A stretch of DNA of 64,000 bases. Source: Nitrospira japonica (GTDB lineage Bacteria; Nitrospirota; Thermodesulfovibrionia; UBA6902). The position numbers were made by a program, and so were the translations under genes. Location of the stretch: NCBI GenBank assembly GCA_020723105.1, contig DYJL01000013.1, positions 1 to 64,000 of the forward strand, in the 5' to 3' direction. The notes below the pieces were generated by a model. That model did no database searches and had not been told where the DNA came from. It saw only the letters and a program-made list of their open reading frames with translations. This document shows positions 1 to 64,000 of the stretch, piece by piece. Each line of letters begins with the position of its first letter. The stretch's first letter is position 1.

Positions 1-123
1 TCAACGATTTGTTTTTACTTCTACCTACGGTAACATTTTTTATGAGTCAATTCGCCTGATAATAACCATTGGATTTTAAACTGTTTTAGTGCTATACTAC
101 CACTTAATTTTTTCCACAAGGAG

Positions 124-2424
124 ATGTTGTTGACTAAAACTTTCTCTCTGGCAAATCAATTCCGAAGGCTGCGAGGTAAATACTGCGAATCAGTCATTCT
201 GCTTTTATTCATTGTGCTGGTCCCTCTGTACGTCTCAGCAGAAACGGGACCTCTTGTTAACCTCATTGAAATACAGGGTAACAGGAAAATCAGTAGCGAG
301 ACCATATATTCAAAATTGAAAAGCAAAGTTGGAGACCCTTTTTCAGAAAGTATTGTTCGGGAAGATATAAAAAAATTATACAGTGTTGGATATTTCGATG
401 ATATCAGCGTTGACATTGAGGCCTTTGAAGGAGGCGTTAAACTTATCTTTCTCTTTAAAGAGAAACCGACTATTACCAGCATAGACTTTCAGGGTAATAA
501 AGAATTTGAAGCCAAGGATCTCAGAGAGAAGATAACAATAACTTCAGGAGCAGTTGCGAGTCTCCCCCTCATCACGGATAATGCCCAGAAGATCGTCAGT
601 TTTTATCAGTCAGAAGGATACTGGCTTGTCAGGGTACTGCCCATAATCAGAGAGATTTCAAAAGACGCTGCAGCCCTGACTTTTCAGATAAATGAAGGGC
701 CCAAGGTTGTGATCAAGGATATTAAGATGGAGGGGAATAAGGCGGTCTCTCAAAAAGAAATCAAGAAAGCCATGGAAACAAAAGAGAGATGGTTGTTTTC
801 ATTTATCACAGGATCGGGCATTTACCAGAAAGAACAGATTGCTGCAGACCTCGAAAGGATTAAAGAGCTTTACCTTAATAAAGGTTTTATTTATGTGGCC
901 GTCTCAGAACCAGAGATTACCCTTGAATCGGATAGGGAAAAACTCTCCATTAAAATTTCGATATCTGAAGGCGATCAATATAAGATTGGCAATCTGAGCA
1001 TTCAGGGTAACACTGTATTTCCCAGCTCCGAACTTTTTCAGAAACTGAAAATTGCTTCGGGCCAGATTTTTAACCGCAGCGCCCTGAGGATGGATATTGA
1101 CAGCATGCTCGACCTTTACATGGAAAAGGGTTATGCCCGGGCTGATATTAATCCCCTGATCGACATAAATGCACAGGAAAAACTGGCCCACCTTACCCTT
1201 TCCGTTACAGAAGGAGAGATATTCAGGATCGGCAAGATTGAAATCTCGGGGAATACGAAAACCCGCGATAAAGTAATACGGAGGGAGATGAGGCTTGACG
1301 AAGGGGATATATTCAACAAAAAACTCCTAAAGAGGAGTTTTCAGAGGATAAATAACCTCAATTATTTTGAAACAGTTGATATCTCGCCGTCTCCCCGCGC
1401 TAAAGAGAAACTTATTGACCTTGATGTAAATGTGAAAGAAAAACTGACAGGCATGCTGAGCATTGGCGGCGGATACAGTTCAGTGGATAAATTTATGGTT
1501 ATGGGGGAAGTGACCCAGGCGAATCTCTTTGGAAAGGGGTTGCACCTGAAGTTCAGAGCTGATCTCAGCTCCCGAAAGACTAATTACAATATTTCTCTCA
1601 GAGATCCGTGGTTTATGGATAAACCCATATCAGCGTCAGTCAGTTTTTATAATGATTCATATAAGTATCCGGAATACGACAAGAAAGCAATAGGTGAATC
1701 AATAGGATTCAGCAAAGAACTGTCAGAATATATTGGCGCAAGCATTACGTATGACATAGAGAAAGCTGAAATTACAAATGTATCAAAGAATGCTGCAGAT
1801 ATAATTACGGAACAGGAAGGGGAAAGGGTTACAAGCAGCATAAGCCCCTCGGTCTGGCATGATACGCGTGATAACTATCTGGATCCGTCAACCGGTTATC
1901 GGCATGCCCTTTACACAACAGTTGCGGGACTCGGGGGTGACAACTATTTTGCTAAGGGTGTGGTTGATTCAGTATGGTATTTCCCTGCCAGGTGGGATAC
2001 TACCTTTAGCTTACGCGGACGGCTTGGATATGCAACAGGTTTTGCCGGCAAGACACTTCCCCTTTATGAGAGATTTTATGTCGGCGGCATAAATACTGTT
2101 AGAGGACTTGATGTTGGCGAGGCAGGGCCCAGGGATGAGAAGGGAAAAGAGATCGGCGGTAATCTGGAAGCAATTTTTAATGCAGAATATATATTTCCTA
2201 TTGTAAAGGACGTCAGACTGAAAGGGGTTACATTTTTCGATTACGGCAGTTCATTTGATGAAGACGCCAATCCGTCCCTGAGTGATATGAGAAAGACAGC
2301 CGGGTTCGGCTTCAGATGGATGTCTCCACTGGGCCCCATAAGACTGGAATGGGGCTTCAACATAAAACCCAGGCCGGGTGAGAGCACGAGTAAACTGGAA
2401 TTCTCAATCGGAGGATTCTTTTAA
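124..2424 (+). CDS. bamA: BamA, outer-membrane protein assembly factor
   Basis: Central beta-barrel of the BAM complex, which folds and inserts outer-membrane proteins. The 766-residue product has a long N-terminal signal region (hydrophobic stretch about residues 23-39, ending VSA), five POTRA-type repeats (about 45-420; each with a G-N motif such as IEIQGN, IDFQGN, IEISGN) and a C-terminal barrel ending in Phe-Phe, the usual BAM recognition residue. The RXGF-type FGFRWMSPLGPIRLEWG motif lies near the end. An AAGGAG directly abuts the ATG at 124, which is too close. The in-frame TTG at 130 has six bases of spacing and may be the real start. It heads the skp-lpx cluster, the usual order in Gram-negatives. 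The stop codon is the first three bases of a mobile repeat. Confidence 0.96.
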   Translation: MLLTKTFSLANQFRRLRGKYCESVILLLFIVLVPLYVSAETGPLVNLIEIQGNRKISSETIYSKLKSKVGDPFSESIVREDIKKLYSVGYFDDISVDIEAFEGGVKLIFLFKEKPTITSIDFQGNKEFEAKDLREKITITSGAVASLPLITDNAQKIVSFYQSEGYWLVRVLPIIREISKDAAALTFQINEGPKVVIKDIKMEGNKAVSQKEIKKAMETKERWLFSFITGSGIYQKEQIAADLERIKELYLNKGFIYVAVSEPEITLESDREKLSIKISISEGDQYKIGNLSIQGNTVFPSSELFQKLKIASGQIFNRSALRMDIDSMLDLYMEKGYARADINPLIDINAQEKLAHLTLSVTEGEIFRIGKIEISGNTKTRDKVIRREMRLDEGDIFNKKLLKRSFQRINNLNYFETVDISPSPRAKEKLIDLDVNVKEKLTGMLSIGGGYSSVDKFMVMGEVTQANLFGKGLHLKFRADLSSRKTNYNISLRDPWFMDKPISASVSFYNDSYKYPEYDKKAIGESIGFSKELSEYIGASITYDIEKAEITNVSKNAADIITEQEGERVTSSISPSVWHDTRDNYLDPSTGYRHALYTTVAGLGGDNYFAKGVVDSVWYFPARWDTTFSLRGRLGYATGFAGKTLPLYERFYVGGINTVRGLDVGEAGPRDEKGKEIGGNLEAIFNAEYIFPIVKDVRLKGVTFFDYGSSFDEDANPSLSDMRKTAGFGFRWMSPLGPIRLEWGFNIKPRPGESTSKLEFSIGGFF

Positions 2425-2593
2425 CAGGCTGCTGAAAAAGTCTGTAATTGTCATTGTGAGGAGCATATTTTGCGACGAAGCAATCTTAAGTTTATTGATT
2501 TATAAAGAAGTGAGTTTGCTTCGCTTCGCTTGCAATAACAAGCGAGTGACCTGCTTGCAAAGACAGCTAACATACTTTTTCAGCAACCTGTTA
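2422..2593 (+). repeat. MITE-like element, copy 1 (172 bp)
   Basis: The element is bounded by near-perfect terminal inverted repeats: TAACAGGCTGCTGAAAAAGT on the left and ACTTTTTCAGCAACCTGTTA on the right. The interior has a second, nested palindrome (TTGTCATTGTGAGGAGC... through GCTTCGCTTGCAATAACAAGC). The same element recurs at 25364, 27458 and 60474, with a core-deleted form at 11289. It has no coding capacity, so it is a non-autonomous repeat. Its left end supplies the bamA stop codon. Confidence 0.85.
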
Positions 2594-2615
2594 AATATTA
2601 AAAAAGGGAGGCTTT

Positions 2616-3146
2616 ATGAAGAGAATTGTTTTTATGGCGGTTGCATTGTTGTTTTTGTTTGCATTAAGGGCACAGGCCGAGGAAGCAAAGATAGCTTTTG
2701 TAGATATGGGTAAGGTTGTAAACGGATCAGTTCAGTGGAAAGAGGCATTACAGACATTATCAAACCTTAAGAAGGCAAAAGAGTCAATCCTTATCGAAAA
2801 AAGCAAGGAAATTGAGAAACTGGAAGAAGAAATATTGAAACAGGCATCTATACTCAGTCAGGCAATTCTTAATGAAAAAAAGGAAAAACTTAAAATGCTC
2901 AAAGACAATGTTGAAGAGCTCTTCAGAAAGTCACAAGATGAGCTTGCGAGAAGTGAATCGGAGCTGGGACAAAAAATTGTAATGGATGTAAGAAAAATTA
3001 TTGAGAAGATTGCTCGGAAGGACGGTTACACTTTAATCTTGGATAAAAATGCAGTGCTTTACTCGCCTTCAGAATATGATTTAACAGAAAAAGTTTTTAA
3101 AGAGTATAACGAGGCCTCAAAAACAGAGAAGATGGGCGATAAATAA
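2616..3146 (+). CDS. skp: Skp/OmpH-family periplasmic chaperone
   Basis: Periplasmic holdase that keeps unfolded outer-membrane proteins soluble on their way to BamA. The 176 residues show a cleavable signal peptide (MKRIVFMAVALLFLFALRAQ, then AEE), a short beta start (KIAFVDMGKVV), a long Glu/Lys-rich coiled coil (about residues 45-130) and a C-terminal strand (GYTLILDKNAVLY). This is the OmpH fold and length. A GGGAGG ribosome site precedes the ATG. It follows bamA across the inserted repeat and precedes lpxD, as in most Gram-negatives. Confidence 0.93.
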   Translation: MKRIVFMAVALLFLFALRAQAEEAKIAFVDMGKVVNGSVQWKEALQTLSNLKKAKESILIEKSKEIEKLEEEILKQASILSQAILNEKKEKLKMLKDNVEELFRKSQDELARSESELGQKIVMDVRKIIEKIARKDGYTLILDKNAVLYSPSEYDLTEKVFKEYNEASKTEKMGDK

Positions 3147-3170
3147 TAAAAAGATTTTTATGATACTCAT

Positions 3171-4175
3171 ATGAAACTCAAAGAACTGTCAGATATCATA
3201 GGCGGCCAGGTTTCAGGGAATCCAGATATAGAAATCACTGGCGCAGCCGGAATAAATGAAGCAACACAGAGCGATATAACCTTTCTTTCCGATAAGAAAC
3301 ATCTGAAGGATCTCCTGAATTCAAAAGCCTCAGCCGTAATTGCAAAAGAAGCGATAGAAGGCGTGTCAGCGAGCATGCTCATTTCAGGCAATCCTTATTT
3401 TACATTTGCCAGGGCCTTGGAAGTTTTCTATATAAAACCTTATAACCCTCTGGGGATAAGCGATAGGGCCGTGGTATGCAGCAATGTAAATTTTGGAGAA
3501 GATGTTTCAATATATCCGAATGTGTATATCAGCAGTAATGCTGTGATAGGAGCGAGGGTCACTTTATATCCAGGAGTTTTTATAGGCGAAGGAGCGTCTG
3601 TTGGCGCTGATTCAGTTGTTTATCCAAATGCAGTAATAAGGGAAAATGTCAAAATCGGCAGTAAAGTGATAATACATGCAGGCGCTGTCATAGGCGCTGA
3701 CGGGTTCGGCTATGTCTTTGAAAAGGGAGGCCACTATAAAATACCCCAGGTCGGCGGAGTGATAATTGAGGACCATGTGGAGATAGGCTCAAATGTCACC
3801 ATAGACCGGGCTACGACAGGTAATACTGTTATTGGATTTGGAACAAAAATAGATAACCTGGTGCAAATAGCTCACAACGTTACAATAGGCAAAAACTGTA
3901 TAATAGTTTCTCAGGTCGGCATAAGCGGAAGCGTTGAAATAGGCGATGGAGTAGTTCTTGCAGGACAGGTCGGGGTGAGGGACCATGTGAAAATCGGCAA
4001 CGGCGTTGTAGCAGGCGCCAAGGCCGGCATAACAGAGGATATACCCGACGGACAGACATATTCTGGATATCCTGCCATTTCACACAGGACCTGGCTCAGG
4101 GCCCAGAGCATTTATTCAAAATTGCCTGAGTATATCAGACGCTTACAGGAACTTGAGAGGAAGATAGATAAATAA
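3171..4175 (+). CDS. lpxD: LpxD, UDP-3-O-acyl-glucosamine N-acyltransferase
   Basis: Third step of lipid A synthesis: transfers a hydroxyacyl chain from ACP to the 2-amino group of UDP-3-O-acyl-glucosamine in the cytoplasm. The 334 residues have the N-terminal uridine-binding domain (about 1-95), a left-handed beta-helix of hexapeptide repeats (about 100-300) with the catalytic His in [11 protein letters not shown], and a C-terminal helix ([19 protein letters not shown]). It lies 24 bp after skp and 14 bp before fabZ, so is probably cotranscribed. No strong ribosome site is visible. Confidence 0.96.
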
Positions 4176-4189
4176 GGAGGGATATTAAC

Positions 4190-4630
4190 ATGATGGATTG
4201 TCGTGAAATTCAAAAAATCCTGCCGCACAGATTTCCCTTTCTTCTGGTGGATCGGATTATTGATTTGCAACCCAGGGGAAAAGCTGTCGGAATCAAAAAT
4301 GTAACAATCAATGAGCCATTCTTCCAGGGGCATTTTCCAAATTATCCTATCATGCCCGGCGTTTTGATTGTAGAGGCCATGGCGCAGGTGGCCGGCATAC
4401 TGGCTTTTCATTCAGGCGCTAAAGGCAATGCTGTATATTTTATGAGTATTGAGAAGGCGAAATTCCGGAAACCAGTAGTGCCAGGCGATCAGCTTCGTTT
4501 TGAGGTGACCATACTTCAGCAAAGAAACAAGGTATGGAAGTTTACTGCCGAGTCCTTTGTTGAAGATAAACTTGTCGCAGAGGCTGAATTTACAGCAATG
4601 GTATCAGAAGAGGGGTTAATAGATGGCTAA
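4190..4630 (+). CDS. fabZ: FabZ, 3-hydroxyacyl-ACP dehydratase
   Basis: Dehydrates 3-hydroxyacyl-ACP in fatty-acid elongation and competes with LpxA and LpxD for the same substrates. The 146-residue hotdog-fold protein carries the PHRFPFLLVDRI helix start, the catalytic His in GHFPNYPIMPG and the Glu in VEAMAQ. An AAGGAGGG site lies upstream of two adjacent ATG codons (4190 and 4193); either could start it. Its end overlaps lpxA by 8 bp, indicating translational coupling. Confidence 0.96.
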   Translation: MMDCREIQKILPHRFPFLLVDRIIDLQPRGKAVGIKNVTINEPFFQGHFPNYPIMPGVLIVEAMAQVAGILAFHSGAKGNAVYFMSIEKAKFRKPVVPGDQLRFEVTILQQRNKVWKFTAESFVEDKLVAEAEFTAMVSEEGLIDG

Positions 4631-5402
4631 ATCAAAAATTCATCCAACAGCAATCATAGCTTCAAATGCAAAATTATCAGAAGGCATAGAGATAGGGCCC
4701 TACTGTATTGTTGGCGAAAATGTGAAAATTGGCAAAAACACCAAAATTGCCTCACACGTTATTATTGAGGAAACTGAAATGGGTCAGGACTGCAATATAT
4801 ATCCCTTTACCTCAATAGGGCTTCCGCCACAAGATGTCAGATATAAAGGGGAGAAGACAAGAGTTAAAATCGGCGACGGCAATATTATAAGGGAATACAC
4901 AACCATCCATCGCGCATCTGTCAGTGGAGACGGAGTCACAAGGATAGGGAATAATAATTTTCTGATGGCGTATGTTCATGTTGCACATGACTGCAATGTC
5001 GGCAACAATGTTATTATGGCAAATGCAACTACACTTGCAGGTCATGTAGTGGTAGAGGACTTCGTGTTTATAGGCGGCCTTGTTGCAGTCCATCAATTTG
5101 CAAGAATAGGTGCACACTCAATGATAGGAGGCTTCAGCGCTATTCCGCAGGACATTCCCCCATACACAACCGCAGCGGGGGAGAGGGCCAAACTTTATGG
5201 TCTGAATACTATTGGTCTTAAAAGGCGCAACTTTTCTGAGGCGACAATCAGCGATCTCAAGAAGGCCTATAAAATACTGTTTCGCAGCAAGCTCACACTG
5301 AAAGAGGCGATAGACAAGGTTAAACATGATTTAGGCCAGTCAGAGGAAGTTAAAAGCTTTATCGAATTCATAGAAAAAAACAAAAGAGGGATATGCCGGT
5401 AA
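4623..5402 (+). CDS. lpxA: LpxA, UDP-GlcNAc (or UDP-GlcNAc3N) acyltransferase
   Basis: First step of lipid A synthesis. The 259 residues form hexapeptide repeats of the left-handed beta-helix (1-185) with the catalytic His in YVHVAHDCNVGNN, followed by the helical C-terminal domain (RRNFSEATISDLKKAYKILF). The length equals the family norm. It overlaps fabZ by 8 bp and lpxI by 10 bp. The GnnA/GnnB-like pair downstream suggests that its natural acceptor may be the 3-amino sugar nucleotide, giving an amide-linked acyl chain; that is an inference from context. Confidence 0.96.
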   Translation: MAKSKIHPTAIIASNAKLSEGIEIGPYCIVGENVKIGKNTKIASHVIIEETEMGQDCNIYPFTSIGLPPQDVRYKGEKTRVKIGDGNIIREYTTIHRASVSGDGVTRIGNNNFLMAYVHVAHDCNVGNNVIMANATTLAGHVVVEDFVFIGGLVAVHQFARIGAHSMIGGFSAIPQDIPPYTTAAGERAKLYGLNTIGLKRRNFSEATISDLKKAYKILFRSKLTLKEAIDKVKHDLGQSEEVKSFIEFIEKNKRGICR

Positions 5403-6286
5403 CAGCAGGGGGCAGGGGATCAGGGGTTAATAAAGAAGGAACTACTCCCAAACACCTAACCCCCAACACCCGTATTTTAGGACTGATCGCCGGAATGGGA
5501 GACCTGCCTAAGGCGGTTGCTGCAGAGGCCCGAAAGATGGGCTACAGGGTTGTGGGCATTGCGCTATACCCTCCTGCCGATGAATCGCTTAAACCCTTTG
5601 TGGATGATTTTCACAAGATTAATATCGGGCGTTTCGGGGGACTGTTAGCCCTGCTGAAGAAGATGTCCATTACAAATGCAGTAATGGCAGGCAAGGTTCC
5701 CAAGGAACTTTTATACAAAAATAAAACCAGTATCATTCCTGACATGAAGGCTGTCAAACTCCTCTTCTCATTAAAGAACCGGGCGGATGACACTATCATG
5801 AATGCAGTAGTGAACGAAATCGAAAAACATGGTATAACCCTGCACCATACCACTGTGTTTGCAAAAAATCTCCTGGCTCCTGCAGAGTCCTTGACACGCA
5901 ACAAGCCTTCAAAAGATGAATTGAAGGATATATATTTTGGCTGGAAGATAGCCAAAGAAATGGGACGTTTGGATGTCGGACAAACAGTGGTAGTAAAAGA
6001 TTTGGCGGTTATGGCAGTTGAGGCCATAGAGGGCACTGATGAGGCTATCAAAAGAGGCGGGGACCTCGCAAAGAAAAATGCCGTAGTTGTCAAAGTCAGC
6101 AAGCCGCATCAGGATATGAGATTCGATGTTCCTGTTGTGGGTCTTGATACACTGTATGCCATGAAAAGTGTCGGCGCCAAAGTATTAGCGCTTGAAGCAG
6201 AAAAATGCATAATCCTTGATAAAGAAAAATTTATAAAAGAGGCTGATAAAACGGGGATAATTGTCATCGGTTTGGACTTTGAATAG
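5393..6286 (+). CDS. lpxI: LpxI, UDP-2,3-diacylglucosamine pyrophosphatase
   Basis: Hydrolyses UDP-2,3-diacylglucosamine to lipid X; it replaces LpxH in many non-enteric bacteria (DUF1009 family). The conserved region starts at LGLIAGMGDLPKAVA (about residue 28) and runs to the end, including VVKDLAVMAVEAIEGTDEAI and MRFDVPVVGLDTL. The first ~27 residues (Gly/Thr/Pro-rich) are encoded by a G-rich/C-rich inverted repeat at about 5404-5470 (AGGGGTTAA against CTAACCCCC). The start ATG overlaps the lpxA stop with AGAGGG just upstream. The extension looks like repeat-derived sequence added to a normal enzyme. Confidence 0.93.
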   Translation: MPVTAGGRGSGVNKEGTTPKHLTPNTRILGLIAGMGDLPKAVAAEARKMGYRVVGIALYPPADESLKPFVDDFHKINIGRFGGLLALLKKMSITNAVMAGKVPKELLYKNKTSIIPDMKAVKLLFSLKNRADDTIMNAVVNEIEKHGITLHHTTVFAKNLLAPAESLTRNKPSKDELKDIYFGWKIAKEMGRLDVGQTVVVKDLAVMAVEAIEGTDEAIKRGGDLAKKNAVVVKVSKPHQDMRFDVPVVGLDTLYAMKSVGAKVLALEAEKCIILDKEKFIKEADKTGIIVIGLDFE

Positions 6287-6301
6287 ATCCCTCTCTGCCA
6301 G

Positions 6302-7213
6302 ATGTCAGAAACAATAAGAATAGTATTAAGCGCCTTGCTGATAAGTGTGTTGGTACTTTCCGACGTCTGTGCAGACCAATCCATAATTACTGAGGTTGAA
6401 GGCTATTCCTGCACCGGCAAGAAGAAATTAACAAAGAAGGCCCAGAAGGCTGCACTTGAAAATTCAAAGAAAAAAGCCAGAGAATATGCACTCTCCTATA
6501 TCAAGGGAGATAAGCCAGGGCTTGAAGAACATGTAATTGAGGCGTATTCACGGGCCCACATAAAGATCTTGCATTCTAAGGATTTGGGCTGGTACAAGGA
6601 AAAAAAATCAGGGAATTGCTTTAAGGTTTCTATACTGGCAGAAGTTATTCCCGACAAAAAAGCAATGGAGCGGGTTACAGCAGATACACAATTACCAGAA
6701 AATCCGGCGGGCCCCCTTCATATCCAGTTTTGGACGGACAAGAAGGAGTATGAAAATGGCGAGAAGATAAAAATTTATTTCAAAGGCAATAAATCTTTTT
6801 ATGCGAGAGTTCTTTATAAAGATACAAAAAAGATATTGTCGCAGTTGCTGCCGAATCCTTACAGACAGGACAACTATTTTAATGCTGATACCGTTTATGA
6901 AATACCTTCGGACACTGACAAATTTGAGCTTGAGGCTATGCCCCCGTTTGTTGAGGAAAACATAATAATGTATGCAAGCATGGCTCAACTGGGAGATTTA
7001 GACCTTGAGACCCGCGGCTCGGTTTACAGGATAAAGACTACGGAGAAAGATATTGGAGATAAGACAAGAAAGATTAAATTGAAAGATAATTCTGACGGTA
7101 ATACAGCCCTGTCGTCGGAGTTTTTTGAGAAAAATATCATAATAAAAATAAAGGGTAAGGAAACACAAGAGTCTCCGAAGGAGCCTTCAGGCGAGGACAG
7201 CCATTATGATTAA
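6302..7213 (+). CDS. Secreted DUF4384-domain protein, function unknown
   Basis: The 303-residue protein has an N-terminal signal peptide (about 1-24, ending VCADQ), a Lys-rich domain (about 25-125) and a DUF4384-like domain (about 135-240). The latter is marked by GEKIKIYFKGNKSFYARVLY, LLPNPYRQDNYF and a late segment containing ENIIMYASM. DUF4384 modules are found in secreted or lipoprotein components of envelope systems, but no reaction is known. The charged C-terminal 60 residues look unstructured. It sits inside the lipid A operon, 15 bp after lpxI and overlapping the next gene by 8 bp. Confidence 0.7.
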   Translation: MSETIRIVLSALLISVLVLSDVCADQSIITEVEGYSCTGKKKLTKKAQKAALENSKKKAREYALSYIKGDKPGLEEHVIEAYSRAHIKILHSKDLGWYKEKKSGNCFKVSILAEVIPDKKAMERVTADTQLPENPAGPLHIQFWTDKKEYENGEKIKIYFKGNKSFYARVLYKDTKKILSQLLPNPYRQDNYFNADTVYEIPSDTDKFELEAMPPFVEENIIMYASMAQLGDLDLETRGSVYRIKTTEKDIGDKTRKIKLKDNSDGNTALSSEFFEKNIIIKIKGKETQESPKEPSGEDSHYD

Positions 7214-8126
7214 TGTTGGAGTTATAGGAGTTGGTTCAATCGGCAAACACCATGCAAGGATATTTTCAGGCCTTGAAGGAGTAAGGCTTGTCGGGATTGT
7301 TGACGCTGATTTGCCGAGGGCTGAGGAGTTTGCGCAAAAGTATAACTGCAGGGCCTTCAAGGACTATCTGAAGATTATGGACCATGTTGATGCAGTCAGC
7401 ATTGCTGTACCGACCACCTTTCACTTTCAGGTAGCGATGGATTTTTTAACTCATAATAAAAACATACTTGTCGAGAAGCCTATTACATCGTCTCTTGAAG
7501 AAGCCGATGTGCTTATTAAGGAAGCAGAGAGACGAAAGCTGATCCTTCAGGTAGGCCATCTTGAGAGGTTTAATGCAGGGGTTTCGATGATTAGCAGCAT
7601 GGTGGATAAACCCCGGTTTATCGAATCCCAGCGTCTTTCCCCTTTTCTTGGAAGAGGCACAGATGTGGATGTAACACTTGACTTAATGATACATGACATA
7701 GATATAATACTTAGCCTGGTTAAGTCTGAAATTGCAGACATTCGCGCAACCGGCGCCAGGGTTTTAACGGAAAATATAGATGTAGCTCATGCCTGGATTG
7801 AATTTGAAAATGGCTGTATTGCTGAGGCTGTTACAAGCAGGATAGCCAATGAGAAGGTTAGGCAACTCAAAGTTTTCCAGCATAATTCCTTTCTGAATCT
7901 GGACTATCAAAGACAGGAATTAACCTGTTATACAAAGCGCGACGGCAGCGTCGAGAAGGAAACGAAAAAGCCTGAAGAAAAAGAACCCTTAAAAGAAGAG
8001 CTTATTTCATTTATAGAATGCATAAAGAAAGGTACCCGGCCTACGGTTTCCGGACATGAAGGCAGGGAAGCCCTGAAAGTAGCATTGAAAATATCAGGGT
8101 TAGTCAATCATGACCTCACAAAATAA
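7206..8126 (+). CDS. gnnA: Gfo/Idh/MocA oxidoreductase, probable UDP-GlcNAc 3-dehydrogenase (GnnA-like)
   Basis: NAD(P)-dependent sugar oxidoreductase of 306 residues. The Rossmann motif is VGVIGVGSIGKHHARIF (residues 4-20), the catalytic Lys lies in VEKPITS (about 95), and DLMIHDIDIILSL is the His-containing motif of the second domain. It overlaps its neighbours on both sides. In Acidithiobacillus and Leptospira, GnnA (this family) oxidises the 3-OH of UDP-GlcNAc and GnnB (DegT family) transaminates it, and the genes sit by lpxA. The same pair in the same setting here makes GnnA the best guess; other UDP-sugar 3-dehydrogenases of the WlbA type are the alternative. Confidence 0.75.
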   Translation: MINVGVIGVGSIGKHHARIFSGLEGVRLVGIVDADLPRAEEFAQKYNCRAFKDYLKIMDHVDAVSIAVPTTFHFQVAMDFLTHNKNILVEKPITSSLEEADVLIKEAERRKLILQVGHLERFNAGVSMISSMVDKPRFIESQRLSPFLGRGTDVDVTLDLMIHDIDIILSLVKSEIADIRATGARVLTENIDVAHAWIEFENGCIAEAVTSRIANEKVRQLKVFQHNSFLNLDYQRQELTCYTKRDGSVEKETKKPEEKEPLKEELISFIECIKKGTRPTVSGHEGREALKVALKISGLVNHDLTK

Positions 8127-9228
8127 AACTGTCATACCCATGCTCGATGTCAAAGCGCAGCATGAACCGATTAAGGAAGAAATAAAACAGGCGTTAAAGG
8201 ATATATTGGACAGCGGCCAATTTATTTTGGGGCCGAATGTTAAAGCCTTTGAACAGGAAGTAGCATCATATTATCATATTAAACATGCTCTTGGACTCGC
8301 CTCAGGCACCGATGCCCTGTACCTCTCTCTCAAGGCTCTTGGTATTAAACAGAGTGACGAAGTGATTACCACTCCTTTTACATTTATTGCAACTGCAGAG
8401 GCCATAGCATATGTCGGCGCCACTCCTGTTTTTGTTGATATAGACAAGTACACATTAAATATGGATGTCTCAAAAATAGAGAAAAAAATAACACAAAAAA
8501 CCAGGGCCATCATTGTAGTGCATCTGTTCGGACAGCCTGCTGACATGGATGAAATTCTGGGACTTGCCAAAAAATATAACTTAAAAATTATCGAAGATTG
8601 CGCACAGGCTTTTGGAGCAAGATACAAGGAAAAACCGGTAGGGAATATTGGAGATGCCGGCTGCTTCAGTTTTTATCCAAGCAAAAATCTGGGCGCTTAC
8701 GGGGACGGCGGCATGATGATGACAGGCCGTGATGAAATATATGAAAATGTTAATCTCCTCAGGAATCATGGAACTGTTGCGCCTTACCGGCATTGTTTTA
8801 TCGGTTATAACAGCAGGCTTGATGAGATACAGGCTGCAATTTTACGAATAAAACTGAAACATATTGATGAATATAACCAGAAACGCAGAAAACTTGCCGG
8901 CCTTTATACATCAATTCTCGGCCGTGCCATTCAATGTCCTCTGGAACTTCCGGACCGGACACATGTTTATCATCAATATACTGTAAGAACTCAGGAGAGA
9001 GAGAAAATTGCGCATACACTCAAGGGAAACGGCATTTCTTCAGTAGTATATTATCCGATCCCGCTTCATATGCAGGAGGCTTTTAATTACCTCGGTTATA
9101 AAAGAGGAGATCTGCCTGAGAGTGAAACTGCTGCAGAAGAAGTGCTGTCGCTGCCGATCTATCCCGAACTTGGATTAGAGACAGCAGAGTTAATAGGCAA
9201 TCTTATCTTAAAGACGATTAAAGATTAA
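8110..9228 (+). CDS. gnnB: DegT/DnrJ/EryC1 aminotransferase, probable GnnB-like
   Basis: PLP-dependent nucleotide-sugar aminotransferase of 372 residues. Visible motifs are ALGLASGTDALYLSLKALG (cofactor phosphate site), EDCAQAFGARYKEKPVGN, and the PLP-binding Lys in SFYPSKNLGAYGDGG (about residue 192). GYNSRLDEIQAAILRIKL is the family's substrate loop. It overlaps the upstream dehydrogenase by 17 bp. Together they would make UDP-2,3-diamino-2,3-dideoxyglucose for LpxA. I cannot exclude a role in O-antigen sugar synthesis. Confidence 0.8.
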   Translation: MTSQNKTVIPMLDVKAQHEPIKEEIKQALKDILDSGQFILGPNVKAFEQEVASYYHIKHALGLASGTDALYLSLKALGIKQSDEVITTPFTFIATAEAIAYVGATPVFVDIDKYTLNMDVSKIEKKITQKTRAIIVVHLFGQPADMDEILGLAKKYNLKIIEDCAQAFGARYKEKPVGNIGDAGCFSFYPSKNLGAYGDGGMMMTGRDEIYENVNLLRNHGTVAPYRHCFIGYNSRLDEIQAAILRIKLKHIDEYNQKRRKLAGLYTSILGRAIQCPLELPDRTHVYHQYTVRTQEREKIAHTLKGNGISSVVYYPIPLHMQEAFNYLGYKRGDLPESETAAEEVLSLPIYPELGLETAELIGNLILKTIKD

Positions 9229-9257
9229 CCATATTTATTGTCCTGTCAGCTAAATAT

Positions 9258-9345
9258 CTTTACAGCTTTGTCATTCCGAGCGAAGCGAGGAATCTCGTAG
9301 TGAGATTGCTTCGGGACTTCGTCCCTCGCAATGACAGTGTAAAGA
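9258..9345. repeat. Palindromic GTCATTCCGAG-type repeat
   Basis: Imperfect palindrome: CTTTACAGCTTTGTCATTCC at the left and CTCGCAATGACAGTGTAAAG at the right, with an inner palindrome around GAATCTCGTAGTGAGATTGC. It lies between the convergent gnnB-like and mltD genes and could act as a bidirectional terminator. It resembles the core of the MITE-like element but lacks the outer ends. Confidence 0.75.
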
Positions 9346-9397
9346 ACTGTTACGGACAGCACATTAGGATGAGGGTCGTCCTGTTATGGAAGTCTGA

Positions 9398-11116
9398 CTA
9401 TTCTGATACCTTTAGAATCTGACCTTCGTACAGAAGAGATGAAGTCAGGTTATTGATCCGCTTAAGCTGTGTTGTATTTGTATTAAATTTCCTGGCAATG
9501 GTTTTTAAGGTCTCGCCTTTCTTTGTGCGATATTTGCTGTTGGGCAAAGAATCATTTTCAAATGACAGCAATTCGTTTCCCCTGCTGAGAGGTATTTTAA
9601 GTTTTTGACCAATAGCAAGGGTGCGTCGCCTGCTGATTTTATTGGCCTTCACAATTGCATCAATGCTTGTTCGATATTTCACGGCTATACGGGATAGCGT
9701 ATCGCCTTTTCTTACAGTGTGATATGCATAGTCATTGTATTCATTTTTTTGAGGAGTCCACAGGGGTAAGGTATCAAGCTTTGCGAGCAGTACACTGCCC
9801 TTGCCAATCGGAACGTTCAGAGAATATCCCGTAGGCGGTGTAGCCTGTCTGCGCAGTTCAGGATTTAACTGGATGAGTTCTTCAGAAGGGATATCAATGA
9901 TTTCAGCAATTGTCTTTAACTGAATCTGTTTCGCGACAGCAACCTTTTCATAAAGAGACGGGCTTTCTAATTCGGCAAAAGAGAAACCGTATTTAGCAGG
10001 GTCCCGCATAATATGTAATGTTGCCAGAAACCTGGGCACGTATCGCGCTGTTTCATTGGGCAGCCGTCCGTAGAGATCCCAGAAGTTATCAAGATAATTA
10101 ATTTTTTGCTGCCGAATCACTCTCAATACATTTCCTTCTCCACAGTTATAAGCAGCAAGAACAGTCGTCCAGTCTCCAAACATCTTATGCAGTTCTCTTA
10201 AATATGCAATAGCCGCTATGGTTGCTTTATCGGGATTTAATCTTTCATCAATCCAGGTGTCTCTTTTCAGGCCAAATCTGTAACCTGTAGAAGGGATAAA
10301 CTGCCAGAGGCCGAGAGCGCGTGCCGGAGACAGGGCGCTTACCTTGAACCAGCTTTCAACGAGCGGCAGCCACGAGAGCTCTTCAGGCATGCCTGCTTCT
10401 TTCAGCGCTTTTACCATAGCGCCCCTATATTTTCCGGAACGCTTGTATGCTTCTGTAAAGAATTCACGTTCATGTCCCTGAAATGACTTAAGCTCCCTTT
10501 CTACATATTCATTTATTGTGAGGGGAATTTCCTTGTGAGTTCCGTTAACCGTGGTATAGCGGGAGGTATAAATTTCCAGAATTCTTTTAGAGATCATGAA
10601 TCTCAGGTCTTCTGTTTGCCGTATAAGGTCGGGATGGGTTTCAGTGTCTACTTTCAATACAAGTTGATAAGCTTCATCCAGGGACTCAATTGCCTTTTCA
10701 GGATTATTCTGGGTCCAGAGTTCCTGGGCCGTATTGCACAGGTCCAGGGCGTTATCGAGAATATCCTGTTCCTTGATTATGCTGTTTTCGTTTTCTGTCT
10801 CAGTCAGATTGTTAGTGATTTCCCCCTGAGGAGCAATATAAGTATCTTCTTTTTCTTTCTTGTATTCAGCATATGTGTTAACAGTTTCTTCTTGAGCAAT
10901 CAGCGCTGTTTCCTGTTTTGGAACTACACGCTTTTCTTCCTTAATAGATGTGACCATAGCGGCAACATCTTTTTTCTCAGTGAATGTATTTATGCGGGAA
11001 TGGGGCGTTAGAACCAGGTTGTTTGTATTGTTAACAACCGGCGTCCTGGTCGTTGTACAACCGAAGGTTGATATTACAATAATTAAGAGTATAAACTTAC
11101 AGAATAAATTTCTCAT
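9398..11116 (-). CDS. mltD: Membrane-bound lytic murein transglycosylase D-like
   Basis: Cleaves peptidoglycan glycan strands to anhydro-muropeptides from the periplasm. The 572 residues contain an N-terminal lipoprotein-like signal (FGC at about 18-20), a low-complexity Glu/Thr-rich linker, an SLT transglycosylase domain (about 215-350; catalytic Glu in LPLVESWFKVSALSPARALG, then AAYNCGEGNV) and two C-terminal LysM repeats (YHTVRKGDTLSRIAVKY and YRTKKGETLKTIARKF). This is the MltD architecture. Convergent with the lipid A operon. Confidence 0.93.
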   Translation of the reverse strand: MRNLFCKFILLIIVISTFGCTTTRTPVVNNTNNLVLTPHSRINTFTEKKDVAAMVTSIKEEKRVVPKQETALIAQEETVNTYAEYKKEKEDTYIAPQGEITNNLTETENENSIIKEQDILDNALDLCNTAQELWTQNNPEKAIESLDEAYQLVLKVDTETHPDLIRQTEDLRFMISKRILEIYTSRYTTVNGTHKEIPLTINEYVERELKSFQGHEREFFTEAYKRSGKYRGAMVKALKEAGMPEELSWLPLVESWFKVSALSPARALGLWQFIPSTGYRFGLKRDTWIDERLNPDKATIAAIAYLRELHKMFGDWTTVLAAYNCGEGNVLRVIRQQKINYLDNFWDLYGRLPNETARYVPRFLATLHIMRDPAKYGFSFAELESPSLYEKVAVAKQIQLKTIAEIIDIPSEELIQLNPELRRQATPPTGYSLNVPIGKGSVLLAKLDTLPLWTPQKNEYNDYAYHTVRKGDTLSRIAVKYRTSIDAIVKANKISRRRTLAIGQKLKIPLSRGNELLSFENDSLPNSKYRTKKGETLKTIARKFNTNTTQLKRINNLTSSLLYEGQILKVSE

Positions 11117-11443
11117 GCCAAACCCCCTTTCACATCACCTGCCACAACAAATAATAAATTAGCAAATAAGTCTTTAAGTTTAGATAATATATCAGAAAAT
11201 ATTTTATTCCACAATTAAAAAATTAGTTATAACCATACGATAGCAAGCAAATCCTGTTCCAGAAACATATGAATCTCTTAAGTTTCTCTAACAGGCTGCT
11301 GAAAAAGTATTTCAGCAACCTGTTAAGTAGTTATCATTTATGAAGAAAGGCCTTCTTTAGACAGGATAAGGTTTAGCGGGGATTTTGTAACATTACTACG
11401 ATAACGTCATTAAGTTGACAAGCTTTCTCTGACTTCTCCGGCT
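11117..11443. other. Intergenic region with a core-deleted MITE
   Basis: 327 bp between two minus-strand genes. It is AT-rich with no convincing ORF; the only structure I see is the small hairpin repeat at 11289-11325. The mltD promoter presumably lies in the first ~100 bp, but no clear consensus is visible. Confidence 0.6.
11289..11325. repeat. Core-deleted MITE copy (37 bp)
   Basis: Left end TAACAGGCTGCTGAAAAAGT is joined almost directly to right end TTTCAGCAACCTGTTA, so only the two terminal inverted repeats remain and form a hairpin. This is the same family as the copies at 2422, 25364, 27458 and 60474. Confidence 0.8.
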
Positions 11444-12388
11444 TCAGTTGTCTTTTTTTAACTTCTGATAAAGCTGGTAACTCAGTAAAACAAGCACGGT
11501 GATTGCAAGGGTAATGACAACAAGTGTCTGAGTTTGCATTTCATACAAGGCAATAAATGTGTTGATTGTCTTTGTCTTCAGCCGCCATATAAACCACTTG
11601 CCCCAGACTTTAGACCTCGGGGGATGGAGGTGTTCAAACGATGCCGGCCTTGAAGCAAACGCTTTGATGATATTTATATTTACTGCAAACACTTTTTTCT
11701 CAAAAGGAACGCCTGAATCTACATTGAGATTCTGATTGTCTGGAAGCTTGCTGACAGTCATCCCGATTACGTGTCCTTTCATATTTAATAAAGGGCCGTC
11801 AGTACTGACTTGAAAAGACAATATTGATTCAGTAGGCTGAATGTTGACAAGTTCTTCCGCGGCCCTGAGGTTATAAACGGAGCTGATTAAGCCTTCGGAA
11901 ACGGTTTCATTTAAAGTGCGGGCTTTGCCAATATATACGACCCTCTCCCCCTGCTCCATTTTATAGTCTGAAGCAAGTTCAAGAGGGGTCTCATTAGTGG
12001 CCCGGACCCTGATTAGCGCAAGGTCCAGATTTTCATCACGGCCCACAATGGTGACATTATCGTAATGATTTGATTTACTGAATACCTCTGCAGAGTAGGC
12101 ATCTTTTATGACAAAGGCATTTGTAAGAATGTTCCCTTGATGGTCCATAAAGAATCCGCTTCCGCTTCCTATTTCTCTTCCTGTAGCGTCGTAGACAACA
12201 ACCATGACTGTGCTGTTACTGGTTTTTTTTACTATAGATGATAGTTCGTTAACAGAGGATAGCAGATCCATAAAACTGGATGAATCTGGATCTTCAGCGC
12301 TGTATGAAGAGGATGCTGACAATAAGGCGAGGGACATTATTGTCAGAAACAGGATATGAAGGTATCGCATAACATGTCTTTTCAACAT
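11444..12388 (-). CDS. Trypsin-fold protein lacking catalytic residues, membrane anchored
   Basis: 314 residues: signal peptide or N-terminal anchor (about 8-30), trypsin/DegP-like fold (about 48-240) and a C-terminal transmembrane helix (TLVVITLAITVLVLLSY) followed by a Lys-rich tail. The fold is recognised from GSGSGFFMDHQGNILTNAFV and LDLALIRV. The motif that should read TN-x-H-V is TNAFVI, so the catalytic His is Phe. The motif that should read G-N-S-G-G-P-L is VSTDGPLL, so the Ser is Thr. Only the Asp remains. It is therefore probably a binding or regulatory pseudoprotease, not an active DegP. An alternative start is the ATG six codons in. Confidence 0.75.
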   Translation of the reverse strand: MLKRHVMRYLHILFLTIMSLALLSASSSYSAEDPDSSSFMDLLSSVNELSSIVKKTSNSTVMVVVYDATGREIGSGSGFFMDHQGNILTNAFVIKDAYSAEVFSKSNHYDNVTIVGRDENLDLALIRVRATNETPLELASDYKMEQGERVVYIGKARTLNETVSEGLISSVYNLRAAEELVNIQPTESILSFQVSTDGPLLNMKGHVIGMTVSKLPDNQNLNVDSGVPFEKKVFAVNINIIKAFASRPASFEHLHPPRSKVWGKWFIWRLKTKTINTFIALYEMQTQTLVVITLAITVLVLLSYQLYQKLKKDN

Positions 12389-12469
12389 ACTTGATATATT
12401 AAAATAAAAACAATGAATAACACTATCCTGTTTTGCGGCCTTACTTGAATTTCTTTTGCTAACATTTCT

Positions 12470-12580
12470 ATGATTATAAGCATGAAAGTTCTGAAAATTG
12501 GGAGGAAGGGCAGGGATACCCGATTTGAGCGAGGTAAAAGAATTAGTGAATTTATAAAGTCTATTATGGAGGTAAAATGA
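12470..12580 (+). CDS. Possible 36-residue small protein
   Basis: Short basic ORF, MIISMKVLKIGRKGRDTRF at its start, whose TGA overlaps the ATG of the next gene (ATGA coupling). No clear ribosome site precedes it. It could be a leader peptide or chance; support is only the coupled stop/start. Confidence 0.2.
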   Translation: MIISMKVLKIGRKGRDTRFERGKRISEFIKSIMEVK

Positions 12581-13200
12581 TCATTAAAAAACTTGTTGTC
12601 GGGCCGCTTCAGGAGAATTGTTATATTGCAGGCGACGAAAAGACAAATAAGGCAATCGTCATTGACCCGGGAGATGAGCCGGACCGGATACTTGAATTGA
12701 TAAGAGACAATAATCTTGAAGTCACGGCAGTAATACTGACACATGCCCATTTTGATCATATTGGGGCAGCAGGAGATATAAAAAAGGCGACTGGCGCAAA
12801 GATTCTGATCCATAACGCTGATAAAGAATTATATACAGGAGCAAGGGACCAGGCTGCATTCTGGGGTTATGATCTTGATGATTTGCCGGAGCCGGATGGT
12901 TTTATTAAGGAAGGCGATGAAATAAATATAGGGGAATTGATATTCACAGTGTTACATACGCCGGGCCACAGCCCTGGCGGAGTGTGTCTTTACGGCGAAG
13001 GAGCCCTTTTTACAGGCGATACTATTTTTCAGGGATCTGTTGGAAGAACAGATTTCCATGGCGGAGATATGGCTCAACTTAAAGAGTCTTTCAAACGCTT
13101 GCTAAGATTGCCTGAAAATACCGTCATCCTTTCAGGTCATGGACCCGAAACAACTGTGGGGAGAGAAAAAAGGGAGAATTTTTTTACAGGAGAATTATAA
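12577..13200 (+). CDS. MBL-fold metallohydrolase (glyoxalase II-like)
   Basis: 207-residue cytoplasmic metallo-beta-lactamase-fold hydrolase. It has the metal motif THAHFDHIGA (about 58-67), the further ligands in HTPGHSPGG and FTGDTIFQGSVGR (bridging Asp), and a final His in LSGHGPETT. Proteins of this size and motif set are usually glyoxalase II-like thioester hydrolases, but the substrate cannot be told from sequence. A GGAGGT site sits just before the ATG. Its 3' end overlaps the convergent tlyA by 6 bp. Confidence 0.85.
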   Translation: MIIKKLVVGPLQENCYIAGDEKTNKAIVIDPGDEPDRILELIRDNNLEVTAVILTHAHFDHIGAAGDIKKATGAKILIHNADKELYTGARDQAAFWGYDLDDLPEPDGFIKEGDEINIGELIFTVLHTPGHSPGGVCLYGEGALFTGDTIFQGSVGRTDFHGGDMAQLKESFKRLLRLPENTVILSGHGPETTVGREKRENFFTGEL

Positions 13201-13935
13201 CTTCTTCAGGTAAATAAGATATTCTACATTCCCCTTTGGGCCCTTAATTGGCGAGGCAGTTGTCCCTTTTACTTCAAGCCCCATTTTCTCTGACTTGGTT
13301 TTTATCCGTTCAATAGCTTCGAGTCGTTTGCCCTCATCCTTCACCACTCCGCCTTTGCCTACGTCTTTTCTGCCGACCTCAAATTGCGGTTTTATGAGAG
13401 CTACTATTTCTCCATGCTCCGCCAGGAATTCCAAAACCTTTGGCATGACTGTCATGAGAGAGATGAAGGAGACGTCAATAGTTGCGATATCTATTGCGTC
13501 AGGAATTTTATCTTTTTCAAAATAGCGGATGTTTGTTTTCTCAAGCAGAAGCACCCGTTTGTCATTTCGCAGTTTCCAGCTGAACTGCCCGTAGCCGACA
13601 TCAATTGCGTAGACTTTTTTTGCGCCATATTGCAAGAGACAATCGGTAAAGCCCCCTGTTGATGCGCCCACATCCATTGCGATTTTATCATTAACATCAA
13701 TCTCAAACTCCTTGATTGCATGTTCAAGTTTCAGCCCCCCGCGGCTTACATAAGGCATCTTGTTCTTTACTGTTACCGCATCATCGGGATTCACGAGGGC
13801 GCCGGCCTTGTCAATAACAATGCCGTTTACCATAACATTGCCTTCCAGTATCAGGGCCTTTGCTTTTTCCCTGCTTTCAAGGAGGCCTTTGTCGAGTAAT
13901 AATTTATCGAGGCGGAGTTTTAGTGAAGGAGGCAT
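13195..13935 (-). CDS. tlyA: TlyA-family rRNA 2'-O-methyltransferase
   Basis: 246 residues: N-terminal S4 RNA-binding domain (LRLDKLLLDKGLLESREKAK, 6-65) followed by a FtsJ/RrmJ-type SAM methyltransferase domain (AMDVGASTGGFTDCLLQYGA, about 88-107; PDAIDIATIDVSFISL). TlyA proteins 2'-O-methylate rRNA cytidines, and some are annotated as haemolysins. It lies 17 bp downstream of dxs in the same direction, a common pairing in isoprenoid operons (xseB-ispA-dxs-tlyA). Confidence 0.92.
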   Translation of the reverse strand: MPPSLKLRLDKLLLDKGLLESREKAKALILEGNVMVNGIVIDKAGALVNPDDAVTVKNKMPYVSRGGLKLEHAIKEFEIDVNDKIAMDVGASTGGFTDCLLQYGAKKVYAIDVGYGQFSWKLRNDKRVLLLEKTNIRYFEKDKIPDAIDIATIDVSFISLMTVMPKVLEFLAEHGEIVALIKPQFEVGRKDVGKGGVVKDEGKRLEAIERIKTKSEKMGLEVKGTTASPIKGPKGNVEYLIYLKKL

Positions 13936-13952
13936 AAGATTATTCGAGAAGT

Positions 13953-15872
13953 CTATCTGTGAAAATCTGCGTAATCTGCAGATTTTCTGATCAATGCCAT
14001 TGCTTCCCGTGCAATGCCTTCTGCGTCAAGGCCGAGATTTTTTCTCAGTATGTTCTGGGAGCCCTGTTCGATAAACCTGTCAGGAATGCCGAGCAATCTT
14101 ATTTTCAACCCTTCAATGTCTGATTGGAAAAGCCCTTCAAGCACAGCGCTTCCAAAACCGCCTGAAACAGCATTTTCCTCAACAGTCAGGATATGTTTTA
14201 TATTCCTGGCAAGGCTGTAAATCAGGTTCATATCCAGGGGCTTAACAAACCTGGCATTGACCACACAGGCGCTTATTCCAGCCTCCGAAAGCATTTGAGA
14301 AGCATTCACAGCAGGGATAACAGTGCTGCCTATTGCGATGATTAATATATCTGCCCCTTCTTTTAACAGCTCGGCTTTGCCGACTGAAATATTTCTGATT
14401 TCCTGGTCTTCATGAGGTTCGGTTACGGCTCCTCTCGGATATCTGATTGCAGCGGGGGCCTCAAGAGATAACGCTGTCTTTAACATGCATTGCAGTTCAT
14501 ATCCGTCCTTTGGCGCCATTACTACCAGGTTGGGAATATGTCTTAAATAAGAAAGGTCAAAAACACCGTTATGTGTGGGGCCATCATCTCCAACAATGCC
14601 GCCCCGGTCAATTGCGAAAACTACAGGTAAATTCTGCAGGCATACATCATGAATAATCTCATCATAGGCCCTTTGCAGAAAGGTTGAGTATATTGCCACA
14701 ACAGGCTTGAGTCCCTGCGTTGCAAGTCCTGCTGCAAAGGTGACTGCGTGGGGTTCGGCAATTCCCACATCATAAAATCTCTTCGGGAAATTATTTACAA
14801 ATTCCGTAAGGCCGGTGCCTTCAGTCATTGCGGCTGTAATGGCAACAATGCGGTTGTCTTCCTTTGCAAGTTTTGCAAGGCCCCTGCCGAAAATTTCACT
14901 GTATGACTTTTTTCCCGAGGAGCGCTGTTCACCAGTCTCTATATCGAAGGGGCCGACTCCATGAAAGATTCCAGGATTTTTTTCTGCAGGTTCATAGCCT
15001 TTCCCTTTTTTTGTGATAGCATGGATCAGGACAGGTCCTGGGAAGTCCCTGAAGGTTTTCAGGGTCTCTATTAGTGCATCAATCTTATGGCCGTCTACAG
15101 GCCCCACATATTCAAAGCCAAGTTCCTCAAACAAGAGTCCCGGGACAAAAAGTCCTTTTACCGTGTCCTCAGCTTTCTGGGCTATTTTAAGGACCGGTTC
15201 TCCAAAGGTAGGGATGCGCTCCAGAAACAATTTTGTTTCTTTTTTGAATTTTGTATATAATTCGCCCATCATTATCCTGCGGAGGTACGCCGAAAGAGCT
15301 CCGACATTCGGGGAAATTGACATTTCGTTATCATTCAATATGACAATAAGATCTTTCTTTAAATGTCCTGTATGATTCAGTCCTTCAAAAGCAAGTCCTG
15401 CAGTCATGGCTCCGTCGCCGATTACAGCAATTACCTTATCAGGAATCTGAGATTTAAGAGCAGGATTCTGGGATAAAATAATATCCCGGGCTTCGAGGAT
15501 GCCGAGCGCTGCAGATATTGATGTTGAACTGTGCCCTGTGCCAAAGGGGTCATGAGGGCTTTCGCTCATTTTTGGAAAACCCGATATGCCTTTATACTGT
15601 CTGATAGTTGAGAATGCGTTAAATCTTCCAGTCAGGAGTTTATGTGCATACGATTGATGGCCCACATCCCAGATTATTTTATCTGTGGGGGAATTGAAGA
15701 CATAATGAAGGGCCACAGTGAGGTCTATCGAGCCAAGATTTGAGGCCAGATGTCCGCCGTTGGTTGCAACTGTTGCAATGATTATTTCTCTCAGTTCATT
15801 AGAGAGTTCCTGCAATTCCACAATGGAAAGATTTTTTATGTCTGCCGGAGATTTTATGTTTTCTATAAGCAT
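13953..15872 (-). CDS. dxs: 1-deoxy-D-xylulose-5-phosphate synthase
   Basis: Condenses pyruvate and glyceraldehyde-3-phosphate in the first step of the MEP isoprenoid pathway, with TPP. The 639 residues show the N-terminal His in GGHLASNLG, the TPP/Mg motif GDGAMTAGLAFEGLNHTG, the Glu of the pyrimidine domain in TAAMTEGTGL, and DRGGIVGDDGPTHNG. The last ~10 residues (SADYADFHR) are encoded by a short repeat-like sequence (AATCTGCGTAATCTGCAG on the plus strand), so the tail is probably not functional. Operon with tlyA below and ispA above. Confidence 0.97.
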   Translation of the reverse strand: MLIENIKSPADIKNLSIVELQELSNELREIIIATVATNGGHLASNLGSIDLTVALHYVFNSPTDKIIWDVGHQSYAHKLLTGRFNAFSTIRQYKGISGFPKMSESPHDPFGTGHSSTSISAALGILEARDIILSQNPALKSQIPDKVIAVIGDGAMTAGLAFEGLNHTGHLKKDLIVILNDNEMSISPNVGALSAYLRRIMMGELYTKFKKETKLFLERIPTFGEPVLKIAQKAEDTVKGLFVPGLLFEELGFEYVGPVDGHKIDALIETLKTFRDFPGPVLIHAITKKGKGYEPAEKNPGIFHGVGPFDIETGEQRSSGKKSYSEIFGRGLAKLAKEDNRIVAITAAMTEGTGLTEFVNNFPKRFYDVGIAEPHAVTFAAGLATQGLKPVVAIYSTFLQRAYDEIIHDVCLQNLPVVFAIDRGGIVGDDGPTHNGVFDLSYLRHIPNLVVMAPKDGYELQCMLKTALSLEAPAAIRYPRGAVTEPHEDQEIRNISVGKAELLKEGADILIIAIGSTVIPAVNASQMLSEAGISACVVNARFVKPLDMNLIYSLARNIKHILTVEENAVSGGFGSAVLEGLFQSDIEGLKIRLLGIPDRFIEQGSQNILRKNLGLDAEGIAREAMALIRKSADYADFHR

Positions 15873-15902
15873 AATATTTATGTGACCCCACCCCTACATT
15901 AA

Positions 15903-16790
15903 TCAATTCCTTCTTGCAAGAATATATCTTGCAATTTCCCTCAACGGGTCTGCTTTTTTGTCAAAATCTTTTAAGGCTTCGATAGATTCATCTATTAGTT
16001 TTTCAGCTATTTTTTCTGATTTCCTGAGCCCGAATATTGAAGGGTATGTATTTTTCCCCCTGGCAACATCCGAACCAGTTGATTTTCCCATTTCTGCTTT
16101 TGTGCCTGTAATATTAAGGATATCATCAATAATCTGAAATGCAAGCCCTGTTTTTTCGCCATATTCTGTAAGGGATGCAAGTGTGTCAGGGCCGGAGTCA
16201 GCCATAATTGCTCCTATCCGGACCGAGGCCCGAATGAGGGCTCCTGTTTTATGCGTATGAATATAGAGGATATCTTTCTTTTTTGCTTTTTTGCCTTCGA
16301 GCATAATATCTGCTGCCTGCCCTCCAACCATGCCTTCAGGCCCGCAGGCGTTTGCGAGTTCATGGATTACACAGATTAATTTTGCGGGATCCATGCTGAC
16401 ACTGGAAATAATATGAAAGGCATCTGCCAACAGCGCATCGCCTGCGAGGATGGCAGCTGCTTCTCCAAAGACTTTATGAGCGGTTGGCTTGTTTCTTCTG
16501 AAGTCGTCGTTGTCCATAGCAGGGAGGTCATCGTGAATTAATGAATAGGTATGGATAAGTTCAATAGAAGAAGCGACAGGTATGATGTTGTTGGATTTTC
16601 CTCCGGCAGCTTCATAACTGGCTATAGACAAGACAGGCCTGATTCTTTTGCCCCCGGCCATTAGTGAATAACCTATGGCCTTACGCAAGTGTACGGGGCA
16701 GTCTTTGCGTTTTCTTGGGGAGGAAACATAATTTCCAAGAAAACCATCTACAGCTTTCTTTTTTCCCTTTAGATAATGGATAAGATTCAT
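15903..16790 (-). CDS. ispA: Polyprenyl (farnesyl/geranylgeranyl) diphosphate synthase
   Basis: Chain-elongating prenyltransferase, 295 residues from the ATG at 16790 (MNLIHYLKGKKKAVDG). It has GGKRIRPVL, the first Asp-rich motif in LIHDDLPAMDNDD (short-chain type) and the second in QIIDDILNITG. An upstream in-frame ATG at 16937 would add 49 residues, but those are a translation of the palindromic repeat, so it is rejected. The gene feeds DXS-derived units into quinone and undecaprenol synthesis. Confidence 0.94.
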   Translation of the reverse strand: MNLIHYLKGKKKAVDGFLGNYVSSPRKRKDCPVHLRKAIGYSLMAGGKRIRPVLSIASYEAAGGKSNNIIPVASSIELIHTYSLIHDDLPAMDNDDFRRNKPTAHKVFGEAAAILAGDALLADAFHIISSVSMDPAKLICVIHELANACGPEGMVGGQAADIMLEGKKAKKKDILYIHTHKTGALIRASVRIGAIMADSGPDTLASLTEYGEKTGLAFQIIDDILNITGTKAEMGKSTGSDVARGKNTYPSIFGLRKSEKIAEKLIDESIEALKDFDKKADPLREIARYILARRN

Positions 16791-16845
16791 AATGGATTTA
16801 ATAGTATACAATATATTTCCGATTTTGAAATAATGGTGAGTATCC

Positions 16846-16978
16846 GAAAATAGAGATAGAGGGTTGTCATTGCGAGCAAAGCGAAGCAATCTCGTCTTTT
16901 TCAATGAGATTGCCACGAACCCTTCGGGTTCTCGCAATGACAGTAGAATATAGTGTTTCTCATTCTATCTCTATTTTT
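16846..16978. repeat. Palindromic GTCATTGCGAG repeat with long arms
   Basis: Outer arms GAAAATAGAGATAGA and TCTATCTCTATTTTTC enclose the palindromic core TTGTCATTGCGAGCAAAGCG ... TTCTCGCAATGACAG, with an inner hairpin GAACCCTTCGGGTTC. It lies upstream of ispA and would fold into one long stem. It shares the core of the MITE-like family but has different ends. Confidence 0.8.
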
Positions 16979-17037
16979 CAGAGTATTATCAGGATGTTGG
17001 TACTTAGTTGCTCCTGGAAAGAGCCATAGGGCTGGAT

Positions 17038-17100
17038 CTAAAATATTTTTGTGAAGGCAGTTACAATCTGTGGATCAAACTTTATTCCGGCTTCTGCCAT
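17038..17100 (-). pseudogene. Out-of-frame C-terminal remnant (HD-GYP-like tail)
   Basis: Reading MAEAGIKFDPQIVTAFTKIF then stop, this overlaps the end of the upstream GAF gene by 26 bp in another frame. The G-x-x-FDP-x-IV-x-AF pattern is what HD-GYP domains end with. It is too short to stand alone; a single-base indel in an A-run would join it to the gene above. Confidence 0.4.
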
Positions 17101-17980
17101 TTTTCTTTCTGTATTTCTGCTCCGCATTGACAAGAGTATCCAGGCTTTTACTTATTGTCTTAAATTGAGGCTCATCGCTTATCTTCCCGCTTTGCACTTT
17201 TTGGATAATACGGGAGAAACGATCTGTTACGCTGCTTGCAAAATAAAGATCTTTCTTTTCAAAAGGGGAACCACTTGCTTTATTATTCAGATTTAAAACA
17301 CCTATTACTTTATTATTTATAGCAATTGGCAGGCATAAGAGGGATTTTGTATTGTACTGTGCAGAGTTCTTTTTACTTATTCCAGGATAGGTTTCTATAT
17401 CTTTGACCAGCAGAGGTTTATTTTCAGAAGCTACCCACCCTGCTATCTTCTCGCCGGCTTTTATCCTTGTTTTCCTTATAATGTCCTCTTTGAAGCCAAT
17501 AGCGCTTTTGATGGTCAACTCTTTTGTTGCCTCGTCCATTAGCATAAGAGAGCACCTGTTCAGATCCATTGCTTCAGATATGAATAAGAGAAATAAGTCT
17601 GCAAGCTCACCTTCATTTTCTTTTTCGAGGAGTGAAATGTTTAGAATTCTGTCGAAAAGGTCAATCAGCTTGTTTGTTTCATCATATATGATATCTATAA
17701 AAGCCTTTTGTTCTGCCTTTGAGACCTTTTTCTTCTTGAGATAATATACTGCTCCTGCGATGGAGTTGAGCGGGGTTCTGAATTCGTGGGACATCATTGC
17801 AAAAAATTTACTTTTGAATTTGTCACAGTCAGTAAGTGCCCTGTTTATTTCATCTGATTCTAAGGCCGTTGAATGCAATTTTGCTGAATCAAGTATCTTT
17901 GTGCTTGCACGTCTTAATCTATGACTTTTCTTAGTGGACATATTTGAAAATTGATTTTTTTTAATGTGATGAGTTTGCAA
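17075..17980 (-). CDS. HisKA-GAF protein without an ATPase domain, probably frameshifted at its end
   Basis: 301 residues: a histidine-kinase dimerisation helix pair with the phosphoacceptor motif FAMMSHEFRTPLNSIAG (about 60-76), then a GAF domain (about 125-265; CSLMLMD, KSLLCLPI, IGVLNL). No HATPase_c domain follows, so it cannot autophosphorylate. At the 3' end the frame passes an A-rich run (AAAGAAAAATGG in coding sense). One base shift there gives MAEAGIKFDPQIVTAF and a stop at 17038, which resembles the C-terminus of HD-GYP proteins. It may be a remnant of a larger sensor or a bound regulatory fragment. Confidence 0.7.
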   Translation of the reverse strand: MQTHHIKKNQFSNMSTKKSHRLRRASTKILDSAKLHSTALESDEINRALTDCDKFKSKFFAMMSHEFRTPLNSIAGAVYYLKKKKVSKAEQKAFIDIIYDETNKLIDLFDRILNISLLEKENEGELADLFLLFISEAMDLNRCSLMLMDEATKELTIKSAIGFKEDIIRKTRIKAGEKIAGWVASENKPLLVKDIETYPGISKKNSAQYNTKSLLCLPIAINNKVIGVLNLNNKASGSPFEKKDLYFASSVTDRFSRIIQKVQSGKISDEPQFKTISKSLDTLVNAEQKYRKKNGRSRNKV

Positions 17981-18143
17981 TGAAATTGAGCAATTTCCAT
18001 ACCAAGTTGTAATTTCTTGGAAATTCAGTAAAATTTATAATAGCGTCTTAGAATATATAATTGAAAGTCGAGTTTTTTTACATTGAAATCTTATTGCAAC
18101 CATTAAATTAAGAAATTGTGTCGGAGATATTTACATTTTAATT

Positions 18144-19634
18144 ATGACACTGAGTGCATTGCTATCAGAAAAGGCTAAGGAAAGCCTAAACAAGATATGT
18201 ATAAGATTCAAAGAAAGAACAATAACATATTCGGAGTTAGATAGTTTTGTTAATGATGTTACGGGTGGTCTTATAGCCCTTGGATTAAGGAATCGGGACA
18301 GGGTTGCCATTTTAATGAGCAACTGTCCGGAATATATAGTTTTATATTTTGCAATACTAAGGGCAGGTGGTATTGCAGTTCCCATAAATACCTTCCTTAC
18401 CCCTGAGGAAATATCCTACATAATAAATGACAGCAATTGCAGGATTCTTATATACAATAATCCATTCGTAACCCATATAGAGAAGATAAAAAGTAAAATT
18501 CCTTCTTTAACAAGTGTAGCCTTCGGGGAGATACCAAAAAGATCGGCAGAACCATATACAAATAACGATGATGAAGTTGCAGTGTTACTCTATACATCAG
18601 GCACCACAGGTTTTCCCAAAGGGGCGATGCTTACGCACAAAAATCTCATATCAAATGCAAGGGCGTGTATGATGGCCATGGATGTCTCACGTAAAGATAA
18701 GATATTGCTCTTCCTGCCCCTGTTTCATTCCTTTAGTTTTACGGTCTGCGTTATCCTGCCGATAATGGCTGGTGCACGGATAGTTCTTCTGGAATCTGTA
18801 AAGCCATTCTCAAAAGTAATTAACAGCATAGTAAAGGATCGTATAACTTTATTTGTTGCAGTTCCAACGGTATATAATGTTCTTTCTAAAAAGAAGATAC
18901 CCTTTATTGCGAGATGCTTGTTTAAGTTTCTGATAAATATCAGGGCGTGTGTGTCTGGCGCAGCAGCTTTGCCGGAAGATACGATTTATGCTTTTGAAAA
19001 ACGTTTCAAAATCCCCTTGATCGAAGGTTACGGGCTTACAGAGGCCTCTCCTGTTGTGGCGGTTAATCCTCTGAAAGGCGTGAGAAAGCCAGCGTCTGTT
19101 GGGCCGCCGATTCCGGAAGTCGAGGTTATAGTTGTTGGAGAAGACGGGAAAAAATTGCCTGTTGGAGAAACGGGCGAACTGCTTGTAAAAGGCCCCAATG
19201 TAATGAAGGGATATTTCAACAAACCAGAAGAGACTGAGGCCGTGTTGAAAGAGGGCTGGCTTTATACGGGAGACATGGCAAGGATTGATGAGGACGGATA
19301 CATATATATAGTTGACAGGAAAAAAGACCTTATCATTGTTGATGGGATGAATGTCTATCCGCGAGAGGTAGAAGATTTGATTATGAAACACCCCTTGGTT
19401 GAAGAATGCGCCATGGTTGGAATTCCAGATGGTAAGGGTTCAGAACTGCCGATTCTTTTTATCAGGAAAAAGGAAGATACAGTTCTTGAAGAAATGGAAA
19501 TCAGAAGCAGCCTCAAGGGGCGTATAGCACAGTTTAAGAACCCTAAGAAGATAATATTTATTGATGAATTTCCAAAGACTGCCACAGGGAAGATAAAAAA
19601 GACTGAACTGCGAAGAAGGGTCGTAATTTCATGA
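18144..19634 (+). CDS. Long-chain acyl-CoA synthetase (AMP-forming)
   Basis: Adenylate-forming ligase of 496 residues that activates fatty or other carboxylic acids to acyl-CoA. Motifs in order: P-loop-like LLYTSGTTGFPKGAMLTH (about 148-165), EGYGLTEASPVVAVNP, YTGDMARIDEDGYIYIVDRK, DGMNVYPREVED and the catalytic Lys in PKTATGKIKK near the end. The length and the LPLFHSFSFT signature fit FadD-type enzymes; the exact substrate is unknown. The 163 bp upstream are AT-rich and contain no gene. Confidence 0.9.
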   Translation: MTLSALLSEKAKESLNKICIRFKERTITYSELDSFVNDVTGGLIALGLRNRDRVAILMSNCPEYIVLYFAILRAGGIAVPINTFLTPEEISYIINDSNCRILIYNNPFVTHIEKIKSKIPSLTSVAFGEIPKRSAEPYTNNDDEVAVLLYTSGTTGFPKGAMLTHKNLISNARACMMAMDVSRKDKILLFLPLFHSFSFTVCVILPIMAGARIVLLESVKPFSKVINSIVKDRITLFVAVPTVYNVLSKKKIPFIARCLFKFLINIRACVSGAAALPEDTIYAFEKRFKIPLIEGYGLTEASPVVAVNPLKGVRKPASVGPPIPEVEVIVVGEDGKKLPVGETGELLVKGPNVMKGYFNKPEETEAVLKEGWLYTGDMARIDEDGYIYIVDRKKDLIIVDGMNVYPREVEDLIMKHPLVEECAMVGIPDGKGSELPILFIRKKEDTVLEEMEIRSSLKGRIAQFKNPKKIIFIDEFPKTATGKIKKTELRRRVVIS

Positions 19635-19706
19635 ATGTGCCTGTTGAATCATTGCCTGTAGAGCTGTTACAATTTTCATGGAGTTAAAGGTGTATTGGAG
19701 AAATAA

Positions 19707-21332
19707 ATGACATTTGAAAACGCTGCCTCGTGCTGGAAAGCCATTTTATCTGATGCTTTCGGCAATAGAGAGTTGTTGTCAGTTATCGAAAAATTTGCAC
19801 GTGAAAACACTGCTCCTGCAAAGATCGTATTCGGCACCTCAGGATGGCGGGGAGAAATAGGTACGGATTTTACATTCAATAATGTAAGGATAGTAACTTC
19901 TGCAATTATTCAAATGCTGAAAGGAGATTTTCCCGCTGTTATGCATGCAATGGGGGTGTCAGGCATTAAAGATATAAAAAAACGGGGCATTATTGTAGGG
20001 CATGACAATCGCTTCCTGGGACGGGATTTTGCAATGGAAGTAATAAGCCTCCTGCAGCAGGAAGGTATCAGGACCTGGTATGCCGGTGAAGCTGTTACCC
20101 CTGAATTTTCAGCAGGTATTGAAATGCTGAATGCTGCATGTTCCATTAATCTTACGCCCTCCCATAATCCTGCAAACTATGGCGGGTTTAAATTCAATCC
20201 CTCTGACGGCGGGCCTGCAGGATCTGAGATTACCTCAAAGATAGAAAAATTTGCTAACGTAATGATGGACGAAGCCCTTGTACTTCCTTCACCGAAACCG
20301 CCACAGATCGAGCATGCAGACCTTACTGAATTGTATATAAGATACATAACTGCAAGGAAAACGCTTGATTTGCAGAAGATAAAAGATTTTGTCAACAGGG
20401 AAGACTGCATTATCTGTATAGACAATGTACACGGCGCTACAAGAGGGAGAATCCAGAGAATCATCGGTAAAAGTGACAATATAATATATCAACGAACCGA
20501 AGATGATTACCTTTTCGGCGGCGTGGCTCCGGAGCCCTCAGACAAAAATATGGCCGGAATAGAAAAAGTCCTCAAGGAAAGTTCGGCACGATTTAAACTC
20601 GGGGTCATTCTCGATCCTGACGGCGACCGCATTCGCCATACAGACGGGACGATGAAAATCCCGATGAATTATTTCGGCGCCATGGCCCTGCATTTTTTGC
20701 ATGTGCATAAGGGGTTCTCCGGTATTGCAGTAAAATCAGTAGGAACGAGCAATCTCGTAAACGCAGTGGCAAAAAAACTCGGCATTCCCCTTCGGGAGAC
20801 ACAGGTTGGTTTCAAAAATTTCAGACCCTACTTGATAAGCAAGGCCCGGGAAAAGGCCCTTGTCTGTTTTGAGGAGTCGGACGGAATATCCGGATATAAT
20901 CATACGCTTGAAAAGGATGCACTGTTTGGAATCCTCCTGGCTCTTGAGATGATGGCTGTTACTGGTAAAAATCTTAGCGCTTACCTCAGAGATATTATGG
21001 AGGAATTTGGATATTATTATCCTGACCGTTCAGGCATAGAGCTTGACAGAAACTTATCAGGAGAGCCTTTGTTGAAAAAGCTTTCCGTTCTCAGAGAGAA
21101 ATATAAAGTGGGCTCAACGGTAGATATAAATGGCCTTCAACGGACTATAAAAGAAGTTATAACAGTTGATGGCATCAAACTGGTTTTTGACGACGGTTCG
21201 TGGCTTATGATCAGGCCCTCTGGAACAGAGCCCAAGGTCCGGTTCTATATTGAGGCCCGAACCGAAGAGGGGAAAAAAGCAGTTTTTACAGCAGCAGAAA
21301 AAATAACAAGAGAGGTGCTGAAAGATGAGTGA
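19707..21332 (+). CDS. Phosphoglucomutase/phosphomannomutase family protein
   Basis: Alpha-D-phosphohexomutase of 541 residues. It has FGTSGWRG (phosphate binding), the active-site Ser in [12 protein letters not shown] (Ser152; the family usually has TASHNP), the metal loop DPDGDRIRH (about 304-312), the substrate loop [12 protein letters not shown] and the terminal phosphate site [12 protein letters not shown]. It interconverts hexose 1- and 6-phosphates, probably for cell-surface precursors. A GGAG lies upstream; the 3' end overlaps purC by 8 bp. Confidence 0.9.
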
Positions 21333-22203
21333 CATTGTACTGACAACAGAAATGCCGGAAGTTGGCACGCCGCGGCGCGGCAAGGTCCGGGATATTTATG
21401 ACCTTGGCGATTATCTTCTGCTTGTAGTGACGGACCGGGTATCGGCATTTGACGTTGTGATGCCAAACGGCATTCCCGGAAAAGGGAAGGTGCTTACTGC
21501 GATATCTGTCTTCTGGTTTGCAATGATGGAGGACCTGATCCATAATCATATTATTGCAATTGATGTAAAAGACTTCCCGCAGAAACTTCATAAATACAGG
21601 GATTCGCTTGAAGGCAGAAGCCTGCTCGTAAAAAAGGCAAAAGTTATGCCTGTTGAATGCATTGTCCGCGGATATCTTTCAGGAAGCGGGTGGAAGTCAT
21701 ATCAGAAAGACGGCATGGTTTGCGGGATAAAGCTTCCTGCCGGAATGCTGGAATCTTCAAAAATTGAACAGCCCATTTTTACACCAAGCACAAAGGCCGA
21801 TGAAGGGCATGATATCAATATCTCATTTGATGAAATGAAAAATATAGTTGGAGAGAGTGCTGCGCTGAAGTTGAAAGACCTGACATTGAAAATATACAGC
21901 CGGGCCAGAGCTTATGCAGAGAAGAAAGGCATAATCATTGCTGACACAAAGATGGAGTTTGGCATTTATAATGATGAAATAATATTGATAGACGAGCTGC
22001 TAACCCCTGATTCATCACGTTTCTGGAGCATAGAGGCTTACGCTTCCGGCAGAAGCCAGGACAGTTTTGATAAACAGATTGTAAGAGACTATCTGCTGAC
22101 GTTGCCATGGAATCAAACCCCACCGGGTCCGAAACTCCCGCAGGATATTGTGGAAAAGACCTCTGCAAGATATCAGGAAATCCTGAAGATTTTGACAGGA
22201 TAA
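21325..22203 (+). CDS. purC: SAICAR synthetase
   Basis: Joins CAIR and aspartate in the seventh step of purine synthesis. The 292 residues show [20 protein letters not shown] at the start (ATP site), [32 protein letters not shown] and [10 protein letters not shown] / [14 protein letters not shown]. The length matches the longer yeast-like SAICAR synthetase subtype. It overlaps the mutase gene by 8 bp; pepA ends convergently 4 bp away. Confidence 0.96.
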
Positions 22204-22207
22204 ACGT

Positions 22208-23659
22208 CTAATTAAAACTTTTCAGAAAACTCAATAACAGCCTCACCCCTATCCCAGTCGCCCCTTTTGGGATATACGGCCTGTCTTTATCAATCCAGGC
22301 TGTGCCTGCTATATCAAGGTGAAGCCACGGCGTATCACCGGCAAATTCCCTGAGGAAATAACCTGCTGTAACAAGAGAGCCATTTCTGCCACCAGAGTTT
22401 TTCAGGTCTGCAATATCACTCTCAATATAATCTTTGTATTCTTCAAATAGCGGCATCTGCCATACCCGTTCACCGGTCTCCTCGGAGGCTTCCTTTATTT
22501 TCTCCATCAGGAGCTTGTCATTCCCCATCATTGCGATAGCCTCATTGCCAAGCGCTATTGAGCAGGCGCCTGTGAGCGTAGCAATATCTATAATGGCTGA
22601 AGGCTTGGATCTCTTCACATATTCAATTGCATCGGCAAGCGCAAGCCGGCCCTCAGCGTCTGTACTGATAATCTCTATGGTTTTGCCTCCGATAGTTTTC
22701 ACTACATCTCCGGGCTTTGCCGCACTTCCACCAGGGAGATTTTCGGCAGCAGGAAGAATGCCTATTAGATGCACTGGCATGTTCATTTCAGAGGCAGCTT
22801 TTATAACTCCAAGGACTGCAGCTCCTCCGGCCATATCGTATTTCATCTTTTCCATCCCCTCACTCGGCTTTAAAGAAATACCGCCGCTGTCAAAGGTTAC
22901 GGACTTTCCAATAAGTGCGAGGGGGGGGACATTTTTATTTTTATAGGTAATCACAATAAATTTCGGAGGATTACTGGCCCCCTGTGCAACAGAAAGATAA
23001 GCGCTCATACCGAGTTTTTCTGCCTGCTTTTTATCAAGCACTCTGACTGAAACCTTTTTTAGAGAGCGCGCAACTCTGACAAGCGCAGCCGGCGTCATAT
23101 CGTTTGAGGGCGTGTTAACAAGATCGCGTGCAAGATGCGCGGCCGTGGCCGCTGTTTTTATCCACATAATCTCTTTGTGTAAGTTCTCACCGGAAAGAAT
23201 GGTAATTTTCTTGATTCCTTTGACGTGTTTCTCTTTCTTATATCTTGCAAAAGAATAATCAGAAAGAAGGCTGCCTTCGATGAAATCAACCAGTGATGAT
23301 TTCAGGGACGGGAAGGCGCTGACAGACAGAGCAAGCTCTTTCATATTAAGATTGCGTAGATATGAAGTGGCCTTGCCGCCGGCCTGCCGGAGTCTGTTGC
23401 GGGTAAGTTCATTTTGACTGCCAAGACCGATTAATAATATCCTGTCAGGTTTTATTTTTCCTTTTGTGTGAATGAGGCAGACTTCATTGTGTTTGCCTGA
23501 AAACTCTTTGGAAGACACTACATTGTTTATAATTTCATTTATAGATTTACTGAAAGCCCCGTAAAGGTTCTCCCCTTTGTTCTCAAAGACAGGCCAGATT
23601 AAGGCATCACATGCAAAGAGGGTCTCGTTTATGTTGCGGACATAAGCTTCCATAGGCAA
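22208..23659 (-). CDS. pepA: Cytosol (leucyl) aminopeptidase, M17
   Basis: Di-zinc/manganese exopeptidase of 483 residues removing N-terminal residues in the cytoplasm. The C-terminal catalytic domain shows LIGKSVTFDSGGISLKPS, YDMAGGAAVLGV, the signature STDAEGRLALADAI and the final HLDIAGTAWIDKDRPYIPKG. The N-terminal macro-like domain (1-165) is less conserved, as usual. Convergent with purC. Confidence 0.95.
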   Translation of the reverse strand: MPMEAYVRNINETLFACDALIWPVFENKGENLYGAFSKSINEIINNVVSSKEFSGKHNEVCLIHTKGKIKPDRILLIGLGSQNELTRNRLRQAGGKATSYLRNLNMKELALSVSAFPSLKSSLVDFIEGSLLSDYSFARYKKEKHVKGIKKITILSGENLHKEIMWIKTAATAAHLARDLVNTPSNDMTPAALVRVARSLKKVSVRVLDKKQAEKLGMSAYLSVAQGASNPPKFIVITYKNKNVPPLALIGKSVTFDSGGISLKPSEGMEKMKYDMAGGAAVLGVIKAASEMNMPVHLIGILPAAENLPGGSAAKPGDVVKTIGGKTIEIISTDAEGRLALADAIEYVKRSKPSAIIDIATLTGACSIALGNEAIAMMGNDKLLMEKIKEASEETGERVWQMPLFEEYKDYIESDIADLKNSGGRNGSLVTAGYFLREFAGDTPWLHLDIAGTAWIDKDRPYIPKGATGIGVRLLLSFLKSFN

Positions 23660-24003
23660 CTATTTTATATTATTGCAAGAAATACTGGAACAGTTATTGT
23701 TAGCCCTTTTTATTCATAACATCGGAGCAGGCATGGCAGTCTGTTTCAGAATTTCTATAAACGACAAACGGCATATTACATTTTTGCTTTATGGCAAGTA
23801 TGCTCTCTCTTCCTTACCCTGACTACTAACTACTGTCTACTGACTACTTTTCAAAGGTGTCGTATAGAAATTCTTCTACAGCCTTCCATGTTTGCATACA
23901 TTGGAACAGAGTTTGCCATGAATTATCCGAGTCAGATATGAAATGATATAATTGTGGTAGAATAAGCAAAAATCAAGTTAATTATTGTAACAGGGAAGTT
24001 ATT
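23660..24003. other. Intergenic region with a large imperfect inverted repeat
   Basis: 344 bp without an intact gene. The arms at about 23727-23766 and 23858-23895 (both containing ATAGAAATTCT-like sequence next to GTCGT) are inverted copies, separated by ACTAACTACTGTCTACTGACTAC-type low complexity. Both arms can be read on the minus strand as short Cys-containing peptides, suggesting decayed coding sequence, but no start or complete frame exists. Confidence 0.5.
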
Positions 24004-25350
24004 ATGAAGGGCATGGAGTATATTTACAACAGGATTGAAGGCAAGAAGTATGATTATCAGGATTATAATTTTACCCAGACAGAAAACAGCGCCTTAAAGA
24101 GCTTCTTTGACCTTGCGCAGGAACTTGATAAGATTGAGGATTTTTACAACCTGTGTGTTGCGGTCCCAAAGAGTTTTTTCAATGTAGAGGCGCGTCTTTA
24201 TATTGTAGATCCCAAACTGAACATTATGACCCTTGTGGCAAAGACGGAAGACAATGGCCGCTCCTTACACACCCCGCCGCCGGATAATATAAAACCGAGT
24301 GACTGGCCCTATTATACAGACGAAAAAAGTCTTGTATTAACAATTCGCGGGAAAGAACCTTTGATTGACCAATTACCCTTTGAGACTAAAGATGACGTGC
24401 TTGGCTTATTGGAGATTTATCCCAACAGCAATGTCAATGATCATCAGGAACTCTTTTTTCAAAAATATGCAAACCGTATTGGTTTCAACATCCATAACAG
24501 GTTTCTTATGGAGAAAAACATTGAACACCTGAGATTTATCCGATCCCTTGTGACTGACATTGAGCATAATATAATTGTTCCCAACATGGTATACAGATTG
24601 TTCCTGAGAGGACTGAAGAGAAAGATCATGAAGAATATAGAGATAGAAAAGGTCTTTGCTGAAAAATCCTCTTCAGGGATGTGTGATGAAGCCTGCATGA
24701 AAAATTTTCTGAAGGAACTGAGCGATAATAATCAGGGATTGACCGCAGAACTGGAAAATATTGAAAAACATTACAAGAACATGAGTCTGTTTATTGAAAC
24801 CCTCTTCCGGAAAAGCCACTTTGATCAGGGACGCCTGACGCCCCGCACAAAACCCTGCAATATGCTGAAAGACGTTGTGCAGCCGCAGTTGGAGCGGTAT
24901 CTGGAGCAATTTAAAAAGATGGAGATTTCGGTAAACGATCGTCTAAGCAGCATCCCGGAGGCAGAGATTATCAGCGTTGTTGATGTGGGCCTGATAGCCC
25001 AGGTGTACGCCAATCTGTTTTCAAATGCTGTCAAATATACCCAGTCGGTACTTACTGATTCAGGGGAGCCTGCGAAATATATAACCTATGGGCATGAGAT
25101 TATCAGAGATTATTTCGGCAATGGAAAAGATGGCGTCAAATACAACGTCTTCAGTACAGGGCCGCATGTCCCACCGGAAGACCGCGGCAAACTATTTGAC
25201 GAAGGCTATCGCGGCGCTAATGTTTCAAGCCAGCCCGGCACCGGCCATGGCCTCTCATTTATAAAAAACGTTATTGAGATACATGGGGGAACAGCAGGTT
25301 ACGAACCTACTCAATATGGAAATAATTTTTACTTTATCCTTCCTAAATAA
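24004..25350 (+). CDS. Sensor histidine kinase with GAF-like input
   Basis: 448 residues, no membrane segment, so a cytoplasmic sensor. An N-terminal GAF-like domain (about 30-170; LCVAVPKSFFNVEARLYIVD) is followed by a dimerisation helix with a candidate phosphoacceptor His in DIEHNIIVPN (about 184) and a HATPase_c domain: N box AQVYANLFSNAVKYT, G1/F-like EDRGKLFDEGYRG and G2 PGTGHGLSFIKNVIEIHGG. The H box is unusual (normally HEL/HEIK-NPL). No response regulator is adjacent. Confidence 0.82.
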   Translation: MKGMEYIYNRIEGKKYDYQDYNFTQTENSALKSFFDLAQELDKIEDFYNLCVAVPKSFFNVEARLYIVDPKLNIMTLVAKTEDNGRSLHTPPPDNIKPSDWPYYTDEKSLVLTIRGKEPLIDQLPFETKDDVLGLLEIYPNSNVNDHQELFFQKYANRIGFNIHNRFLMEKNIEHLRFIRSLVTDIEHNIIVPNMVYRLFLRGLKRKIMKNIEIEKVFAEKSSSGMCDEACMKNFLKELSDNNQGLTAELENIEKHYKNMSLFIETLFRKSHFDQGRLTPRTKPCNMLKDVVQPQLERYLEQFKKMEISVNDRLSSIPEAEIISVVDVGLIAQVYANLFSNAVKYTQSVLTDSGEPAKYITYGHEIIRDYFGNGKDGVKYNVFSTGPHVPPEDRGKLFDEGYRGANVSSQPGTGHGLSFIKNVIEIHGGTAGYEPTQYGNNFYFILPK

Positions 25351-25363
25351 TGCCTCTTACATT

Positions 25364-25567
25364 TAGCAGGTTGCTGAAAAAGTATTTTAGCTGTCTTTGC
25401 GAGCAGGTCCCTCGCTTGTCATTGCGAGCGAAGCGAAGCAATCTTTCTTTACCGCTCGGGATAAACTCCGCAAACTCACTTCTTTATAAATCAATAAGTT
25501 TGAGATTGCTTCGTCGCAAAATACGCTCCTCGCAATGACAATTACAGACTTTTTCAGCAGCCTGTTA
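25364..25567 (-). repeat. MITE-like element, copy 2 (204 bp)
   Basis: Full-length copy inverted relative to copies 1 and 3: begins TAGCAGGTTGCTGAAAAAGT and ends ACTTTTTCAGCAGCCTGTTA. The interior contains CTTGTCATTGCGAGCGAAGC and a run of CGCAATGACAATTACAG on the other side. It lies between a kinase gene and nagZ. It is the same length as the copy at 27458. Confidence 0.88.
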
Positions 25568-25581
25568 GTTTATAATGTCCT

Positions 25582-27045
25582 ATGCTGGGCCTAAAACGAA
25601 AACTTTATCAACTTGTTATCAATAGACTCGATGGAGAGAAACTCTCGTCTGTTTCATATCAGGAACAGGCTGCTGATTATGTTAAAAAAGGAATAGGGGG
25701 CTTCATATTTTTTGGCGGGAAAAAGGACGAGACAAAAAATTTTATTGCCAGACTTCAGGCCCTTGCGGAAATACCGCTTTTCATCGCTTCAGATATTGAG
25801 CGTGGCGTCGGGCAACAGATAGAGGGGGCCACCCGCTTTCCATGCCAGATGGCTGTGGCAGCAGCAACCAATAAAAACAAAACAGACGATGTGAACCTCG
25901 TCCGGAATGCAATTCATGCTGTAGCGCAGGAGGCCCTTGACATTGGAATAAATATGCCGCTGATTCCTGTTCTGGATATAAACAGAAACCCTGATAATCC
26001 GATAATCTGCACCAGGGCGTTTTCCGACAAGCCGGAAGAAGTTGCATGGTATGGCAAAGTTTATATCAGGCTGCTTGAAGATGCAGGGCTGATAAGCTGT
26101 GCAAAGCATTTCCCGGGACACGGCGATACATCCACTGATTCCCATATCGAACTTCCCGTTATTTTAAAACCGTTAGAGGAATGGTCCGGCGTGGACCTTT
26201 ACCCTTTCAGGGAAGCTGTTAGGGCCGGGGTAAGCAGTATCATGATCGGGCATCTCAGCATCCCGGCAATTGATGTGCTGCCAGCTACTCTTTCAAAAAA
26301 AATAATCACTGATTTACTGCGAAAAGAGCTTGAGTATGAAGGGCTCATTCTGACTGATGCACTGAACATGAGCGCCCTGAAAGAGCTAAGACATGTTCCG
26401 GCGCAATGCATAAATGCCGGCGCTGATATCCTCCTTCATCCGGCGGATGTTGATGCAGTTATTGAAGAATTGCATCAGGCTGTCAGTTCAGGAGAAGTTG
26501 AAGAACAAACGATAGATACTGCTGTGAAAAGAATCCTGAGGTATAAATCAAAGATTCACAAAATCAAGAAATCTCAAAGCGACTGCCGCAAACATTCAGA
26601 ATTTGCTGAAACGATTTCAGATAAATCCATTACCCTTGTAAAAGACAGGCCCGGCCTGCTGCCGATTAAGGATGCTGAAGATATTCGCCTTGTATTAATA
26701 GGTGATGAAAATATGCACAAGGTAACGCCATTAAAAACCTTTTACCCTTTATCAAATCCAGAACCTGAGGTCCTTGTCTGCGCCATCTTTACAAACGTTG
26801 CAGCGTGGAGGGGGTCTTCCGGCATTAAAGAAGATGACATACAAATGATAAAAGAGCTGATGAAAAGATCACAACGTTCCATAGTAATATCTTTTGGCAG
26901 CCCTTATGTGCTAAGGCATTTCAGAGATGCTGATGTGCTTATTGCTGCATATGATACAACTGAATTAGCCCAGTTATCAGTTATCAAATGTCTGAAAGGG
27001 TCGGCAGGTTTTCAGGGCAGATTGCCGGTCGAACTGAAATATTAA
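25582..27045 (+). CDS. nagZ: Beta-N-acetylhexosaminidase, glycoside hydrolase family 3
   Basis: Releases N-acetylglucosamine from peptidoglycan turnover products. The catalytic TIM barrel (about 1-330) has the NagZ-type His-Asp motif KHFPGHGDTSTDSH (about 175-188) and the nucleophile Asp in LTDALNMSA. At 487 residues it is longer than the ~340-residue enteric NagZ and has an extra alpha/beta C-terminal domain, as in two-domain Gram-positive-type enzymes. No signal peptide is visible, so probably cytoplasmic muropeptide recycling. Confidence 0.9.
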   Translation: MLGLKRKLYQLVINRLDGEKLSSVSYQEQAADYVKKGIGGFIFFGGKKDETKNFIARLQALAEIPLFIASDIERGVGQQIEGATRFPCQMAVAAATNKNKTDDVNLVRNAIHAVAQEALDIGINMPLIPVLDINRNPDNPIICTRAFSDKPEEVAWYGKVYIRLLEDAGLISCAKHFPGHGDTSTDSHIELPVILKPLEEWSGVDLYPFREAVRAGVSSIMIGHLSIPAIDVLPATLSKKIITDLLRKELEYEGLILTDALNMSALKELRHVPAQCINAGADILLHPADVDAVIEELHQAVSSGEVEEQTIDTAVKRILRYKSKIHKIKKSQSDCRKHSEFAETISDKSITLVKDRPGLLPIKDAEDIRLVLIGDENMHKVTPLKTFYPLSNPEPEVLVCAIFTNVAAWRGSSGIKEDDIQMIKELMKRSQRSIVISFGSPYVLRHFRDADVLIAAYDTTELAQLSVIKCLKGSAGFQGRLPVELKY

Positions 27046-27058
27046 AGCCGCTATGGAG

Positions 27059-27436
<378 letters not shown>

Positions 27437-27457
27437 CTACTTCTCATTTTTCTTTTT

Positions 27458-27661
27458 CAGCAGGCTGCTGAAAAAGTCTGTAATTGTCATTGCGAGGAGC
27501 GTATTTTGCGACGAAGCAATCTCAAACTTATTGATTTATAAAGAAGTGAGTTTGCGGAGTTTATCCCGAGCGGTAAAGAAAGATTGCTTCGCTTCGCTCG
27601 CAATGACAAGCGAGGGACCTGCTCGCAAAGACAGCTAAAATACTTTTTCAGCAACCTGTTA
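27458..27661 (+). repeat. MITE-like element, copy 3 (204 bp)
   Basis: Begins CAGCAGGCTGCTGAAAAAGT and ends ACTTTTTCAGCAACCTGTTA, same orientation as copy 1 and opposite to copy 2. It fills most of the region between the divergent glnB and glnE genes, so their promoters must lie in or beside it. Confidence 0.88.
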
Positions 27662-27680
27662 GGTTAATATATTCTATATT

Positions 27681-30458
27681 ATGACTGACGATAAAGAAAT
27701 ACAGAAACTTATAGTTGAGTGCTCCTCTGCCTCCCCGGACCCTAAAAGGGCTGAAGCCAACCTGCTCCGATTTATGAAAGACGCACCCGAAAGAGAGCGC
27801 TTTCTCCCTTATCTGAAGGAAATCTCAAAACTCTTTGCTGCGAGCCAGTTCCTGGCAAATTATTGCATCTCAAATCCTGACGAACTTTTTGCTGCATTAA
27901 AAGAAATTAAAACACCTCTCACTAAAAATTCCCTTCTGGAAAAAGGGGCTGCTGAGCTTGCATTCCATGGAGAGTCAGATACGACAGACGCCGTGAAAAG
28001 AACAAGGCTATTCAGGAAGCGCTATCTTCTGAGAGTTACCATGAGAGACCTCAGGGGAGTAACTGATACACTTACCTCAATGGATGAGCTTACATGTCTT
28101 GCAGAGGTAATCATTCATTTTGCACTTCTCTATTCTCTGGAAACAAATATCAGAAAATTCGGCAATCCTTCTGATGCAGGCCTTACACTAATCGCACTGG
28201 GCAAGCTCGGGGGCGAGGAACTCAATTACAGTTCTGATGTGGACCTTATGGCAGTTTATTCTGAAGAGGGAGAGACCTCAGGAATTCTCACGTTGTCAGG
28301 AGTAAGGATAAACAGAATCAGCAACAGTGAGTTCTATTTTAAAGTAATGGAGCTTTTCAACAGGCTTCTTACTCAAAATACAGAGGACGGAATTGTCTAC
28401 AGGGTTGATCTCAGGCTCAGGCCCCAGGGAGAAAAAGGCGAGGCGGCCCTTCCGCTAAAATCATATCAGGCATACTATGAAACATGGGGACGCACCTGGG
28501 AACGAATGGCTTTAATAAGGGCCAGGCCTGTAGCCGGCAATATGAGTCTGGGCAAAGCCTTCATGGAAACAGTAGAGCCCTTTGTCTGGAAAAAGACTGC
28601 AGATTATTCAGATATTGATGAAATAAAGGCCTTGAAGAAAAAAATAGATTCTGCTTTTTCAAAGGATGATATAAAGCGAGGCTATGGGGGCATCAGAGAA
28701 GCTGAATTTTTTATACAGACCTTTCAGCTTATATATGGGGCCGAATACGAAGGGCTGCGCACTCACAGGCTTTTGAATGCGATACAATCGCTGAGGTGGC
28801 TCGCCATGGTGCCCCGGGAGGACCTCATTACGCTGTGGGATAACTACCTGTACCTTAGAAAAGTTGAGCATCTCCTTCAGATGAAAAACGATCTGCAGAC
28901 ACACTCTCTGCCTTCGTCAGAAGAGGACTTAAGGGGTCTTGCGATACAAACAGGCTTTACTTCTGCAAATGATTTTCTTTCAGACCTCAAGCTGAGAAGG
29001 ATGAAAATAAGGACTATGTACAATTCCCTGCTTGGCACAGAAGAAGACGTTTATGCCGAGGCGCTTACACTTCTGGAAGGAGACCTCAATGATGACGAAC
29101 TTGAAGGCTATCTTTCTTTCAGGGGTTTGAAAAAGCCGTCATCAGGCCTGAATAATCTTATGAGCATAAGGGAACAGTTCGGCCTTTTCAGAACGCAGCA
29201 CGAACGCACTGCCATGAGAAAGGTTGTCCCCATGCTTATTGAGAAGGCCTTTAATGCAGAAAGTCCTGACAGGGCGTTTAGCGGCCTTGAAAGTTTTTTT
29301 ACTGCGATAGGCATCAAAGAAACATATCTGACAGGATTTATGGAAAGAAGGGAATTGGCCGAAGGCGTCATAAAAATACTGTCTCTGAGCACTTATCTTG
29401 CAAGAATCTTCCTGAGCAGCCCGAGGTATCTTGATTTACTCCTTGAGGGAAACGTCATAAGAAAGACGTTCAGGAAAACAGAAGAAGAATTAAGAAGAAG
29501 TATAACCGGTAAATATTCTGAATCTGCAATTGTTGAGTATAAAAACACTGAAGAGCTGCGTCTCGGCAGTTTCTACCTCATGCGCATTATCAGAGTAAAT
29601 TATTTAGTCAGGTGTCTGTCGCAGCTTGCAGATGCAGTAATCAGAACAATTGCGTCAGCAGCAGGAGCAGACAGTTTATCTGTACTTGCAATGGGGAAGC
29701 TCGGGGCCAGAGAGATAACTTTCGGTTCCGATCTCGATATCATTTTCATTTCGGAAAAATCCGATGATTTAAAGACCGCAGAGAAGATTTTAAAAACACT
29801 GACTGCCTATACTGACAAAGGCATAATCTACAATGTGGATACAAGGCTGCGCCCCGACGGTTCAAAAGGAACTCTCCTGAAGAATATCAGCGGCTACAGG
29901 GACTACTATCTGAAACATGCCCATCCGTGGGAGATTCAGGCATTGCTGAAGGCAAGACCGGTTGCAGGTGACAGCAGACTTGCGCATGCGTTTATGGAAA
30001 TGGCAAAAGAAATCATCCTGAAGCGGGGCCAGGAACTGCAGAGAGAAAATATAAAGACTATGCGGGGGAAAATTATCAGAGAGTTGTCTCACGAATCAGA
30101 AGGAATAGATATAAAGCGCGGCCCGGGAGGAATTGAGGACCTGGAATTCTTTGTCCAGGGCCTGCAGCTTCAGCATGCAGGAGAGAGCGCCGGCATACTT
30201 GTTCAGGATACAGTTTCTGCAACAAGGCGTCTCGCCAAAAAGGGGATTATCAGTTCCGGTGATGCCGGAAAACTGTTGAAAGCTTATGACTATCTGAGGG
30301 CCCTTGAAACTTTCATGCGCTTAAATGAAGAACATGTAATTACAGATGATTCAGAGTTTACAGGACTTGCAGGGATATTTATGGGACACAAAAATAAGGA
30401 AGAACTTTTAACCCATCTGAAGGCATTAAGAAAAAATGTTGTGGAGGTAGTGCAATGA
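27681..30458 (+). CDS. glnE: Glutamine synthetase adenylyltransferase/adenylyl-removing enzyme
   Basis: Bifunctional nucleotidyltransferase that adds or removes AMP on glutamine synthetase under PII control. The 925 residues contain two copies of the nucleotidyltransferase motif: GKLGGEELNYSSDVDLM (about 173-189) and GKLGAREITFGSDLDII (about 673-689), each followed by a DXRLRPxG motif (VDLRLRPQGEKG, VDTRLRPDGSKG) and a GIREAEFF/GIEDLEFF helix. Length is close to the family norm (~940). It overlaps the next gene by 4 bp. Confidence 0.96.
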   Translation: MTDDKEIQKLIVECSSASPDPKRAEANLLRFMKDAPERERFLPYLKEISKLFAASQFLANYCISNPDELFAALKEIKTPLTKNSLLEKGAAELAFHGESDTTDAVKRTRLFRKRYLLRVTMRDLRGVTDTLTSMDELTCLAEVIIHFALLYSLETNIRKFGNPSDAGLTLIALGKLGGEELNYSSDVDLMAVYSEEGETSGILTLSGVRINRISNSEFYFKVMELFNRLLTQNTEDGIVYRVDLRLRPQGEKGEAALPLKSYQAYYETWGRTWERMALIRARPVAGNMSLGKAFMETVEPFVWKKTADYSDIDEIKALKKKIDSAFSKDDIKRGYGGIREAEFFIQTFQLIYGAEYEGLRTHRLLNAIQSLRWLAMVPREDLITLWDNYLYLRKVEHLLQMKNDLQTHSLPSSEEDLRGLAIQTGFTSANDFLSDLKLRRMKIRTMYNSLLGTEEDVYAEALTLLEGDLNDDELEGYLSFRGLKKPSSGLNNLMSIREQFGLFRTQHERTAMRKVVPMLIEKAFNAESPDRAFSGLESFFTAIGIKETYLTGFMERRELAEGVIKILSLSTYLARIFLSSPRYLDLLLEGNVIRKTFRKTEEELRRSITGKYSESAIVEYKNTEELRLGSFYLMRIIRVNYLVRCLSQLADAVIRTIASAAGADSLSVLAMGKLGAREITFGSDLDIIFISEKSDDLKTAEKILKTLTAYTDKGIIYNVDTRLRPDGSKGTLLKNISGYRDYYLKHAHPWEIQALLKARPVAGDSRLAHAFMEMAKEIILKRGQELQRENIKTMRGKIIRELSHESEGIDIKRGPGGIEDLEFFVQGLQLQHAGESAGILVQDTVSATRRLAKKGIISSGDAGKLLKAYDYLRALETFMRLNEEHVITDDSEFTGLAGIFMGHKNKEELLTHLKALRKNVVEVVQ

Positions 30459-30793
30459 ACATTCTCAAACTGTTGCCGGTAATATTGAGCCTGCTTCTTA
30501 TCGGAGCCCATTTTTTCAGGAGCGGCAATATCATTATTGTTTTGTTTGCTGTCATAACCATGCTGCTTTTGCTAATTCGTAAACCCTGGGTGGTACGGTT
30601 ATGCCAGATAATTCTTGTTACAGGCGGGATTGAATGGATAAGAACCATGGTCGTCTTTGTAAAGATGCGTCAGTCTGTAGGAGCGCCGTGGGAGCGTCTG
30701 GCCCTGATCCTTGGAGGCGTGGCAGTATTTACAATCTGTTCGGCGTTTGTTTTCAGATTCAGATCATTGCGGGAAAGGTATCACATCACATAG
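30455..30793 (+). CDS. Small integral membrane protein, unknown
   Basis: 112 residues with three or four hydrophobic helices (LLPVILSLLLIGAHFF; IIIVLFAVITMLLLLI; LILGGVAVFTICSAFVF) and a basic C-terminus. No recognised motif. The start overlaps the glnE stop (ATGA), so it is translationally coupled to it. Its link to nitrogen metabolism is positional only. Confidence 0.7.
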   Translation: MNILKLLPVILSLLLIGAHFFRSGNIIIVLFAVITMLLLLIRKPWVVRLCQIILVTGGIEWIRTMVVFVKMRQSVGAPWERLALILGGVAVFTICSAFVFRFRSLRERYHIT

Positions 30794-30809
30794 GTTACTA
30801 ATTGATTCA

Positions 30810-30838
30810 TTGAGGCATCTCATCTCATGATGTATAAT
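30810..30838 (+). promoter_or_regulatory. Possible sigma-70 promoter for glnA
   Basis: TTGAGG and TATAAT separated by 17 bp, about 77 bp before the glnA start. No sigma-54 consensus or clear operator was seen here. Confidence 0.45.
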
Positions 30839-30871
30839 TAATCCATCTTAAGGAAGCAATACAAAGGAACT

Positions 30872-30896
30872 GGATTCCGCATCGAATGCGGAATGA
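30872..30896. repeat. Short GTCATTCCG-type palindrome
   Basis: Nine-base arms ATTCCGCAT and ATGCGGAAT around a three-base loop, in the glnA leader. Member of the dispersed TGTCATTCCG...GGAATCCA family that is also found inside mnmE. Confidence 0.65.
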
Positions 30897-30914
30897 CAAA
30901 CAAAGGAGTCAACC

Positions 30915-32246
30915 ATGAACAAGCCCGGAGACAAAAAAGATGTTTTAGAGCTGGTGGAAAAAAACAATGTGAAATTCATCAGGCTGTGGTTTACGGATAT
31001 TCTCGGACAGCTTAAAAGTTTTGCCATTACAAGTGAGGAACTTGAGGACGCCTTTGAGGAGGGGATGGGCTTTGACGGCTCTTCAATAAAGGGTTTTGCA
31101 CGCATTGATGAAAGCGACATGATCGCAAAGCCGGACCCGGCTACTTTCCAGATCGTGCCCTGGAGGCCGAAGGAACAGGCAGTGGCGAGGATGTATTGCG
31201 ATATCCTTAATCCTGACGGCACTCCATATGAAGGGGACCCGCGTTATGCATTAAAAAGGAATCTCGAAAGATTAAAAGAAAAGGGTTATACACTTTATCT
31301 GGGGCCGGAACTGGAATTTTTTTATTTCAAAAATGATAAAGGCACGGAGGTGCTGGATGAGGGAGGATACTTTGACCTGACAACTCTGGATGCAGCCAGT
31401 GATCAAAGAAGGGAGACCGTGCTTACCCTTGAAACAATGGGAATAAAAGTTGAATACTCACATCACGAAGTTGCGCCCTCACAGCATGAGATTGACCTGC
31501 GTTATGCAGACGCCTTAACAATGGCAGATAATGTCATGACCTACAGAGTAGTCGTTAAAGAGGTTGCGTCAAAATATGGCTGTTATGCGACCTTCATGCC
31601 AAAACCAATATTTGGCCAGAATGGAAGCGGGATGCATACGCACCAGTCGCTTTTTAAGGGGGACAAGAATGCTTTTTTTGATGCAAAGGATAAGTTTTAT
31701 CTCTCTGACATAGCAAAAAAATATATAGCCGGATTATTGAAACATGCGCCTGAAATTACTGCAGTTTGCAATCAATGGATAAATTCATACAAGAGGCTGG
31801 TTCCGGGATATGAAGCGCCTGTTTATATTGCATGGGCCAGGAGAAACCGCTCTGCGCTTGTAAGAGTGCCTTTGTACAAACCAGGCAAGGAAAAGGCAAC
31901 AAGGATCGAGCTTCGCTCGCCTGACCCGGCATGTAATCCGTATCTTGCCTTCTCTGTAATGCTTGCCGCCGGACTGGAAGGTATCGAGAAAAACTACGAA
32001 CTTCCGGAACCTGTTGAGAAGGATATTTATCACCTGAGTGATGAGGAAAAGCTGGAACTTGGAATAAAATCTCTTCCCGGAAGTTTGATCGAGGCCATAG
32101 AGATAGCTGAAAAAAGTGATGTGGTACGCAGGGCCCTCGGCGACCACATATTTAACAATTTCATTGAGAACAAGAAGATAGAGTGGGACGATTACCGCAC
32201 AAAGATTCATCCTTATGAACTGGAGCGGTATCTGCCGATATTGTAA
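30915..32246 (+). CDS. glnA: Glutamine synthetase type I (alpha-like)
   Basis: Ammonia assimilation into glutamine; dodecameric. The 443 residues include the beta-grasp domain (GFDGSSIKGF), the metal and substrate motifs GPELEFFYF, VEYSHHEVAPSQHEID, FMPKPIFGQNGSGMHTHQSL and RIELRSPDPACNPYLAF. The length and the absence of the ~25-residue insertion are typical of the GSI-alpha (Firmicutes/thermophile) group. A Tyr is present where the adenylylated Tyr lies in GSI-beta (KDIYHLSDEEK). AAAGGAG precedes the ATG. Being next to glnE, it may or may not be adenylylated. Confidence 0.96.
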   Translation: MNKPGDKKDVLELVEKNNVKFIRLWFTDILGQLKSFAITSEELEDAFEEGMGFDGSSIKGFARIDESDMIAKPDPATFQIVPWRPKEQAVARMYCDILNPDGTPYEGDPRYALKRNLERLKEKGYTLYLGPELEFFYFKNDKGTEVLDEGGYFDLTTLDAASDQRRETVLTLETMGIKVEYSHHEVAPSQHEIDLRYADALTMADNVMTYRVVVKEVASKYGCYATFMPKPIFGQNGSGMHTHQSLFKGDKNAFFDAKDKFYLSDIAKKYIAGLLKHAPEITAVCNQWINSYKRLVPGYEAPVYIAWARRNRSALVRVPLYKPGKEKATRIELRSPDPACNPYLAFSVMLAAGLEGIEKNYELPEPVEKDIYHLSDEEKLELGIKSLPGSLIEAIEIAEKSDVVRRALGDHIFNNFIENKKIEWDDYRTKIHPYELERYLPIL

Positions 32247-32270
32247 AAAGCAGATCAGACTCCGTCTCAT

Positions 32271-32293
32271 CCTTTAATCTTGATAATTAAAGG
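32271..32293. terminator. Weak hairpin between convergent glnA and mnmE
   Basis: Eight-base arms CCTTTAAT and ATTAAAGG with a seven-base loop, but no long T-run on either side. Confidence 0.35.
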
Positions 32294-32318
32294 AACCCTG
32301 ATATAGCAATACGGTCGA

Positions 32319-33752
32319 CTATTTCCCGATGCAGAAATTGCTGAATATCCTGTTGAGCACATCATCGGGTGTTGTGATCCCGATGATTTCGCCAACAGCA
32401 TCGAGGGCGTCTCTTAATTCAACGGAGAGAAATTCCGGAGAGGTGTTTTTATCAGCCTGGCTGATGAAAGAATCAAGTGAGGCCCGTGCTTTTTCGAGAG
32501 CCCTGACATGTCTGACATTTGTGACAACAGTTGTTGTGCTTTCAGCAGGGCCTTGCAGGGCAGTTTCCGATATTTTATTTCTTAGCTCATCGAGGCCGGT
32601 TCCTTTTTTGGCGGAAATATTGATGATATTAAAGGCCCTTGCGTCATTCCGGGCTTGACCCGGAATCCGGGTTTTTTTCTGGTTTCCCGCTTTCGCGGGA
32701 AGGACATTCCCAAGGTTTATCTTTTGAGGAAGGTCTGTTTTATTTATAACGAGTATGGTATTTTTCAAATTTGATTTCTCAATCAGCTCCCGGTCAGTTT
32801 TATGGAGCTTTTCACTGCCGTCAAGAATGAGAAGTACCAGGTCCGCATTCTCCATCGCCCGGAGGCTCCTTTTTACTCCTTCTTTTTCGGCAACATTTTT
32901 AACGTCTCTTATTCCGGCAGTATCCATAATTCTTATCGGCAGCCCGTTTATATTTAAGCACTCCTCAATAACATCTCTTGTTGTGCCTGGCATTTCAGTC
33001 ACAATAGCCCTGTCGTGTTCAAGCAGCGCATTGAGCAAAGAGGACTTACCGACATTGGTCCTGCCGATAATTGCGGTCTTCAGTCCTTCACGGAGTATCA
33101 TGCCATAACGGGCGCTGTCAATGAGTTTTTGCAGGGACCGGTTTATCTGCAGAGACTTCGTCTTTATATCATTTAATGACATGGGGTCTATATCCTCTTC
33201 CGGGAAGTCAATGCATGCTTCGACAAGTGCAGTAAGGTTCACAAGTTCTTCCCTGAGGGCTTCTATCTTTTTTGAAATCCCGCCTCCGAGCTGTTCAAGT
33301 GCGGTTTTTTGACTCTGCTCAGTCAGCGCATTGATAACATCAAGCACAGCTTCAGCCTGTGCGAGGTCCAGCCTGCCGTTAAGGAAGGCCCTTTGCGTAA
33401 ATTCCCCGGGGCCAGCCAGCCTTGCGCCTTTACTTGTAACAAGTTCCAGAACCTGCCTGAGAGGAATTATCCCGCCATGGCAGTTTATCTCGACTATATC
33501 CTCCCTTGTATATGTATCAGGCGCTTTCATCACAGAGACCAGTACTTCGTCTAATATCTCTTTGTTTTTGGGATTAATGATGTGACCATAGAGAATTCTG
33601 CGGGAAAGAGTTTGTGCGAGCTTCTTTTTCTTTGGCGAGCGAAATATTTTCTCTGCTATCTTTATTGCATTACTGCCGCTGAGCCTGACAATTCCTATCC
33701 CTCCGCATCCGGGAGGTGTTGATATAGCAGCTATCGTGTCTTCTGTATGCAT
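32319..33752 (-). CDS. mnmE: MnmE tRNA-modification GTPase with an in-frame repeat insertion
   Basis: With MnmG, makes 5-carboxymethylaminomethyl-uridine at the tRNA wobble position. The 477 residues show the N-terminal formyl-THF-binding domain (DTIAAISTPPGCGGIGIVRL), the G domain with GRTNVGKSSLLNALL, MPGTTRD, DTAGIRD and NKTDL, and the terminal FCIGK. Between NKTD (G4) and SAK (G5) lie 21 extra residues (LPAKAGNQKKTRIPGQARND is the core) encoded by a palindromic repeat; the frame is kept. It is in the usual yidC-mnmE order. Confidence 0.95.
   Translation of the reverse strand: MHTEDTIAAISTPPGCGGIGIVRLSGSNAIKIAEKIFRSPKKKKLAQTLSRRILYGHIINPKNKEILDEVLVSVMKAPDTYTREDIVEINCHGGIIPLRQVLELVTSKGARLAGPGEFTQRAFLNGRLDLAQAEAVLDVINALTEQSQKTALEQLGGGISKKIEALREELVNLTALVEACIDFPEEDIDPMSLNDIKTKSLQINRSLQKLIDSARYGMILREGLKTAIIGRTNVGKSSLLNALLEHDRAIVTEMPGTTRDVIEECLNINGLPIRIMDTAGIRDVKNVAEKEGVKRSLRAMENADLVLLILDGSEKLHKTDRELIEKSNLKNTILVINKTDLPQKINLGNVLPAKAGNQKKTRIPGQARNDARAFNIINISAKKGTGLDELRNKISETALQGPAESTTTVVTNVRHVRALEKARASLDSFISQADKNTSPEFLSVELRDALDAVGEIIGITTPDDVLNRIFSNFCIGK
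32643..32705 (-). repeat. Palindromic repeat inserted in frame in mnmE
   Basis: 63 bp, divisible by three. Two hairpins are visible: ATTCCGGG...CCCGGAAT and TTCCCGCTTTCGCGGGAA. It is the same GTCATTCCG-type family as 30872. It falls in the loop between the G4 and G5 motifs. Confidence 0.8.
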
Positions 33753-33785
33753 GACCTTCAGATTTTGTATCCGACTGTGAAATAG

Positions 33786-35315
33786 TTACGCTTCTTTTTT
33801 ATTCACATAATACTGCTGAATAATTCCGAGGATATTGTTAATGAGCCAGTATAAAACCAGGCCGGAGGGGAAGGTAAGAAACATAAAAGTAAATATAATC
33901 GGCATAAACATCATTATCTTTGCCTGTGCCGGGTCCATGGTTGTAGGAGTCATCTTTTGCTGTATCACCATGGTAGCTCCCATAACAATAGGGAGAACAT
34001 AATAAGGATCTTTTGCGGCGAGGTCTGTTATCCATAATGCAAATGGCGCGCCCCGCAGTTCAATGGCTTTATTGAGGACATTATAAAGAGCAATAAAAAC
34101 CGGTATCTGCAGGAGCATGGGCAGGCATCCGCCTACAGGGTTTACCTTGTGCTTCTTATAAAGCGCCATCATTTCCTGCTGCATCTTTTGCGGGTCCTTT
34201 GAATATTTTTCTTTTATCTCAGCCATCAGGGGCTGGATTTTCTGCATCTTCTTCATGGACTGCTGGCTTTTGTTGAGAATGGGAATAAAGGGGATTCTGA
34301 CGACTATAGTTACAAGGATAATGGCCCATCCGTAATTGCCCAGAAACTTGTAAAAGAATTTCAGCACCCAGAACAGGGGCATTGCAACGACAGTAAACCA
34401 TCCGAAGTCAACTATATGTTCGAGTCCCTTGTTTAAGTTTTTAAGCCTGTCATACTCCTTGGGGCCTGCGTAAAAGATGAAATCCTGTCTGGGCTGCTTT
34501 ACGTTGAAAGCAATCTCAGCGGAAGCGCCTTCTTTCCAGACAGTGGCCCCTTCGGCTGGAGTCAGGGGCATAAGAGCAGCAGTAAAGTATTTGTCTTCCT
34601 GTGCAATCCAGAAGATATTGCCTGAAAAATTCATTTTTTCTTTCAGTTTTTCATCAAACTCTTTTCTGTCTGATTCAATCAGCAGGACCGGTCCGTTATG
34701 ATCACTCTGCTGTTTATCATAAACACCAAAGTCCGTTCCAACCGGCAGAACGTATGATGGCGTATTAACTGTTTCTATTGAGAGATCAACTTTGAAGTCG
34801 TTATTGTAAAAAATAAACTTTTTTCTGAGGGACATTGCACCGTTGCTGTAGGTAAAAATCAGTTCTGCCTGAGCCTTTTCTTTAGACAGGGTAATATGTT
34901 GGGCGCTGGCTTCATAAATTGCTTTTAGCGGCAGGCTGCGGTTTTCCCCTTCAAGAACTATCCCCAGTGAAGGTATAGTGCCTGGGGCTTTTAAAAGGAA
35001 CACTGGCATTTTGTTGTGGTCCTTGTAAGTTTTCAGCTCCCATGATTTGACAATGGCCCCTTCGGTGGAAAATACAGCTTTATACAGGTCTGTCTCAACT
35101 ATAATATCGTTTGCAGTGGTTTCTTTTGTCTCTGGAAGACCTGAAGGAGAAGGGGTGCGAGGCTGAATGGGTTCTTCCGGAGCTGCGGCAACGGTCTCTA
35201 TCGGAGCTTTTTTAGAAGGCGCTGGCTTCTGCGGAAAAATTTTCTGTTGCAGAAAGGACCAGCCCAACAATATGACAAGCGATAATATAACTGCTAAAAG
35301 TGTACGTTTTTCCAT
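33786..35315 (-). CDS. yidC: YidC membrane protein insertase
   Basis: Inserts and folds inner-membrane proteins with or without SecYEG. The 509 residues have an N-terminal anchor (LLAVILSLVILLGWSFL), a Pro-rich linker, a large periplasmic beta domain (about 75-300) and the conserved five-helix core starting at DFGWFTVVAMPLFWVLKF, with the hydrophilic coiled-coil loop KYSKDPQKMQQEMMALYKKH and GGCLPMLLQIPVFIALY. It is the Gram-negative type. It lies between yidD and mnmE. Confidence 0.96.
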   Translation of the reverse strand: MEKRTLLAVILSLVILLGWSFLQQKIFPQKPAPSKKAPIETVAAAPEEPIQPRTPSPSGLPETKETTANDIIVETDLYKAVFSTEGAIVKSWELKTYKDHNKMPVFLLKAPGTIPSLGIVLEGENRSLPLKAIYEASAQHITLSKEKAQAELIFTYSNGAMSLRKKFIFYNNDFKVDLSIETVNTPSYVLPVGTDFGVYDKQQSDHNGPVLLIESDRKEFDEKLKEKMNFSGNIFWIAQEDKYFTAALMPLTPAEGATVWKEGASAEIAFNVKQPRQDFIFYAGPKEYDRLKNLNKGLEHIVDFGWFTVVAMPLFWVLKFFYKFLGNYGWAIILVTIVVRIPFIPILNKSQQSMKKMQKIQPLMAEIKEKYSKDPQKMQQEMMALYKKHKVNPVGGCLPMLLQIPVFIALYNVLNKAIELRGAPFALWITDLAAKDPYYVLPIVMGATMVIQQKMTPTTMDPAQAKIMMFMPIIFTFMFLTFPSGLVLYWLINNILGIIQQYYVNKKEA

Positions 35316-35332
35316 AATTGTTCTTTAAAAAA

Positions 35333-35560
35333 CTAAAAGGAATTGTCCAGACGCTCTACAGGGTCATATCCACCGGGATGCAGAGGATGGCATTTCATAA
35401 TTCGTTTAACAGTAAGCCACAGCCCCTTCAATAAACCATATTTATTTATTGCCTCTATGCCGTAGCTGGAGCATGATGGATAGAATCTGCAGGAATGCGG
35501 CAGGAAGGGTGAAATATATTTCTTGTAATTTTTTATTAAAAAAATTGCTGATGATTTCAT
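35333..35560 (-). CDS. yidD: YidD membrane-insertion efficiency factor
   Basis: 75-residue peripheral membrane protein aiding YidC-dependent insertion. It carries the full signature [20 protein letters not shown], then [10 protein letters not shown] and [12 protein letters not shown]. Its ATG overlaps the rpmH stop by one base (TAATG), so the two are translationally coupled and no rnpA lies between them. Confidence 0.95.
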
Positions 35561-35697
35561 TATACAGACAATTTTTTCCTGCCCTTGGCGCGCCTTCTCT
35601 TAATTACATTCCGGCCGCCAGTTGTACTCATTCTTATAAGAAAGCCGTGAGTTCTTTTCCGCTTTTTCTTATGAGGACGAAAGGTTGTATATGTCAT
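35560..35697 (-). CDS. rpmH: Ribosomal protein bL34
   Basis: 45 residues, too short for automatic ORF lists: starts [19 protein letters not shown] and has the family core [28 protein letters not shown] site precedes the ATG. It directly precedes yidD; the usual rnpA gene is missing from between them. Confidence 0.95.
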
Positions 35698-35763
35698 AGT
35701 ATCTCCTTCTCAGAATAACAGGGAGCTTCAAACAGAAATGAGCCCCGAATTTTAAGAAAAGAT

Positions 35764-35792
35764 ATTTTAACCATACCGTACAAAAAAATCAA
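35764..35792 (-). promoter_or_regulatory. Possible promoter for rpmH-yidD-yidC-mnmE
   Basis: On the minus strand, TTGATT and TAAAAT separated by 17 bp, about 65 bp upstream of rpmH. Confidence 0.4.
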
Positions 35793-35842
35793 TGAATGCC
35801 TTTGTGTAAATTTTTTGTCAGCATTGATTGATATGAGAAATT

Positions 35843-36283
35843 CTATTTTAAATTCTTGAAGAAGTGCCGGTAATATACGAGGCTTGATAATATCATTGCT
35901 CCGCCAAAACCCATATATATTACAGAAAGATACGGCTTTGGGACTGGCGAATGCCTCAGTGCTGTCCCCATGGTAATCATAACAACTATGGTCAGATAAC
36001 TCTTCCAGGGCTGAAAGGCAAAAATACAGACCTTCCCTTTTTTTGAGAGAATACGGTTAGTATTTTTGTAAACCAGCTTCATGAAGCCAAAATAATGTAT
36101 CAGGAACGCCAGAATAGCGCCCGCGGTTGCCAGCCATATAATATTTTTCTGGCCGGCCTCAGACAACCAGTGAATTGCGAGCCTGCAGAGCATTATTCCT
36201 ACAATGCTCCACAATATCCCGGAAAGGAAGATGAGTAATCTTTTATCAACTGCAGGGTCGAATTTTTTTATTGTATGTTGCAT
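35843..36283 (-). CDS. Four-helix membrane protein, unknown
   Basis: 146 residues with four hydrophobic segments (about 17-37, 47-68, 92-108, 120-140) and basic loops, including FAFQPWKSYLTIVVMITMG and PKPYLSVIYMGFGGAMIL. No catalytic motif recognised. It starts 2 bp after the DgkA-PAP2 gene stops, so is likely in the same transcript. Function not assigned. Confidence 0.7.
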   Translation of the reverse strand: MQHTIKKFDPAVDKRLLIFLSGILWSIVGIMLCRLAIHWLSEAGQKNIIWLATAGAILAFLIHYFGFMKLVYKNTNRILSKKGKVCIFAFQPWKSYLTIVVMITMGTALRHSPVPKPYLSVIYMGFGGAMILSSLVYYRHFFKNLK

Positions 36284-36285
36284 AG

Positions 36286-36987
36286 TCAGTATGAAAACAT
36301 CTTAAAGAGCAGGAAAGTTACAGCTATGCCAAGCAAGGCGCCAATTATCACTTCCCTGGGTCTGTGGATACCTGTGCTGACCCTGCCTTGAGCAATAAGA
36401 AAAGCCAGAGTCAATACGAGTAAAGAAGATATAAAACTCTCACTGATGAGAGTGACAGCCGTCCATACCGAAAATGAGACTGCTGCATGACCGCTGGGCA
36501 TTCCTCCCCTCAACGGCTGCCCTTTTCCGAAAAATGATTTGGTTAATACTACCATAATGAGCACAACGATAAGCGCAACAATGGCCACATCAGAACCAGA
36601 GTGTTTGGCAACAGCCAGTCCGCGGTGAAAGAAATTTTTTATCGGCTCATACAAAATGATATAGCCTATGACCACAGCCCCCAGGGCTGTTATAAGGACA
36701 GCTCCCGCAGCCATGTCTTTAATCCTCTTGGCCCTTTCATCATATTCTCTGAAAAGTATGTCTGTAATTGATTCAAGGGATGAGTTGAGCATCTCTACGG
36801 AGAGAACAATGATTGACAGCACTATTAAGGTTACAACTTCAGACCAGCTTATGCCTATGGTAAAACTGATGATGAGTATCAGGATTGCCGCATAAAAATG
36901 GTAGCGCATGTGCCGTTGAGTTTTTGCGGCGTGAAGTATGCCTTCAATGGCGTGGTTGGTGCTTTGGACCCATTTTCTTAATGGCAT
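36286..36987 (-). CDS. DgkA-PAP2 fusion: lipid kinase plus lipid phosphatase
   Basis: 233-residue integral membrane protein in two halves. Residues 1-115 match the DgkA/undecaprenol-kinase fold, with SVEMLNSSLESITD and the Glu-rich helix DERAKRIKDMAAGAVL. Residues 125-233 are a PAP2 phosphatase: GKGQPLRGGMPSGHAAVSFS (PSGH motif) and QGRVSTGIHRPREVI (R-x5-H motif). It could phosphorylate an isoprenoid alcohol and dephosphorylate a lipid phosphate, which fits undecaprenyl phosphate recycling. Its start overlaps ybeY by 44 bp. Confidence 0.88.
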   Translation of the reverse strand: MPLRKWVQSTNHAIEGILHAAKTQRHMRYHFYAAILILIISFTIGISWSEVVTLIVLSIIVLSVEMLNSSLESITDILFREYDERAKRIKDMAAGAVLITALGAVVIGYIILYEPIKNFFHRGLAVAKHSGSDVAIVALIVVLIMVVLTKSFFGKGQPLRGGMPSGHAAVSFSVWTAVTLISESFISSLLVLTLAFLIAQGRVSTGIHRPREVIIGALLGIAVTFLLFKMFSY

Positions 36988-37489
36988 TAAACAGCTCCTG
37001 TTCTTTTTTTATCATTATTCTGGCGTGATAACCTGATGTTTCATGGTCGTAGCCTGAAAGATGAAGTATACCATGAATCAGGAGACGCAAGAGTTCGTCG
37101 TAAAAACTCCATCCGTATATTTTTGCCTGTGACTCGGCTCTTGGTATGCTTATAACGACATCTCCAAGCAACAAGTGGGAAGTGGAAAGTGAGAAGTGAG
37201 AAGTATAAAACTGTCCATGCTGGTTTTTATCTTTATTTGACTTCTTAGTTCTTACTTCCCACTTTTCAGTTATCTGCGGGAAGGAAAGTACGTCTGTGCT
37301 TTTATTTATTCCCCTGTATTCTGCATTGAGCTGAGACATTTTTTTGTCTCCTACAAAGAGGATGCTTAATTCAGACATTGGCCTTTCTAAAAAGGCCAGT
37401 ATCATGCGGGCCGTTCTGGTTATTCGGGTATTATTTAAGGGCCTGTGCCTTTGCTGGTTTCTTATGTGTATTTTCATTCTCAACATCAA
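36944..37489 (-). CDS. ybeY: YbeY endoribonuclease with a repeat-derived insertion
   Basis: Zinc endoribonuclease involved in 16S rRNA 3'-end maturation and ribosome quality control. It has MSQLNAEYRGINKSTDVLSF, LLGDVVIS and the metal site HGILHLSGYDHE. Between DVLSFP and LLGD there are about 35 residues where the family has about 14; the extra part is Ser/Lys/His-rich and encoded by an inverted repeat (AAGTGGGAAGT and ACTTCCCACTT). The likely start is the ATG at 37477 (MKIHIRNQQR). It overlaps pgpH upstream and the DgkA-PAP2 gene downstream. Confidence 0.92.
   Translation of the reverse strand: MMLRMKIHIRNQQRHRPLNNTRITRTARMILAFLERPMSELSILFVGDKKMSQLNAEYRGINKSTDVLSFPQITEKWEVRTKKSNKDKNQHGQFYTSHFSLSTSHLLLGDVVISIPRAESQAKIYGWSFYDELLRLLIHGILHLSGYDHETSGYHARIMIKKEQELFNAIKKMGPKHQPRH
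37171..37268 (-). repeat. GAGAAGT-type inverted repeat inside ybeY
   Basis: Arms AAGTGGGAAGT (37173 onward) and ACTTCCCACTT (ending about 37265) flank GTGAGAAGTGAGAAGT low-complexity sequence. Similar sequence lies upstream of glnB (about 27420-27450). Confidence 0.65.
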
Positions 37490-38924
37490 ATCCCGGATAA
37501 CTGATGCGCTTGTGATACATGCTGCTCAGGAGGTATACAAAGTGGGTTTTAATTTCACGAATGTCTTTGAAGGTTAATTCGCAGTTGTCAAGTTGTCCGT
37601 CAATAAAGCAGTGATTGATTATCTTGTCAACCATGAGTGAAACTCTTGAAGGCGAGGTATCTGAAAGAACCCTCGAGGCTGCCTCAACCGCATCAGCCAT
37701 AAGCACTAAAGCCGCAACACGATTCTGTGGTTTGGGCCCCGGATATCTGAAATCCTCTTCTATAATAAGAGTAAGACTGTCATGCTGTTCTTTGGCCTTT
37801 TGATAGAAAAAGGTCTGCACAGATGTGCCGTGATGCTGCTGGATAATATCTATTACGACCTGCGGCAGCTTATGTTTCTTTGCAAGTTCAACCCCCTCCT
37901 TCACATGGGACAATAAAATCAGACTGCTCATGCGGGGGGTAAGTTTTTCATGTTTGCTGACAGAGACGACCTGATTTTCCACAAAATAGTCAGGCATTTT
38001 AATCTTGCCGATATCATGGTAGTAGGCGCTTACTCTTGCAAGTAAAGGATTAACTCCTACTGCTTCAGCAGCAGCCTCTGCCAGACTGCCTACTATAATG
38101 CTGTGATGATATGTGCCTGGCGCCTCTACCAAAAGTTCACGCATAAGCGGCTGATTGAGATCCAGAAGTTCCAGGAGGCTGATGTCTGTAGTTAATTTAA
38201 ATATGTACTCAAATAGCGGAAGTAATGCTGAAACGAGAGTCGCGACAATAATACCATTGGAAAGGGCAAAGCCTGCGGCTATAAGGCTGTTAGTTGTAAA
38301 TAGCTGTTCCCTGAAAAGGGATATAACCAATGCCGTAGATACGCTGACCAGGCTTACATAAAAACCCGCTCTCCAGATGGCCGAACGCTTTTTGCACCTT
38401 ATAACGCCAAAGGCACTGGTGAGCCCGGATGCAAAGATGAATATGGAATAAAGCGGGTCGTTGAGCCAGAGGCCGGCCAGGAGGCTTGTTATTACAGTAA
38501 AAACAATTGCTGTATGGATATCAATCAACAAAGCGGCCAGCATAGAGCCTACGGCCAGCGGGACCGCATAAATGATGAGGTAAGGATCAAAGGTGCCAAG
38601 GAATTTTGAAAAGCCCTGAAGCACATAAAAAAAGGCACGCCCTATGATCAGGTTGCCGGACAATAGAATCCCAATAAGTATTAAGAGCTTGTAATCGTGT
38701 TTTATTTGAGGCTTATACCTTATAAAATCTTTATAAAGGATGAGCAAAAGCAGTGCGCTAATAAGGAAAGAGCCGGCGATTGATTCGACAGGTATTGCTT
38801 GTCCCCATAATAATGCAACATTTAATACAGCAGTGAATATTATAAGTAGCGATACTTTAAAGAGGATATTTTTATCAAACTGAAGAAAGTATTTTTTCTG
38901 ATCTGGCAGTTTACCGTTTTTCAT
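37431..38924 (-). CDS. Membrane HD-domain phosphohydrolase, PgpH-like (short)
   Basis: 497 residues: seven or so membrane helices (about 20-235) followed by a cytoplasmic HD domain with TYHHSIIVGSLAEAAAE, YYHDIGKIKMPDYFVENQ and QQHHGTSVQTFFYQKA. This is the 7TM-HD family whose studied members (Listeria PgpH) hydrolyse c-di-AMP. It lacks the ~200-residue extracytoplasmic 7TMR-HDED domain found in full-length PgpH (~700 residues). It overlaps phoH by 4 bp, a common pairing (phoH-pgpH-ybeY-dgkA). Confidence 0.9.
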   Translation of the reverse strand: MKNGKLPDQKKYFLQFDKNILFKVSLLIIFTAVLNVALLWGQAIPVESIAGSFLISALLLLILYKDFIRYKPQIKHDYKLLILIGILLSGNLIIGRAFFYVLQGFSKFLGTFDPYLIIYAVPLAVGSMLAALLIDIHTAIVFTVITSLLAGLWLNDPLYSIFIFASGLTSAFGVIRCKKRSAIWRAGFYVSLVSVSTALVISLFREQLFTTNSLIAAGFALSNGIIVATLVSALLPLFEYIFKLTTDISLLELLDLNQPLMRELLVEAPGTYHHSIIVGSLAEAAAEAVGVNPLLARVSAYYHDIGKIKMPDYFVENQVVSVSKHEKLTPRMSSLILLSHVKEGVELAKKHKLPQVVIDIIQQHHGTSVQTFFYQKAKEQHDSLTLIIEEDFRYPGPKPQNRVAALVLMADAVEAASRVLSDTSPSRVSLMVDKIINHCFIDGQLDNCELTFKDIREIKTHFVYLLSSMYHKRISYPGFDVENENTHKKPAKAQALK

Positions 38925-39853
38925 TGCCTATCATTACGGCTTTTTTCGAAAATATCATAAGCCTTGATGATTTCCTGTACGAGCTTATGTCTTACCACAT
39001 CTTTTTCAGAAAAGTAAACCAGGCTCACTTCTTTTATGTTTTTTAATATCTTCGCAGCCTCTACAAGTCCAGAGGTTTTTCCATAAGGCAAGTCAATCTG
39101 GGTTATATCTCCGGTAATAACAGTCTTTGAATTAAATCCCAGTCTTGTGAGATACATCTTCATCTGCTCTGAAGTGGTATTTTGCGCCTCATCCAGGATT
39201 ATAAATGAATCATTTAAAGTACGGCCTCTCATGAAGGCAAGAGGCGCTATTTCGATAATCCCTTTTTCTATAAGCTGATAAGCTTTCTCATTTTCCATCA
39301 TGTCGAAGAGGGCATCATAAAGCGGCCTGAGGTATGGATTTATTTTTTCATATAAGTCCCCTGGAAGAAAACCGAGTTTCTCGCCAGCCTCTACAGCCGG
39401 TCTTGCAAGAATAATCCGGCTTACCTGTTTGTTAAGGAGGGCATTTATTGCCATAGCCATTGCAAGATACGTTTTGCCGGTACCGGCAGGCCCTATCCCT
39501 ATGACCATGTCGTACTGCTTAATGGCCTCAATATACCTTTTCTGCGCCTCGGACCTTGGTACGATGAATTTCTTTTTTGATGCAACAGGGATATTGAGTT
39601 CTTTCAGTGAAGAAGGATGAGTCTCTTTTTGAGATGCTGCAGGTTTGTTCGGGCTGGCAGCAGCCTTAGTTCCAGAATCTTCAAGGGCTTTTAATGCAAA
39701 CTTTATGTCTTCCGGATTTATACTGTAGCCGCTGGAATTTATGAGGTAGAATTCCCTGATAAACTTCTCTGCTTTGCTGACAGATTTTTTATCACCGAAG
39801 AGAAAAACTTTATTCCCTCTTATTGAGGCCTTGATTTCAAGAGCCTCTTCCAT
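38921..39853 (-). CDS. PhoH-family ATPase (YbeZ-like), N-terminus probably longer
   Basis: 310 residues from the first ATG: KH-like region (to about 85), then a P-loop ATPase with GIGPAGTGKTYLAMAMAINAL, Walker B FIILDEAQNTT, TRLGFNSKTVITGDITQID. YbeZ proteins act with YbeY in RNA metabolism. Family-like coding continues upstream in frame (VKLELDFGEEKDLSPIYGKL) past the ATG, which has no ribosome site. An AAAGGAG at 39942-39948 points to a start around the ACG codon at 39934, a non-standard start. No ATG, GTG or TTG is in frame there. Confidence 0.9.
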   Translation of the reverse strand: MEEALEIKASIRGNKVFLFGDKKSVSKAEKFIREFYLINSSGYSINPEDIKFALKALEDSGTKAAASPNKPAASQKETHPSSLKELNIPVASKKKFIVPRSEAQKRYIEAIKQYDMVIGIGPAGTGKTYLAMAMAINALLNKQVSRIILARPAVEAGEKLGFLPGDLYEKINPYLRPLYDALFDMMENEKAYQLIEKGIIEIAPLAFMRGRTLNDSFIILDEAQNTTSEQMKMYLTRLGFNSKTVITGDITQIDLPYGKTSGLVEAAKILKNIKEVSLVYFSEKDVVRHKLVQEIIKAYDIFEKSRNDRQ

Positions 39854-40013
39854 AATTTTGAGAGTGCTGTCAAGCTTTCCATATATGGGGGAAAGGTCTT
39901 TTTCCTCACCAAAGTCTAATTCGAGTTTAACCGTAAGCGTTCTCCTTTGATTATTCAGATGCCATTTATATTATAAGCGAGGATATGAAGAAATAAAACA
40001 ACCCGGATAAATC

Positions 40014-40298
40014 TTACCTGAGAGTTTTTATGAAATCATCCACTGAAATAGCGGGAAGGGTTATTAACTGTACAGTGCCGCGTGAACCGAGCTCCACAGA
40101 CATTTTTAACACGGACTCATTACTTGGGGCCTCAAGAAGAGTCAGAAAATCGTAGGGGCCAAGCACGGCATATTGCCCTAACACCTTTATCCCCATTGCT
40201 TCTATTTCCTTATTTACCTCTTTAACCCTCTCCGGACGATTCTTGAGGGTCCTTCTTCCCTCATCTGTAAGTGTGCTCAAGGCAATATATATAGCCAT
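40014..40298 (-). CDS. GYD-domain protein
   Basis: 94-residue single-domain GYD protein (IALSTLTDEGRRTLKNRPER, VLGQYAVLGPYDFLTLLEAP), a dimeric alpha/beta-barrel fold of unknown role. AGGAGG is just upstream of the ATG. It is divergent from galU with 182 bp between them. Confidence 0.85.
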   Translation of the reverse strand: MAIYIALSTLTDEGRRTLKNRPERVKEVNKEIEAMGIKVLGQYAVLGPYDFLTLLEAPSNESVLKMSVELGSRGTVQLITLPAISVDDFIKTLR

Positions 40299-40480
40299 AA
40301 TTCCTCCTTTTATGGTAAGTGGTTAAATGATATTATCTATATATTACTATTCAGTTTGATTGTCAAGACGTTGCCAATCAGAACCTGTCAACCCTCTTTC
40401 AATAACTCCGGCAACATGGTAGAATATGAAAACTTTTTGTTTTTTTGCTGTTTAATTTCAGCATATTAAAGGAGTAATGA

Positions 40481-41368
40481 ATGATTAAAACAGTACGAAA
40501 GGCCGTGTTCCCCGCAGCAGGCTTGGGAACCAGATTCTTGCCTGCAACAAAGGCCTCCCCAAAAGAAATGCTGCCTATTGTGGACAAGCCATTGATACAG
40601 TATGCAGTCGAAGAGGCAGAGCGGTGTAACATCAAAGAGTTTATTATGATTACAGGTAAATCCAAAAGGACTATCGAAGACCATTTTGATTATGCCTGGG
40701 AACTCGAGGAGAATCTCAAGAGCAAGGGCAAGCAGGCTATGCTGGAAGAGATACGAAGGCTTGCGCAGCATCAATTTGCATATATAAGGCAGGGCGTTCC
40801 TCTGGGTCTGGGTCATGCAATTCTCTGTTCAAAACCTTTTGTAAAAGAGGAGCCTTTTGCTGTAATATTGAGCGATGATATTATTGACCCTGAGGATAAT
40901 CTTCTTGAAAAGATGCTGAATATTTACGATAAATATCATGCTACGATACTGGCATTGGAAAGAGTCCCTAAGGCAGAGATACACCGGTACGGGATAATAG
41001 CTGGAGAGGAAATAAAGAAAAATGTGTTTAAAATAACTGACATGGTTGAAAAACCCAAGCCTTCTTCAGCGCCTTCTGATATTGCAATCATAGGCAGATA
41101 TATACTTACTCCGGATATTTTCAGTTTTCTGGAACAAACACAGCCTGGAAAAGGCGGTGAGATTCAATTAACCGATGCATTAAAGAGCCTTTTAAATAAG
41201 AAACCCGTTTACGGGTATCTTTTTGAAGGAAAACGATATGATGCAGGTGACAAACTTGGTTATCTTAAGGCTACTGTGGAATTTGCCTTGAAGAATCAGG
41301 CTGTAAAAGATGAATTCAGAGAATATCTTTTATCTGTAATCATATCAAAATTAAACAAGGAGTCATAA
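40481..41368 (+). CDS. galU: UTP-glucose-1-phosphate uridylyltransferase
   Basis: Makes UDP-glucose from UTP and glucose-1-phosphate. The 295 residues begin [20 protein letters not shown] (nucleotide-binding), followed by [36 protein letters not shown], the metal Asp in ILSDDIIDP and [12 protein letters not shown]. Normal length. The stop shares its last base with the lon start (TAATG). Confidence 0.96.
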
Positions 41369-43755
41369 TGGCTGAGATAGACACAAAAGATGAACGAGAA
41401 GTTGAGATTCCGGCATCTCTTCCAATTTTACCTGTCAGAGATGTTGTGATTTTTCCATATATGATTCTTCCATTATTTGTTGGAAGGGATATTTCAATCA
41501 AGGCGATTGAGCATGCTGTCGGAGAGAATAAAATGATCATGCTTGTTTCGCAGAAAGATGTCAATGTCGAAATACCTGCAACCGAAGACCTCTATAGTGT
41601 CGGCACTGTAGGTTCTCTCCTGAGAATGCTGAAACTGCCTGACGGACGGCTTAAGATACTGGTACAGGGCCTTGCCAAGGCAAGAGTCCTCAATTATATA
41701 CAGACTGAACCTTTCTATGTTGGGGAGATTGAAAAAATTGTCGAACAGAAGCGCCCCGAGATAACACTGGAAGTGGAAGCGCTGATGAGGAATGTGAAAG
41801 AACTCGTTGATAAATCATTGGCGCTTGGGAAGTCCTTTCTGCCTGACATTATTGTCTTGATAGAAAACATAGAAGAACCTGGAAGGCTTGCGGATCTTGT
41901 TGCATCAAATCTTGGCTTGAAAGCTGATCAGGCGCAGAGTTTGCTCGAACAGGCAGACCCTATACAACGACTTAAAAGGATAAGCGAACTCTTAAGCCGG
42001 GAGGTTGAACTTTTGCTGGTACAGCAAAAAATTCAATCTGACGTTAAAGGAGAAATAGATAAGACCCAGCGCGAATACTACCTTAGAGAGCAGTTGAAGG
42101 CCATTCAGAAAGAACTCGGTGAGATAGATGAAAAGACCGAAGAAGTTATGGAGCTGCGCAAGAAGATAGAAAAGGCCAAGATGCCGGAGAAGGTTGAAAA
42201 AGAAGCTATAAAACAGATTAACCGTCTTGAAAAGATGCATCCTGACAGCGCTGAAGCAGGAACCATTAGAACTTATGTTGACTGGCTTATTGAACTCCCA
42301 TGGTCTAAAAGCACAAAAGACAATCTCGATCTGAAAAAGGCCAAAAAGGTGCTTGACGAAGATCATTATGATCTTGAAAAAGTCAAAGAACGCATCCTTG
42401 AATATCTGGGGGTAAGAAAGCTCAAAGAGAAAATGAAGGGGCCGATCCTGTGCTTTGTGGGACCGCCTGGTGTCGGAAAGACCTCACTTGGGAAATCTAT
42501 TGCCAAATCTCTCGGAAGGGAGTTTTTCAGGATGTCCTTGGGGGGTATGAGAGATGAAGCAGAAATAAGAGGACACAGAAGGACTTATGTGGGCGCTATG
42601 CCCGGCAGGATAATTCAGGGGATTAAGACATCAGGCAAGAACAATCCGGTTTTCATGCTTGATGAAGTTGATAAAATAGGCATGGACTTCAGGGGAGACC
42701 CTGCATCGGCTTTGCTGGAAGTACTGGACCCGGAGCAGAACAATACTTTTGCAGATCATTACCTGGGCGTTCCTTTTGATCTGAGCAATGTTATGTTTAT
42801 TACTACTGCAAACCTTATAGATCCAATTCCATCTCCTTTGAGAGACAGAATGGAGATAATTACCCTGTCAGGATATACTGCTGAAGAGAAAGTCGGCATA
42901 GCAAGGAATTATCTTATCCCAAAACAGTTAAAGGAACACGGCATCTCGGACAAGAATATAAAAATCCATGACAGTGCTTTGCTGCAGATTACTACCCATT
43001 ATACCAGTGAAGCTGGCGTAAGGAATCTCGAACGTGAAATAGCGAATCTCTGCCGGAAGGTTGCGAGAAAGATTGCAGAAGGCAAGATAAAAAAATACAG
43101 CATCTCCTCAAAGAACCTATCCAAATATCTTGGGGTGCCTAAATTCCTTCCCGAAGAGGAAATCAAAAAAGATGAAATCGGGGTATCAACAGGGCTGGCA
43201 TGGACTGAGGCGGGCGGAGACATAATTTATATTGAGGCCACAATGATGAAAGGCAAAGGAGGCTTGACGCTTACGGGACAGCTTGGTGATGTTATGAAAG
43301 AATCAGCCCATGCAGCATTAAGTTATATCCGCTCCAAGGCTAAAAGCCTGGGTATAAGCAGCAACCTTTTCTCTCAGAACGATATACATATTCACGTCCC
43401 CGCCGGAGCTATCCCGAAAGACGGTCCTTCCGCGGGCATAACAATGGCTACAGCACTTGCATCAGTATTTACTGGCAGGCCGGTCCATAAGAGTATTGCC
43501 ATGACCGGAGAGGTAACTCTGCGCGGGAAAGTGCTCCCTATAGGCGGTCTGAAAGAGAAAACCCTTGCGGCAAAGAGAATGGGCATCAAGAAGGTTATCA
43601 TACCAAAGAGGAATGAGAAGGACCTTGAGGATATCCCCAAATATGTAAAGAAGGAAATGAAATTTATTACGGTAGAGACAATGGAGGAAGTTTTAAAGAA
43701 CGCCCTTATTACAAATAAAAAGGGGAAAAGTCATAAAAAACCGGTTTGTCTTTAA
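41368..43755 (+). CDS. lon: Lon ATP-dependent protease
   Basis: Degrades misfolded and some regulatory proteins. The 795 residues comprise the N-terminal substrate domain ([20 protein letters not shown]), a coiled coil ([16 protein letters not shown]), the AAA+ module ([26 protein letters not shown]) and the protease domain with the catalytic Ser in [15 protein letters not shown] (about 688) and Lys in [12 protein letters not shown]. Translationally coupled to galU. No HrcA/CIRCE-type element is visible upstream. Confidence 0.97.
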
Positions 43756-43791
43756 TTTTTAATCTCACCTTAAATCCGTATAGAAAGAATT

Positions 43792-44751
43792 ATGCAGCTC
43801 TCAAAAATCGGCGAGCTTGGCCTTATCAAGAAACTGCAGAAAAAATGCAAATCAAACAGGCCGGAACTTATCACAGGCATTGGCGATGATGCAGCGGTTA
43901 TAAAACATGGAAATAAAAAAGTCCTCATAACCACGGACCTGCTGCTTGAGAAAATACATTTCGATCTTTCTTTTACAACATTTTATCAGCTTGGCTACAA
44001 GTTTCTTGGGGTAAATATAAGCGATATTTTTGCAATGGGCGGGAAACCGGGATATTTTTTTATAAGCCTCGGCATACCCAGGGAATACAAGCCAGATGAA
44101 ATAGATGAGCTTTATTCTGGCATATTGGAGATTGCAGAAAAATTCGGTATTGTAATTGCAGGTGGTGATACGTGTGCATCACGTCAGGGACTTGTGCTTA
44201 GTGGAACTCTTATGGGGACTGCTGACAGGGTAATAACCCGCGGGGGAGCAAAGGCAGGAGATAGTATATTTGTGACAGGAACGCTGGGTGATTCAGCGAT
44301 GGGACTGGAGCTGTTACAGAGTCAGGAGTTAAAAGACAGGAAGATCTCAAAACTCTTAACTCATAACTCTAAACTCATTAAGAAACATTTGATGCCCGAA
44401 CCAGCTTCCTTGAAAAACACTTCTAAAATTACATCCATGATTGATATTAGCGACGGGCTTTTGTTAGATTTAAGCCATATCTGTGATGAAAGCAAAGTTG
44501 GCGCAGTAATATACAAAGACAGGATTCCGGTATCAAAAGAGCTTGCCAGTACCGCAAGGGTTCTCAGGTGTAATCCAATGGACTTTGCATTAAGGGGTGG
44601 GGAAGACTATGTATTGCTTTTTACAGCGCCTCAGGATGCCAGAACAGATGCATACAGGATCGGGGAAATTATTCAAAAAGGACGTTTCATAGTAGACGAA
44701 AAAGGCAGAAAGACAAAATTTAAACCAGAAGGATACGAACATTTTAAATAA
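43792..44751 (+). CDS. thiL: Thiamine-monophosphate kinase
   Basis: Phosphorylates thiamine monophosphate to the pyrophosphate. The 319 residues show LITGIGDDAAVIK, LLITTD-like metal residues, GVNISDIFAMGG, IAGGDTCAS, VTGTLGDSAMGLELL, MIDISDGLLLDL and GGEDYVLLFTA. A Ser/Lys/Leu-rich segment (QELKDRKISKLLTHNSKLIK) after GLELL is encoded by a low-complexity, self-complementary stretch (GAGTTAAAAG against CTCTTAACTC) and looks repeat-derived. Otherwise a typical ThiL. Confidence 0.94.
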   Translation: MQLSKIGELGLIKKLQKKCKSNRPELITGIGDDAAVIKHGNKKVLITTDLLLEKIHFDLSFTTFYQLGYKFLGVNISDIFAMGGKPGYFFISLGIPREYKPDEIDELYSGILEIAEKFGIVIAGGDTCASRQGLVLSGTLMGTADRVITRGGAKAGDSIFVTGTLGDSAMGLELLQSQELKDRKISKLLTHNSKLIKKHLMPEPASLKNTSKITSMIDISDGLLLDLSHICDESKVGAVIYKDRIPVSKELASTARVLRCNPMDFALRGGEDYVLLFTAPQDARTDAYRIGEIIQKGRFIVDEKGRKTKFKPEGYEHFK

Positions 44752-44809
44752 AAAGGGTTATGGGGAGAGGTTTTTACTTACCTCTTACCCCTTACCCCTA
44801 TTTTCTAAC

Positions 44810-45295
44810 ATGTCTTACTTCAGAGATAAATTCAGAGGAATATTTAAGGTAAAAGATACACCGCACCGTATTGCGCTTGCATTTGCAATCGGGGTTCTTA
44901 TGGGGATATCTCCGTTGATCGGTCTTCATTATATTGGAGCTTTTCTCCTCGCATGGATTTTCCGTCTGAATAAACTCGTTGCTTTTATAGGCGCCAGCGT
45001 CAATAATCCCTGGACCGTAGTCCCTATATCTTCTTTCTCTGTATGGGTTGGAGCAAAACTGATTGGACTAAAACAGGTGTTGCCTGATATAGACTGGGGA
45101 GGCATTACACTGACAGGTATTACAAAAAATTTTACTGACATGAATAATTTTATCTATATGATTGAAAAGCTGACGCCTCTTTTAGTCGCCTTTTGTGTGG
45201 GTTCTCTGGTGATTTGTATAATTGCAGCAATAGCCAGTTATTTTATCATTCATAAATTGGCAAGCAGGTACCAGGAAATAAAAGATGTCCACTAA
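44810..45295 (+). CDS. DUF2062 membrane protein
   Basis: 161 residues with three or four hydrophobic segments. It carries the DUF2062 signature: HRIALAFAIGVLMGISPLIG and ASVNNPWTVVPISSFSVWVG. Function unknown. The leader contains an inverted repeat (GGGGAGAGGT against ACCTCTTACCCC, 44762-44800). It overlaps the site-2 protease gene by 11 bp. Confidence 0.82.
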   Translation: MSYFRDKFRGIFKVKDTPHRIALAFAIGVLMGISPLIGLHYIGAFLLAWIFRLNKLVAFIGASVNNPWTVVPISSFSVWVGAKLIGLKQVLPDIDWGGITLTGITKNFTDMNNFIYMIEKLTPLLVAFCVGSLVICIIAAIASYFIIHKLASRYQEIKDVH

Positions 45296-46121
45296 ACTGA
45301 CACGCACCCATGTCCTGCTTTTTATCGCTACATTTATAACTACACTTATTGCCGGCAGTTTGCTGAATGGAGTAATTCCATGGGAGCATCCGGAAAAAAT
45401 CTATCTGGGGCTTCCATTCTCACTTACCCTCCTGCTTATACTGATGACACATGAATTATCTCATTATTTCATGTCCAGAAAACATAACGTCCCTGCAACC
45501 CTGCCGTATTTCATCCCGGCTCCTTCAATAATAGGAACGTTTGGCGCTGTTATAAAAATGAAACCTCCAATCCCTGACAGGCGCTCGCTCATAGATATAG
45601 GGGCTTCAGGCCCAATCGGAGGGTTCATAATTGCGGTTATTGCATCAGTTATAGGACTCAGTCTGTCAGAAGTAAAACCGACAGGAGAGTTACAGGGCGG
45701 TATCTCATTCGGCACCTCGATATTGTTTGATTTTATGTCCAGACAGATCCTGAGAATTGATCCTGACAAGTATGATGTGCTGCTTCACCCTGTAGCTTTT
45801 GCAGGATGGATAGGCCTTCTCGTTACCTCTCTGAACTTGCTGCCAATCGGACAGCTTGACGGGGGACATATAACATATGCGCTCTTTGGTGAAAAACATG
45901 AGATGATCTCAAAAATCATGCTACCGGTGTTAGTCTTTCTTGGCATTATTTTCTGGCCCGGCTGGATACTTTGGGCTGTTATAATGATCTTTCTTGGCTA
46001 CAAGCATCCGCCTGTTGTCTACCCATGGATAGAACTTGACAGGAAAAGAAAAGTCATCGGCTGGATTACCCTGGTGATTTTTATATTAACTTTTACTCCA
46101 ACCCCTGTTAAGGAAATGTAA
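45285..46121 (+). CDS. Site-2 protease family (M50) membrane metalloprotease
   Basis: 278 residues, six or seven helices. The zinc site is MTHELSHYFMSRKH (HExxH, about 52-56) and the third ligand is in NLLPIGQLDGGH (about 186-197). There is no PDZ domain. S2P proteases cut transmembrane substrates such as anti-sigma factors; the substrate here is unknown. It overlaps the upstream DUF2062 gene, so is coexpressed with it. Confidence 0.9.
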   Translation: MSTKLTRTHVLLFIATFITTLIAGSLLNGVIPWEHPEKIYLGLPFSLTLLLILMTHELSHYFMSRKHNVPATLPYFIPAPSIIGTFGAVIKMKPPIPDRRSLIDIGASGPIGGFIIAVIASVIGLSLSEVKPTGELQGGISFGTSILFDFMSRQILRIDPDKYDVLLHPVAFAGWIGLLVTSLNLLPIGQLDGGHITYALFGEKHEMISKIMLPVLVFLGIIFWPGWILWAVIMIFLGYKHPPVVYPWIELDRKRKVIGWITLVIFILTFTPTPVKEM

Positions 46122-46133
46122 CTTTACTGTAAA

Positions 46134-46406
46134 TCAGACTTTCCCGGTGAACATAAGAAGTCCGATGATGATAAACAGAGAAGCAGCGCCGTATCTGATA
46201 AATTCAGGCCTTATAAATTTTGTGGCCGCATCTCCTATCGCTACAGTGATTAATGTAACTATTGCATATGCTGAGACAGAGCCCATGAATACCAGAACAG
46301 GCATCTTGGATTTTGCGGCAAGATTGAGCCCGGCCAGTTGAGTTTTATCTCCGAGTTCAGCTAAAAAAACTACACCAAATGTCGAGAAAAATATTTTCCA
46401 GTCCAT
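46134..46406 (-). CDS. GDT1/UPF0016-family membrane protein (single repeat)
   Basis: 90 residues, three helices, one copy of the conserved motif E-x-G-D-K-T (FLAELGDKTQLAGLNLAAKS). The family exports Mn2+ (MntX/GDT1 type) or transports Ca2+; eukaryotic members have two repeats, while half-length bacterial ones are thought to pair. No yybP-ykoY riboswitch-like structure was recognised upstream. Confidence 0.85.
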   Translation of the reverse strand: MDWKIFFSTFGVVFLAELGDKTQLAGLNLAAKSKMPVLVFMGSVSAYAIVTLITVAIGDAATKFIRPEFIRYGAASLFIIIGLLMFTGKV

Positions 46407-46496
46407 AATCCCTCCAAAAATAAATTTTAAATTCCGACAGCCGAAATTATTATGTTATATTTTTTTATAAAAAGAAACAAACAAAAAACATTGTCC

Positions 46497-46527
46497 TTGA
46501 CATAAATGGCATTTTTGAGTTTATAAT
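46497..46527 (+). promoter_or_regulatory. Possible sigma-70 promoter for the pentaheme cytochrome
   Basis: TTGACA at 46497-46502 and TATAAT at 46522-46527, 19 bp apart (slightly long), about 78 bp before the start codon. Confidence 0.5.
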
Positions 46528-46604
46528 ATTTACCCCGTTTTCAAACACCTCTAAAAACTTTACTTAGGGGATTGCCGGGTAACTAAAATAAACAAGGAGG
46601 TAGT

Positions 46605-47837
46605 ATGAGATTTTTGTCTGTGTTCATTCTGGTTATTTGTACTGCTCTGATTCCTCAAATGGCGTTCTCGGGAAATGCCAAGACTATTGACGAGCTGGTT
46701 TCATCAACAGATTCCAGCCAGTGTGTTGGATGCCATGCTGATATTCACGAAAACTGGTCCAAATCATGGCATGCAAAATCGGTAACTGATCCACGCACCA
46801 TCAGGACTTTCAGGACCTTTATTTTAGGAGGAATTGATAAACTGCCCGGAGTGAAGAGGACCGAGCTGACACATATGTGTCTTATGTGTCACGCGCCTGC
46901 CGCATTGAATGCTTCGGATGCGCTTTCAGAGCAGATCGCAGAATTGGTGGTAACAGCGGTGGATGACAAGGACGCAGCCAAGAGAGAAGCCGCGATGAAA
47001 GAACTCTCGAAGCTCGATATAAACTGCATAACATGTCATGGCGTAAAAGCGCCGGGCGGCCTGGTAAATGGCAATCTGCCGCTGCCGCCGGATCCCAACA
47101 CAATCTACGGCCCAGGAGACGCAAAGAACCCTCCGCATAAAGACGCGATCGGATTTAATACAGTGAAGTCTGAAAACATGAAGAAAGCTGAATTCTGTGC
47201 GCCGTGTCATCACGGATGCCCGCCGGGCATGACTTCTAAAGATTGTCCGACGCAGTGGACGGTTTATCAGGAGCATTATCTTGCACATGGCGGCAAGCAG
47301 ACGTGTCAGGATTGCCATATGCAGGGTAAAGGCGGTGCGAACCACAGGTTCCCCGGAATCTATGAAAAGGAATTTGCGGCAACCGCTATTGATCTCACTT
47401 TAACTGCGACACCAACCCGTCACTTTGATCATCTGGAAAACAAGGCGATGCCAGCAGTTGTCATGAACGTAAAACTGAAAAACAATGCGGCCCATGATCT
47501 GCCGCATGGCTGAGTATTCATACCAAAAGCGGCGCTGGAAGTGACCGTAAAAGATCAGGACGGCAAAGTATTGTTCTCAAAAATCAAAGATTACGAAGTT
47601 TATGATCTCCACCTGCCCTCAAACAAACCCGGCTATTTGGGCTTTGATGATTGGGATCTGACTGCAATGATGCACATTAATTTAGGACTTGAGCCTCTTG
47701 AAACAGATTCTCTTACATTTGTAGTGCCTCTCAAAGCAGGCACCAAGTCTGTAGAAATTGAGGCCGCATACAAGTTCATGTATGAAGAAAACGATACAGC
47801 AGTCTGGAAGAAGGTAAGCAAAAAGGTAGAATTCTAA
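46605..47837 (+). CDS. extKL: Pentaheme c-type cytochrome with in-frame UGA; probable ExtKL-type selenoprotein
   Basis: Exported electron carrier with a signal peptide (1-22, ending AFS) and five CXXCH haem sites: CVGCH (40), CLMCH, CITCH, CAPCH and CQDCH. An in-frame TGA occurs at 47511-47513 (codon 303, after HDLPHG). The same frame then stays open for 108 codons to a TAA at 47837. This second part reads as ordinary protein (ALEVTVKDQDGKVLF, YDLHLPSNKPGYLGFDDWD), has no start codon of its own near the break, and is followed by terminators. Read through, the product is 410 residues with selenocysteine at 303. From memory, the ExtKL multiheme family contains (seleno)protein members; I cannot check this. 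Only a weak hairpin follows the TGA. The alternatives are a TGG-to-TGA nonsense change or a sequencing error. AAGGAGG precedes the ATG. Confidence 0.75.
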
Positions 47838-47862
47838 TCCAGTTGCAATAAGTGAGAAATCC

Positions 47863-47901
47863 AAGGGCTTTGTTCGAATTTAGTGAACAAAGCCCTTTTT
47901 C
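47863..47901 (+). terminator. Strong rho-independent terminator
   Basis: AAGGGCTTTGTTC and GAACAAAGCCCTT arms, followed by TTTTT, 26 bp after the cytochrome stop. Confidence 0.92.
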
Positions 47902-47908
47902 TAAGGAC

Positions 47909-47934
47909 CGGTTTAAACCGCTTAAACCGTTTTT
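47909..47934 (+). terminator. Second terminator hairpin in tandem
   Basis: CGGTTTAA and TTAAACCG arms with a five-base loop, followed by TTTTTC and further T-rich sequence. Confidence 0.7.
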
Positions 47935-47944
47935 CTATTTTTTT

Positions 47945-47976
47945 ACCTACCCCTACTCCCTACACGCTACGCCCTG
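47945..47976 (-). repeat. G-rich dispersed repeat, left of the hsp20 module
   Basis: CTACCCCTACTCCCTACACG on the plus strand. An inverted near-copy lies at 50489-50522, and a related CCCTACCCCCTG lies near 52570. Confidence 0.6.
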
Positions 47977-48022
47977 TCTCAGAGAATGGATTTTTTATTG
48001 AATTGTAAATAAGATAAATATC

Positions 48023-49429
48023 ATGACCGAAAACAAACAGCTATACCTTAACGGACTTAACATGCTGATAATTGAAGAAGATGCCTCTTCATTAAATCAG
48101 ATGAAGGGCGACTTGGAGAAATTCGGTGCACAGGTATATATGGCACAATCAGCTAAGGAGGCATCAGATATTCTGTTACAGGAACATATCCATGTAATAA
48201 TTGTTGCTCTGGCTGTTGCGGATGAACCGTGTCTGGATATAATAAAAAATTTCAAGACAAAGCATCCTGACACCCTTTTCTATCTCCTGGCCGATCAGAA
48301 TTATTGTCTTGTGGAACCCGTTGAAGAATCTGTCAGGCAAATTCTTGATGATTGTCTTCAAAGCCCCCTTGATATCGAAAGGTTTGCAAGTATAGTCGGG
48401 GCCAGTTTTGGAAGGCCTCCTATGTCAAAGTCATTGTCAGTGATTGAACCGTTAAGTACGAAAACCAAGCCATATTTTATCTTCCGTTCTTATCCAATGC
48501 GCCTTGCCTTGTCTCACCTTCCTCAAATTGCATCATCGGACCAGACAGTTCTCATATCCGGAGAGACGGGTACCGGGAAGGAATTGGTTGCACGTGCAAT
48601 TCATATGTTAAGCCCCCGCGCCAATGGCCCCTTTGTCCCTATCAATTGTGGAGCCGTTCCAGAGAGCCTCATTGAGAGCGAGTTGTTTGGACATGAAAAA
48701 GGCGCGTTCACCGGCGCATTTAAAAGCAGGAAGGGAAAGTTTGAAGCTGCTCATAACGGAACGCTGTTTCTTGATGAAATAGGCGATATGCCTCTTGTTT
48801 TGCAAACCCGCCTGCTTCGTGTGTTAGAGGATAAAGAGATTTACCGTATTGGCAGCGATAAGAAGATACCTGTGAACGTCCGGGTAGTTGCCGCTACTCA
48901 TATGGACCTTGAGAATGCTGTCAGAAACAATCTTTTCCGGCAGGATCTTTTCTATCGCCTGAATGTTCTCAGGATACACCTTCCGCCGTTGAGGGAGCGC
49001 ATTGATGATATTCCGATACTCGCACTTCATTTTCTTGAGAGGGCCTTTGATGAAATGGGCCGCCCCAAGCCTTATCCGGGTTTTTCTCCTGAAACTGTTT
49101 ATCTTCTGCAGCAATATCCGTGGGAAGGGAATGTCCGGGAACTCAGAAATGTAATGACGCGAGTTGCAACCTTATTGCCTTCTAACATAAAACAGGTGTT
49201 TCCACTGCATATTATGCCCCATATTAGAGAAAGCAGGAGAAAAGACAGAGGCCTTACGGCCCTTCAAACATCTCCAGGAATATTTATCCATCAAGGTACA
49301 ACTCTTGGAAAAGCCGAGGAACTGATGATTCAGGAAGCCTTAAAACAATCAGGTGATAATCGCACCAGGGCTGCAAAACTCCTCGGCATTAGCTTACGAA
49401 CCCTGCGGAGAAAACTGAATAAAAATTAG
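48023..49429 (+). CDS. Sigma-54-dependent transcriptional activator with degenerate receiver
   Basis: 468 residues: receiver-like domain (about 12-125), AAA+ activator domain (about 160-390) and a Fis-type helix-turn-helix ([20 protein letters not shown]). The AAA+ part has Walker A GETGTGKE, the sigma-54 contact loop GAFTGA, and Walker [10 protein letters not shown]. In the receiver the phosphorylated Asp is replaced ([10 protein letters not shown] where VI-x-x-D-x is expected), so it is probably not phosphorylated. Its stop lies within the first of three palindromes followed by a sigma-54 promoter and hsp20 genes, so these are its probable targets. Confidence 0.92.
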
Positions 49430-49487
49430 GACACAATGTCCTATTCTATGACATGATGTCCTACCATTAGCAGGACATATTGTCCCG
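49427..49487 (+). promoter_or_regulatory. Three palindromic activator sites (TGTCC boxes)
   Basis: TAGGACACAATGTCCTA at 49427-49443 (perfect 7-bp arms), TATGACATGATGTCCTA at 49447-49463 and CAGGACATATTGTCCCG at 49471-49487. Centres are 20 and 24 bp apart and the last is about 74 bp upstream of the -24 element. They are probable binding sites for the activator encoded just upstream. Confidence 0.8.
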
Positions 49488-49550
49488 TCTTCCCGGCTTC
49501 ACAGAATACTATCATTTCTTAACCTCTTGTTTTATAAATAAACTATATTC

Positions 49551-49566
49551 TGGCATATCACTTGCA
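49551..49566 (+). promoter_or_regulatory. Sigma-54 promoter for the hsp20 genes
   Basis: TGGCATATCACTTGCA: GG and GC are exactly 10 bp apart as in the -24/-12 consensus. It lies 54 bp before the hsp20 start. Confidence 0.88.
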
Positions 49567-49619
49567 ATTTAACCGGAGTATCAGAGAGAAATTAATAATT
49601 AAGAAAGGGGGTGCAAACT

Positions 49620-50051
49620 ATGTTAATAAGAGAACTTGAAAGGCTTGAAAATCTTCTGCAACCATGGAGGGAGTTTGAGTACATCAATCGTGAGGTATTC
49701 AGAACTTTATCTCCGGTACAGGTTGAATTTCCATTGGTAAATTTGTGGAAGAATGAAGACAAGGTTGTAGTTACTACGGAGATGCCAGGGGTCGAGTCAG
49801 AAGGAGTTGAAATTAACGTAACCGGCAAAACAATTACTTTGAGGTTTGAACGTAAACCCGAAGAACTGAAAGACGGAGAGGCCTATACAAGAAGAGAGCG
49901 CAGGTATGGTGAATTCAAAAGAACTATTGAACTTCCCTTTAATGTTCAGTCCGATAAAGTCGAGGCAAAATTTTCAAAAGGCATTCTGTATATTGAATTG
50001 CCGCGTGCCGAGGCTGAAAAGCCAAGAAAAATTACAGTGAAATCAGAATAA
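49620..50051 (+). CDS. Small heat-shock protein, Hsp20/IbpA family (first)
   Basis: Alpha-crystallin-type holdase of 143 residues from the ATG at 49620; a GTG at 49611 is in frame, but the GAAAGGGGG site fits the ATG better. The alpha-crystallin domain spans about 40-140 (VVVTTEMPGVESEGVEINVT; FKRTIELPFNV; KFSKGILYIELPR, containing the G-x-L-type motif). It is the first gene behind the sigma-54 promoter, and a strong hairpin separates it from the second hsp20. Confidence 0.93.
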   Translation: MLIRELERLENLLQPWREFEYINREVFRTLSPVQVEFPLVNLWKNEDKVVVTTEMPGVESEGVEINVTGKTITLRFERKPEELKDGEAYTRRERRYGEFKRTIELPFNVQSDKVEAKFSKGILYIELPRAEAEKPRKITVKSE

Positions 50052-50057
50052 GGGTTA

Positions 50058-50096
50058 CCCCGTTAGAAAACATATAGGTATGTCTTTCTAACGGGG
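50058..50096 (+). other. Strong hairpin between the two hsp20 genes
   Basis: CCCCGTTAGAAAACATA pairs with TATGTCTTTCTAACGGGG (17 bp, one bulged C, loop TAGG). It has no T-run after it, so it is not a classical terminator. The AAAGGAGG of the next gene starts four bases later. It could stabilise the upstream mRNA or tune downstream translation. Confidence 0.8.
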
Positions 50097-50115
50097 TGGA
50101 AAGGAGGCATTTAAT

Positions 50116-50487
50116 ATGGCGGAGACTGTAAAAGACAAAAACAGGGAGAACAGGAAAATTTATGCCCCTGCAGTTGATATTATTGAGACAACAAACAACA
50201 TATTACTGTTTGCTGACATGCCGGGGGTGAATGAGAAGACGGTAGATGTCACTGTCGAGAAAAATCTCCTGACAATCCACGGAATGATTGAACCTACAAT
50301 AGATGATAAGCTGACATTAGTGTTTTCTGAATATGGCTCAGGGGATTATCAGAGAGTATTCAGCCTTACTGATGAAATTGACAAAAACAACATAAAGGCG
50401 ACCGTGAGGAATGGAGTGCTGAAGCTTGTTCTGCCAAAGACTGAAAAGATCAAAACAAGGAAAATCGAAGTAAGCGGTGAAGCATAG
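50116..50487 (+). CDS. Small heat-shock protein, Hsp20 family (second)
   Basis: 123 residues of almost pure alpha-crystallin domain: YAPAVDIIETTNNILLFADM at the start, FSLTDEIDKNNIKAT and NGVLKLVLPK at the end. The N-terminal arm is short. AAAGGAGG lies 12 bp upstream. It is likely cotranscribed with the first hsp20, giving a two-component small heat-shock system like IbpA/IbpB. Confidence 0.92.
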   Translation: MAETVKDKNRENRKIYAPAVDIIETTNNILLFADMPGVNEKTVDVTVEKNLLTIHGMIEPTIDDKLTLVFSEYGSGDYQRVFSLTDEIDKNNIKATVRNGVLKLVLPKTEKIKTRKIEVSGEA

Positions 50488-50488
50488 T

Positions 50489-50522
50489 AGCGTATAGGGT
50501 GTAAGGGAGTAGGGGGTAGGGA
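50489..50522 (+). repeat. G-rich dispersed repeat, right of the hsp20 module
   Basis: GGGTGTAAGGGAGTAGGGGG, inverted near-copy of 47945-47976. It lies between the convergent hsp20 and uvrD-like genes. Confidence 0.6.
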
Positions 50523-50534
50523 TGCTATCTTTTA

Positions 50535-52514
50535 TCAATACCCCTCTATCTCCCATTGTTCGTAAGTTTTTTCCGGCAGTTCCTGGATGAAAAGGGAAGG
50601 TCTTTTTAAGAGGGAGCCGTCGTGCCATTTGCTGTCCATGACAGGATAACAAAGATACAGTTCATCCTTGGCCCTTGTGACAGCGACATAAAATACCCGC
50701 CTTTCCTCTTCTTCGCCTTCCAGGCTGCCCATGGATTTTGCAGAGGGAAAGTTGCCGTCTGTAAGCCCGATGATAAATACCCTGGACCACTCCAGTCCTT
50801 TGGCACGGTGTATGGTGGACAGGACAATTGCATCAGACTTTTCTTCCGGCTCCACAACGTCTTCTGCCTGCACGTTTGTCAGAAGCGCCAGGTCGCTTAA
50901 GAATTCTCTTGTGGAGTTGAAGTGTTCAGAGTAGTTCGAAAGCTGCTCGATATCTTCCCTCCGGTCCTCATAGTTTTCATAGTTGCCCTGCAGATAGGCG
51001 TCATAACTGCTTTCAAGGATTTCCCTTATTGCCTCTGAAGGATTGTTCAGCACATTCTCGCCTTTTAACGCATCCATACTGATTTTATATATCTTCCAGT
51101 TGTCCCGGGCCTTTCGGGAAAGCAGTTTGGCAACATTATCTGATGCTGCAGTTTCAAGCGGATTTTCTGAAGCCTTGATGAATTCCCAGACCTTCTTTGC
51201 TGTAATATTCCCAATGCCGGGGATAAGCTTTAACACCCTTATCCATGAAATTTCATCCAGAGGATTTAATGCGGCCCGCAGATATGAGATTATGTCTTTT
51301 ATATGCGCCTGCTCAAAGAAGCGCAATCCGGATCTTACCTCATACGGGATTCTCTTTCTTGTCAGCTCCATCTGCAATTCCATGGATTGATAATGCGACC
51401 TGTACAGGACGGCTATCTCCTTCATCGGAACGCCCTCATCAATAAGGTCCAGGATTCTCTGTGATACAAATACAGATTCCTGTGACAGGTTTTGCAAAGG
51501 GACCAGAGCCGGCAGAACACCTTTTCTTTGAATGGAGTTTAAAATTTTAGGAAACTGTCTCTTGTTAAAAGCAATGCTCTCATTTGCCAGAGACAGGATT
51601 TCTTCAGTGCTTCTGTAGTTGGTTGTCAGTTTAAAAACTTTTGTATCGGTATATTTTTGAGGGAAGTTTATTATGTTATCAAAACAGGCCCCTCTGAATG
51701 AATAAATAGACTGGGCATCGTCTCCTACAACCATAAGGTTTTTGTGTGCCGAAGCCATCAAGTCTACTATTTCAGCCTGAATTTTATTTGTATCCTGATA
51801 TTCATCAACAAGTATATGAAGAAACCTGTCAGAAAGTTTTTCCCTTACAACAGGAATCTCAACCATAATTTTTTTCCAGTAGTACAGGAGATCATCAAAA
51901 TCCATGAGGTTCATCGTCAGCTTCTTTTTTATATACAGATGCTGGGCTCTTTCTATTTCTTCTGTAAAGACAAGGAGGTAGGGAAAATCATTTTCCACTA
52001 CATCAGCAAGGGTCCTTTCGCTGCCTGTTATGCGGCTGATAACTTCGAGGACTACCTTTCCCTTTGGGAACATCTTGTCTGTTCTCAAATTGAGATCGGC
52101 TATACATGAATCAATCAGGTTTTTTGAGTCCTCACTGTCAAGGATTGCAAAATTGGTATTAAGATTCAGAGCATTCCCATATTGCCTGAGGATTATGTTG
52201 CCTATGTGATGGAAAGTCCCTCCCCAAACCCTTCGGGCTTCGCCCTTTATCAGAAGCTCGACTCTATGAAGCATTTCACGTGCGGCCCTGTTCGTAAAAG
52301 TAAGGAGCATTATTCTTGAAGGAGGTATGCCTTTTTCCAGAAGATATGCAACCCTGTAAGTGACTACTCTCGTTTTTCCCGAACCAGCCCCTGCAATGAC
52401 AAGTGAGGGCCCATCTTCCGATGTAACAGCGCTAAACTGCTCAGGATTGAGGTGAGATGAATAATCTATAGAAGGTTTAAAAGCAGCAGATGTCTTTAGT
52501 TCGTATTTTTTCAT
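50535..52514 (-). CDS. UvrD/Rep/PcrA-type superfamily 1 DNA helicase
   Basis: 659-residue 3'-5' helicase. Motifs in order: Q-motif LNPEQFSAV, Walker A IAGAGSGKTRVVTYR, LTFTNRAAREM, Walker B HILVDEYQDTNKIQ, GDDAQSIYSFRGA, LTTNYRST, STIHRAKGLEW and VAVTRAKDELYL. It is shorter than UvrD (~720) at the C-terminus. Probably involved in repair or replication-fork removal; which paralogue cannot be decided. Confidence 0.93.
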   Translation of the reverse strand: MKKYELKTSAAFKPSIDYSSHLNPEQFSAVTSEDGPSLVIAGAGSGKTRVVTYRVAYLLEKGIPPSRIMLLTFTNRAAREMLHRVELLIKGEARRVWGGTFHHIGNIILRQYGNALNLNTNFAILDSEDSKNLIDSCIADLNLRTDKMFPKGKVVLEVISRITGSERTLADVVENDFPYLLVFTEEIERAQHLYIKKKLTMNLMDFDDLLYYWKKIMVEIPVVREKLSDRFLHILVDEYQDTNKIQAEIVDLMASAHKNLMVVGDDAQSIYSFRGACFDNIINFPQKYTDTKVFKLTTNYRSTEEILSLANESIAFNKRQFPKILNSIQRKGVLPALVPLQNLSQESVFVSQRILDLIDEGVPMKEIAVLYRSHYQSMELQMELTRKRIPYEVRSGLRFFEQAHIKDIISYLRAALNPLDEISWIRVLKLIPGIGNITAKKVWEFIKASENPLETAASDNVAKLLSRKARDNWKIYKISMDALKGENVLNNPSEAIREILESSYDAYLQGNYENYEDRREDIEQLSNYSEHFNSTREFLSDLALLTNVQAEDVVEPEEKSDAIVLSTIHRAKGLEWSRVFIIGLTDGNFPSAKSMGSLEGEEEERRVFYVAVTRAKDELYLCYPVMDSKWHDGSLLKRPSLFIQELPEKTYEQWEIEGY

Positions 52515-52521
52515 TGCTGAT

Positions 52522-52552
52522 AAAAAAGGCGAAACATTCAGTCTCGCCTTTT
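52522..52552 (-). terminator. Terminator of the cytochrome/NrfD operon
   Basis: On the minus strand AAAAGGCGA and TCGCCTT-type arms followed by T6; it lies between the NrfD gene and the uvrD-like gene. Confidence 0.75.
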
Positions 52553-52604
52553 CAGATATCCAGTCTCTAAACCCTACCCCCTGTTCCTTATGTCCTGCTT
52601 GAGA

Positions 52605-53867
52605 TCAATGCGACCCCTCACTTATAAATATAGGGAAGATCTTGTTAAGCATCCAGAAGAGCACATATGGCGTTGCCATAACTGTTAAGCCCCCGAGAAC
52701 ACCTTCTTTATAGGTCTCAATATTATGGGGAATTACAGGCAGCACATAATGCATATATCCTGCAAACGTCAGAGAGAATGACTGTCCACCGATAACGACA
52801 TTCCACCTCATCATGAACACACCAAAAAGCACAAGCAGTGTGCCTATCACGGTCCTTCTGATGGTTAAACCCGGCAGTAAAAACATAGCAAAAGGCAGAA
52901 GATTTCCGACGAGGTACTGCATGATAAATATATTTACAAAGTCCTTTCCATATATAACGCTTCTTAAAATGTCCCAGGACTTAACTGCGGTATATCCTCT
53001 GAAGATCAGGTCGAGTAATTCAAGGCTTATGGCAAATATCATAAAAAGTATAAGATACTTTGAGGTAAGCCTTATCTCGTTGATTTCTGCGCTCTTTATC
53101 TCATCAGGAGAAAGATAGGATCTGGCAGACTTTTTTCTCGCTGCAAAGATTTTCCTCAATTCCATAGTCACTATATAAGTTAGCATGCAAAGAGCAACCC
53201 CTGAAACAACTGCGGACATTATAAATATAACCGGCATAAGAGGTGTCATCCAGAGGGCATTTGCCTTGACCGAGCCAAAGATAAATCCTGCGTATCCATG
53301 AAGGAAACATGCTATGGGAATGCCAATGCCTGCAAGGATTTTGACGGCTTTCTCATCTCTTTTTATAGCTTCTTCGCTTATATCATATGCACCGAAGGTC
53401 AAGAGGTTGTTTATAGCATATTGGATCTTTTCAGACATGGTTTTGTCTGCTTTATTACGCAATGAAAGCGCTGTCTTTACAAGATGCTCCCTGTATACAA
53501 ACCATATTTCATAAGCAACTAAAGCCCCATATGTTGCAAACACGAGGCCAAAGGCGGCAATTGCCGATGTAAAATGCGGTGTCATAAAGACATGATGATT
53601 TCTTAAGGGTTGCTGCAGATGAAAAAGGAGAGGCATCGGGGCCACAGGCAATAAGGCGAAGGAGAATACCAGGGCAAACCGGGCCATGTCCTTTAACTGT
53701 TTTATTCCGAAGACGTGATAGAGAGATGAGAGCACAAAAGCCCCTGCAACGAGACCTGTCATAAATGGATACATAACTATCTGAAGCGTCCAGTAGATAT
53801 ATTCATTTGGATAAGTAAAGAGTTCTTTCAGGGTCCAGACTTCTCCATGAACTTCTAAAGGTGTCAT
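52605..53867 (-). CDS. NrfD/PsrC-family quinone-interacting membrane subunit
   Basis: 420 residues with about ten hydrophobic helices and no haem-binding Cys. NrfD/PsrC proteins exchange electrons between menaquinone and a periplasmic or cytoplasmic FeS subunit. Its N-terminal VMYPFMTGLVAGAFVLSSLY and LPVAPMPLLFHLQQPLRNHH fit the family. It is the last gene of the operon 11-heme cytochrome, tetraheme cytochrome, ferredoxin, NrfD, and starts 2 bp after the ferredoxin gene. With that FeS partner it would form the quinone module. Confidence 0.9.
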   Translation of the reverse strand: MTPLEVHGEVWTLKELFTYPNEYIYWTLQIVMYPFMTGLVAGAFVLSSLYHVFGIKQLKDMARFALVFSFALLPVAPMPLLFHLQQPLRNHHVFMTPHFTSAIAAFGLVFATYGALVAYEIWFVYREHLVKTALSLRNKADKTMSEKIQYAINNLLTFGAYDISEEAIKRDEKAVKILAGIGIPIACFLHGYAGFIFGSVKANALWMTPLMPVIFIMSAVVSGVALCMLTYIVTMELRKIFAARKKSARSYLSPDEIKSAEINEIRLTSKYLILFMIFAISLELLDLIFRGYTAVKSWDILRSVIYGKDFVNIFIMQYLVGNLLPFAMFLLPGLTIRRTVIGTLLVLFGVFMMRWNVVIGGQSFSLTFAGYMHYVLPVIPHNIETYKEGVLGGLTVMATPYVLFWMLNKIFPIFISEGSH

Positions 53868-53869
53868 AA

Positions 53870-54649
53870 TTATCTTACCTCCTTGCTTATACCTAAATAA
53901 TAGACCTGAGGGCTTGTTCCATATTCATCCTTTAATACCGCAATCCTCTCCATCATGATAATTTTTGTAACAGGATCATCAGGGTCCTTTATGTTTCCTA
54001 TCATTCTTGCGCCAAAAGGACAGGCCTCAACACATGCGGTTTTCATCCCCTTTTTTAATCTGTGGTAGCAAAAGGTGCATTTCTCTGCCACCTTGTGAAC
54101 GGGATGAAAAAATCTTGCTCCATAAGGGCAGGCCATTATGCAGTAGGCGCAGCCTATGCACCAGTCCCTGTCCACAAGAACTATCCCTTCCTCTGTCTTG
54201 TATGTAGCGCCAACAGGACATACCTGAACACATGGCGGACTTTCGCACTGGTTGCACAGCTTCGGGACAAAAAAGGCCTTTTGTATGTCTTCGTCTTTAA
54301 CATTCCGCGAACCCTTCTCGCCAAGGTTTATTTTTTTATCAATAAAGCCATCTCTGGCTCCTTTGGGCGAGTCCGCAAATACCTGGCCGTCTTTTGTAAG
54401 TATATATCTTTCAACCCAGGTTCTTGTTATATTTGTATCATAGGGCACTTCATTTTCGTGTTTGCAAGCCTTAACGCACAGTCCGCAGCCGACACATTTT
54501 CTTGTATCAACAAGAAATACCCATCTGATGTTAGGCTTCTCAAATCTCTCAGGGAACAGGGTTTCTGCGGCATTTATTATTTTAGCGGATGCAAGAGGCA
54601 GTGCGAGTCCTGCTATTCCTGTTTTAATAAGGTTTCTTCTTGTAATCAT
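53870..54649 (-). CDS. Tat-exported 4x[4Fe-4S] ferredoxin subunit (NrfC/PsrB/HybA-like)
   Basis: 259 residues beginning with a twin-arginine signal (ITRRNLIKTGIAGLALPLA). It has sixteen cluster Cys in four groups: CVGCGLCVKACKHE, CNQCESPPCVQVCPVG, CIGCAYCIMACPYGARF and CTFCYHRL...CVEACPFGAR. It is the electron-transfer partner of NrfD-type subunits, on the outer face of the inner membrane. It overlaps the tetraheme gene by 4 bp. Confidence 0.93.
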   Translation of the reverse strand: MITRRNLIKTGIAGLALPLASAKIINAAETLFPERFEKPNIRWVFLVDTRKCVGCGLCVKACKHENEVPYDTNITRTWVERYILTKDGQVFADSPKGARDGFIDKKINLGEKGSRNVKDEDIQKAFFVPKLCNQCESPPCVQVCPVGATYKTEEGIVLVDRDWCIGCAYCIMACPYGARFFHPVHKVAEKCTFCYHRLKKGMKTACVEACPFGARMIGNIKDPDDPVTKIIMMERIAVLKDEYGTSPQVYYLGISKEVR

Positions 54650-55122
54650 TTCATTCCCTCCAGGCTTGGCTTATGCGGGTTATGACACATGGAACATTCA
54701 ATCCCCGGATTGTGTTTATCGGGATCTATTCCCCTTATATTTGCTCTGTTTGATTGTGGATAAGGCAGGGATGCATGACATCTGATACAAAGTTCTCTGC
54801 TTTTGTCTACGATCAGTTTAGAAGGGTCTGTAGGATGATCCAGGGCGGGCCCATGACAGTTTTCACATTTGATTATTGCATGTGGAGCCTGCATCAGGCC
54901 GTCATATTTGTCGCTGTGGCAGTCTTTGCAATATTCATTGTCAAACTTATATTTGACTTTGAAGGCCTTCCATTCATCTTCGTTGCTTTTTCTGTGCCAT
55001 CCGTACATGTAGCTTTCTCCATGTGTGGCAAAATCCTTTGGCACATAAAACTCTCTTATTATCAGAACCACGATAACAAGGGCGATGATTGCATAAAGCG
55101 GACGCAAGACATAGTTCTTCAC
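54646..55122 (-). CDS. Membrane-anchored tetraheme c-type cytochrome
   Basis: 158 residues: uncleaved N-terminal helix (LYAIIALVIVVLII) and four CXXCH sites (CKDCH, CENCH, CIRCH, CSMCH) with many extra His for bis-His ligation. Likely passes electrons between the ferredoxin/NrfD part and the 11-heme cytochrome. A GGAGGGAATG context gives a good start. Confidence 0.9.
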   Translation of the reverse strand: MKNYVLRPLYAIIALVIVVLIIREFYVPKDFATHGESYMYGWHRKSNEDEWKAFKVKYKFDNEYCKDCHSDKYDGLMQAPHAIIKCENCHGPALDHPTDPSKLIVDKSRELCIRCHASLPYPQSNRANIRGIDPDKHNPGIECSMCHNPHKPSLEGMK

Positions 55123-55155
55123 TCCATTCCCTCCTTAACTTTTAGCGCGCAGGGG

Positions 55156-55198
55156 GTAGCAGGCAGCATGCATTTTAAAATTACACGCTGCCTGTTAC
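55156..55198. repeat. Inverted repeat between two cytochrome genes
   Basis: GTAGCAGGCAGC and GCTGCCTGTTAC pair over 12 bases with one mismatch. It lies in the 103-bp gap between the 11-heme and tetraheme genes and may set their relative expression or be a dispersed repeat. Confidence 0.6.
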
Positions 55199-55225
55199 AC
55201 GCTTTTGTTTAGATTTTTAAACAAA

Positions 55226-56218
55226 TCATGAACCTATAAATTTACTCGGCGCTTTGTATTCATGGCAAGTTGTGCATAGCTTTTTTGCCTGAGCATTTGT
55301 AACACGCCATGAATGTGGTTTATGACATTCTACGCATTTCATACCCATTGTCTTGACATGCGTTTCGTGTTTTCCAACCTGGAGCTGGTCGCTGTGGCAT
55401 TTTGAAAGGCAGTCACCCCAGTCGGGCCTTACCTTTGAATGAGGTTTATGACATTCATAACAGTAAAACTGCATTGGAGCGTCAGAGGGCACATCTATTT
55501 TAGATGCTTTATTGATAACTTCCTGCGAAGGCTTAAAGTGCTTAACATCCATGGTGTTGTCAGCGGCCAATTCCTTTCTTACTGTCTCGGTTCCATGACA
55601 GTACAGACATTTTTTTCTGCCGGGGTTCAGATCCACAGTCCTGTCTGTATGACAGTTTAAACAGGCAAGTTTTTCCATTCCTTCTCCATGCACCTCCCGG
55701 CCTTCGTGGCAGGTGATACAGTATCTTTCCTCGAGCGTGAATTTATGCGTCCTGTAACCGTGACACTTGGAACACTCAACCTGTTCCATAAATACGTGCT
55801 TTGCGTGATATCTCGAATGACTGACATTAGGGGCGTTGGCATATCTTTCATCTTTCTCCCAATGGCATGTTATACATAATTTCCACGGTACAATAATTTT
55901 CCCATGTCTTTCAGGAACTGATTGGGGCCTGTGAAGGATAAAACTGACAAGTAATTTATTCTTATCAACGATGCCAAGCTTGTGACAGTCGTGGCAATTA
56001 ATATTCTTATGCTCGCTTTGTTCCCATGCTGTAAATGCAGGCTGCATCAAATGACAGCTTACGCAAAATTTTGGATTATTTTCGGTGAAATCATAAACCC
56101 TGAAAGATATGTAACCGGCTCCGGCTATTATGATAAGTACAAGAGAAGGTATGATTATCTTCCCGAATACCGGCATTTGTTTGTGTAGTTCTCTGAGCCA
56201 TCTTATAGGATTAAACAT
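55226..56218 (-). CDS. NapC/NirT-like multiheme c-type cytochrome (11 haem sites)
   Basis: 330 residues: N-terminal transmembrane helix (IIIPSLVLIIIAGAGYISF) then ten CXXCH sites (CVSCH, CHDCH, CITCH, CSKCH, CITCH, CLNCH, CLYCH, CYECH, CVECH, CTTCH) plus one CX3CH (CLSKCH). The first part resembles NapC/NrfH quinol dehydrogenases; the remainder is a longer multihaem domain. GGAGGG precedes the ATG. It heads the four-gene quinone-to-periplasm electron-transfer operon. Confidence 0.92.
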   Translation of the reverse strand: MFNPIRWLRELHKQMPVFGKIIIPSLVLIIIAGAGYISFRVYDFTENNPKFCVSCHLMQPAFTAWEQSEHKNINCHDCHKLGIVDKNKLLVSFILHRPQSVPERHGKIIVPWKLCITCHWEKDERYANAPNVSHSRYHAKHVFMEQVECSKCHGYRTHKFTLEERYCITCHEGREVHGEGMEKLACLNCHTDRTVDLNPGRKKCLYCHGTETVRKELAADNTMDVKHFKPSQEVINKASKIDVPSDAPMQFYCYECHKPHSKVRPDWGDCLSKCHSDQLQVGKHETHVKTMGMKCVECHKPHSWRVTNAQAKKLCTTCHEYKAPSKFIGS

Positions 56219-56387
56219 TTTCTATCCCTCCGTCAGTATATTAAGAATTTAAGTTGCAAACGAATTGTCATTCTATACTTATATTGATAATCAGGCTGGT
56301 AATGAAAATCACAGCGAATAGAATAACTCTCTTAAAATAACTTTGTCAATTCTGATTAAGAAAAATTTTTATAAATCTTTTATCGGT

Positions 56388-56957
56388 TCACACAACTGTT
56401 TCAAGGAAGATAAAGAGAATATTTTCCATGAATATGCTGATCGCGCTGAGTAACCAGAAAATCTTTTCAACGGTTTTTAATGAGGCCCTGGAGAGGACCG
56501 CAAACAGCAGCAAGAATAAGAAAACGGAAATCCATTTGAGATTCCAGGGGGCCACCCACAGCACAAGCAGGGAAATATATATCCCTAAAAACAGGTATGG
56601 CATCCAGACCTTCCATTTTGAATCGTTGTTTAATCTGAAACGTCTGGCCCTTAGCGCTGTTAAGATCAGAATTTGCCACCAGGCGCCGAAGAAAAAAAAC
56701 ATCACCCCGTACCGGTCCAGTTTTGCCAGCAATATCTCCTGACGGGGAAAGGTTTTATTTTCTATGACCCATATCGTAAAGAGGAATAACGCCGGGATAA
56801 ACGCAGAGAAGACATACCCGAGAAAATCTAAAAGATAGGCTCCGATTGGAGCAGTTTCTTTGCCTTTCTTTTCGTCTTTGGCAGAGAGGAAGAACTCTGT
56901 ACCGAGCAAAACAGGTACAATGAGATAGGCAATTTCCTTATAACGATAAGGTTCCAT
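56388..56957 (-). CDS. Integral membrane protein, unknown
   Basis: 189 residues with five or six hydrophobic segments (e.g. AFIPALFLFTIWVI, YLFLGIYISLLVLWVA, WISVFLFLLLFAVL). No motif recognised. It precedes the multiheme cytochrome operon in the same direction with 169 bp between, so cotranscription is possible but not shown. Confidence 0.65.
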   Translation of the reverse strand: MEPYRYKEIAYLIVPVLLGTEFFLSAKDEKKGKETAPIGAYLLDFLGYVFSAFIPALFLFTIWVIENKTFPRQEILLAKLDRYGVMFFFFGAWWQILILTALRARRFRLNNDSKWKVWMPYLFLGIYISLLVLWVAPWNLKWISVFLFLLLFAVLSRASLKTVEKIFWLLSAISIFMENILFIFLETVV

Positions 56958-57067
56958 ATGTTGAAAGCTTTAGTTTAGAAAAGAACTTTATTATGAAGCT
57001 TTGAAAATTTAACACACATATTTTATGTTAGTCAAATTTGCCGGGGGGCTATAGAGCAGCGAGGGTA

Positions 57068-57205
57068 TTAAACGCAGTACTGGTCTTTATCTTTGTCGCT
57101 GTCTTTTTCTTCTTCAACCACTTCTTCAATGATTGCTCTAATCAGTTTCTCAATGTTGGCCTTAATTTCTTTTAATTCTTTTTTTTCATTCAGTTTGCTT
57201 TTCAT
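57068..57205 (-). CDS. Possible 45-residue charged small protein
   Basis: MKSKLNEKKELKEIKANIEK at the start, ending EEEKDSDKDKDQYCV: a predicted amphipathic helix rich in Lys and Glu with a single Cys near the C-terminus. Codon pattern is coding-like, and AAAGAG lies upstream of the ATG. No homology recognised. Confidence 0.5.
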   Translation of the reverse strand: MKSKLNEKKELKEIKANIEKLIRAIIEEVVEEEKDSDKDKDQYCV

Positions 57206-57271
57206 ATGATATCTCTTTTGGTCTTTCTGTAACTCTTATCGGCACAAATTTATTTTTTCGTTAGCGGCAGT

Positions 57272-57287
57272 TTCCCTAAATAGGGAA
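57272..57287 (+). promoter_or_regulatory. Candidate activator palindrome
   Basis: TTCCCTAAATAGGGAA: perfect 7-bp arms with a two-base spacer, centred about 72 bp upstream of the -24 element. Possible site for the NtrC-like regulator encoded at 62064. Confidence 0.55.
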
Positions 57288-57349
57288 CAATTACTTATTT
57301 GAGGACAATTGAGGTTTTCAGAATTCATTGTTTTACAATATGTTGCATG

Positions 57350-57365
57350 TGGCATTTAAATTGCT
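57350..57365 (+). promoter_or_regulatory. Sigma-54 promoter for the lipoprotein-LDT operon
   Basis: TGGCATTTAAATTGCT: GG and GC 10 bp apart, matching the -24/-12 consensus. It is 62 bp before the lipoprotein ATG. Confidence 0.85.
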
Positions 57366-57426
57366 TACATATATCCTCCGATACCTTTGGTATTAAAAAC
57401 AACATTCAGGAAAGGAGGAGTAAGAA

Positions 57427-58014
57427 ATGAAGAGATTATTAATTTCGTTGACAGTAGCACTTGCAATGATGTTTGTGCTGACCTCTTGTGCAAAGCAGCC
57501 GACACAGGAAATGAATGATTCAAAGGCCGCTATTGATGCTGCAATCGCAGAAGGTGGCGAAAAGTATGCAAAGGAAGAGGTGAAGAAACTGAACGATGAT
57601 TTAACCGCTGCAATGGATGAGATTAAAGTTCAGGATGGAAAATTCTTCAAGAATTATGACAAGGCAAAAGAGATGCTTGCTGCAGTAAAAAGCGGCGCAG
57701 ATGCACTGAAGGCTGAAATACCGGCAAGAAAAGAGAAAGCCAAGAATGATGCAACGGCTGCACTTGATGCCGCAAAAACAGCTGTGAGTGACGCAAAAGC
57801 ACTTTTAGCCAAGGCTCCGAAAGGAAAAGGCACAAAGGCAGACATCGAGGCCTTAAAGGCTGATGTTGCAGGTCTTGAAGCAGCGCTGACAGAAGCAGAC
57901 GGCATGATGACCAGCGAAGACTATTTTGCCGCAATTGACAAGGCAAACGGCGCAAAAGACAAGGCAGCTCAGGTAGCCGAACAGATTAGCCAGGCTATGG
58001 CAAAGAAAAAATAA
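57427..58014 (+). CDS. Ala/Lys-rich coiled-coil lipoprotein (Lpp-like?)
   Basis: 195 residues: lipoprotein signal with lipobox LTSC (acylated Cys21), then a long, almost purely helical region rich in Ala, Lys, Glu and Asp, ending AMAKKK. Helical lipoproteins ending in Lys are reminiscent of Braun lipoprotein, whose C-terminal Lys is joined to peptidoglycan by L,D-transpeptidases. Two such enzymes follow directly. That role is an inference; the sequence itself shows no known catalytic domain. GGAGGAG precedes the ATG and the gene is first behind a sigma-54 promoter. Confidence 0.85.
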   Translation: MKRLLISLTVALAMMFVLTSCAKQPTQEMNDSKAAIDAAIAEGGEKYAKEEVKKLNDDLTAAMDEIKVQDGKFFKNYDKAKEMLAAVKSGADALKAEIPARKEKAKNDATAALDAAKTAVSDAKALLAKAPKGKGTKADIEALKADVAGLEAALTEADGMMTSEDYFAAIDKANGAKDKAAQVAEQISQAMAKKK

Positions 58015-58018
58015 GGGA

Positions 58019-59125
58019 ATGCATTCACGTTTTGTTCATGGCATATTATCCACGTTCCTTCTTATATGCCTGAGCATTCTCTACGGATGTAAAGCTGCAC
58101 CAGTGCCTCCAGAAGTCGCGCTTGCGGAAACGCAGGAGCATGAACTCTGGAGGGCTGGTGCAGAAATTTATTTCCCCAGGGAATACAGAGAGCATAAAGC
58201 AGTCCTGAGAAATGGCAAAGACCATTTTATTGCAGAGCAGAGCAGGTTTGTATGGTTCAGGAATTACGAGTCTGTTCAGAAAGAATTCAGCAGTATCATC
58301 TCCAACGGCAATAATCTCTTTAAGAAAATCCAGGAACATAAAAGTTCAAAATCGGCTGCAATAGCAGGTCAGATTGTATTTTTTCAGAATAAGCTCGAGA
58401 CCCTGAAAAAACTTACTACGCTTATTAATGAGGGCCGGCTTTCGAGAAGGCAGTTAATGACAGCAGAACTTCTGCTTAATGAAGTGCAGCGCCTGACTGA
58501 AAAAGGGAAGTTTCAGGAGGCAGAGAAAAAGCTTAGAATTATTCCAGTTTATACTGCGTCAGCGACAGAGGCCATAGCTCCTGTACTGAACAGATATGCA
58601 AACAAGGAACAGATAGCAAAATGGCGTGCCTGGGTAAATGATACCATTGAGGTATCACGTGAGAAGGGGATATATTCGATTTTTGTTAGCAAGCTTGACA
58701 GGAAATTGATTCTATACAAAAATGGTGTTCCGTACAAAACCTATGCCATTGGGCTTGGTAAAAACGGTTTCCACGACAAACTTCATGCAGGCGACCTGGC
58801 AACGCCTGAAGGCAAATACCGCATTACAAAGAAGCAGCCCAGGAGCAAATACTACAAGGCACTGCTTATCAATTATCCCAATGAAGAAGATTCAAGACAG
58901 TTTGCACGAGCCAAGAAAAACGGACTTATTTCTACAAAGGTTGGAATAGGCGGACTTATAGAAATACACGGTGGTGGAATAGAAGGCATGACTTATGGTT
59001 GTATTGCGCTGGAAAATAATAATATGGATGAACTTTATCATCTGGTTGATATAGGGACCCCTGTTACAATTGTAGGGGCCATTGACTATGACAATATAAT
59101 ATCCTCAACAATAAAAGACTTATGA
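58019..59125 (+). CDS. L,D-transpeptidase (YkuD) lipoprotein
   Basis: 368 residues: lipoprotein-like signal (LYGC, Cys24), a helical region (about 45-200) and a C-terminal YkuD domain (about 218-358; YSIFVSKLDRKLILYKNGVP, EGKYRIT). The catalytic motif is IEIHGGGIEGMTYGCIALEN: the nucleophile Cys and the upstream His are present, but the usual SHGC-x-R reads TYGCIA, so the His before Gly-Cys and the Arg after are changed. Activity is likely but may be altered. It starts 4 bp after the lipoprotein gene and overlaps the next LDT gene by 4 bp. Confidence 0.88.
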   Translation: MHSRFVHGILSTFLLICLSILYGCKAAPVPPEVALAETQEHELWRAGAEIYFPREYREHKAVLRNGKDHFIAEQSRFVWFRNYESVQKEFSSIISNGNNLFKKIQEHKSSKSAAIAGQIVFFQNKLETLKKLTTLINEGRLSRRQLMTAELLLNEVQRLTEKGKFQEAEKKLRIIPVYTASATEAIAPVLNRYANKEQIAKWRAWVNDTIEVSREKGIYSIFVSKLDRKLILYKNGVPYKTYAIGLGKNGFHDKLHAGDLATPEGKYRITKKQPRSKYYKALLINYPNEEDSRQFARAKKNGLISTKVGIGGLIEIHGGGIEGMTYGCIALENNNMDELYHLVDIGTPVTIVGAIDYDNIISSTIKDL

Positions 59126-59748
59126 TAATGCGGAAAAAGATACTCATCATTTTGCTTGCAATATTTATTATTTTTTTAACACTGGAAGCTGTTGGTTTTT
59201 ATCTTGCAGGCAGCAGGGCTTCTGCAGTTTCCCTGAAGGCAGACAGTGTAAAAAATATTCATGCAAGAAATGTGAACTTGAAAAAACGCATTGCCGCCCT
59301 TTCCCCTAAAGGGACTTATCTTGTAATAGATACTGCAAAGAACAGGCTTTATGTAAAGCAAGAGAACAATACTCTTAAAGAAGTTATAGTCTCAACGGGA
59401 AGCGGCAGTATCCTTGATGACCCAAAAGGCAACAGGCAATGGATATTTGACACCCCACGCGGAGAACGCTCGATTCAGGTAAAAAAGACAAACCCTGTAT
59501 GGACTAAACCGGACTGGGCTTTTATAGAAGAGGGAGAGGATGTGCCTAAAAGCTTCAAGGACCGGATTGAAGAAGGGGTGCTTGGGGACTATGCTTTTGA
59601 TCTCGGTGACGGCTATATGATACATGGTACGCTTTATACAAGACTCCTCGGACGCAATGTAACGCACGGATGTGTCAGGGTCGGCGATAAAGACCTTAAA
59701 GAAATTTATAATACAATCCCTGTTGGAACAAAGGTAATAATCTTTTAG
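59122..59748 (+). CDS. L,D-transpeptidase (YkuD), membrane anchored
   Basis: 208 residues: N-terminal helix (ILIILLAIFIIFLTLEAVGF), then a YkuD domain with KGTYLVIDTAKNRLYVKQ and the standard active site MIHGTLYTRLLG...VTHGCVRVGDKDL (Cys about residue 184). It forms 3-3 cross-links or attaches proteins to peptidoglycan in the periplasm. Start overlaps the previous gene (ATGATAATG). Confidence 0.93.
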   Translation: MIMRKKILIILLAIFIIFLTLEAVGFYLAGSRASAVSLKADSVKNIHARNVNLKKRIAALSPKGTYLVIDTAKNRLYVKQENNTLKEVIVSTGSGSILDDPKGNRQWIFDTPRGERSIQVKKTNPVWTKPDWAFIEEGEDVPKSFKDRIEEGVLGDYAFDLGDGYMIHGTLYTRLLGRNVTHGCVRVGDKDLKEIYNTIPVGTKVIIF

Positions 59749-59749
59749 C

Positions 59750-60415
59750 ATGAAAATCCTCAGTTGTACCCTTCTCATTATCCTGCTTGCTGTATCTGTA
59801 ACCGCAAGCGCAATATCTGAGAAAGCTGTTGGGATTGTAAATGAAACCCGTCTGCTGGAAGCAGAATTAAAATTGGCCAAAAAACCAATCATATATTTTA
59901 TATTTAATCTGAAAGACAAAAAGGTCTTTCTTAAGTCACGGGGGCTTATACTAAAAGAAATGAAGATTGAGGATCTGAAATTTTGGGGAGAACCCGTTGA
60001 TGTAGCGTCGCGGTCCATGCTTAAAAAGAGTGCGCTGTTTAAAGAGCCCAGGAGGGAAAAAATTGATCCAAACAAAAACAAGGAAGAAGAAGCTGAAACG
60101 ACAACTACAACAACTACCCCTGGCACCTTCGATATAGAGGCCCTGGAACTGAAAGACATGCCTGCAACTTACCGTCTGGAATTTGAGGGCGGGATTTTTA
60201 TATCAATCGGCCCTGCCGGGACCGGATTTTTCTCAAAGCTCTATAATGCAGGCAGCAACCTCGGATGGTACATATCACGTCCGCTTATTACCATATGGAA
60301 TTCAGTAAGAAGCCGCTCCTATACATCTATCTACCTGACATTAAATGAGGAAGACGCACGATCCATCTACTGGTCCCTGGTAGAAAATTCAGAAAACATT
60401 ATCTATCAGCCATAG
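59750..60415 (+). CDS. Secreted protein of unknown function with poly-Thr linker
   Basis: 221 residues: signal peptide (about 1-21, ending ASA), an N-terminal domain (25-95; PIIYFIFNLKDKKVFLKSRG), a Lys/Glu- then Thr-rich linker containing TTTTTT, and a C-terminal domain (125-221; YRLEFEGGIFISIGPAGTGF, IYLTLNEEDARSIYWSLVEN). It starts one base after the LDT gene stops, so belongs to the same operon. No family recognised. Confidence 0.75.
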   Translation: MKILSCTLLIILLAVSVTASAISEKAVGIVNETRLLEAELKLAKKPIIYFIFNLKDKKVFLKSRGLILKEMKIEDLKFWGEPVDVASRSMLKKSALFKEPRREKIDPNKNKEEEAETTTTTTTPGTFDIEALELKDMPATYRLEFEGGIFISIGPAGTGFFSKLYNAGSNLGWYISRPLITIWNSVRSRSYTSIYLTLNEEDARSIYWSLVENSENIIYQP

Positions 60416-60473
60416 TTTTTAAAACCAATTCTGTACACTTGATTTATTTCATATCATTACTTTTAAATAGAAC

Positions 60474-60620
60474 TAACAGGTTGCTGAAAAAGTATTTTAG
60501 CTGTCTTTGCGAGCGAAGCGAAGCAAACTCACTTCTTTATAAATTAATAAGTTTGAGATTGCTTCGTCGCAAAATACGCTCCTCGCAATGACAATTACAG
60601 ACTTTTTCAGCAGCCTGCTA
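60474..60620 (-). repeat. MITE-like element, copy 4 (147 bp)
   Basis: Begins TAACAGGTTGCTGAAAAAGT, ends ACTTTTTCAGCAGCCTGCTA. Oriented as copy 2 with part of the interior missing. It separates the envelope operon from the two-component genes. Confidence 0.86.
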
Positions 60621-60627
60621 ATCCAAT

Positions 60628-62073
60628 ATGAACAGAATCAAGTATTATCTGCTTAAACCTTCTCTCAATAAGCGGCTTGTGGCCATGATGCTTTTTTTGA
60701 GCATGAGCCTTATATCGGTCCTCATTTTCCTTTATTATCAGACAGAGAAGGTGCTGTATAATGAATTTGAGCGGCAGACTTCAGAGCTTTCCAAGGCCAT
60801 ACAGATAGGTTTGGAAGAAGTCACAACAGGCGGACTGTCTGAAAAGCGTCTTGAAAACTTCCTTAAGAAACTTAACACAAAAGGCGTGCGGGAGATACAG
60901 GTTATAAGCACTTCTGACAAGATAGTTGCCAGCACTAATCCCAGAGATATCGGAAAGTGGATTACAAAGAGCCAGAAGACTCTCATGGTCAAGGCTGACA
61001 TCGGACAGCCTGTGACAGGAGAAGGGCAGGTGTACAACGTAATGATCCCGGTTGTTTCCGGCGACAAACACATGGGATATATTAATTTGACTCTCAATAC
61101 AGAAGACTTTTCAGTATTCCTGCATACAAGCGCCATGAGGAGGATTACTGCGGCTCTGCTTATATTTGGTATAGGGATTATACTTGCAGTGTTTCTTGCA
61201 GCACGGTATACAAAACCTATTGATCAGATTGTGGATGCCGCAAGACTGGTAGCCTCAGGCAATCTGGATCAGGAACTTGATACAAAAAGAAAAGACGAAA
61301 TAGGAGTGCTGGCCAGAAGCTTTAACAACATGATCGGGAAACTCAAAGAAGAGCGCGAGCTCAAAGAAAAACTCAGAAAGGCCGAACATCTTGCCGGCAT
61401 CGGGGAAGTAGCGCAGAATATTGCCCATGAAATCAAGAACCCATTAAATTTTATCAGCCTTTCTATTGACCATATAAAAGAACGTTATAAACCATCTGAC
61501 CCATCTGATGTGGAGCCGTTTGAAGCGCTTGTGGTTAATATAAAAAACGAGATACAGCGTCTGAGTAAATTTGCAGAAAGCTTTCTCGGCTATGGGAAGC
61601 CTATTGAGCTGAATATTCAGAGGACGGATATTGGGAGAATAATAAGCGATGTGCTGGAAATTGTCTCTGCAAAAGCAAGGGAAGGGAATATTGCCATTTC
61701 AAGAGAATACAGGATATTGCCTGATTTGTTTGTAGACCCGGAGTTTATAAAGACTTGCATATATAATATTATCATTAATGCCTTCGAGGCCATGCCCGAT
61801 GGAGGAACTATTACGATAAGGACGGACAGCATTAATTCCATGTTCTTACTTTCTGTTGATGACACCGGAGCCGGGGTCTCAGAAGAACAGATGTCAAAGA
61901 TATTTGAACCTTTTTTTACTACAAAAGTTAAGGGGCTTGGATTAGGGCTGCCGCTTACTAAAAGGATTATTGAGGAGCACGGCGGCAAGGTTATGTTTGA
62001 ACGTAAAGAAACTCATGGGAGTATTGTCAGCATTCTATTACCTATGGAAAGGGATAAACAGAGATGCCAGTGA
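60628..62073 (+). CDS. Transmembrane sensor histidine kinase (NtrB-like)
   Basis: 481 residues: TM1 (about 15-36), periplasmic sensor domain (37-168), TM2 (about 172-192; ALLIFGIGIILAVFLAARY), HAMP (193-248), HisKA with phosphoacceptor VAQNIAHEIKNPLNFISL (about 260-277) and HATPase_c (NIIINAFEAMPDGG; DDTGAGVSEEQMSKIFEPFF; GLGLGLPLTKRI). It overlaps the response regulator by 10 bp, so they are a pair. A periplasmic input fits control of the envelope genes upstream. Confidence 0.93.
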   Translation: MNRIKYYLLKPSLNKRLVAMMLFLSMSLISVLIFLYYQTEKVLYNEFERQTSELSKAIQIGLEEVTTGGLSEKRLENFLKKLNTKGVREIQVISTSDKIVASTNPRDIGKWITKSQKTLMVKADIGQPVTGEGQVYNVMIPVVSGDKHMGYINLTLNTEDFSVFLHTSAMRRITAALLIFGIGIILAVFLAARYTKPIDQIVDAARLVASGNLDQELDTKRKDEIGVLARSFNNMIGKLKEERELKEKLRKAEHLAGIGEVAQNIAHEIKNPLNFISLSIDHIKERYKPSDPSDVEPFEALVVNIKNEIQRLSKFAESFLGYGKPIELNIQRTDIGRIISDVLEIVSAKAREGNIAISREYRILPDLFVDPEFIKTCIYNIIINAFEAMPDGGTITIRTDSINSMFLLSVDDTGAGVSEEQMSKIFEPFFTTKVKGLGLGLPLTKRIIEEHGGKVMFERKETHGSIVSILLPMERDKQRCQ

Positions 62074-63440
62074 TTCTCGTGGTTGATGATGAACCGCTTC
62101 AGAGAGATATTCTGAAAACCATTCTTGATTCCGAAGGTTATGAAACACATATTGCGGCCTCCGGGAAAGAAGCCTTACACCTTGCAGCTACTATACATCC
62201 GGATGTAATCCTTACAGATCTCAGGATGGAAGGTATGGATGGAATCGAACTGCTTGAGGCGATTCCCAGGAAACCGTTTGAGCCGTCCATTATCATCATA
62301 ACAGCTCACGGCACTATTTCTTCAGCCGTAGAAGCGGTCAAGAAAGGAGCCTTTGACTATCTTGCAAAACCGCTGAATAAGGACACCCTGCTTTTAAATG
62401 TTCGCAGAGCTGTTGAGCGCGCAACCCTTCTCAGAGAAAACATCCAACTGCAAAAAGAACTTTTTAAAAAGTTCAACATGGAAGGCATAATCGGCAACTC
62501 ACTGAAGATGAAGCGGGCTATAGAAGTAATGAGGAAGGCAGCTCCCTCAACGGTAACGGTGCTTATCTATGGAGAAAGCGGCACCGGAAAGGAACTTGTA
62601 GCCAGGGCCATTCACTATAACAGTCAGCGGCGGACCAAACCGTTTACTGCCATTAATTGTTCAGCCATTCCCGACAATCTCTTTGAAAGCGAACTGTTTG
62701 GATATGAAGCAGGCGCCTTTACCGGCGCAGTAACCAGAAAGGAAGGATTGTTCAAGATAACAGACGGGGGCACCCTGTTTCTTGATGAGATAGGAGACCT
62801 CTCCCTGCCTATGCAAGCAAAACTGCTGCGGGTGCTGCAGGATAAGGAGGTAAGAAGGGTAGGGGGTAAAGAGGCTATAAAGGTTGATGTAAGAGTCATA
62901 GCGGCTACAAATAAGGAACTTGAAAAAGAACTCCTGGAAGGCAGGTTCAGGGACGATCTTTATTACAGGCTGAAGGTTGTAAATATAGAGCTTCCCCCTT
63001 TGAGAGAGAGGGGAGAAGATATTCCGGATCTGGCCCGGTTTTTCCTGAATAAATATAACAGGGAATTTGGAAGGAGGATAAAGGCTATTGACCCTGCAGC
63101 CTTGAAACTGCTCAGCGAATATCACTGGCCCGGCAACATAAGACAGCTTGAAACAGTGATGGAACGCGCCATTCTGATGAATGAAAAGGACATAATAACT
63201 GTAAGCGACATAAAGAATGAGTTATGGTCCGGACAGGTGAAAACATCTTTCAGTTTTGATATACCGGATGAGGGAATGGATTTTGAACATCTGGAAAAAG
63301 AGCTGATAAAGAAGGCGCTCACAAAAGCTAATGGCGTTGCTTCAAAGGCTGCAAAGCTCCTCGGCATGAGTTATAAAACATTTTTGTACCGGCTTGAGAA
63401 GTTTCATCTTAATGAGCAGCCGATAAAGAAAAACGATTAA
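62064..63440 (+). CDS. NtrC-family sigma-54-dependent response regulator
   Basis: 458 residues: canonical receiver (VVDDEPLQRD; phosphorylated Asp in VILTDLRMEGMDG; ITAHG; Lys in LAKPL), AAA+ domain with GESGTGKE, GAFTGA and LFLDEIGDL, and a Fis-type HTH (ANGVASKAAKLLGMSYKTFL). Partner of the kinase it overlaps. The nearest sigma-54 promoter is at 57350, so the lipoprotein-LDT operon is the likely target. Confidence 0.94.
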   Translation: MPVILVVDDEPLQRDILKTILDSEGYETHIAASGKEALHLAATIHPDVILTDLRMEGMDGIELLEAIPRKPFEPSIIIITAHGTISSAVEAVKKGAFDYLAKPLNKDTLLLNVRRAVERATLLRENIQLQKELFKKFNMEGIIGNSLKMKRAIEVMRKAAPSTVTVLIYGESGTGKELVARAIHYNSQRRTKPFTAINCSAIPDNLFESELFGYEAGAFTGAVTRKEGLFKITDGGTLFLDEIGDLSLPMQAKLLRVLQDKEVRRVGGKEAIKVDVRVIAATNKELEKELLEGRFRDDLYYRLKVVNIELPPLRERGEDIPDLARFFLNKYNREFGRRIKAIDPAALKLLSEYHWPGNIRQLETVMERAILMNEKDIITVSDIKNELWSGQVKTSFSFDIPDEGMDFEHLEKELIKKALTKANGVASKAAKLLGMSYKTFLYRLEKFHLNEQPIKKND

Positions 63441-63462
63441 ACTAAACTTAAAAGGAGGTTTT

Positions 63463-63906
63463 ATGCTGACAGTAAAGGATGTCCTAAAGAAGAAAGGAAA
63501 CGACATATGGTCTATTGGTTCTGGAGAAACGGTATACAAGGCGCTTGAGCTTATGGCTGAGAAAAACATCGGGGCTTTGCTGGTAATTGATAACGGGCAT
63601 GTAGTGGGTATTTTTTCAGAACGGGACTATGCGCGCAAGGTAATTCTCAAGGGGAAATCTTCCAGGGAAACATCTGTTGGGGAATTAATGACGAAAGACG
63701 TGTATTCCATAACATCAGATAAATCTGTTGAGGAGTGCCTCGCCTTGATGACAGCCGCACATTGCCGCCATATGCCTGTTTATGAAAACAATCAATTAGC
63801 GGGCCTTGTGACCATAGGGAACGTAGTCAATACTATTATTGCTCAGCAGAAAACAACTATCTCAGACCTCGAAAATTATATTACAGGCAGCGGATATCAA
63901 ACGTAA
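63463..63906 (+). CDS. Paired CBS-domain protein
   Basis: 147 residues, two CBS domains in tandem: (LTVKDVLKKKGNDIWSIGSG ... GIFSERDYARKVIL) and (VGELMTKDVYSITSDKSVEE ... LAGLVTIGNVVNTII). Such stand-alone CBS pairs bind adenine nucleotides and act as energy sensors; the effector here is unknown. AAAGGAGG precedes the ATG. Confidence 0.92.
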   Translation: MLTVKDVLKKKGNDIWSIGSGETVYKALELMAEKNIGALLVIDNGHVVGIFSERDYARKVILKGKSSRETSVGELMTKDVYSITSDKSVEECLALMTAAHCRHMPVYENNQLAGLVTIGNVVNTIIAQQKTTISDLENYITGSGYQT

Positions 63907-63916
63907 GGCAGGTAAG

Positions 63917-64000
63917 TTATTTAAGGGTTTCTATATATTCCAGGGCTTCCCGGCTTCTCTTCAGATCCGGGTCGTTTTTGGCTACTATCCTGAAATGTTT
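63917..64000 (-). CDS. C-terminal fragment of a gene running off the window
   Basis: Last 27 codons plus stop on the minus strand, containing KHFRIVAKNDPDLKRSREAL and ending ETLK. The frame is open to the window edge. The pattern resembles the end of a helical-repeat (TPR-like) protein, but too little is visible to name it. Confidence 0.55.
   Translation of the reverse strand, partial: KHFRIVAKNDPDLKRSREALEYIETLK

Follow-up and report, generated by a model that had tools for sequence, protein, structure and literature searches.

An in-frame UGA probably decoded as selenocysteine in an ExtKL-family pentaheme cytochrome gene of Nitrospira japonica

Introduction

The stretch of 64,000 nucleotides of Nitrospira japonica that was analyzed here (contig DYJL01000013.1, hereafter the window) contains a gene for a pentaheme c-type cytochrome that is interrupted by a single in-frame TGA. 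This raised the question whether the TGA ends the protein or is read as selenocysteine (Sec). In a survey of stop codons published in 2007 the ExtKL selenoprotein family was predicted from Geobacter; neither a SECIS nor non-Sec homologues were reported, and a conserved operon was left as an alternative (PMC1914089). ExtKL has been studied within the Geobacter ext cluster (PMC5877670, PMC6148476), and the protein was detected by antibody, with a preliminary link to selenite reduction (PMC5877670). Structural relatives are found in cable bacteria (PMC11976967), a homologue is strongly expressed in sulfate reducers that live in partnership with methanotrophic archaea (PMC10553843), and ExtKL is listed among the prokaryotic selenoprotein families (PMC13188914). 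The kind of protein is already known, from the prediction of 2007, a family model and structures. The present analysis adds a SECIS, homologues with cysteine (Cys) instead of Sec, a second, Cys-containing family member encoded by the same genome, and Cys214, an invariant cysteine outside the heme motifs. Other papers may already describe the SECIS, the homologues with Cys and the pair of Sec and Cys paralogues.

Results

Reading frame and family membership

The extKL-type gene (46605-47837; all features of the window are on the plus strand) starts with the ATG at 46605, 4 nt downstream of the ribosome-binding site AAGGAGG read off the sequence (46594-46600), and ends with the TAA at 47835-47837. 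The sole interruption of the frame is the TGA at 47511-47513. With this codon read as Sec, the protein would have 302 + Sec + 107 = 410 residues; gene callers cut such proteins at 302 residues. The frame, its coordinates, the five heme motifs and the single TGA agreed with the first-pass annotation, which had counted 108 sense codons after the TGA instead of 107. It had also placed terminators only after the second stop, and indeed the sole strong one is an intrinsic terminator 3′ of the TAA, followed by a T-run (47863-47897, -20.3 kcal/mol, z -5.6). Its statement that there is no internal start near the break held only in part: an in-frame GTG is present at 47541, 10 codons past the TGA, but no ribosome-binding site was found before it. 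This GTG is a codon of the conserved Val313-region. A promoter scan gave no match above chance.

The first 22 residues (MRFLSVFILVICTALIPQMAFS, 46605-46670) form a probable signal peptide, as indicated by the hydrophobic N-terminus and a helix at residues 2-20 in the structural model. The N-terminal part contains five CXXCH heme sites, namely CVGCH (residues 40-44, 46722-46736), CLMCH (residues 92-96, 46878-46892), CITCH (residues 141-145, 47025-47039), CAPCH (residues 198-202, 47196-47210) and CQDCH (residues 234-238, 47304-47318), and each of them is conserved in every homologue covering the site.

A profile search revealed a match to the NCBIfam model NF040886, "multiheme c-type cytochrome (seleno)protein ExtKL", which spans residues 19-410 and thus runs through the UGA (profile positions 27-422 of 423). 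The score of 291.3 bits (E 9.5e-87) is above the curated cut-off of 250 bits, while Pfam yielded general multiheme matches only. By its sequence the gene is therefore assigned to ExtKL, a previously named family of electron-transfer selenoproteins with five hemes, to which it adds a new member; the first-pass annotation had correctly pointed to this family.

The protein shares with ExtKL of Geobacter sulfurreducens (GSU2937-GSU2936) the five CXXCH motifs, one in-frame UGA at the same place and the C-terminal beta domain. In contrast to the Geobacter gene, which is part of the extHIJKLMNOPQS cluster, the window gene stands alone; the cluster location is a trait of the Geobacter locus and not a criterion in the family model. 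In addition, the motif around the Sec is HDLPHGU-VFIPK instead of the commoner GHRIPDGU-PSPNR. The neighbors in the window, named from their translations, are lon, thiL, a DUF2062-like gene, and genes for an M50 protease and an NtrC-type regulator, and they were not found beside the orthologues of the gene. As this context resembles neither the Geobacter ext cluster nor the surroundings of the orthologues, it does not allow a function to be transferred.

The residue at the UGA and the selection on both sides

The family was searched in 101 genomes (the own genome and related ones), and 72 of them had a match above the cut-off. Together with a scan of public genomes, this yielded 94 distinct sequences covering the site, the window included. 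The equivalent of residue 303, which is part of the motif H-x-x-P-x-G-U, is encoded by TGA (Sec) in 80 of them and by TGC or TGT (Cys) in 14; neither Trp nor any other residue or stop was found among these 94 homologues. More remote heme proteins that carry a different residue at the site are outside the family and not counted here. The Sec/Cys label requires four changes on a tree for which the site was masked. Besides Sec/Cys303, the residues outside the CXXCH motifs that do not vary among the 94 sequences are Pro98, His178, Cys214, Gln235, His247 and His297; position 56 is occupied by His, Met or Lys.

Comparison with six orthologues (67-82% identical) gave dN/dS values of 0.09-0.12 before the UGA and of about 0.07-0.14 after it, one comparison for the latter part being saturated. 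Purifying selection is equal on both sides of the UGA, and the low values after it show that the downstream part is a translated, constrained protein segment.

This result bears on the alternative left open by the earlier survey (PMC1914089), in which translation truly ends at the TGA and a conserved operon yields two proteins, ExtK (302 aa, five hemes) and ExtL. Such an arrangement would be in line with the presence of all five heme motifs in the 302-residue part. However, the constraint continues through the UGA, the frame is uninterrupted in the 14 Cys homologues, and the solved structures of a relative, MccSep (see below), consist of a single chain across the Sec site. Furthermore, no start codon preceded by a ribosome-binding site is present in the downstream part, whose first GTG lies inside the conserved hairpin described in the next section. 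Two separate products are therefore very improbable.

The SECIS hairpin

Downstream of the TGA a conserved hairpin, GCGG-CGCU-GGA-AGUG-A-CCGU (GCGGCGCTGGAAGTGACCGT), is found at 47529-47548, i.e., 16-35 nt past the codon, with its apical GGA loop 24-26 nt past the UGA. It has the features that define a bacterial SECIS, a position just 3′ of the UGA and a G in a small apical loop. The hairpin of the window has an MFE of -8.4, and only 1.3% of synonymous recodings fold equally well (p = 0.013). The fold of this single sequence was not significant against dinucleotide shuffles (z -0.4 to -0.9), and thus the evidence for the SECIS is comparative.

The mean folding energy of nucleotides 14-37 after the UGA was -9.25 kcal/mol in the 80 Sec members versus -2.64 in the 14 Cys members; control 24-mers from the same genes had a mean of -2.28 kcal/mol. 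The synonymous recoding test was significant at the 0.05 level in 91% of the Sec members (mean z -2.8), compared to 14% of the Cys members. At codons +6 to +11, 81-97% of the pairs of Sec members that share the residue also agreed in the synonymous codon, while 22-50% were expected from codon usage; outside these codons the agreement was mostly near expectation. In the Cys members it was near expectation at +8 to +11, with few pairs at +6 and +7. The related sequences are not independent of one another, yet the Cys members, which are found on several branches, are devoid of the structure. The hairpin at 47529-47548 is thus a predicted bacterial SECIS, which the Sec members maintain at synonymous sites and the Cys members have lost.

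The hairpin is also present in relatives from Desulfarculus and the Desulfobulbales. Two versions of the stem exist, one with the pairs U20-A31 and C21-G30 and a bulged U29 (nucleotides after the UGA), and one in the clade of the window, in which C20 pairs with G30 and position 21 with U29, and A31 is bulged. The hairpin of the window gene has a bulged A and not a bulged U. The position of the bulge (U29 or A31; 47533-47544 in the window, nt +20 to +31) tracks the encoded residue, in most cases Val or Ala, and the SECIS appears to place a constraint on the protein residues. A weak hairpin with a loop 18 nt after the UGA, which had been noticed in the first-pass annotation, is not the conserved one and was rejected as a SECIS.

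Selenocysteine machinery and a cysteine paralogue

The same genome encodes the full Sec machinery, i.e., a tRNA-Sec (selC; 74.5 bits, cut-off 47) as well as selA (623 bits), selB (344 bits) and selD (334 bits), all above their cut-offs. selA and selB are adjacent on contig 94 (31945-35325), and the tRNA-Sec lies about 80 kb from them on the same contig. selD is located on contig 88 (L172:3230-4369, minus strand) and itself has an in-frame TGA, within the motif GGUAAK; SelD with Sec in this motif is a known form of the selenoprotein.

The genome contains a second ExtKL-family gene on contig 30 (L132:4944-6146), in which Cys (TGT) replaces the Sec. It lacks the SECIS hairpin, and its product is 40% identical to the window protein. 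Such Sec/Cys paralogues in one genome form a natural experiment on the contribution of selenium to an electron-transfer cytochrome. In a relative (L155, contig 114 of its genome, G016) a Sec and a Cys gene of the family are close together, and the Cys copy lies within a longer open frame of more than 600 residues, possibly as a fusion.

The in-frame UGA of the window is very probably read as selenocysteine, because of the family membership, the Sec/Cys alternation at position 303, the Sec machinery, the conservation of the SECIS, the constraint across the UGA, and the terminator after the TAA only. The analysis yielded no evidence against it. The first-pass annotation had proposed a selenocysteine-containing pentaheme cytochrome, with an alignment at position 303, a SECIS search and a search for selA, selB, selC and selD as checks, and all of them turned out in favor of the proposal. 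The SelB/tRNA-Sec system would decode UGA 303 guided by the hairpin. Taken together, the locus is almost certainly a single gene for an exported pentaheme c-type cytochrome of the ExtKL family with a SECIS-directed Sec at position 303. As both a SECIS and non-Sec homologues are now supplied, the decoding question is settled for this family as far as sequence can show.

A reassignment of the UGA, e.g., to Trp or Gly, or ordinary suppression would explain the continuous frame without selenium. No support for either was found; homologues replace the TGA by Cys, never by Trp or Gly, the machinery for Sec is complete, and the hairpin is kept only alongside the TGA, so that this explanation is even less probable than separate products. 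A sequencing error or a pseudogene is of negligible probability and has no support. Chance and sequencing error are excluded, since 80 of the 94 homologues have a TGA at this codon, including five from other species of the same genus within the nearest clade (78-82% identity), and dN/dS is about 0.1 on either side of the TGA.

Structural model and possible role of Sec303

An AlphaFold model was built from 19 homologues and without hemes, and its pLDDT of 70 is moderate. In this model the heme part is mainly helical and a beta-sandwich follows past residue 260. Sec303 is placed in a loop between the strands 280-293 and 308-317. His178, His247 and His297 are candidate distal heme ligands. Cys214 (47244-47246), which is outside of any CXXCH, is a possible partner of Sec303.

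The selenocysteine-containing product would be a periplasmic pentaheme cytochrome whose C-terminal domain is a beta-sandwich. The Sec selenolate might be located at the redox-active terminus of the heme chain, possibly paired with Cys214, and might enable the protein to pass electrons to a substrate or partner. As to the biochemical role of the window protein, we infer from analogy to the Geobacter ext cluster, which suggests such a role, that it could be the reduction of selenium or tellurium oxyanions or of metals. It is conceivable, though rather unlikely, that Sec303 takes part directly in the heme chemistry, either by a selenenylsulfide with Cys214 that gates the electron flow from the heme chain to the substrate, or as a selenolate approaching or ligating a heme iron. 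If this were true, redox coupling by a Sec within a multiheme cytochrome would be of an unusual kind.

Relatives of known structure

With the family profile, MccSep (multiheme cytochrome c selenoprotein; PDB 9wt8, 9wta and 9wtb) was found with an E-value of 2e-107. It is homologous to the window protein from residue 19 through the Sec site into the C-terminal domain, but the sequence similarity is only distant. A non-standard residue (X) is present at the position aligned with Sec303, and in the structures of the mutant U325A (9wt9 and 9wtc) Ala is aligned with it, so that Sec303 corresponds to residue 325. Foldseek also matched ApaG-like, glycosidase and further beta-sandwich proteins, but these matches reflect just a fold that the C-terminal domain shares with them. 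Within the searched PDB library, pentaheme cytochrome c552 from Thermochromatium tepidum (PDB 5ze8; E 1e-12, TM about 0.5) had the best match in fold; it is more distant, with a weak sequence match and 19% identity over the structural alignment.
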